From a virus, in the IMG/VR virus record IMGVR_UViG_3300010379_000052, positions 1-25,035 of that record: a stretch of DNA of 25,035 bases; one strand, 5' to 3'. Shown piece after piece: positions 1 to 25,035 of this stretch. Below the pieces are notes generated by a model, which was given only the letters and a program-made list of their open reading frames with translations, was not told where the DNA came from and made no database searches. Both the position numbers and the translations under genes were made by a program. Numbering within the stretch: position 1 is the stretch's first letter; every line of letters starts with the position of its first letter.

Positions 1-1257
1 CGTCGTCCCAATGCCGACGTTGCCGCCATTTGGTTGTAAAGCCATATTCTCATGTGTTCCAGCACCATTCACAAACGCCCCTTGCAACCATACATAAGAT
101 GTCGCTCCGTTTCCAGTATCACGCGCACCGAGGTTTAAGCCGACACCGTTGGTACTGTTGCCGACAATTAACCCCGTCGTCATATTCCCACTGGTAGCGG
201 GTACTACATTGAAGCCGTTGTTAATCTGCACAACCGACATCGGTGCGATCATTCCTATGCCGACGTTGCCGTTAAAAATTGCATTACCATTTACCCCTAA
301 TCCGCCAGCTCCTATTTTAATCGCCATAGAAGTCCCGGCAACCGGATCTGAATAAGTCCCATTCCAGAAATGCGATTCTGCGCTACCTGCATACAAATAA
401 CCATTTATAACAGAGTTCCCGTTCACCGTTTGTCCAGCACTTACCAAAGCCCCCGTACTGCTAATAGTAAATTGGTTATTACTCCCTACGGTCAACAGCT
501 GGCTCGGACTCGTCGTCCCGATGCCGACATTGCCAGAGCTGGTAATCGACATCCGAGTGGTAAGCACGCTCGTTGCAGCATCCGTCATGGTAGCGAAGTC
601 GATCCGCCCCGGCGTTCTCCCAGCGGCGACAGTGCCTTCTACGCTTCCCACAATCGACGAGCACTCCAGGAAGTTTGTACCGTCATAGCACCAGCCGGAC
701 CACCGGGTGATGAAGTCTCCGGTTACCACTGTGGTTGGTGCCCCTTGCGTTCCACGGGCCTTGTAACCATTGAAACGGGCCGAGGAGGTGTCCGTGCTGA
801 ACTGCGCGGAAGTGATGCCACGAGGCGTCGTAGAGACCGTGGAGACCACCGCGAAGTCGCCTATAGCAGTGCCATTGATGGCGCTGCCCGTCCCTGCAAG
901 GATCGGGCCAGTCACATACAGGTTCCCTCCGACACCCAGAGAGTTGGCAGGAGCGCCCACAGGCAATGTATAGGCTATCTTTACCGGCCCTGGGAACGAC
1001 GAGCTGCCATCCGAAGCTACGCCCACGCTGATCTGCTGCCAAACCGCTCCGTCGCCGCGCCACAAGCTGTTGTCGGTCGTCAGGCGCACGGTCCTCGTGA
1101 TGCCGGTAGTCCCCGGCGGCAGCGAGGCCACGGCGTAGAAGTCCATGGGGGAGACGCACCCGCCGGAGCCGTTGGAAACCATGCCCGCGGGACATTGGGC
1201 GGAAAGGAAAGCTGGAATCAGCAGAGCGAACGCAAGAAGAGCGAAGAGACGCTTCAT
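1..1257 (-). CDS. Tail-fibre-like protein with signal peptide, C-terminus beyond window
   Basis: The minus-strand frame is open from ATG at 1257 to the left edge: 419 codons with no stop, so the gene continues outside. The first ~20 residues (MKRLFALLAFALLIPAFLSA, then QCP) look like a Sec signal peptide with a cleavage site after LSA. The rest is Gly/Ser/Thr/Asn-rich beta sequence. The motif GNVGIG occurs three times (around nucleotides 510-535, 250-275 and 1-27), twice as GNVGIGTT. Such repeats are typical of fibres and surface proteins that often end in an S74-type intramolecular chaperone; that end is not visible here. The likely role is receptor binding or head/tail decoration. The 24 bases to the upstream gene contain a perfect palindrome, CGCCAGCTGGCG (1269-1280), and no clear ribosome binding site. 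A secretion signal on a virion fibre is odd; a secreted, host-modifying protein is the alternative. Confidence 0.8.
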   Translation of the reverse strand, partial: MKRLFALLAFALLIPAFLSAQCPAGMVSNGSGGCVSPMDFYAVASLPPGTTGITRTVRLTTDNSLWRGDGAVWQQISVGVASDGSSSFPGPVKIAYTLPVGAPANSLGVGGNLYVTGPILAGTGSAINGTAIGDFAVVSTVSTTPRGITSAQFSTDTSSARFNGYKARGTQGAPTTVVTGDFITRWSGWCYDGTNFLECSSIVGSVEGTVAAGRTPGRIDFATMTDAATSVLTTRMSITSSGNVGIGTTSPSQLLTVGSNNQFTISSTGALVSAGQTVNGNSVINGYLYAGSAESHFWNGTYSDPVAGTSMAIKIGAGGLGVNGNAIFNGNVGIGMIAPMSVVQINNGFNVVPATSGNMTTGLIVGNSTNGVGLNLGARDTGNGATSYVWLQGAFVNGAGTHENMALQPNGGNVGIGTT

Positions 1258-1281
1258 ACTGCGTTATTCGCCAGCTGGCGT

Positions 1282-1698
1282 TTAGGGAAGGACTTCCGCG
1301 TCGATGGTGATGGTCGCGTGGTTGCCCGCGCCGAAGATCAGTTGCACCGCCCAGAAGATCGGCAGGTGGATACCCGCGGTCCCCAGGAGCTGCCCCGCCG
1401 ACCCGATCCCCGCCGGAGGCAGCCAGGCCCCCGGATAGAAGTCGAAGGCGTAAGTCCCCCCGGTGGAAAGCATGTTCGCGGCAATGAACCCGGTCAAGGG
1501 AATGACGGTCACCGTCCCCGGCACTTGGGCGCAGAGGTACAGCGAGTCGTTCGTTCCCGTGGCTGTGGGTGAGGCTACGGTGACGTAGAGGCGCACGCCG
1601 CGGCCGTAGTAGTTCTCTTCGACCTTGGAAGTCAGCGTCTGGGCTGCCGTCGCTATGGTGGCGGCCAGCAGGTTGCGGCGGAGCGCCTTATTCTGCAT
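1282..1698 (-). CDS. Small beta-rich phage structural protein, unrecognised
   Basis: This 138-residue ORF starts at ATG 1698 with a good ribosome binding site (AGGGGG about 7 bases upstream) and ends in TAA. The N-terminal ~25 residues are basic, then Ala/Thr-rich (MQNKALRRNLLAATIATAAQ), helical and weakly amphipathic. The remainder is Gly-, Thr- and Val-rich with alternating hydrophobics, as expected of a beta-sandwich. I do not recognise the family. It lies 10 bases after the beta-helix gene and 24 bases before the fibre-like gene, so a virion surface or head-fibre role is inferred from context only. Confidence 0.7.
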   Translation of the reverse strand: MQNKALRRNLLAATIATAAQTLTSKVEENYYGRGVRLYVTVASPTATGTNDSLYLCAQVPGTVTVIPLTGFIAANMLSTGGTYAFDFYPGAWLPPAGIGSAGQLLGTAGIHLPIFWAVQLIFGAGNHATITIDAEVLP

Positions 1699-1708
1699 CT
1701 GGCCCCCT

Positions 1709-2677
1709 TTAGGCGTGCGTCACGGCCACGGCCAGACCCACGGTGTTATGCGTCGGGCTGGCGCCCATGGCGAGCACGTTGCCGCTGTCGGTGGTGTTGA
1801 CGTAGGTGGCTCCGCGGAATGAAGTACCTCGCGCCAGGAGCACGCCGCCGCCGTTGGCCACCACCGAAAGAGCCGCGGTCAGCAGCGTCGAGCCCGAGTC
1901 GATGGCGTTCAGGAAGAGGCAGTCCTCGAAAGTCGTGTAGCGATCCTGGGAACCAGCGGGAGCGGAAAGGAAGACGCAGTTGGTGGCGTGCGAGGTGTAC
2001 AGCATGATGCGGCAGTTGCGGAAGTAATTCCGCGTGGCCTGGGTCCCGAATAAAATCACCGAGTTGACCGCCGCTCCGCAGGTCGAAGTGTCCTGCCCGA
2101 TGGTGCAGTCCTCGAAGAAGCACTCCTCGGCATGCGATAGCTGCAAGCTGTAGGCCCCGGCGATATCCATGTGGGTGTCGCCCATGCCCGCTATGTGGCA
2201 GTTGCGGAAGTGGTTGCGCTGCCCCGTGACGCTCAGGCACCCGGTGGGAAGAGCCGAAGCCACGCCCGCCCAGAATTCGATGTTGGCGATGTAGCAGCCG
2301 TTGGCCGACAGAGTAAACAGGTTCGACGCCGTGACGTACGTCGAGGCGAAGGCGATGCGCGCCCGCTGCGAGTAGAGCGGCCCGCTGTTGACCCCGATGA
2401 GGTGGACCATGTCCTTGTTCCACGCCAAGGTGGCGGCCTGATAGTCGGTGGTGTTGGCCCCGGTGTTGCCCTCCGAGAAGAGGTACACGGTGTCGTTCTG
2501 GTTGGCGGTGCAGACGCTCAGCGCCTTGACCAGAGTCTTGAAAGCCTTCGCCGGGCTCTTGCCGTTGAAAGCGTCGTTGCCGGTGCGCGGCTTAACGAAG
2601 AAGGTGTTGCCCTGGGTGAGCCATTGGCTGCCGATGAAGGCGTTGGCTTGCACCACGTCGAAATTGGTGACTCCCAC
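1709..2677 (-). CDS. Right-handed beta-helix (pectate-lyase-like) virion protein
   Basis: 322 residues. The start is GTG at 2677, chosen because AAAGGAG lies 7-8 bases upstream and no better in-frame start exists; the stop is TAA. From about residue 95 the sequence shows short repeating turns of the type N-x-F-x-N-C-x-I (for example NHFRNCHIAG, CFFEDCTIGQ, NYFRNCRIML, TTFEDCLFLN), the Asn/Cys ladder signature of a right-handed parallel beta-helix. The N-terminal segment (KPRTGNDAFNGKSPAKAFKTL) matches the opening cap common in such proteins, where a gap in an event list precedes the helix. Phage beta-helix proteins are usually tailspikes with polysaccharide lyase or hydrolase activity, or head decorations. 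I see no catalytic residues I can assign. It follows the capsid gene after 95 bases containing a GC-rich hairpin (GGCGC/GCGCC). Confidence 0.82.
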   Translation of the reverse strand: MGVTNFDVVQANAFIGSQWLTQGNTFFVKPRTGNDAFNGKSPAKAFKTLVKALSVCTANQNDTVYLFSEGNTGANTTDYQAATLAWNKDMVHLIGVNSGPLYSQRARIAFASTYVTASNLFTLSANGCYIANIEFWAGVASALPTGCLSVTGQRNHFRNCHIAGMGDTHMDIAGAYSLQLSHAEECFFEDCTIGQDTSTCGAAVNSVILFGTQATRNYFRNCRIMLYTSHATNCVFLSAPAGSQDRYTTFEDCLFLNAIDSGSTLLTAALSVVANGGGVLLARGTSFRGATYVNTTDSGNVLAMGASPTHNTVGLAVAVTHA

Positions 2678-2772
2678 TGTCTTGCTCCTTTCGGGACCTG
2701 ACTTTTGTAAGAGCCAGGCACGGCGCTTATTCCGCGCGCCGCCCCGCGGTTAGTTTAACACCCAGCTATCCG

Positions 2773-3696
2773 TTAGCTGGAGGGGACTCCGTACACCCCG
2801 TAGAAGCCGTTGTAGCCCACGGCAAAACGCATCCAGCCGGCCGTTTTGAGCGTGCGGCTGTCGAAATCGACATCGTGAATGGTGTTGAAGGCTTCCTGCT
2901 CGTAGAAGCGCAGTTCGGTGAGCGACACTTCGGCCTGGATGTACCAGGCATGCATGTCGGTCAAATAGTCCCAGACGGCCCAGGAATCGAACGAGGGCAG
3001 CCCGCTGCGGCGCCGGAAAGGATTGATCGCGCGATTCGCAGTGTCGGGGGCGTCGGTGCCTCCCAACATCGTGGCGGCGATGAATTCCAGGCCGCTCGGG
3101 AAGATGGCTTGCCCCGGCGGAATGCGCTTTTTCTTGCCGGTGTGATCCACCGTCTGGCGCATGTCGGTGAGAGCCAGGCCGATGGAGGTCATGTCCGGAT
3201 CGGTGGCGTAGCTCAGCCGGTTGGTCTGCGTGCCGCCGCCCGGTCCCACCAGAGGATGGGCCGTATTGAACAGGCTCACGCCGTCCGGACCGGTGTCGCT
3301 GAAGCCGCCGTTGAAGACGGAAGCAGCTACGACCTCCCGAGTTTCCAGCGCGGACTAGCCCAGCTCGCCGGCGAACTTGTTGACCACCCCGTGGCGGTCG
3401 TCGTCGCGGCTCAGCCGGGAGACCTTGAAGCCCAGGCCATACTGCGCCGTGATGTAGGTCTTCTTGAAGGCCGGGTAGGGCTGGCTGTAAGGCACGGCCG
3501 CGGCTTCGGGGACCACCACCATCTGGCCGAAGCCGGTCATTTCGGTGGTCTGCTCGATGCCTCGATTGGTCGAGCGCATTCTGAAAAAGTTCGGGAACTG
3601 CGGAGGCCACCGCTTGTAGCGGTCCTGCACGACCTCGTCGATGGCCGGCAGCATGGACTCCAGATAGAGGTCCGGAATTGATTGTCTGATCAGCAT
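2773..3696 (-). CDS. Major capsid protein, interrupted by an in-frame TAG
   Basis: Two consecutive open stretches lie in the same frame: 113 codons from ATG 3696, a TAG at 3357-3355 (codon 114), then 193 codons to TAA at 2773. Together they make one protein of about 307 residues resembling Mu-type phage head subunits. The landmarks are FGQMVVVPEAAAVPYSQPYP, the KKTYITAQYGLGFKVSR block, then ETREVVAASVFNGGF and GVSLFNTAHPL. The TAG falls between AGELG and SALETREVV, where relatives usually carry Lys, Arg or another polar residue, so one base change (AAG or CAG to TAG) explains it. GGGAG lies about 9 bases before the start. I see no internal start with a ribosome binding site after the TAG. Full-length product would require readthrough, suppression or a sequencing error; otherwise the gene is dead. 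Confidence 0.85.
3355..3357 (-). other. In-frame amber codon inside the capsid gene
   Basis: On the minus strand the codons read GGC TAG TCC. Homology-like sequence continues on both sides in the same frame with no frameshift, so this is a single-codon interruption. Other leftward genes end in TAG (stops at 7230, 7680, 10590, 14726 and 15475), so TAG acts as a normal stop in this genome. Confidence 0.9.
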
Positions 3697-3698
3697 GG

Positions 3699-4277
3699 TT
3701 AGACTCCCGCGCTCCCTTGCGCCTTGGCGTGGCGGATGATGATGATCTCCACCACGGCGTAGACGCCTTCGGCGTTGCCCACGCGGTTATGCAGCCTGAG
3801 GATCCGGCTGTCGGAATTGGCGTAAGTGGTTTGCAGTGCGCCGGAGTTGAAAGTCATGGTGGATTTCTTGGTCGTGGCGTTGCCCGCGCCGGTGACGAAG
3901 AGGGCGTTCTTGCCTGCCACCGCGGCTTGAGTCAGCGAGTCGCTGCCGTTGCCCTGGCCGATGAGAATGGTGTCGGGCGTATCGAAGACCCAGTGCAGCG
4001 TGTTGGTGGCCGCGGCGCCGTAGTTCAGCACCGATCCGAGCCACAGCGTAGTCCCCGGCGTGCCGTTCTGCAGGCTGGTGCATCCCGGTACCGGCAGGCC
4101 TGCGCCGATGTCGGCGATGTCAGTGAGAGCCGCCGAGACCGCGGACTTGCTCACGATGTCGCCTACGAAAAGAGCTTGGGTGTGGGCCGCGACTTTGCAG
4201 TATTGGGCCGCTGCCAGCGGGCCCCCGCCGTCGCGGCCGATCGGCAGAAAGCCGAACGGGTTGTTAGTGTTTGCCAA
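3699..4277 (-). CDS. Capsid-associated (probable head decoration) protein
   Basis: 192 residues starting with TTG at 4277; GGAGGGGG lies just upstream and the stop is TAA, two bases before the capsid start. The opening MANTNNPFGFLPIGR is typical of small phage head proteins encoded next to the major capsid gene. The body is Ala/Gly/Thr-rich and beta-like, with a central segment (PVPGCTSLQNGTPGTTLWLGSV) resembling decoration folds. No membrane segment or signal peptide is visible. Adjacency to the capsid gene and the small size suggest a cement or vertex protein; a minor coat protein is the alternative. The rare TTG start with a strong ribosome binding site may tune its amount relative to the capsid protein. 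Confidence 0.68.
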   Translation of the reverse strand: MANTNNPFGFLPIGRDGGGPLAAAQYCKVAAHTQALFVGDIVSKSAVSAALTDIADIGAGLPVPGCTSLQNGTPGTTLWLGSVLNYGAAATNTLHWVFDTPDTILIGQGNGSDSLTQAAVAGKNALFVTGAGNATTKKSTMTFNSGALQTTYANSDSRILRLHNRVGNAEGVYAVVEIIIIRHAKAQGSAGV

Positions 4278-4402
4278 TTCCCCCTCCTGAAGCTGTATTC
4301 GACAACCAGAAGATAAGTTGGTACGGACTGCAATTGTGCAAGCGTGGGGAGCGGAGGCGTGGGGCTGAGAGCGCTGTTGATTCCAGCAGCGAGGACTGTT
4401 GA

Positions 4403-4445
4403 GCGGCGCTGCGAATTATCGCTCGTGAGAGCCGCACAGCGCCGC
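4403..4445. promoter_or_regulatory. Intergenic hairpin between head-region and capsid genes
   Basis: The 188 bases 4278-4465 are the longest gap in the leftward block. They hold a 9-bp perfect stem (GCGGCGCTG at 4403-4411 with CAGCGCCGC at 4437-4445) whose 25-base loop contains a smaller hairpin (GCTC-TCAC-GAGC). There is no T-run, so it is not a canonical intrinsic terminator. Downstream toward the decoration gene, TTGCAC and TTATCT on the minus strand form only a weak promoter-like pair. A processing site, attenuator or separate start for capsid transcription is inferred. Confidence 0.5.
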
Positions 4446-4465
4446 CCGTTCGTTGGAGTATGTCG

Positions 4466-5425
4466 TTAGCTCTCGCGTCCGATCTCGATTCCCGCCGCCC
4501 GTGATCGTCCCAGGTAGCCTTCGGGATCTTCTCCGCCGGCATGGGTCGCGGTCAGAATTTCATCGTGCCCCAGAGGAGCGATTCCCTGTGTAGAGAGGCC
4601 TGCGGAGGCCTGCTGAGCCAGGGCGTTCTCGGCGCCGGCTTCGTATTTCTCGGCGATGCCTTCCAGCTTCTCGCGCGCCATTTCCTGCTGCTTGCGCCGG
4701 CGGGCTTCCACTTTCTCGCGCCGCATCTCGCCCAGCATCAAAGTGCCGGCCTTGACGATGTCCCCGTTTTCTTTGACTGGGGTGTAGCCGCGCCACCCGA
4801 GGCGGTCCACGCAGAGCTGGGTAAAGAAGCGGTACTCCATTCCCGGCCTGCGGTGGCGTTTCACCGTTTCTTCGAGAATTGCGGAGCCCAGGATTTCGGG
4901 ATCCAGATCGTCGGAGGCGTCGATCTCCACCGTGCGATACGGAATCTTCAGAACGCGATCGCGGAAGGCGGCAGCAATAGCTTCCCGTCCGAATTTGTGG
5001 ATGGCGATCTCCATGGCCTTGGCCATCAGCGGATCGGGCATGGCGGAAGCGCCCTTCTTCATGATGGCTTCCTCGTACCCGTGCGCCAGGTCCTCGCGGC
5101 CGTACATTTCGAGAGCCTCGCGGAACGTCGGGGAATTGTCCACCAGCGGATCGGGGCCGTAAATGATCTTGGTGATGGTCGCCTGATCGCCGGTGCCGAA
5201 CGCTTTCTTGTCGAACTGGTCCATGAAGGCCGAGGCAGTGTCTGGCTCGGGTTCGGGCTCCGGCAGTTTCAAGCCCAGGTCCGGCAGTACTTTTCTCTGA
5301 GCATCAATTCGTTTCTGGCGATCCGCCAGGATCTGCGCGTTGGAGGCGTCCACCGCGCTGGCGGCTCTGTGCTGCCCCAGCTCCGCGGGGCCGAGCTTGC
5401 GCTTGGGTTTCTGTGCCTGTGCCAT
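4466..5425 (-). CDS. Head-region protein of unknown function
   Basis: 319 residues, ATG 5425, stop TAA. The first ~70 residues are charged and Pro/Glu-rich (PEPEPEPD near residue 55-62), suggesting a flexible linker. Residues ~75-220 look globular. A long basic helical stretch (MRREKVEARRRKQQEMAREKLEGI and on) precedes a loose C-terminus. No enzyme motif is recognised. It starts three bases after the scaffold-like gene ends and precedes the capsid genes, so a head-assembly role (scaffold partner, protease-independent core or plug protein) is inferred from position. An alternative is that this gene and the one before it together act as the scaffold. Confidence 0.75.
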   Translation of the reverse strand: MAQAQKPKRKLGPAELGQHRAASAVDASNAQILADRQKRIDAQRKVLPDLGLKLPEPEPEPDTASAFMDQFDKKAFGTGDQATITKIIYGPDPLVDNSPTFREALEMYGREDLAHGYEEAIMKKGASAMPDPLMAKAMEIAIHKFGREAIAAAFRDRVLKIPYRTVEIDASDDLDPEILGSAILEETVKRHRRPGMEYRFFTQLCVDRLGWRGYTPVKENGDIVKAGTLMLGEMRREKVEARRRKQQEMAREKLEGIAEKYEAGAENALAQQASAGLSTQGIAPLGHDEILTATHAGGEDPEGYLGRSRAAGIEIGRES

Positions 5426-5428
5426 TTA

Positions 5429-6250
5429 TTAGCGGCCTCCCCTGCCGAGCTTCGGCATGACGTTGACGCCGGCCTTGGCTCGGGCGATGTACCTCTTCGT
5501 GCCTTCCTCAATCGAAATGTCCAGCGCGTCGCACATGTGGCGGATCGCTGTCTTGTCGTTTTCGCTGAGCTCGTCGTCGTCTTCCGAGGCTTCCTGATGG
5601 CGGGAGCCACGCTCTCCCGATTGGGCGCTGATGCGCGCCAGGCGGTCGGCTTCTTTCTGGGCCTTCTTCTCGTCGGCCTGTTGCTGCGGCGTCTTGGCCT
5701 TGCCGCTCTGGAGAAATTCCAGGTAAGTGCGGTCTGCGGCCATCTCCATGGCGACGGACTCGGGTACGCCTTCCTTTTTCAGGTTGCCGTAGTGCTGGGC
5801 GGTGGCCTGGAAAAACTCGCCTTTCTGGTTTTTGAGATCGGGATAGCGCTCGACCAGCTCCGTTTCCTTCTGGACCTGGGAGACGCGGCGGTTGATCTTT
5901 TCGTCCACTTCTTCGCCGCGGATGTAGCCGCGTTTCTTGTTCCAGGCGTCGAGGCCTTTCTCTCCTTTGGTGGTGATGAGCTCCAGTAAGTCCTGCTCGG
6001 GCTCTTCCTCTTTCGGCGGTTTGTCGGGCTTCCCGCCTTTCAGCGCCTGGTCGTGCCAGAACTGGATCGCGCGCGCCTGCTCGGCGGAGCTGAGCTTCAG
6101 ATCGTCGAGCTGCTGTTTTAGAGCCGCGAGATCTGCGGCGCTGGGTACAGCACCGGCCTGGGGAGATCCCGCGGGTGCCCCGCTTGCTGGGGGCGTGGCG
6201 CCAGGCGGCGGAGTCGCGGAAATGGTAGTCGCGGGAGGGGTCGGAGTCAT
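5429..6250 (-). CDS. Probable scaffolding protein
   Basis: 273 residues, ATG 6250, stop TAA. The first ~40 residues are Pro/Ala/Thr/Gly low-complexity. A coiled-coil-like stretch (AADLAALKQQLDDLKLSSAEQ, about 38-58) follows, then strongly charged Lys/Glu helices (DEKINRRVSQVQKETELVERY; QQADEKKAQKEADRLARI). An acidic run EDDDE near residue 225 and a basic C-terminus (KAGVNVMPKLGRGGR) finish the protein. Disorder, coiled coil and a positively charged tail that contacts coat are features of phage scaffolds, and the location upstream of the capsid gene fits. No sequence family is recognised, so the call rests on composition and position. Its start overlaps the stop of the upstream zinc-protein gene (ATGA). 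Confidence 0.65.
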   Translation of the reverse strand: MTPTPPATTISATPPPGATPPASGAPAGSPQAGAVPSAADLAALKQQLDDLKLSSAEQARAIQFWHDQALKGGKPDKPPKEEEPEQDLLELITTKGEKGLDAWNKKRGYIRGEEVDEKINRRVSQVQKETELVERYPDLKNQKGEFFQATAQHYGNLKKEGVPESVAMEMAADRTYLEFLQSGKAKTPQQQADEKKAQKEADRLARISAQSGERGSRHQEASEDDDELSENDKTAIRHMCDALDISIEEGTKRYIARAKAGVNVMPKLGRGGR

Positions 6251-6594
6251 AGGTTGAGGGTTTCCTTTCCAAACTTGGTGCCTCTGTAGAGGTCCTTGCG
6301 CTTCGGCAGATAGTCTTCAGCGCAGAGGGCGCAGAGCATCTGCAGCAATCCATCCTTGGGCACCACGTACATGCTTAGTTGTTCGCCAGCGCTGGCCTGG
6401 AGCTGCTCCCAGGTGCGCTGGCACTGCTGGCAGCCGATAGGAATTGCTCCCCCGAGAAAGTCGAGGGCGTGTTTATGCCACTCGAAACAGTAGTCGCAGA
6501 TCGCTTGTCCCGTGGCGAGCTGGTGGATCACCCAGGGGGCCCGGGGTTTCGAGCACCAGTGGCAGGTTACGGCGATGACGACTTGGGGGCTCAC
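6247..6594 (-). CDS. Zinc-finger-like protein with four CxxC motifs
   Basis: 115 residues, GTG start at 6594 overlapping the previous stop (GTGA), TGA stop overlapping the next start. Four CxxC pairs are visible: CHWC (~11-14), CDYC (~33-36), CQQC (~55-58) and CALC (~88-91), consistent with two zinc sites. The sequence between them is rich in Trp and His. It has no signal peptide or membrane segment. Function is unknown; nucleic-acid or protein binding is possible. Its place between lysis and scaffold genes gives no firm clue. Confidence 0.75.
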   Translation of the reverse strand: MSPQVVIAVTCHWCSKPRAPWVIHQLATGQAICDYCFEWHKHALDFLGGAIPIGCQQCQRTWEQLQASAGEQLSMYVVPKDGLLQMLCALCAEDYLPKRKDLYRGTKFGKETLNL

Positions 6595-6764
6595 TTCTTC
6601 TTCCGGCTCCGCTTCTTGATCACGCCGTTGGCCTGGCGCACCGCGCTTCCCTCGTTCCCCGTGCGAGCCAGAACTGAGTTAGCAACGTGAGCCCACTGCC
6701 GCTGCTTCGAGGGCGTGTTGGCTTTGGAAGTCTTGTCGAGGGCGTCCTTCAAGCTCCAGGGCAT
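6591..6764 (-). CDS. Small conserved-type phage protein (57 residues)
   Basis: ATG 6764, TGA 6593-6591. It overlaps the endolysin stop (ATGA) at one end and the next GTG start at the other, which supports it despite its size. It opens with MPWSLKDALDKT and contains TPSKQRQWAHVANSVLARTG, NEGSAVRQANGVIKKR. The pattern MPW-x-x-x-DA with WAxVAN and (D/N)EGxAxRxAN is one I recognise from many small tailed-phage proteins of unknown role near head genes. It is very basic at the C-terminus (KKRSRKK). Confidence 0.78.
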   Translation of the reverse strand: MPWSLKDALDKTSKANTPSKQRQWAHVANSVLARTGNEGSAVRQANGVIKKRSRKKK

Positions 6765-7303
6765 CAGCTCGCTCCCATCAGGCGATTGATCCGGAGTACG
6801 TAGTTAATCGTCTCTGCGGAATGGGGGCCTGTGATGCGCGGCAAAAAGAGCTGCGCCGTAGTCCATTCGGGCAGGCCTTGGGCGAGGTGCACGGCCTTGA
6901 GGATGTTGCCAGGGCCGGCGTTGTAAGAGCTGAAGGTGAGGTTGCGCTGCTCCTGGGGATTCGGGGCTTGCTTCCACCCGGTCCAGAGTTGCCGGTCGTA
7001 TTTGATGCCGCCGCGAATGTTGCTCTCGGGATCTTGCGGATCGACGCCCAGCTCCCTGGCGGTCTCGGGCATGAGCTGCATGATGCCGATGGCGCCTACC
7101 GGCGAATGCGCCGAGGGATTGAGCCCGGATTCGGCGATTGCCTGGGCGCGGAACCAGCGCCAGTCTTGCCCCGGAAAGTAGAACTCTCCCCAGTGCTTCA
7201 GCGCCAGATCGTACTTCAACGTCTGGGCGCTAAGCGAGAGCGAAAGCGAGCAGGCCAAGACCAACAGCGATAGCCAGCGCAAGAGGGTTGCTCCCGAGAA
7301 CAT
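6764..7303 (-). CDS. SLT-type lytic transglycosylase, probable endolysin
   Basis: 179 residues. Residues ~5-26 form a hydrophobic segment ending in LSA, then QT: a signal peptide or signal-anchor that would export the enzyme. The transglycosylase domain fills the rest: catalytic Glu58 in AIAESGLNPSA, GIMQLMP (73-79), the YNAGPG motif (127-132) and TINYV (165-169). The enzyme cleaves the MurNAc-GlcNAc bond of peptidoglycan, and position after two small membrane proteins makes it the likely lysis enzyme rather than a virion entry protein. The first ~25 codons overlap the upstream membrane-protein gene in another frame. No strong ribosome binding site precedes ATG 7303, so coupling to that gene is likely. 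Confidence 0.88.
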   Translation of the reverse strand: MFSGATLLRWLSLLVLACSLSLSLSAQTLKYDLALKHWGEFYFPGQDWRWFRAQAIAESGLNPSAHSPVGAIGIMQLMPETARELGVDPQDPESNIRGGIKYDRQLWTGWKQAPNPQEQRNLTFSSYNAGPGNILKAVHLAQGLPEWTTAQLFLPRITGPHSAETINYVLRINRLMGAS

Positions 7304-7412
7304 GCGCCGTGTTCCAACGGCGCAGGAAAGTGCGGTCCAGGACGAAGCCGTTGAGGATCACCAGGAGCATGACCCCTTCTTTGCGGAGCAGGGCCGTGAG
7401 GATTTCGTTCAC
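7230..7412 (-). CDS. Two-TM holin-like protein overlapping the endolysin start
   Basis: 60 residues, GTG start at 7412 overlapping the TGA of the preceding gene (GTGA), ending in TAG. Two hydrophobic segments (MLLVILNGFVL, ~15-25, and LALAIAVGLGLLAFALA, ~44-60) are separated by a basic turn (DRTFLRRWN). The last 74 bases are shared with the endolysin gene in a different frame. Small size, two membrane spans and the position immediately before the endolysin fit a holin or antiholin. Overlap-driven coding makes the second span partly constrained by the endolysin signal sequence. Confidence 0.6.
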   Translation of the reverse strand: MNEILTALLRKEGVMLLVILNGFVLDRTFLRRWNTAHVLGSNPLALAIAVGLGLLAFALA

Positions 7413-7669
7413 GCCGGCACCGCCGTTTTCTTCTTGCCCACGAAATAGGCGAAGACGGCGACCACCACGGTCCCTATTAGCTTCGCGGATTCCGCGGCAT
7501 TGTCCGCGTTGGTGAACTGGAAGCCGGCGATGGCCTTGGTGTAGTCGATATGCTGCGCCAGAATCCCGGTGATGATGATGCCCAGGATGTTCGAGCCCTT
7601 GTTGCCGTCGAGCACGTGCTCGAGCAATTTGTTGATGAAGGCGTTTTTCACGCCGTCGAGTACCGCCAT
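7409..7669 (-). CDS. Holin-like membrane protein
   Basis: 86 residues, ATG 7669 with GGGAGG a few bases upstream. A hydrophobic segment at ~28-41 (NILGIIITGILAQHI) and a second at ~64-77 (LIGTVVVAVFAYFVG), followed by a short basic tail (KKKTAVPA), match class II holin architecture. The N-terminal part is a polar amphipathic helix (MAVLDGVKNAFINKLLEHVLDG). It begins directly after the TAG of the barrel-like gene, and its stop overlaps the next holin-like gene. Holin/antiholin pairing with the downstream 60-residue protein is plausible but unproven. Confidence 0.68.
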   Translation of the reverse strand: MAVLDGVKNAFINKLLEHVLDGNKGSNILGIIITGILAQHIDYTKAIAGFQFTNADNAAESAKLIGTVVVAVFAYFVGKKKTAVPA

Positions 7670-7679
7670 GAATCCTCCC

Positions 7680-8201
7680 CTACTGGCTCTTTTTGAAAAC
7701 CGTGGTCAGCTCGATCAGCCAGGTGAGCTTGTTCTGCAATCCGGCAATGGAAAGCTGCCGCGGTCCGCCCGAGAGCCAGGCGTGATACTTGTCCTTCGTA
7801 GCTAATCCGCCCACGTCGATGTACAGGCCGCCGCCGCCGTTCAGCGTGCCCAGGGTGGCCGCATCGAATTTCACCACGCCGCCCTGCGAGTAGTAGTACA
7901 GGCCCCAGTGATTCTGGTGATAGGGGATCTGCAAGAAGCCCGTGGCCAGCGTGATCGAGTTGGAGACATTCGGCGTCTTGATCAGCGCCGTCTCGAACGT
8001 GGTGCTCCAGTAAGTCGGCATTCCGCCGATGGTGGCCACCTGGTACGAGAACCCGGTGAGAGCGCTCGGCTGGTGCGAAACAAAGTCGGTCGAGACGCCG
8101 GCGTGCAGCAGGAATTCGCCGGGAACGCTGGGCGCCGGAGCCTGAGCGCTACAAACGAAAGCGACGGCCAGCAGGCCGATGAGACTCAAGAGTTTCTTCA
8201 T
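7680..8201 (-). CDS. Secreted protein resembling a small outer-membrane beta-barrel
   Basis: 173 residues from ATG 8201 (overlaps the previous TGA as ATGA); a longer in-frame extension upstream is shadow coding. It opens with MKKLLSLIGLLAVAFVCSAQ, a clear Sec signal peptide cleaved after CSA. The mature part shows alternating polar/hydrophobic strands rich in Tyr, Trp, Gly and Thr (HNHWGLYYYSQGG, GGLYIDVGG, KYHAWLSGG, LTWLIELTTVF), the look of an outer-membrane barrel with about 8 strands. The final residue is not the usual aromatic (it ends FKKSQ). Placed between portal and holins, it could modify the host surface (superinfection exclusion) or help outer-membrane lysis. I recognise no named family. 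Confidence 0.7.
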   Translation of the reverse strand: MKKLLSLIGLLAVAFVCSAQAPAPSVPGEFLLHAGVSTDFVSHQPSALTGFSYQVATIGGMPTYWSTTFETALIKTPNVSNSITLATGFLQIPYHQNHWGLYYYSQGGVVKFDAATLGTLNGGGGLYIDVGGLATKDKYHAWLSGGPRQLSIAGLQNKLTWLIELTTVFKKSQ

Positions 8202-8419
8202 ACTTTCTTGTTCGCCATCGCGTCCAGAATTTGCTTCGGCAGGTTGCGGGCGGTGCGCCAGGCGTGCGCGGCCCCTTGCGCGCGCCAGATTTCGCGTTCC
8301 GAATCGGAAGTCGAGCACGTGGTCACGGCGCGAATCTCCTCAGCGGCGATCTGCTTTTGCAGGCGTTGAAAAGGCTCCGAGGCCACCATCTCCTTGAAGC
8401 GCTGCTCCTCACTGCTCAT
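8198..8419 (-). CDS. Small hypothetical phage protein after portal
   Basis: 73 residues from ATG 8419, chosen over upstream starts because GGAGG lies 6-7 bases before it and it overlaps the portal stop by only 11 bases. It is helical and charged (MSSEEQRFKEMVASEPFQRLQKQIAAEEIRAV begins the protein, in two helical runs), with one Cys in TTCSTS. No known domain. Small helical proteins directly after portal genes are often head-tail accessory factors; here that is inference only. Confidence 0.65.
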   Translation of the reverse strand: MSSEEQRFKEMVASEPFQRLQKQIAAEEIRAVTTCSTSDSEREIWRAQGAAHAWRTARNLPKQILDAMANKKV

Positions 8420-10589
8420 GCTGGACCTCCGGATGGGGGCTGAACGGGAAAGGGCCTTCCGCCGCGCGATCGCCAGGGGGCAGCGACGGCAGTCCGCCGA
8501 AGAGGCCATTGGGCATTTGGAGAGGATGGCCGCCTCCCATCAACTGCGCCGCGGCCTGTACGGCTTGCTCCATAACGGCCTGCTGAATCCGTTTCTGCTT
8601 GATCTGGAGCATGTGGTCGCGGTAGTGCAGGACGAGCTTCATCTTTGCGTCCGGTTCGGCGTGCTCCGGATCTTGCTCGGCCCGCTGCAAGTCCTTCATG
8701 TGCCGGGTCATGTGCAGCAGGTCGTTATCCTGCGGGTTGACGTGGATCTCTTCGCCGTGGAGCAGGTTGACCCACTCGGTCTTGGGGTCCACCGGCAGAT
8801 CCGGCGCCGCCGGCTTGGGCACCATCTGATCGAAATTCGGATCGTCCAGGGCGTCGTGGGCTTCCCGCGTCACCTCCCACAGCGCCACGGGGTTGTTGAC
8901 AATCAGGGGGTTCTGCAGGTCGAGCTGGTAGCGCGCGAGCGTCTTCTCTTTTTTGGCCTCGCGGCTGTAAACGCTGTTGGCGAACTGCAATCGGAAGTCG
9001 TACCTTCCGTCGCGGTCGTCGATGGTCAGCATCGACGCTCCGTTGTTGACCTCGAAGAGCCCCTCGGCGTCCTCTTCGGTCACCCGGAAGAAAGTTTCCT
9101 CCGGCGAGAACATGTACTCCAGGCCCCAGAAGTGCGCCAGGACTGCGGCCATGTCTTCGCGCAAGACTTTGTAGTCGAGCGAGATCCGGACGTTGCCCTC
9201 TTCCAATAGCGCCGTGGTCTGCCCCACGGTGCGCGGAGCATTGGGCCGGTCACTCTGCCGCCCCATCTGTAAGTCGCCTTGCCCGGTCAACTTTTCGCCG
9301 TAGGCCAGCACACACTGCTGAATCCAGTCCGCGACCTTCATGTCGGCGGTGATTTTGAGCTGAAAGATGTCCGTCTGCGGATTGTCGAGCGGGATGGCCA
9401 GGCCGGGCTCGATATGGAAAGTGTCGGGATTCATGCCCGACGCCGGCCGGTATCCTAGCGGCGGGCTCATGGCGAGCTGGCCGGCCTCGGCGGCCTGATC
9501 GTGATTCACGCGGAGCTCGTCTTCGAGATCCACCAGCATCTCGGCCATTCCGGGAGACCAGTAAGTGCCGTCCGCCATCATGGCCGACTCGACGAAGGGC
9601 CTTCTGTTTTTCTGCGTAGGGTACAGCTCTTGCAAGTCCTGGCAGCCGATCACCAGGTTGAGGTCGAGGATGTAGCGCACCACGAATTCGCGTTGGCTCA
9701 TCTCGCGCTTTTTGGTGTCCCACTCGGAGGCGTCGGGCATTCCGCCCCTTGGGCCTTTCTTCAAGGGTCTCCAGCGGCCGTACCATTCGAGAACGATCAC
9801 CCACTCGCCGCTCGAAAGCGGGCGGGTGTATTGCAGCCCTTCGGCTTCGTCTTTCTGCAGCTTGATCTCTTCGCCTTCCCAGGCGCGCTGCATTCCTCTT
9901 TGCGCCAGATTGAGGATCTGCTCCCAGTTTTCGGTAATGCCCTGGTAGCGGCCTTCCTTCTCGCCCTTCAACAAGTCGTCGGGCCGCGCTCGGTACCTGC
10001 GGATGTTGAAGCTGAATTCGTGGAGGCTGCGAACTTCCTCGACGGGCACGATGAAATCGTCGGGCCACATCGGGTCGAAATCCGGCCCCTCGTAATCCAC
10101 CACTTCTTCGGGCTCGTAGTTGTTTTTCGGATTCAGGACCTCGAAGGTGTCGCGCTTCCACGGGGCGTAAGCGATGGACCTGCCGAAGATCAGTTTCCGG
10201 CAGATGAACTCACAGAAGCGCTTGGTCAACTTCATAGAGTTGAACACGCGCCAGGTCATATACTTCCCGATCTTCGCGTCCCTCTTATAATCGCTGGCGC
10301 CCACCGGGACAGCTACGATTTCGGCATCGTCGCCAAACAAGCTGTCCATTTCCTTGGCCCATTTCGTGAGGATGTTCCACCTCACGTAGGGCACCGGCAC
10401 ATTCGAGGCGGTCTCTTCCCCTTGAGCCGGATCGTTGACCATGGCTCTCCACCGGCGGTAGTAATCCCGCCAGCGGTTGATTCTACGATTGTGATCGCCG
10501 ATCGCCGCGCGGTAGTCTTGCAGCACGCGATTGCCGATGCGTTGCAGCTCGGCTTTGGGCCACTTCAGTTGGAAATCCTGTTGTTCCAT
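8409..10589 (-). CDS. Portal protein
   Basis: 726 residues, ATG 10589, TGA at 8409, similar in length to P22-type portals. The N-terminus is helical and basic (RRINRWRDYYRRWRAMVND), followed by SNVPVPYVRWNILTKWAKEMDSLFGDD, the usual clip/wing entry of podovirus-like portals. Later landmarks are NHDQAAEAGQLAMSPPLGY, RTVGQTTALLEEGNVRI and DYKVLREDMAAVLAHFWGLE (long stem helices). A Gln/Ala-rich C-terminal helix (RIQQAVMEQAVQAAAQLMGG) fits a barrel. The portal forms the dodecameric DNA entry vertex and docks the terminase encoded two genes upstream. The start codon follows the preceding TAG directly (TAGATG), so translation is coupled. Confidence 0.88.
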   Translation of the reverse strand: MEQQDFQLKWPKAELQRIGNRVLQDYRAAIGDHNRRINRWRDYYRRWRAMVNDPAQGEETASNVPVPYVRWNILTKWAKEMDSLFGDDAEIVAVPVGASDYKRDAKIGKYMTWRVFNSMKLTKRFCEFICRKLIFGRSIAYAPWKRDTFEVLNPKNNYEPEEVVDYEGPDFDPMWPDDFIVPVEEVRSLHEFSFNIRRYRARPDDLLKGEKEGRYQGITENWEQILNLAQRGMQRAWEGEEIKLQKDEAEGLQYTRPLSSGEWVIVLEWYGRWRPLKKGPRGGMPDASEWDTKKREMSQREFVVRYILDLNLVIGCQDLQELYPTQKNRRPFVESAMMADGTYWSPGMAEMLVDLEDELRVNHDQAAEAGQLAMSPPLGYRPASGMNPDTFHIEPGLAIPLDNPQTDIFQLKITADMKVADWIQQCVLAYGEKLTGQGDLQMGRQSDRPNAPRTVGQTTALLEEGNVRISLDYKVLREDMAAVLAHFWGLEYMFSPEETFFRVTEEDAEGLFEVNNGASMLTIDDRDGRYDFRLQFANSVYSREAKKEKTLARYQLDLQNPLIVNNPVALWEVTREAHDALDDPNFDQMVPKPAAPDLPVDPKTEWVNLLHGEEIHVNPQDNDLLHMTRHMKDLQRAEQDPEHAEPDAKMKLVLHYRDHMLQIKQKRIQQAVMEQAVQAAAQLMGGGHPLQMPNGLFGGLPSLPPGDRAAEGPFPFSPHPEVQHEQ

Positions 10590-10820
10590 CTACGCTCCGG
10601 CACCTCGGGCTTTGGTCCGCACTTGGCGCTCGAACGGCGCCAGCAGATGCCGCGCCAGGCGCTCGAAGCGGGCGCAGTCGCCGCAGATCAGGCCCCGCCC
10701 CAGGCAGCAGCTCGCCGGATTGGTGACGGCTTCCTCGTGATGCTCCATCAAGTACTCGAACTGCTCGCGCATGGCGTCGGGCTCGCGGCAGGCCGATTGA
10801 TAGATGGGCTCTCGTTGCAT
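10590..10820 (-). CDS. Small Cys-rich protein between terminase and portal
   Basis: 76 residues, ATG 10820 overlapping the terminase stop by one base (TAATG), TAG immediately followed by the portal ATG. A central cluster (SCCLGRGLICGDCARFERLARHL in part, cysteines at ~44, 45, 52 and 55) could bind one zinc ion together with nearby His. The N-terminal half is helical and acidic (MREQFEYLMEHHEEA), and the C-terminus basic. No family recognised. The tight coupling to both packaging genes suggests a role in packaging or head completion. Confidence 0.7.
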   Translation of the reverse strand: MQREPIYQSACREPDAMREQFEYLMEHHEEAVTNPASCCLGRGLICGDCARFERLARHLLAPFERQVRTKARGAGA

Positions 10821-12553
10821 TAGCGCAGGCGCACCAGGCGTCCTCTGCTCTGTGATTCGACACTCTGGCCGTACTTGCGGACCATGGGCGCCGGCATCGT
10901 CGTCGTTCCCGGCGGTTTCGGCCGCGGCATGCGCAGGATCACGATCAGCACCAGGGCCAGGGCGATCACCAGGTCGTCGTGGCAGCGCTTCTGGGCGCGC
11001 GCCTTCCCATCCGGCCAATAGACGAAGGTCAGCAGCTCGGCCTGGGTCTGCGGGTCGTGGACGATAATCGCCTCCTCGCGGATGGCGTCGTCGAGGTAAG
11101 AGATCAGCAGAGGCCGGGAAGCTCCGCTCGTGGACCAGCCCAGCCGTGTTCCCCGGACCTGCGGGTCCTCGTCGGGGTTCAGGACGTCGTGATAGAGGTA
11201 CGACGCCGGATAGTCGGAATTCAGGACCGCCTCCAGCATGGCGATGCCCCCGCCTCCTGGATTTCTCTCTCCGGCGCACTGGGCGTTGTTGTAGAAGCGC
11301 AGCAGCTTGGCGAGGTAGCGTCCCGATTCGCCGGGCATCTTCCTGGCTCTGGCCACGGCGCACTGCTCGGCGGTGTCGCGGTCGAAAATCTGCGTGGTCC
11401 AGTAATCCGGGTCGGGGCTGCCGCCCTCGGCGGCGTCGATGCCCTGGCTGCAATCCGCCCCCGCGGCGTAGACGCGGCCGCGTTCCGGACGCCGGTACAT
11501 CTTGACGCAGCCCGAATCGTTGGGGATCCACACCAGGCGCTCTTCGTCGCCCACCAGGCGCGTCTCCACCTCCCCCGTCATGGCGTTGCGCTGCACGGGC
11601 ATGCGCATGATGTGGGGCACGCTGAACCGATTCCGCGAGCTGGCGGTGAAAGCCTCTTCGGGGCTGCACGGATGCTCCCGGCGCATCTTCTGGCGGTCGT
11701 TGTTGCAGTCGTTGCGCAGGGTGTAGAGGTACCAGTGCATCTGCTCCGGGCGTAAACCCAAGCGCTCGTAGGTGTCCCGGTCCTCCCTCGAGAGCTGGTG
11801 CATGAACTGCTCGAGAGAAATCACCAGCGGCATGCGGTTGCCGGGGTGTTCCTGCCAGGCCATGAAGAGGAAGATCCAGTCGGATCGGCCCGCCTGGGCT
11901 TCGGTGCACATGGCATGGAACTCGTCGCCTACCGTCGCCGCGGTGCCTTCGATCACCACGCACGTCTCCGGGAGCTTCGGGACTGCCGACATCACCGCCG
12001 TGCGGATCTCGGCCGAATTCTGGTAGTAGGGGAATTCGGAGAAGTGCACGTTGGTGAAGCGCTCGCTGCGGCCGTAAGTCACGCTGCCGGCGGTGTGGCA
12101 GACGATCTCGGAATGGTTGGCGTACTGCAAGCGGTCGGAGAGCGGCGTGTGCAAGGGCAGGCCCCGCGAATCGATCAGTTGCGGCAGGGTGATGACGCCT
12201 CCAAAGGGCTGGTAGCGCAGGTGGAAGCGCTTGTACATGTTGAACAGCGTGCGGGTCGAGTCCTCCTGGTGGCCCAGGACCAGGGATCTTACTCCTGGGT
12301 TGGCGATGGTGTCGTGAAAGAACTCCGCGGCCGTTCCGGTCGAGGCCTGCACGCGGCGGGATTTCAAATACAGGATGCGGACGGGGAGCTGCAGCTCTCT
12401 TTGCCTCTGAATGGCTTCGTCTAATTTGACCTGGCCCGGGCCCAGGATCATGGGCACTTCGCCCAGGCGCTTGTCTTCCGCCTCAACCAGGAGGGATTCG
12501 CGGCAGAAGGTGGCGTGATCCTCGAAGCCGTGGGCGATTTGGTCCGCGGTCAT
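10820..12553 (-). CDS. terL: Terminase large subunit
   Basis: 577 residues, ATG 12553, TAA. The ATPase part has a deviant Walker A (KSRRVQASTGT, 64-74), a Walker B with Glu in NVHFSEF (168-174), and a coupling motif VIEGTAA (200-206). The middle carries the REHPCSPEEAF element typical of large terminases (~292-302). The RNase-H-like nuclease shows Asp367 in AAGADCSQGID, Glu429 in GERNPG and the paired Asp526/527 in HDDLVIALAL. It cuts concatemeric DNA and pumps it through the portal. Walker A having Arg-Ser/Arg-Arg instead of the classic GxxxxGK(T/S) is normal for this family. Start overlaps the sigma-factor stop (ATGA). Confidence 0.92.
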   Translation of the reverse strand: MTADQIAHGFEDHATFCRESLLVEAEDKRLGEVPMILGPGQVKLDEAIQRQRELQLPVRILYLKSRRVQASTGTAAEFFHDTIANPGVRSLVLGHQEDSTRTLFNMYKRFHLRYQPFGGVITLPQLIDSRGLPLHTPLSDRLQYANHSEIVCHTAGSVTYGRSERFTNVHFSEFPYYQNSAEIRTAVMSAVPKLPETCVVIEGTAATVGDEFHAMCTEAQAGRSDWIFLFMAWQEHPGNRMPLVISLEQFMHQLSREDRDTYERLGLRPEQMHWYLYTLRNDCNNDRQKMRREHPCSPEEAFTASSRNRFSVPHIMRMPVQRNAMTGEVETRLVGDEERLVWIPNDSGCVKMYRRPERGRVYAAGADCSQGIDAAEGGSPDPDYWTTQIFDRDTAEQCAVARARKMPGESGRYLAKLLRFYNNAQCAGERNPGGGGIAMLEAVLNSDYPASYLYHDVLNPDEDPQVRGTRLGWSTSGASRPLLISYLDDAIREEAIIVHDPQTQAELLTFVYWPDGKARAQKRCHDDLVIALALVLIVILRMPRPKPPGTTTMPAPMVRKYGQSVESQSRGRLVRLR

Positions 12554-13248
12554 GCCGCCCTTTGAAATTCGTGACTCAGCCGGTTCTTGGCCAGCGCCAG
12601 CTTCTTCCGCGCCCAGTGCACGGATCTACCGCACTCCTCGGCCGTCTCTTGCAAGGGTCGGCCTGCCAAGGCTGCCAGGATGACTTGCTGCTGATCCTCG
12701 GGGAGCAATCGGTGGATGGCTTGCTGCAACCGGCGGAGCTGCTCGCGCGAGCCGGCCAGCGCGTCGGGAAGGGGCGAAATATCGACCGGAACGCGCTCCG
12801 GGTAGACCTGATCCTCTTCTCCGTCCTTCGAGATGGGCGTACAGGCGTCAATTGAGAGCATGCACTGATCCCGGTATTGCCCTCGGCGGTGGGCGTCGAT
12901 GATCGCCCCCCGTATCCGCCGTAAGGCATAGCGCGGGAAGTCTTCCATCGGCGCCGCCGGGGCGAATCGGTGGATCGCCTGCATCAATCCCACGCAGCCG
13001 TAGCCCACGAAATCCTCGATCAGTAAGTGCGAGACGAAGCCGTTTTGCCCGTGCCGCGAGTACTTACGCCACATCGCCCTGGCGAGCTTCTGGACCAAGG
13101 GAAGGTTTGCTTCGGCGAGCTGGGCCGCTCTGTTTCGGGCTTTGGCTTGCCGCCGGCGCCGCAGCTCGCAGGCCATGAGCTGCGCGTTTCCTCGCAGGTC
13201 CGCGAGGTAAGCGCTCCATTGTTGCGTGCTGAGGCGGATGACGGACAT
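12550..13248 (-). CDS. Phage-encoded sigma-70 family factor (FliA/SigF-like)
   Basis: 232 residues from ATG 13248, which overlaps the upstream TGA (ATGA); longer in-frame starts lie inside the upstream gene. Region 2 is clear: ANLPLVQKLAR (~47-57), IEDFVGYGCVGLMQAIHRF (~77-95, the core-binding and -10 helix) and YALRRIRGAIIDAHRR (~107-122). A degenerate region 3 linker (~125-165) follows. Region 4 spans ~172-228, with LPEDQQQVILAALAG and the HTH TAEECGRSVHWARKKLALAK. This is the sigma-28/SigF type without region 1. Sitting between the probable terS and terL, it probably directs host RNA polymerase to late promoters. Its promoters are not identifiable here. Confidence 0.85.
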   Translation of the reverse strand: MSVIRLSTQQWSAYLADLRGNAQLMACELRRRRQAKARNRAAQLAEANLPLVQKLARAMWRKYSRHGQNGFVSHLLIEDFVGYGCVGLMQAIHRFAPAAPMEDFPRYALRRIRGAIIDAHRRGQYRDQCMLSIDACTPISKDGEEDQVYPERVPVDISPLPDALAGSREQLRRLQQAIHRLLPEDQQQVILAALAGRPLQETAEECGRSVHWARKKLALAKNRLSHEFQRAA

Positions 13249-13646
13249 CAGGGTATCGGCGTGTAGCCCGCCTCGAAGGCCTTTGCCGGGCTGAAGGACT
13301 GGTAGCCGTCCTCGTAGCAGACGAAGTACCCGCCGGGGTACGGCTTGTGCCTCAGCAGATACTCCGTTCCCACGCGGAAGCATTTCACCTTCTGCTCTTC
13401 AGGGATGAGGACGGCCCCGCCGCCGCCGCCAGTCACGGGGTGCACGCGCTTGATCTTCAGCGCCCACACCTCCTTGTGGCAGCGGTAGCGGGGTAGGAGC
13501 GTCCACGGTTGCTCGGTTTCGATGGGCTGGGGCTTGGGAGGGGCTTTGGGATAGAGCTTCTTACAGGCGATGGTTGCAACGATGATGATGATGAATGCCA
13601 GCCCGAAGCAACCCAAGCCGGCGTCGAGCAGCAGTGTTTCCGTCAT
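13248..13646 (-). CDS. Single-pass membrane protein, unknown
   Basis: 132 residues from ATG 13646, overlapping the previous TGA by ATGA; an earlier in-frame ATG at 13700 lies inside the upstream zinc gene and is not favoured. A strong membrane span at ~12-28 (CFGLAFIIIIVATIACK) is followed by a basic KKLYPKAPPKPQP stalk, then a ~95-residue soluble domain with four Cys/His-containing strands and a GGGGG loop. The orientation is probably N-out, with the globular domain inside. No family recognised. Its TGA overlaps the sigma-factor start, so the two are co-translated. Confidence 0.68.
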   Translation of the reverse strand: MTETLLLDAGLGCFGLAFIIIIVATIACKKLYPKAPPKPQPIETEQPWTLLPRYRCHKEVWALKIKRVHPVTGGGGGAVLIPEEQKVKCFRVGTEYLLRHKPYPGGYFVCYEDGYQSFSPAKAFEAGYTPIP

Positions 13647-13819
13647 TCTCCGCCCCCGTGCGCCAGGTTGAAGCAGCTCCGGCAGATGGCGAGCCCGCAT
13701 AGCTCACCAACGGCTGGGCCACCTTCGCAGAAATCGCAGTCTGCCGGGTACACCAGCGGCGCCAGGTAGTGATCCTGTTCCCGTGGATGGCGTCGGCCGC
13801 AGAGAGTGCAGGGTTTCAT
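13643..13819 (-). CDS. Small zinc-ribbon protein (58 residues)
   Basis: ATG 13819 overlaps the stop of the small-terminase gene (ATGA), and its own TGA overlaps the next ATG. The product starts MKPCTLCGRRHPREQDHY and carries CTLC (4-7), CDFC (~28-31), a single Cys at ~41 and CRSC (~46-49), with several His: probably two zinc sites. The last residues are NLAHGGGE. It is too short for many ORF callers, but the double coupling and the dense CxxC pattern support it. Role unknown. Confidence 0.78.
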   Translation of the reverse strand: MKPCTLCGRRHPREQDHYLAPLVYPADCDFCEGGPAVGELCGLAICRSCFNLAHGGGE

Positions 13820-14223
13820 TTCTTGCCTCGCGCTTCGTACATTTTTTGGAAAGCCTCCCAGGTCATGTGGATCTCGTCGGTGGCTTCAGGCTCTTCGGTG
13901 CCTTGCGCCATCTCCGCTAAGTCGCCGAATCGTTCTACCGCTCGCAACCTGATGAAATGATCCACGTCACTTTTCTTCTTCGCCCCCAGTGCCTTTTCCA
14001 CGGCCGCTATGGCTTTTGTCGCCAGCTTTTCCAGCTTCTTGCGGTGGGGCCGCATCGCCTCGGTGATCAGAAATTGCGTCTCGGGCTCGGCCGCCAAGCG
14101 CTCGACATGGCGCTTCGAGCAGCCGGCCTCTTTGGCGATGGTTTTGGTCCTTTTGCCCGCCACCAGGCCCATGGCGACGGCTCGGCGTTTACTTTCCTTC
14201 TCCGCTTTGGTTCCACTGGGCAT
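13816..14223 (-). CDS. terS: Probable terminase small subunit
   Basis: 135 residues from ATG 14223 (a GTG at 14442 in the same frame would add a shadow-coded Arg/Ser-rich extension and is rejected). The N-terminal HTH spans ~15-45 (RRAVAMGLVAGKRTKTIAKEAGCSKRHVERLA in two runs), typical of TerS DNA-recognition domains. A helical middle (RPHRKKLEKLATKAIAAVEKAL) fits the oligomerisation core. An acidic-to-aromatic C-terminus (ATDEIHMTWEAFQKMYEARGKK in parts) fits a portal/TerL contact. Located upstream of terL with two small genes and the sigma gene between. Only a weak GGGGGT ribosome binding site is visible, so coupling to the overlapping upstream gene is likely. Confidence 0.68.
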   Translation of the reverse strand: MPSGTKAEKESKRRAVAMGLVAGKRTKTIAKEAGCSKRHVERLAAEPETQFLITEAMRPHRKKLEKLATKAIAAVEKALGAKKKSDVDHFIRLRAVERFGDLAEMAQGTEEPEATDEIHMTWEAFQKMYEARGKK

Positions 14224-14446
14224 CGTGAGGACCCCCGTGGGCTCCTTTCGCCCGGTTATCCGGGACGGGGCAGCCCGCCGGGCAGAAGAGCGCTTGGCAG
14301 CAGAGGCAGCAGTGGGGCTGCTTTTTCTCCGCGGCCTTGGCGTGCGGACACCAGTTCGCGTGCGGGACTTTCCCTCCGCGGGAGAAGACGCAGCCTTCGC
14401 AAACGCCGGGTCCAAGTCGGAAGGGTCTCGATACGATGTCACTCAC
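14189..14446 (-). CDS. Cys-rich zinc-binding protein
   Basis: 85 residues, GTG 14446 overlapping the preceding TGA. Cysteines lie in CEGC (~16-19), WCPH (~32-35), HCCLCC (~45-50) and FCPAGCP (~54-60), enough for two zinc sites. The C-terminal ~25 residues are low-complexity and overlap the terS-like gene by 35 bases in another frame. GAAGGCGGC immediately precedes the start. Function unknown; it is one of several small zinc proteins in this operon. Confidence 0.68.
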   Translation of the reverse strand: MSDIVSRPFRLGPGVCEGCVFSRGGKVPHANWCPHAKAAEKKQPHCCLCCQALFCPAGCPVPDNRAKGAHGGPHDAQWNQSGEGK

Positions 14447-14724
14447 GCCGCCTTCTTTCCGAACAAGCCCAGGCAGCGGCTCATGACGCGCCCGAATAAG
14501 GATTGCGTGGTGCGCGGGTTCTCTTGGCGCTCGAAGTACGCCGGGCGGGTCAGGATGCTGGTGGCTTCTCCGGCGGCCCGCTTGCTGCGCGCCTCATGCC
14601 TCACCGCGTGGATCAGACGGGCGAAGCGCCGCGCCTGGATCATGGGATCGTAGCCTTCGAGCGGATCGGAGGCGAGATTGGAGCCCGAGCGAAAACGCCG
14701 ATGTTTACCGGCGAGGGTGTACAT
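14443..14724 (-). CDS. Small basic hypothetical protein
   Basis: 93 residues from ATG 14724, which lies one base after the previous TAG. It is strongly basic, with MYTLAGKHRRFRSGSN at the start, ARRFARLIHAVRHEARSKRAAG in the middle and LGLFGKKAA at the end. No Cys cluster, membrane span or known domain. Second gene of the leftward operon; a nucleic-acid-binding role is possible from charge alone. Confidence 0.6.
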   Translation of the reverse strand: MYTLAGKHRRFRSGSNLASDPLEGYDPMIQARRFARLIHAVRHEARSKRAAGEATSILTRPAYFERQENPRTTQSLFGRVMSRCLGLFGKKAA

Positions 14725-14725
14725 G

Positions 14726-15193
14726 CTACGCCGCCTTCGGAGGCGCCACGGGTTTGAGGGCCACAATCGTGAAAGTCCGGTAGCCGGATCTCTCTTCGTG
14801 GATCAGGCCCGCCTGGGCGCTCTTGGGGACGTACTTGTCGATGGCCGCGCCGAAGGGGATCTCCAGCAGGGCGATCAATCCGTCCATGGTGAGGGCTTTC
14901 TTCAGCAGACCGAAGATTTTCTTTTTGTCGACGACGGTCCGCTCGTTGCGCTTGGGGGAGAGCTGGACTTCGTACTCGTTGCCCCGCCCGGTGCAGGGTT
15001 TTTCCGCATCGAAGTCTGAGAAGTGGAGGTCGAGCTTCTCTTTCAGAACCTTGTAGCGGGCTTCCAGAGGCTTGGTTAACTGTAGTTGGCGGTCGATCTC
15101 CCCCAGTTCGTCAATATCGAGGGCCAGCGGGTTGGGCATGGAGACCACCCGCGAACTGGGGGCTTTGGATAAGGTACTGCTTGGCTGGGTCAC
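14726..15193 (-). CDS. First gene of the leftward operon, hypothetical
   Basis: 155 residues from GTG 15193, ending in TAG. An alternative ATG at 15140 (MPNPLALDIDELGEIDRQL) gives 137 residues and may be the real start, since neither start has a convincing ribosome binding site. The sequence begins with a helical stretch (LTKPLEARYKVLKEKLDLHF) followed by a beta-type core (NEYEVQLSPKRNERTVVDKKKIFGLL) and a C-terminal strand (RSGYRTFTIVALKPVAPPKAA). It resembles small phage accessory proteins found beside recombination or early genes, but I recognise no named family. It lies divergent from the LuxR-type gene. Confidence 0.68.
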   Translation of the reverse strand: MTQPSSTLSKAPSSRVVSMPNPLALDIDELGEIDRQLQLTKPLEARYKVLKEKLDLHFSDFDAEKPCTGRGNEYEVQLSPKRNERTVVDKKKIFGLLKKALTMDGLIALLEIPFGAAIDKYVPKSAQAGLIHEERSGYRTFTIVALKPVAPPKAA

Positions 15194-15239
15194 AGTACGA
15201 ATTTAAGGCTAAACCGTCTCTTTTTCGATCCGGCAAAGC

Positions 15240-15258
15240 GTACCATCGGAAGTGGTAC
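15240..15258. promoter_or_regulatory. Dyad in the divergent intergenic region
   Basis: The 81 bases 15194-15274 separate the leftward operon from the LuxR-type gene. GTACCA (15240-15245) and TGGTAC (15253-15258) form a perfect 6-bp dyad with a 7-base spacer, sited where an operator for either divergent promoter would be. No near-consensus -35/-10 pair is seen on either strand. The half-sites TGGTACC and CGTACCA occur again in a second dyad at 16508-16538. Confidence 0.5.
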
Positions 15259-15274
15259 CAACGGACTGATTTTT

Positions 15275-15550
15275 ATGCGCGTCTTCCAGTGGAACAACGA
15301 GGAGTGGGTAATTCTCTCCCGGCGGGAGAGGCAAGTACTCACGCTGCTATGCGCCGGCAACGAGGTGAAGACCATCGCCCACACCCTGGGCCTGTCGCCC
15401 TTCACGGTGAAGGGACACATCTCGCAGATGGAGACGCGCCTCCACATGAACCGGGTGCAGTTGAGCCTGTGGGCCTACTCGAACGTCAAAGTATTGTCGG
15501 GAGAGCCGGCGCCGACCACGTTCGTAGGCCTGGTCGACCTGGCCGCCTGA
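15275..15550 (+). CDS. LuxR/GerE-type HTH regulator
   Basis: 91 residues, ATG 15275, TGA. The C-terminal-type LuxR HTH occupies ~14-65: LSRRERQVLTLLCAGNEVK, TIAHTLGLSPFTVKGHI and SQMETRLHMN, with the Glu18 and the TV-K recognition-helix pattern in place. No receiver or ligand domain precedes it, so this is a stand-alone DNA-binding protein. Being the first rightward gene at the divergent junction, it probably controls the early/late or lysogeny switch and may bind the adjacent dyad. Its last 76 bases overlap the 3' end of a convergent gene. Confidence 0.82.
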   Translation: MRVFQWNNEEWVILSRRERQVLTLLCAGNEVKTIAHTLGLSPFTVKGHISQMETRLHMNRVQLSLWAYSNVKVLSGEPAPTTFVGLVDLAA

Positions 15551-15756
15551 GCCTGGCGCATCTCACTCAACCACTGCTCGCGCTCCAGCAGCCGCAACGC
15601 CACCGCGATCACGCCTGCCTCGCTGATGCCCAGCGTGTCCGAAAGCCGATGCAGCAGGAAGCTCGTATCCGTGGAGATGCGGAAGGTCTTTGTGGGCTTC
15701 GCCACCACTCCACCGTAGCTCAGCGCGGCCTTGTCCGGATGGAATTGTGTTTCCAT
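15475..15756 (-). CDS. Ribbon-helix-helix-like DNA-binding protein
   Basis: 93 residues, ATG 15756, TAG. Residues ~22-60 (TKTFRISTDTSFLLHRLSD, then TLGISEAGVIAVALRLLERE) match the CopG/Arc pattern: one beta strand, a helix, a GIS turn and a second helix with aliphatic spacing. The C-terminal 30 residues are Ala/Arg/Thr-rich tail. There is no Shine-Dalgarno next to ATG; the nearest purine run lies ~42 bases upstream inside the loop of the large inverted repeat, so folding of that repeat could control translation. It is convergent with the LuxR-type gene and overlaps it by 76 bases. Probable repressor. Confidence 0.68.
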   Translation of the reverse strand: METQFHPDKAALSYGGVVAKPTKTFRISTDTSFLLHRLSDTLGISEAGVIAVALRLLEREQWLSEMRQAQAARSTRPTNVVGAGSPDNTLTFE

Positions 15757-15758
15757 TG

Positions 15759-15838
15759 GCGGGTGGGTGGGCCCCCGCCGCTGAGCGACTCCGGCCTTTC
15801 TCCTTCACTGGCGCCGGAGTGCCCACCCACCCACCCGC
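15759..15838. repeat. Nested inverted repeat with G-quadruplex arm
   Basis: The outer arms are GCGGGTGGGTGGGC (15759-15772) and a (CCCA)-type run at 15821-15838. An inner perfect 8-bp stem, ACTCCGGC (15788-15795) with GCCGGAGT (15813-15820), encloses a 17-base loop. On the minus strand 15822-15836 reads GGGTGGGTGGGTGGG, four G-tracts with single-T loops. The element lies just upstream of the ribbon-helix-helix gene and within its probable leader. Confidence 0.85.
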
Positions 15839-15920
15839 GTGAGACCTCCTAACAAAGTAAAAAACCTAAGAGAGTAACAACGCGCGCGCGTTCCTTTATA
15901 TATGCTTCGAAGCCGCCGCC

Positions 15921-16012
15921 CCATTGCAGTGGCGCGCGGGACGCCATTGGGATAGCGCGAGTCGCACCATTGCAATGGCGGGAGTCGCACCATTGGAATG
16001 GCGCGGAGCTTC
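15921..16012. repeat. Four tandem 23-bp iterons
   Basis: Units start at 15921, 15944, 15967 and 15990, an exact 23-bp period. Each begins with CCATTG, and copies 1, 3 and 4 carry a 12-bp near-palindrome: CCATTGCAGTGG, CCATTGCAATGG and CCATTGGAATGG; copy 2 has CCATTGGGATAG. The remaining 11 bases follow GCGCGAGTCGCA with changes. Regular direct repeats of this length upstream of a probable replication gene are typical of initiator-binding iterons, though a multi-site operator is also possible. Confidence 0.9.
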
Positions 16013-16043
16013 TGTCACTGCATTTCTGCCCTGTATATTTTGC

Positions 16044-16072
16044 TTGCGGGATAGCCGGAATAGCGCTATAAA
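16044..16072 (+). promoter_or_regulatory. Candidate promoter for a leaderless small gene
   Basis: TTGCGG (16044-16049), a 17-base spacer and TATAAA (16067-16072) resemble a sigma-70 promoter with a weak -35. Transcription would start at about the ATG at 16080, giving a leaderless message. The perfect palindrome ATAGCGCTAT (16060-16069) overlaps the -10 and could be an operator. Confidence 0.35.
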
Positions 16073-16079
16073 GAATCAA

Positions 16080-16268
16080 ATGGCCCGCATCACCGCACAA
16101 GAACGCAAGGTGCTGAGTAAGTTCGCGCGCCGCGCCGCGCTGGCTCGAATGACGGCTCTTAGCCCGGAACGGCGCCGAGAGATCGCCATCATCGCCAATC
16201 ACGCGCGCACGGCGAAACGCAAACAGGCCGCCGCCGCGGGCCCAGCGCCTCCAGGAGAAGCCGCCTGA
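16080..16268 (+). CDS. Small basic helical protein
   Basis: 62 residues, ATG 16080, TGA 16268. It is Arg/Ala-rich and helical (ITAQERKVLSKFARRAALAR, then LSPERRREIAIIANHART), ending in an Ala/Pro tail. The pattern S-P-E-R-R-R-E-I-A resembles the short basic proteins that phages and plasmids encode near their control regions. No ribosome binding site is visible. It follows the iteron array and converges on the tyrosine-recombinase remnant two bases away. A nucleic-acid-binding role is inferred from charge. Confidence 0.6.
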   Translation: MARITAQERKVLSKFARRAALARMTALSPERRREIAIIANHARTAKRKQAAAAGPAPPGEAA

Positions 16269-16270
16269 CG

Positions 16271-16468
16271 TCACAGCCCAATCGCGCGGCACGCATTGGC
16301 CTTGAACAGGTCGGAGCGCCGGAAGTATCGGCGCAGGGTTCCCATATCGCGGTGGCCGGTCTGCGCCGCGATCAGCAGCTCCGAGCAGCCGTGCTCTCCC
16401 GCTTCCGTCACGAACCCCGCCCGCAGCGAGTGACTGCCGTACTGCCGCCAGTCGCGGCCGATGCGCTT
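16271..16468 (-). pseudogene. C-terminal remnant of a tyrosine recombinase/integrase
   Basis: About 65 in-frame codons end in TGA at 16273-16271. They read RDWRQYGSHSLRAGFVTEAG, then ELLIAAQTGHRDMGTLRRYF and a tail SDLFKANACRAIGL. This holds three of the catalytic residues of the family: the H-x-L-R box (HSLR), the second His (TGHRD) and the Tyr nucleophile (RRYF). A TAA lies immediately upstream in frame (16471-16469), and no integrase-like sequence follows in any minus frame up to 16745, so the N-terminal and first-Arg regions are missing. It is a deletion remnant of an earlier integrase, or a rearranged copy from a related element. Confidence 0.85.
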
Positions 16469-16750
16469 TTAAGAGTAACGCTTGGCGCAGCCAGGAAAGC
16501 AGGTGATTGGTACCGAGCCAAAATTAGGCTTCGTACCAGAGCACAGGCGGGCGGGCAATTTCGGATTGTACCGCTGAAGGCCACCGGCCGGGCGCCGCCT
16601 CCCGGTCTTTGTTTTGAAACAACCGGCTTCCCGTGGAAAGTTGGCCGGCTACTTCCAAAGACACTGGCGCCGGAAGGCTGCTCTCATTGTAGAAGCTCCC
16701 GACGCCAAAGAAAATAGGAAATTTCCGAAGGGAAAAGAGGTTCTTGGCGT
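16469..16750. other. Noncoding stretch with two dyads before the replication gene
   Basis: No credible gene is seen between the recombinase remnant and ATG 16751. It contains an imperfect dyad, GGTACCGAGCC (16509-16519) and GGCTTCGTACC (16527-16537), with an AT-rich 7-base centre; its outer half-sites match those of the dyad at 15240-15258. A perfect palindrome GGAAATTTCC lies at 16717-16726, followed by AAAAGAGG as a probable ribosome binding site. The region may hold the promoter and operators of the next gene or the deletion scar of the integrase. Confidence 0.5.
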
Positions 16751-18058
16751 ATGGCAGCGTCCCCGCAACGAGTTCCCCGCGGTCACCCGCGCAGTTATTC
16801 CCGCCCCGGTCCCCAGGAAGTGCACCTCCGCCCCGACAGCTATCACCGCAAGGCGACACGCGCGGAGGTAGTCCAGCGCTACGCGAAATCGCAGAACGTC
16901 TTCCGCGTGGCCATCCTGAACATGTTCCGCGCCACGGCCGGCAATGCCCAATCCGGATGGTTGGCCTTTGTCCTGGCTCACACCACGGCCTCACCGGACG
17001 GCAAAGAGCGCGCCGCCGAGTGGAGCGCGCACATGTACGCCGAGGACGCCGCCAAGGAAACCGGCCTCTCGATCCAATCGATGCGCGAGGCCATCACGGC
17101 ATGTGTCGAGTTCGGCCTGACGCCGCGGAAAGCGGAGACGGGCCCAGACTCGCACCGATACCGGGTCGATATGGCCGCCCTGGCCAAGGCGCCGCGGCGC
17201 TTCGAAGTCCGCGCCGGTGCGTTTTGCCCCCGCAAGCCGATCGTTTCCGAGGGAGAAGAAAAGGAGAACGAGGTAGAAGATTCAGAGGCTTGCGGGAAAT
17301 CTCACACCATCGCAATGGCGGGAGATCGCGTCGAGCTGCCGGCGGGCGAGCGGGTCCAGGTGGCGGATGTACAGAAGCCTGGACCAGTCCAGATTCTCAG
17401 CTCGAGTGCCTGCTCCATCAAGGCTACCTTACCAAAATCCGGGGGCGTGCGCATCGAAGTTTTCCCGTTCGCGCCGGCCAAACCGGAGAGCGAGGATGCC
17501 GTGCTTCAACCGCCCGGTCTGTTCCGCGACGATCCGCGCGCCGGCGAAATCTCAGCCGGCCTGGCGTCGCTGAAACAGCCGATCTACCTGGATCGGTCGA
17601 TGGCCAGCCAGGCCGCGCGCGCGCTGAATGCGCCGGTCGAGTTTTTCCTGGACCATGCCGCCGAGCGCGTGGAACGCGCCATCGCCAGCCGCACACCGAT
17701 CAACAGCGGCCTGGTGCTGCTAATGGTGTCCGACGTCAACCAGAAGTGGCAGATCGCCGCGCCGGCCAAGCGCGCGCAGTATGAGGGCCTGCAGGAGCAG
17801 CAGCGCAAAGCCGCGGAAATCGAGCGGTACAACAACCTGGACCGCGCCGCCGATACGCTGAAGCGCGGGCTGGCGCTGCTGAAGACCGACCTCGGGGATG
17901 ATGCGCTGGCGGTGCAGCACTGGGCCTGCTGTCTGAAGTATATCCGCCGCGCCGCCGGCGATTCCGATCCGAAACTGGCGCAGTGGGCGCGGGAGGTGCT
18001 GCGCGCTGCCGGAGAGTCGGTTGACGATTCACCCGTCAAGCGCAGGAAGCGGGCATGA
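16751..18058 (+). CDS. Probable replication initiator (phage O/RepA-like)
   Basis: 435 residues, ATG 16751 with GAGG ~10 bases upstream, TGA 18058. Residues ~65-145 form a winged-helix domain of the kind at the N-terminus of phage O-type and plasmid initiators: SGWLAFVLAHTTASPDGKERAA, AEDAAKETGLSIQSMREAIT (recognition helix region), and a wing ending in HRYRVDMAALA. A charged, disordered middle (~165-215) and a helical C-terminal half with IERYNNLDRAADTLKRGLALL follow; no P-loop is seen. It would bind origin repeats and recruit the host helicase. The iteron array lies 740 bases upstream, and a fifth near-copy sits inside this gene at 17307. A transcription regulator is the alternative. Confidence 0.65.
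   Translation: MAASPQRVPRGHPRSYSRPGPQEVHLRPDSYHRKATRAEVVQRYAKSQNVFRVAILNMFRATAGNAQSGWLAFVLAHTTASPDGKERAAEWSAHMYAEDAAKETGLSIQSMREAITACVEFGLTPRKAETGPDSHRYRVDMAALAKAPRRFEVRAGAFCPRKPIVSEGEEKENEVEDSEACGKSHTIAMAGDRVELPAGERVQVADVQKPGPVQILSSSACSIKATLPKSGGVRIEVFPFAPAKPESEDAVLQPPGLFRDDPRAGEISAGLASLKQPIYLDRSMASQAARALNAPVEFFLDHAAERVERAIASRTPINSGLVLLMVSDVNQKWQIAAPAKRAQYEGLQEQQRKAAEIERYNNLDRAADTLKRGLALLKTDLGDDALAVQHWACCLKYIRRAAGDSDPKLAQWAREVLRAAGESVDDSPVKRRKRA
17307..17318 (+). repeat. Isolated iteron-like site inside the replication gene
   Basis: CCATCGCAATGG differs by one base from iteron copy 3 (CCATTGCAATGG), and the next six bases (CGGGAG) also match that copy; the preceding CA matches as well. The match extends over about 20 bases with one mismatch, which is unlikely by chance, and it codes for HTIAMAG in the host gene. 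Confidence 0.7.
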
Positions 18059-18068
18059 GGAGCAGACT

Positions 18069-18269
18069 ATGTGGGACGCCACCTATCTCTTTACCTGCGG
18101 CCGGTGTGGTACCGAGACCTTGGCCATCCGGCGCCGCGAAACAACGCCCCTGACCAGCGCGTACTGCCCCACGTGTGGCGAGCGCCTGCTGGTGCACTTC
18201 TCCACGCGCCACGAGTCGCAGGGGAGTCTGCAAGCGGCTGCCGAGGCGCTGACCAAGGAGCGCGCATGA
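18069..18269 (+). CDS. Small zinc-ribbon protein
   Basis: 66 residues from ATG 18069, chosen because GAGGAG lies 6 bases upstream; an earlier in-frame ATG at 18021 lies inside the previous gene. Two CxxC knuckles, CGRC (~10-13) and CPTC (~32-35), 19 residues apart, make a classic zinc ribbon. The C-terminal third is a charged helix (GSLQAAAEALTKERA). Role unknown; the spacing of 10 bases after the replication gene suggests the same transcript. Confidence 0.75.
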   Translation: MWDATYLFTCGRCGTETLAIRRRETTPLTSAYCPTCGERLLVHFSTRHESQGSLQAAAEALTKERA

Positions 18270-18358
18270 ATCGAGTTTCCTGTCCTGTCCTTCAGGGAAG
18301 CGTGAGCCGCCAGCGCGCATGGTGGCACGGTGAAAGAGCACACCGCGGGTTGCTCTAA
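18266..18358 (+). CDS. Possible very small ORF (30 residues)
   Basis: ATG 18266 overlaps the previous TGA (ATGA) and the frame ends in TAA at 18358. AAGGAG precedes it by ~6 bases. The product (MNRVSCPVLQGSVSRQRAWW, then HGERAHRGLL) has no recognisable domain. Coupling and the ribosome binding site are the only support; it may equally be untranslated leader of the next unit. Confidence 0.35.
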   Translation: MNRVSCPVLQGSVSRQRAWWHGERAHRGLL

Positions 18359-18376
18359 TCCATCGAACAAGGGAGC

Positions 18377-18407
18377 GGGGAGACTCGGCCCATTACCGGG
18401 ACTCCCC
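18377..18407 (+). promoter_or_regulatory. Strong intergenic hairpin
   Basis: GGGGAG (18377-18382) pairs with CTCCCC (18402-18407); after one A-A mismatch, CTCGG (18384-18388) pairs with CCGGG (18396-18400), closing a 7-base loop. There is no T-run after it, so it is not a standard terminator. It lies 60 bases before the next start in a 108-base gap and could be an RNA-processing, attenuation or protein-binding site. Confidence 0.55.
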
Positions 18408-18466
18408 TGGAAAATGCGAATGCAAACTACATCCACAACGATAACGCAAATTCAGGGAGGTGCGGC

Positions 18467-18826
18467 ATGAATTTCCAGCCGATCTCCCCTCACGACCTGG
18501 CCGCCATGATCCACAGCCTCGCTCTCAATGGCGAATGGGAGGGCCTTCGAAGTGGCTGCAAGATCCGCCTGGTGCGCTACCACTCGGGAGCCCGCAACGT
18601 GGTGCAGTACGCCGTCCGAATCCGCGTGACGTGGATTTCGCGTCAAACCCGTAACGTGGGAGAGGCCGTCCGCGAGATCAATCAGCTGATTTCCGAGGCG
18701 CCGATCCACGGAAGCAACGGGCAGCGCCGGCTGGTGGCGCCAGGCTCGAAAAAGGCGCAGCTCCCCGTGGTGCCCAGGAGCGGGCACGCGGATGAAGAGT
18801 GGCTGCCGTACCCCAAGGAGGCCTGA
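18467..18826 (+). CDS. Hypothetical phage protein
   Basis: 119 residues, ATG 18467 with GGGAGGT 6 bases upstream, TGA overlapping the next ATG (TGATG). The N-terminal ~85 residues look like a small alpha/beta domain: helix DLAAMIHSLALNGEWEGL, strands CKIRLVRYHSGA and VVQYAVRIRVTW, helix VGEAVREINQLIS. The C-terminal part is a polar tail. No family recognised. First gene of a coupled run of small rightward genes. Confidence 0.75.
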   Translation: MNFQPISPHDLAAMIHSLALNGEWEGLRSGCKIRLVRYHSGARNVVQYAVRIRVTWISRQTRNVGEAVREINQLISEAPIHGSNGQRRLVAPGSKKAQLPVVPRSGHADEEWLPYPKEA

Positions 18827-19032
18827 TGCGACCCCACCGGCTGTACCGCGGTCTGCCGTACGACGCGGGCTACGACGCCGGCCGCAACGGCCCGGACATA
18901 GTGAATTCCCATTTCACCCTGTTTGCCACGCGCGAAAGCACCAGGGAATGGGAGCGCGGAAACCGCGCCGGCAAAGTGGCCGCCCTGCTGGCAGGCAAGC
19001 CCTCGGACGAAGGGCCGAAGAAGGAGGCGTGA
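18826..19032 (+). CDS. Small RMF-like (ribosome modulation factor-type) protein
   Basis: 68 residues from ATG 18826 (AAGGAGG upstream), TGATG coupling at both ends. The core YDAGYDAGRNGPD, then a short loop with NSHFTLFATRES, then TREWERGNRAGKVA follows the pattern of ribosome modulation factor and its phage relatives: a G-x-x-A-G-x-x-G helix and a second W-x-x-G helix. Phage versions usually carry NCHF where this has NSHF. RMF binds 16S rRNA and promotes ribosome hibernation; whether the phage homologue does so is unproven. Confidence 0.6.
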   Translation: MRPHRLYRGLPYDAGYDAGRNGPDIVNSHFTLFATRESTREWERGNRAGKVAALLAGKPSDEGPKKEA

Positions 19033-19286
19033 TGGCCTGGTCGCATTCTGTCCCAATGCACCGGCTTCAGCCGGGAGAGGTCGTTACCAACCTCACGTAC
19101 ATCGACGCCCTAGATTGCGATCGGCTCGCGGATACGCGCGCCGCTTACCAGGACGCGCGGGAAGCTCACGAACATGTGAGCCGCGAGCTGGCCGAAACGA
19201 CGCTGCCCATGCGCGTCTACAATCTCACCGCAGAACGCAAGCGCCTAGCCGATATCGCCTGGCGCCTAAAAAGGAAAATCGGCTGA
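19032..19286 (+). CDS. Small helical hypothetical protein
   Basis: 84 residues from ATG 19032 (AAGGAGG 5 bases upstream); the stop overlaps the next ATG (TGATG). Residues ~30-84 are almost entirely helical and heptad-like (RAAYQDAREAHEHVSRELAE, then LTAERKRLADIAWRLKRKIG), suggesting a coiled-coil dimer. No known domain. Coupled to both neighbours. Confidence 0.68.
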   Translation: MAWSHSVPMHRLQPGEVVTNLTYIDALDCDRLADTRAAYQDAREAHEHVSRELAETTLPMRVYNLTAERKRLADIAWRLKRKIG

Positions 19287-19708
19287 TGCCCATCCCCAAG
19301 CATCTGCGCCACTTCTACCGCGGTCCGGAGTATCGGGCTGCAAGGGAGCGCGTGGTCCAGCGCTCCCGTAACGAGTGCGAGGAGTGCCGTAAGCCTAACG
19401 GGGAGCACGTCCGAACGCGCACGGGCCAGAGCAGGATGTTCTGGGCTCTCCCGCACGGGCCCTGGGTCAACCAGCGGGGTTGGCGTGCCGGCGGATTGGA
19501 TCTGGAGGTCGCGATCGAGATCCCGGAGCGCGTCATCCGCGTAGTCTGCACCATGGCGCACTTGGATCACGATCCAGCCAATAACGCGGAGGAGAACACG
19601 CGCTTCCTCTGTCAATGGTGCCATCTCAACTACGACAAGCTGCACCACAAGGAGACCCGCTCGATGCACAAGGACCAGCGCCGGCCGTTGCTCGCGGAGG
19701 CGTCATGA
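19286..19708 (+). CDS. HNH endonuclease
   Basis: 140 residues from ATG 19286. The zinc ligands are CEEC (31-34) and CQWC (109-112), framing the beta-beta-alpha-metal fold: CTMAHLDHDPANN (88-100, with His92, Asp94, His95 as the metal/catalytic site) and CHLNYDKLHHKE (112-123, last His of the motif). It opens with a helical RGPEYRAARERVVQRS. An insert (~36-80) sits between the first zinc pair and the His motif. HNH enzymes cut DNA; in phages this type is used in packaging, homing or host-DNA attack. Here it lies among early genes, so packaging is less likely. Confidence 0.88.
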   Translation: MPIPKHLRHFYRGPEYRAARERVVQRSRNECEECRKPNGEHVRTRTGQSRMFWALPHGPWVNQRGWRAGGLDLEVAIEIPERVIRVVCTMAHLDHDPANNAEENTRFLCQWCHLNYDKLHHKETRSMHKDQRRPLLAEAS

Positions 19709-20202
19709 TGGATCTCTCTCACTGGCTCAACGACGACCAGGTGATGGCCCAGATAGGCATCTCCGCCCGTACCCTACATCGCCAAGTGCAGGCCGGGCAA
19801 TGGCACCCGCAGCACCGCCCGCGCCCAGGCAACCGTCCGGAGCGAGTCTTCGATCCGGAGGAGCTGCGCGACAAGCTGCCCCAGCAGCCGGCTCGCGTTG
19901 TGCCGCAATCCAAAGCCGTCCAGCCAATCTCGCCACCAGTGGCAGCACTGGCCGAACCTCCCATCTCCTGGCCTGCCATCATCAGCCTGGTGGAGCATTT
20001 TGTCGAGCTGCACCAGACGAAGCCCCAGGCCCTGTGGGTCAAGCTCCAGGAGGCCAGCCAGATTACCGGTTTATCCGTGACGTTCCTCCGCCGACTGACC
20101 AAGCGCGGGAAGTTGGAGTCGGTCAAGGATCGGAGCATCAAGGTGCCGCGGGCTGCGCTCGATCAGCTCGACCTGGGGCGCGGCAAGAAGAGACTCCGGT
20201 GA
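19705..20202 (+). CDS. DNA-binding protein with two MerR/excisionase-like HTH modules
   Basis: 165 residues from ATG 19705, overlapping the HNH stop (the second ATG at 19708 is an alternative). The N-terminal module (~3-50, LNDDQVMAQIGISARTLHRQ, then WHPQHRPRPG) and the C-terminal module (~115-155, LQEASQITGLSVTFLRRLTK, then KLESVKDRSIKVPRAALDQL) both follow the excisionase/MerR pattern of helix-turn-helix plus a short wing. A Pro-rich linker and a helix separate them. Likely a recombination-directionality factor or regulator. The C-terminal module is closely similar to that of the next gene. Confidence 0.75.
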   Translation: MMDLSHWLNDDQVMAQIGISARTLHRQVQAGQWHPQHRPRPGNRPERVFDPEELRDKLPQQPARVVPQSKAVQPISPPVAALAEPPISWPAIISLVEHFVELHQTKPQALWVKLQEASQITGLSVTFLRRLTKRGKLESVKDRSIKVPRAALDQLDLGRGKKRLR

Positions 20203-20525
20203 ACTCCCTCGCCCGCCAGTACCGCGTGTCTCCCCTCCCGCCGGCGCCCTCGCCGCAAGAAGTGCTCACCGCCCTGGCGGCTTACGGCTGGCTCTCCCTT
20301 ACCAGGGAGATGGTCGCGCGGCCTGCTCAGGCGCTGCCCCAGTGGATGACGATCAGGGATGCATCCGAGTACTCGGGCTTGTCGCAGACGCTTTTGCGCC
20401 GGCTGATAGATCGCGGCACCCTGGCATCTGTCAGGGATGGGAGCATCAAGGTAAGGAGGTGCGACGTGGACGAGTTGAGCATGAGCAGCCTGCGCACGGT
20501 CGCGCAGGTCAGGAGGAGGGCATGA
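20199..20525 (+). CDS. Excisionase-like HTH protein, paralogue of the previous gene
   Basis: 108 residues, GTG 20199 overlapping the previous TGA (GTGA). Residues ~50-95 (MTIRDASEYSGLSQTLLRRL, then IDRGTLASVRDGSIKVRR, CDVDELS) form an excisionase-type HTH aligning position for position with the C-terminal module of the upstream gene (ASQITGLSVTFLRRL / GKLESVKDRSIKVPRAALDQL). The N-terminal part is a short Pro-rich leader. The pair looks like a tandem duplication that diverged. Such proteins bend DNA for excision or act as small repressors. Confidence 0.72.
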   Translation: MNSLARQYRVSPLPPAPSPQEVLTALAAYGWLSLTREMVARPAQALPQWMTIRDASEYSGLSQTLLRRLIDRGTLASVRDGSIKVRRCDVDELSMSSLRTVAQVRRRA

Positions 20526-20719
20526 TGCGTAAGGGCACCAGGCGAGGCTCACCACTGCGGAGGGTCGTCGACTGGCGCCTCAATCAGTACGGCAGCCCCG
20601 TCGACATCCTCGAGTGCGGCCACGAGATGATCCGGCGCCAGGATCACTACGGCTACTATGCAGCGGATCGGCGCCGGTGCGGCAAGTGCCGAATCCTGCG
20701 GGGGGAGGGTAAGTCATGA
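20522..20719 (+). CDS. Small basic Cys/His protein
   Basis: 65 residues from ATG 20522 (GGAGGAGG upstream), overlapping the stop before it. Basic N-terminus (MMRKGTRRGSPLRRVVDWRL), then CGHEM (~35-39) and RCGKC (~54-58), which could form a C-x-H...C-x-x-C zinc site. Typical of small zinc proteins in phage early regions; function unknown. The stop overlaps the next start (ATGA). Confidence 0.68.
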   Translation: MMRKGTRRGSPLRRVVDWRLNQYGSPVDILECGHEMIRRQDHYGYYAADRRRCGKCRILRGEGKS

Positions 20720-20970
20720 TCGCAGTCGAAGTCCTGGTCCTATGCGAGAGTTGCGGCGCGCGCTACCCACACCACGGAGGGACGCTGCTGTACGTCGCCA
20801 ATTTCGGTGAGCTGATTTCCGCCGCCGGCGGCCGGGTACACGCGGCGAAGCTGGACGGCTGGACCGAGGATGGCCAGGCGCACTGGTGCCCCGAGTGCAC
20901 TGTCACGAGGTTCGCGGCACCCCGTAAAAACGTACACCTTGCGCCGGCGGCCAACAACCGGCCGGAATAG
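20716..20970 (+). CDS. Zinc-ribbon protein
   Basis: 84 residues from ATG 20716, preceded by GGGGGAGGG. CESC (~10-13) and CPEC (~58-61) form the ribbon, with a helical/strand insert (YVANFGELISAAGGRVHAAKL) between them and a His before the second pair. C-terminal tail is disordered. No specific family recognised. Confidence 0.72.
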   Translation: MIAVEVLVLCESCGARYPHHGGTLLYVANFGELISAAGGRVHAAKLDGWTEDGQAHWCPECTVTRFAAPRKNVHLAPAANNRPE

Positions 20971-20988
20971 TAGAGGGCATAAGGAGCC

Positions 20989-21498
20989 ATGCGAAAACCT
21001 GCCTGGATACCCCGTTTGGTGCAGATAACAGAGGCCTTGGAACGTTCCGATGTCGCTAGCTTCCGGCGTGCCGAAGTGGAGGCCATCTTCGGAATTTCGC
21101 GTTCCGGAGCGAAAACCCTCATCCTCGTCGCGGGTGGCAAGGCGCACGGTAACGAGCTGATTGTGAGCCGCGAAAGCCTGCTCGACTACCTCCGCCACTC
21201 CCCCGCCGCCCAGGATGCCATGCAAGAGCTGGGCCGCCGCAAGCGCCTGGCGCACACGCTCGCCAAGGCGACCGAGGATCTGCGCCTCCACTCGGTCAAA
21301 CTGCCGGTCACGCCGGCGGATCAGTGGACCTTGCTCCGGGACCTCACCTCGATCTCGCTCCAGCCCGGCGAGCTGCGCGTGGTGTACAACGATGCGTACG
21401 ATCTCATGGCGCAGCTCTACCGACTGGCCGTGGCCGCCGGCAACGAGTGGGACGCGTTTGTCCGCGCGTGCTCTGCCTCAAGGGAGGGCGCGGCGTGA
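20989..21498 (+). CDS. HTH-containing hypothetical protein
   Basis: 169 residues, ATG 20989 with AAGGAG directly upstream, TGA. Residues ~23-65 (DVASFRRAEVEAIFGISRSG, then AKTLILVAGGKAHGNELIVS) resemble a winged HTH with a beta wing, followed by SRESLLDYLRHSPA. The C-terminal half is helical (ELGRRKRLAHTLAKATEDLR) and then mixed (ELRVVYNDAYDLMAQLYRLAVAAGNE). Likely a DNA-binding regulator of the early region. A 19-base gap from the previous gene and GTGA coupling to the next keep it in the same operon. Confidence 0.72.
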   Translation: MRKPAWIPRLVQITEALERSDVASFRRAEVEAIFGISRSGAKTLILVAGGKAHGNELIVSRESLLDYLRHSPAAQDAMQELGRRKRLAHTLAKATEDLRLHSVKLPVTPADQWTLLRDLTSISLQPGELRVVYNDAYDLMAQLYRLAVAAGNEWDAFVRACSASREGAA

Positions 21499-21695
21499 AG
21501 TCCGAATCCGACATCCGCGAGATGCTGCGCATCGCCAGGGCGATGGGCAGACCCATGGCGCGCGCTGTGGATGCGCTGCTGTGGGTGCTCGACGAATACC
21601 GGCCGCCGGCTCTCACGCGATCCTACGCATCGCGTCCACCAGAGCTGGATCCGCCGACAGAGGATCCCCGCGACGAGCGCAAAGCGCTACCGTGA
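21495..21695 (+). CDS. Small helical hypothetical protein
   Basis: 66 residues, GTG 21495 overlapping the previous TGA (GTGA), with GGGAGG 9 bases upstream. The first ~35 residues are helical (SESDIREMLRIARAMGRPMARA, VDALLWVLDEY), the rest a Pro/Glu/Asp-rich tail. No family recognised. A longer in-frame ATG start lies inside the previous gene and is not supported. Confidence 0.65.
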   Translation: MKSESDIREMLRIARAMGRPMARAVDALLWVLDEYRPPALTRSYASRPPELDPPTEDPRDERKALP

Positions 21696-21699
21696 GCGG

Positions 21700-21825
21700 A
21701 TGCTCTCCCCCGCCGAACGCGCCGCCGTGGCCCTGGTGCTTGTGTGCGCCCGACGCTACCGCGCCGCTCTTGTCGCCGCCATCGCGCTGCTCGACCAGCA
21801 CAGCGCGCATCCCCGCGCCGCATAA
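21700..21825 (+). CDS. Possible small hydrophobic ORF (41 residues)
   Basis: ATG 21700, TAA 21825, starting 4 bases after the preceding TGA. The product is a hydrophobic/basic helix (LSPAERAAVALVLVCARRYR, then AALVAAIALLDQHSAHPRAA). It could be a short membrane-associated or coiled peptide. The ribosome binding site is poor (GAGCGG). It ends the operon before the long noncoding gap. Confidence 0.42.
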   Translation: MLSPAERAAVALVLVCARRYRAALVAAIALLDQHSAHPRAA

Positions 21826-22139
21826 AAGGATACGGGCGCCTTCGCGCGCGCGCGACCCATGGCGACTCATGGGGCTGCGCCTCGCCTGGCCACGCCCGCG
21901 GGCCTCGGACCGGGCCTCGCACGCGGGAAGTGGCCTATTTGCTGGACTTTTCGGAGGGGTCAGTGCAGCTAACGGTCGTTTGTGGGCGCTTCCGGGGGCG
22001 GCTCTAAGTCCTTTGTTTCGCGGCCTCTATTCGGCCGCTGGGGACTACGTTTGCTGCACACCTGCCATGCCGGGTGTCGCGGCCCCACTGAAGCTTTCGC
22101 CTTTTCTTCAAAAATCTTTCGGCGCGCCTCGTTTTTCTA
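21826..22139. other. Gene-free stretch before the cargo promoter
   Basis: One plus frame stays open through this stretch but reads as low-complexity high-GC shadow coding with no ribosome binding site, so I call no gene. A perfect 6-bp hairpin, GCGGCC (22020-22025) with GGCCGC (22033-22038), has a 7-base loop but no T-run. Base composition shifts to more A/T from about 22090. It may hold the end of the upstream transcript and control sites for the next promoter. Confidence 0.5.
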
Positions 22140-22168
22140 TTGACATCGTGGCCTCATTGAAGCATAAT
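22140..22168 (+). promoter_or_regulatory. Near-consensus sigma-70 promoter
   Basis: TTGACA (22140-22145, perfect -35), a 17-base spacer and CATAAT (22163-22168, 5 of 6 to TATAAT) give a strong housekeeping promoter. The start point would be near 22175, leaving a ~33-base leader with AAGGAG before ATG 22208. It is the best promoter in the window. Confidence 0.82.
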
Positions 22169-22207
22169 CTACTTGAGCTCGCATCCAGCGGGCAAGGAGA
22201 AAAAGAG

Positions 22208-22927
22208 ATGAAGATCAATTACCTCGGTTGCGCGCCAGTCAAATCTGGCAAAGTCGAGATACCAGAAATCAGCACCACCTATGAGCGCGTCACATGCGCG
22301 TACCCCGACCGCATGCCACGCTATTGCCTCCCCAGTTATTCCGGCAGCGGCAAAGGACAGGACCTCGTAGCTGTCTGGCAGTGGGAGCCGGATGGCCACC
22401 CGGCTGGCAGATATGGCACAGGCGATACCGGGATGGACGCTGTAGAGCAGGCGCCCGAAGATGAGCTGCTCCGGCTGTCCCGTGAAATCACCGCTGCCTT
22501 AGACCGCCGCCACGCCGATCCTACTGCCTACCCCGAGTGCGCCGACTACTTCGCTTCTTGCCGCGCCTATGGCGTCATGCTCCGGCAGATCGACGATCAC
22601 TACGCCGCAATCGATGCCTACGATTCAGCCACCGCGCTCCGTCTGATCTCTCGCCGACTGGGACGCCGCTCCACCATCAGCCGAACCGAAATGGCCGACA
22701 TCCTGGCCGACGTGCATCCGCCTGAGATGCAGCAGATGAGTCCCGCGCAGTGGTCGCACGTGCCTCAAGGCATCACCTTTGTCTCGCTGGTAGGAGGTGG
22801 CGTCAGATATGACCAGCCCGGCTCTATGCACCCAATGCAGATGGCTACCGTGAGTTTTATCCCTGCGGGGATGGACTCCGACTATATCCGCTCGCACGCC
22901 GAGCGCGTGGTACGGATCAAGGATTGA
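22208..22927 (+). CDS. Unrecognised cargo-type gene with its own promoter
   Basis: 239 residues, ATG 22208 (AAGGAG 9 bases upstream), TGA 22927. The N-terminal ~100 residues are mixed beta with several Cys (CAPVKSG, CAYPDRMPRYC) and a WQWEPDGHPAG turn. Residues ~85-160 are helical (EDELLRLSREITAALDRRHA; RLISRRLGRRSTISRTEMAD). The C-terminal part is beta (GITFVSLVGGGVRYD; MATVSFIPAGMD). No catalytic motif, signal peptide or membrane span is recognised. An own strong promoter and less GC-rich DNA are typical of phage 'moron' cargo expressed from the prophage (immunity, anti-defence, toxin). That role is inference. Confidence 0.78.
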   Translation: MKINYLGCAPVKSGKVEIPEISTTYERVTCAYPDRMPRYCLPSYSGSGKGQDLVAVWQWEPDGHPAGRYGTGDTGMDAVEQAPEDELLRLSREITAALDRRHADPTAYPECADYFASCRAYGVMLRQIDDHYAAIDAYDSATALRLISRRLGRRSTISRTEMADILADVHPPEMQQMSPAQWSHVPQGITFVSLVGGGVRYDQPGSMHPMQMATVSFIPAGMDSDYIRSHAERVVRIKD

Positions 22928-23070
22928 CCTCCGCCGCGTGTATCACCACTCACGTGGTCTCCGCACCAGGCGGAGCCTGTGGTTGGACGCCACAGCCGGG
23001 GTAGGCAATCCCCGGCAGGCCCCTTGCTGGCCGCCTCCACGCGGCGGGGCTGGAGTAACTGAGAGCCAGC
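22928..23070 (+). ncRNA. Multi-hairpin structured region (candidate RNA or leader)
   Basis: A 10-bp perfect closing stem (CCGCCGCGTG 22931-22940 with CACGCGGCGG 23038-23047) encloses about 97 bases packed with consecutive hairpins: ACCAC/GTGGT (22945-22958), CTCCGC/GCGGAG (22959-22975), CTGTGG/CCACAG (22977-22995), CCGGGG/CCCCGG (22996-23015) and GGCC/GGCC (23018-23032). GCTGG/CCAGC (23049-23070) follows, 15 bases before the next ATG. Nearly every base can pair. It may be a noncoding RNA, a 5' leader controlling the next gene, or a processed spacer; I match it to no known class. Confidence 0.6.
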
Positions 23071-23085
23071 GGAAAGGATAAAAAA

Positions 23086-23619
23086 ATGACGAATCAGGAA
23101 TACAAGATCGGAGAGGAGACGTTGATTCTTGCCCTCCAGGCGCACCGCGACAATGCGGTTGGAAGTATCGTAATAATACCAAACCTGCATATCACCGACT
23201 CGATGTTGGCAGTGGCGCAGATCATTCACCGCGTTTTTTCGAGCCTGCCAGGGGATGAGGCTTTCTTTGACCCCCCCGACGACTGGAACGATTCCGCAAA
23301 AGAGACATTTATGCCAGCAGAACTTCAGCGGTCCGTGACGGGGAGCCCTATCTGGATCACCCCCACTAGCAATCGACGGGTAACCGTAATGAGGACGGAG
23401 GCTCAAATCGACTTCGGTGCTGGATCGCGTTGCGCGGCAGGAGACCTCATGTGCCTCCTTATGTCTGCGAAGATTCCCTTTCGCGCCTACTCCGCTGGCG
23501 GACAGAAGTCCCTGCTTACTGGATGGCAGGCCCGCGATATCATCAGGGAGTCACCGGAGTATGTGGCTCCCCCTATGCAGACAGAGGAATTGACCGACGA
23601 CAAGATCGAGACAACCTGA
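23086..23619 (+). CDS. Unrecognised cargo-type gene, second of pair
   Basis: 177 residues, ATG 23086 after an A-rich leader with GGAAAGGAT, TGA 23619. It is less GC-rich than the early operon. The first ~60 residues look alpha/beta (TLILALQAHRDNAVGSIVII, then LHITDSMLAVAQIIHRVFSS), followed by an acidic loop (DDWNDSAKE) and a mixed C-terminal half with two Cys (SRCAAGDLMCLLM). The C-terminal tail is acidic (EELTDDKIETT). No family recognised. It lies behind the structured region and shares the promoter at 22140 unless that region ends transcription. The two genes may work together. Confidence 0.75.
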   Translation: MTNQEYKIGEETLILALQAHRDNAVGSIVIIPNLHITDSMLAVAQIIHRVFSSLPGDEAFFDPPDDWNDSAKETFMPAELQRSVTGSPIWITPTSNRRVTVMRTEAQIDFGAGSRCAAGDLMCLLMSAKIPFRAYSAGGQKSLLTGWQARDIIRESPEYVAPPMQTEELTDDKIETT

Positions 23620-23630
23620 CCACATGGAGC

Positions 23631-23669
23631 GTCCGGAGGGACACCGGGAGCCGGGGGCGTAACACCCGG
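23631..23669 (+). promoter_or_regulatory. Paired hairpins in the gap before the Cys-rich gene
   Basis: In the 89-base gap 23620-23708, GTCC/GGAC (23631-23642) has a 4-base loop and CCGGG/CCCGG (23651-23669) a 9-base loop. The second resembles the CCGGGG/CCCCGG hairpin at 22996-23015 in stem and loop size. No T-run is present. Confidence 0.4.
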
Positions 23670-23708
23670 ATAAAATGCCTGACCAGCGGAGGAGGTTGAG
23701 GAGACAAT

Positions 23709-24023
23709 GTGCGAATAATTGCGCTGCCCCGAGGGACCATCGACGAGACAGGCCATACGTATGGCTGCCTCAAAGTCAAGGAGTATGCCGGCCTGGACTC
23801 CGGGGGCGGCGCCGCGTGGCTGTGCGACTGTAGCTGCGGCGATCCTGAGTGCCTGCGCCAAGTCAAGGTCCGAGGCGCCAAGCTGCGCGCTGGCCGCGTG
23901 GTGAGCTGCGGGCGGCTGCGCGCCAATGCCGGCGTGAGGCGCGAGGCGCGGATGAAACTGCCGGCGAAGAGGCGTAAGGCTATCGCCCGGATGGGCGCCG
24001 ACGCGCGGATCGCTACCCTCTGA
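23709..24023 (+). CDS. Phage Cys-rich protein of the SCGCL-type family
   Basis: 104 residues. The start is GTG 23709, since GGAGG and GAGGAG lie just upstream; the ATG two bases earlier (23707) opens only a three-codon frame (ATG TGC GAA TAA). The middle segment, GHTYGCLKVKEYAG, WLCDCSCGDPECLRQVKVRG, AKLRAGRVVSCGRL, follows the pattern G-x-x-x-G-x-L-x-V...W-x-C-x-C-x-C-G...V-x-x-x-x-L-x-x-G-x-x-x-S-C-G seen in many phage DNA-associated proteins, often linked to HNH or AP2 domains. The C-terminus is basic. Probably zinc- and nucleic-acid-binding. Its end overlaps the recombinase 3' end by 11 bases, convergently. Confidence 0.72.
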   Translation: MRIIALPRGTIDETGHTYGCLKVKEYAGLDSGGGAAWLCDCSCGDPECLRQVKVRGAKLRAGRVVSCGRLRANAGVRREARMKLPAKRRKAIARMGADARIATL

Positions 24024-24690
24024 GGCCGGCTCGAATCGTGGATTGAGCGACTCCCATTTTGCGGCCGATCTCCCTCCAGCTCAGACCGGATTTGCGGAGC
24101 TGCAGCGCGCGATCGCGCGAGAACACCGTGGGGCGCCGGCCGCCGACCCGTCCCTCCCGGCGAGCTCGCGCCAGGCCGGCCTTGGTCCGCTCGGAGATCT
24201 TCAGTCGTTCCATCTTGGCCATTGCCGCCGACAACGCGATCATCAATTCCCCGAAGACGTCGCCCATCGGTCCCGTGGTGCGGAACTGCGGCTCGGTGTA
24301 GCTCTCGTATTTCACGCCGTATTCCCTCAGCGTCCGCAGGTGTCTGAAGGTTTCCTCGATGCCCTCGCGCGAGAGCCGGTCCAGCGCCCAGGTAACCACC
24401 ACATCGAATTGCTTGCGGCTGGCGTCTCCGAACATGCGGGTGAGGGCGTCGCGGTCGGAATGCTTGCCGGTCTCGTAGTCGATGTATTCGATGGATTCCC
24501 AGTGCTGCGCTTTGGCATAGCGTCTCAGCTCGAGGAGCTGGTTCTCGGCGTCCTGGCCCTCATACCTCGAGCAGTCACAGCCTGAGCGCCGGCAAGAGCC
24601 TTTGCCTTGTGCGTGATCCGTCTTCAGGTGGCCACAGGAGCGTACCGTGCAGGTCTCTTTCGAGACTCGGGCATAGATGGCGACGCGCAT
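24013..24690 (-). CDS. Small serine recombinase (resolvase/invertase family) with Cys-rich insert
   Basis: 225 residues, ATG 24690, TGA. The catalytic domain shows YARVS with Ser10 as nucleophile, NQLLELRRYA (~50-59), YIDYETGKHSDRDALTRM (~69-86), ALDRLSR (~102-108, two Arg of the active site) and the E-helix region ELMIALSAAMAKMERLKISE. The resolvase HTH lies at ~195-223 (ALQLRKSGLSWREIGRKMGV, AQSTIRAGLR). Between the catalytic Ser and the NQ helix is an insertion of about 35 residues holding Cys14, 19, 33, 38, 40 and His21, 26, probably zinc-binding. It may be the prophage integrase, a DNA invertase or resolvase; its size favours the last two. Confidence 0.9.
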   Translation of the reverse strand: MRVAIYARVSKETCTVRSCGHLKTDHAQGKGSCRRSGCDCSRYEGQDAENQLLELRRYAKAQHWESIEYIDYETGKHSDRDALTRMFGDASRKQFDVVVTWALDRLSREGIEETFRHLRTLREYGVKYESYTEPQFRTTGPMGDVFGELMIALSAAMAKMERLKISERTKAGLARARREGRVGGRRPTVFSRDRALQLRKSGLSWREIGRKMGVAQSTIRAGLRG

Positions 24691-24696
24691 ACTGGA

Positions 24697-24891
24697 TCAT
24701 TCGCCCTTGGCGCGGGCCTCCTCGCGGTGCTTGTGCTCCAGCCAGGCCGCGCGGCGCTGGCTGTGGATGAAGTACCGCCCGGTGGTGTAGTGCTGGCCTG
24801 GGAGGGCGTGGCATTGGTCGCCTGCCGGCGCGTGACAGACGGGGCATTTCACCGCTGCCGTGGCTCGGCGGTCTCGGGTGTCGGTTCGCAT
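24697..24891 (-). CDS. Small zinc-finger protein
   Basis: 64 residues, ATG 24891, TGA six bases before the recombinase start. CPVC (~16-19), a further Cys in DQCHALPG (~27) and the His residues in FIHSQRRAAWLEHKHRE fit the small phage zinc motif C-P-x-C-x-A-x-x-G-x-x-C...H-x-x-R. The C-terminal half is a charged helix. Co-transcribed with the recombinase; function unknown. Confidence 0.72.
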   Translation of the reverse strand: MRTDTRDRRATAAVKCPVCHAPAGDQCHALPGQHYTTGRYFIHSQRRAAWLEHKHREEARAKGE

Positions 24892-25035
24892 GTGGTCTCA
24901 GCGATGGGTTCAGCGGCCGTCTCGGCGGCGGGTTCGGCCCTCGGCGAGACGCGAAGTTTTAGCGCGGCCAACACTTTCTTCGCCTCGCGCTCGGGGAACG
25001 CCTGGAGAAGCTGCCAGCACTGCTCGACAGCTTCC
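24849..25035 (-). CDS. C-terminal part of an unknown protein, cut by window edge
   Basis: One minus frame is open from the right edge to TGA at 24849 (61 residues visible) and overlaps the next gene's start by 43 bases. The visible part is a helix (EAVEQCWQLLQAFPEREAKK, VLAALKLRVS) followed by a low-complexity Pro/Glu/Thr/Ala tail. The helix pattern looks like the end of a small regulator or phage accessory protein. The start and identity cannot be seen. Confidence 0.5.
   Translation of the reverse strand, partial: EAVEQCWQLLQAFPEREAKKVLAALKLRVSPRAEPAAETAAEPIAETTCEPTPETAEPRQR

Follow-up and report, generated by a model that had tools for sequence, protein, structure and literature searches.

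An in-frame TAG at codon 114 of a phage major capsid protein gene is probably an isolated nonsense change without function

The capsid gene and its neighbours

The stretch of DNA analysed here (the window) is a complete, linear metagenomic IMG/VR record of 25,035 bases that is not part of a larger genome record; it probably represents about half of a phage genome. Its features, among them a major capsid protein gene that contains an in-frame TAG, are collected in Table 1.

Table 1. Positions of genes and other features in the window
Feature	Position	Strand	Remarks
Major capsid protein gene, HK97-fold	2773..3696	-	307 codons on read-through, interrupted by one TAG, ending in TAA at 2775..2773
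ORF in front of the internal TAG	3696..3355	-	113 amino acids, ended by TAG at 3357..3355
In-frame TAG, codon 114 of the capsid gene	3355..3357	-	sense codon in all 74 related contigs
Gene for small conserved head-region protein	3699..4277	-	directly upstream of the capsid gene; intact, single uninterrupted matches in relatives
Late-block gene	4466..5425	-	intact, from alignment to relatives
Gene ending in TAG	7230..7412		
Late-block gene ending in TAG	7680..8318	-	read-through would extend the product by 149 residues across the next gene
Portal / head-tail adaptor gene	8409..10589	-	intact; profile and relatives
Terminase large subunit gene	10820..12553	-	intact; profile and relatives
Sigma-70-like factor gene	12550..13383	-	overlaps the terminase gene by 4 bases at that gene's start
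Late-block gene ending in TAG	14726..15193	-	relatives' homologues terminate at roughly the same point, in some cases likewise with TAG
Small ORF, LuxR-type HTH protein	15275..15550	+	PF00196, 2.9e-13
Small ORF	15475..15756	-	
Gene ending in TAG	20716..20970		
Small serine recombinase gene, ending in TAG	24013..24690	-	resolvase/invertase type, 225 amino acids

A sequence-only reading of this DNA had noted a single TAG within the capsid gene, flanked on either side by open reading frame, and the ORF together with a check of the sequence confirmed this arrangement: beyond codon 114 the frame stays open until the terminal TAA. The 307-residue product obtained by reading through the stop is recognized by profiles of HK97-fold major capsid proteins (Phage_capsid_4 / Mu gpT-like). 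It matches the Pfam family PF25209 (Phage_capsid_4; 1.6e-10, above the cut-off) over residues 24-253, and hence over most of the protein, with 42.2 bits against a cut-off of 27; it also matches PF10124 (Mu-like gpT; 31.1 against a cut-off of 20.1) and PHROG 371, major head protein. An AlphaFold2 model based on the protein aligned with its relatives (mean pLDDT 71.6) retrieved phage capsids and encapsulins from the PDB in a Foldseek search (probability 1.00, TM-scores about 0.35-0.55), and the predicted structure is an HK97 fold. The stop sits in a predicted 29-residue helix (residues 101-129), which, given what is known of the fold, we interpret as the HK97 spine helix. Both the sequence profile and the predicted fold agree with those of the HK97-fold, Mu gpT-like capsids, as exemplified by JBD30 (PDB 8rkx/8rkc), although the relationship to the JBD30 capsid is remote, the structure alignment showing about 14% identity.

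Lesions of this kind appear to be infrequent in contigs of this phage family, since internal stops are absent not only from the capsid genes of the relatives (see below) but also from the portal matches in 45 related records and the terminase matches in 43. A TGA within the terminase of one relative (G012), considered as a second lesion, turned out to be the ordinary terminal stop of that gene. The portal gene of another relative (G005:C1:10519-10634; L094) carries about 38 extra, stop-free codons near the position of window portal residue 157, and the matches of two further portals (G024 and G025) are broken in a similar way. Homologues of the sigma-70-like gene are found on the terminase side in relatives, so phages of this family may have their own sigma factor. 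Two small convergent and overlapping ORFs, one of them encoding the LuxR-type HTH protein, separate the late block from the plus-strand genes. The small serine recombinase has a close match in relative G009, and no large integrase was seen within the window.

Relatives of the phage and the residue at codon 114

Viral contigs and one genome per bacterial or archaeal species were scanned for capsid relatives, which yielded 74 distinct contigs. Most of the genome hits are to metagenome-assembled genomes (MAGs) of Bryobacterales, and as judged from these records the relatives of the window phage occur in that group of Acidobacteriota. A capsid relative with 60% identity (L018 / G017:C57, loci L176-L179) is located within a 100.5-kb Bryobacterales contig, where it is flanked by host-type genes for TssG, a Ser/Thr protein kinase, fumarase and a SpoIIE-type protein. 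This position between bacterial genes indicates that the family includes prophages and makes a prophage home plausible for the window phage as well. The comparison set thus assigns the family to the phages of Bryobacterales, at least one member being a prophage. No close relative of the family was found among 50,697 named phage records, where the best capsid identity was about 30%. One relative (L016; JAFARZ010000225.1) stems from a MAG named Streptosporangiaceae (Actinomycetota), and its capsid and portal match values equal those of the viral contig L038; this contig is probably misbinned, and otherwise would point to a second host phylum.

Codon 114 is a sense codon in every one of the 74 related contigs. 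The nine nearest relatives (87.6-90% amino acid identity), some of whose contigs are nearly identical to one another, all have Glu at this position, encoded by GAG in eight and by GAA in one; GAG and TAG are one base apart. Beyond these nine, Arg or Lys is found nearly throughout, with one Ala and one Asn. The Lys or Arg that the sequence-only reading had named for this position is thus found in the more distant relatives, whereas the nearest ones have Glu. None of the 74 contigs has a stop at any point of its matched capsid gene, and neither a scan with the exact neighbourhood of the codon-114 TAG nor one with a degenerate motif carrying the TAG retrieved a further copy. Relatives sharing the TAG and having a split capsid, which would have spoken against the sequence-only reading, were looked for and are likewise absent (0/74). 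The 74 relatives and the two pattern scans rule out a readthrough that is shared or conserved within the family.

State of the gene and the two forms of a nonsense change

Over its 924 nt, the capsid gene of the window aligns without gaps to those of five full-length close relatives (88-90% identical). Nei-Gojobori dN/dS ratios against these five amount to 0.09-0.18 in the part before the stop and 0.10-0.15 in the part behind it, values that fall in the range found between intact relatives, and the changes private to the window capsid show no nonsynonymous excess over those private to the relatives, although the numbers are small. Each of the other late genes that has homologues aligns as a single uninterrupted match. 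The absence of indels and the equal constraint in both halves of the gene imply either a very recent stop or an error in the contig; if real, the stop would have arisen very recently. A long-dead pseudogene is ruled out by the same absence of indels and by dN/dS ratios as low as those between intact relatives.

We suggest, with a probability of about 0.94, that the codon-114 TAG is a nonsense change without function, which either reflects a wrong base in the contig or is a genuine inactivating mutation of very recent date. The TAG would then be an isolated change in an otherwise intact and recently selected capsid gene; translation would yield only 113 residues and break off partway along a long helix of the capsid fold, no capsid would form from this product, and capsid function would be lost. 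The dead prophage, the population variant and the sequencing error that the sequence-only reading had listed are supported as a group. It should be noted that the intact capsid, portal and terminase genes of the relatives make such a lesion uncommon in the family, and that a suppressor tRNA could sit in the part of the genome beyond the window.

For the first form, in which the true codon is a sense codon and a single wrong base entered the contig through a consensus or assembly error, perhaps at low coverage, we see even odds. It would account for a single substitution that is present only in this contig, with all else intact. A random substitution in the late block creates a stop in about 3.4% of cases (1,511/43,902), and with a few errors per 100,000 bases across some 75 contigs of the family, one such stop would be expected.

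The second form, to which we assign a probability a little short of even, is a real and recent nonsense allele, carried by a defective prophage or by a non-viable or rare genome that happened to be caught by the assembly. Since the family includes prophages, a lesion in the capsid gene of a prophage would cost nothing until induction, and purifying selection that lasted up to near the present would make the lesion a recent one. Against a real allele stand the lack of any other lesion in the window and the fact that a broken capsid gene occurs in none of the 74 relatives.

Amber mutants of phage head genes and the genes of defective prophages offer the same picture of one substitution that turns a sense codon of an otherwise intact essential gene into TAG, but the present case is known from one metagenomic contig alone.

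Suppression, split products and reassignment of TAG

The remaining option of the sequence-only reading, amber suppression by a tRNA of host or phage or a regulated readthrough of the capsid stop, is very improbable. The frame behind the stop is indeed intact and conserved, and part of the phage genome lies outside the window; nothing specific, however, speaks in favour of suppression or regulated readthrough, and both are weighed against because the stop is unique (0/74), no suppressor tRNA was found and the RNA 3' of the stop lacks structure. With regard to the tRNAs, the search for a CUA anticodon that the sequence-only reading had proposed gave no such tRNA in the window, in 26 related phage contigs or in two MAGs. 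No tRNA genes of any kind were detected in the window (probably half a genome), in the loci of relatives or in the 26 contigs, several of which measure 44-51 kb. The two MAGs, G017 and G013, are both Bryobacterales that carry relatives, and may not represent the host of this particular phage; a CUA anticodon is absent from the 48 tRNAs of G017 and from the 21 ARAGORN-typed tRNAs among 25 tRNA matches of G013. With regard to structure, the 88 nt starting at the stop show no greater folding stability than shuffled sequences (z -0.08). Both a conserved stop and a downstream stimulatory structure, the marks of programmed readthrough, are missing. Furthermore, TAG serves as the stop of five genes in the window. 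If functional, the TAG would act as a single-codon switch on capsid production; that a temperate phage makes its capsid only under amber suppression, with one TAG controlling particle production, is a prospect we likewise regard as very slim.

We see next to no chance that the two parts of the capsid are translated separately: the first in-frame start codon beyond the stop is a GTG at 3279 (codon 140), but it is not preceded by a Shine-Dalgarno-like sequence, a restart there would drop residues 114-139, and none of the 74 relatives is split. Because the stop cuts through one predicted helix (101-129) of the HK97 fold and a convincing internal start is lacking, fragments produced independently would hardly assemble or work, and a split gene is rejected on these grounds.

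An in-frame TAG in a structural gene is also found in TAG-recoded phages (table 15), such as crAss-like phages and phAss-1 (PMC10607447, PMC11210395). Among phages with a predicted table 15 code, about half encode a CUA suppressor tRNA (PMC11210395), and in phAss-1 41 ORFs contain TAG, alongside three suppressor tRNA genes (PMC10607447), whereas the window has one TAG in one gene, five genes that end in TAG and no tRNA found. Neither many in-frame TAGs nor a disuse of TAG as terminator, two signs of table 15, is seen in the window. A lone in-frame stop in a metagenomic contig that is absent from every relative should not be taken as evidence of recoding.

General reassignment of TAG, which the sequence-only reading had considered unlikely, is excluded because TAG terminates five genes and occurs in frame only once among the 4,878 codons of the late block. 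That reading had counted at least five TAG-ended genes, including three late-block ones; five can be located (Table 1), and three of these do belong to the late block. Read-through of two of them would add 141 and 149 residues, and TAG is the terminator of homologous late genes in relatives as well.
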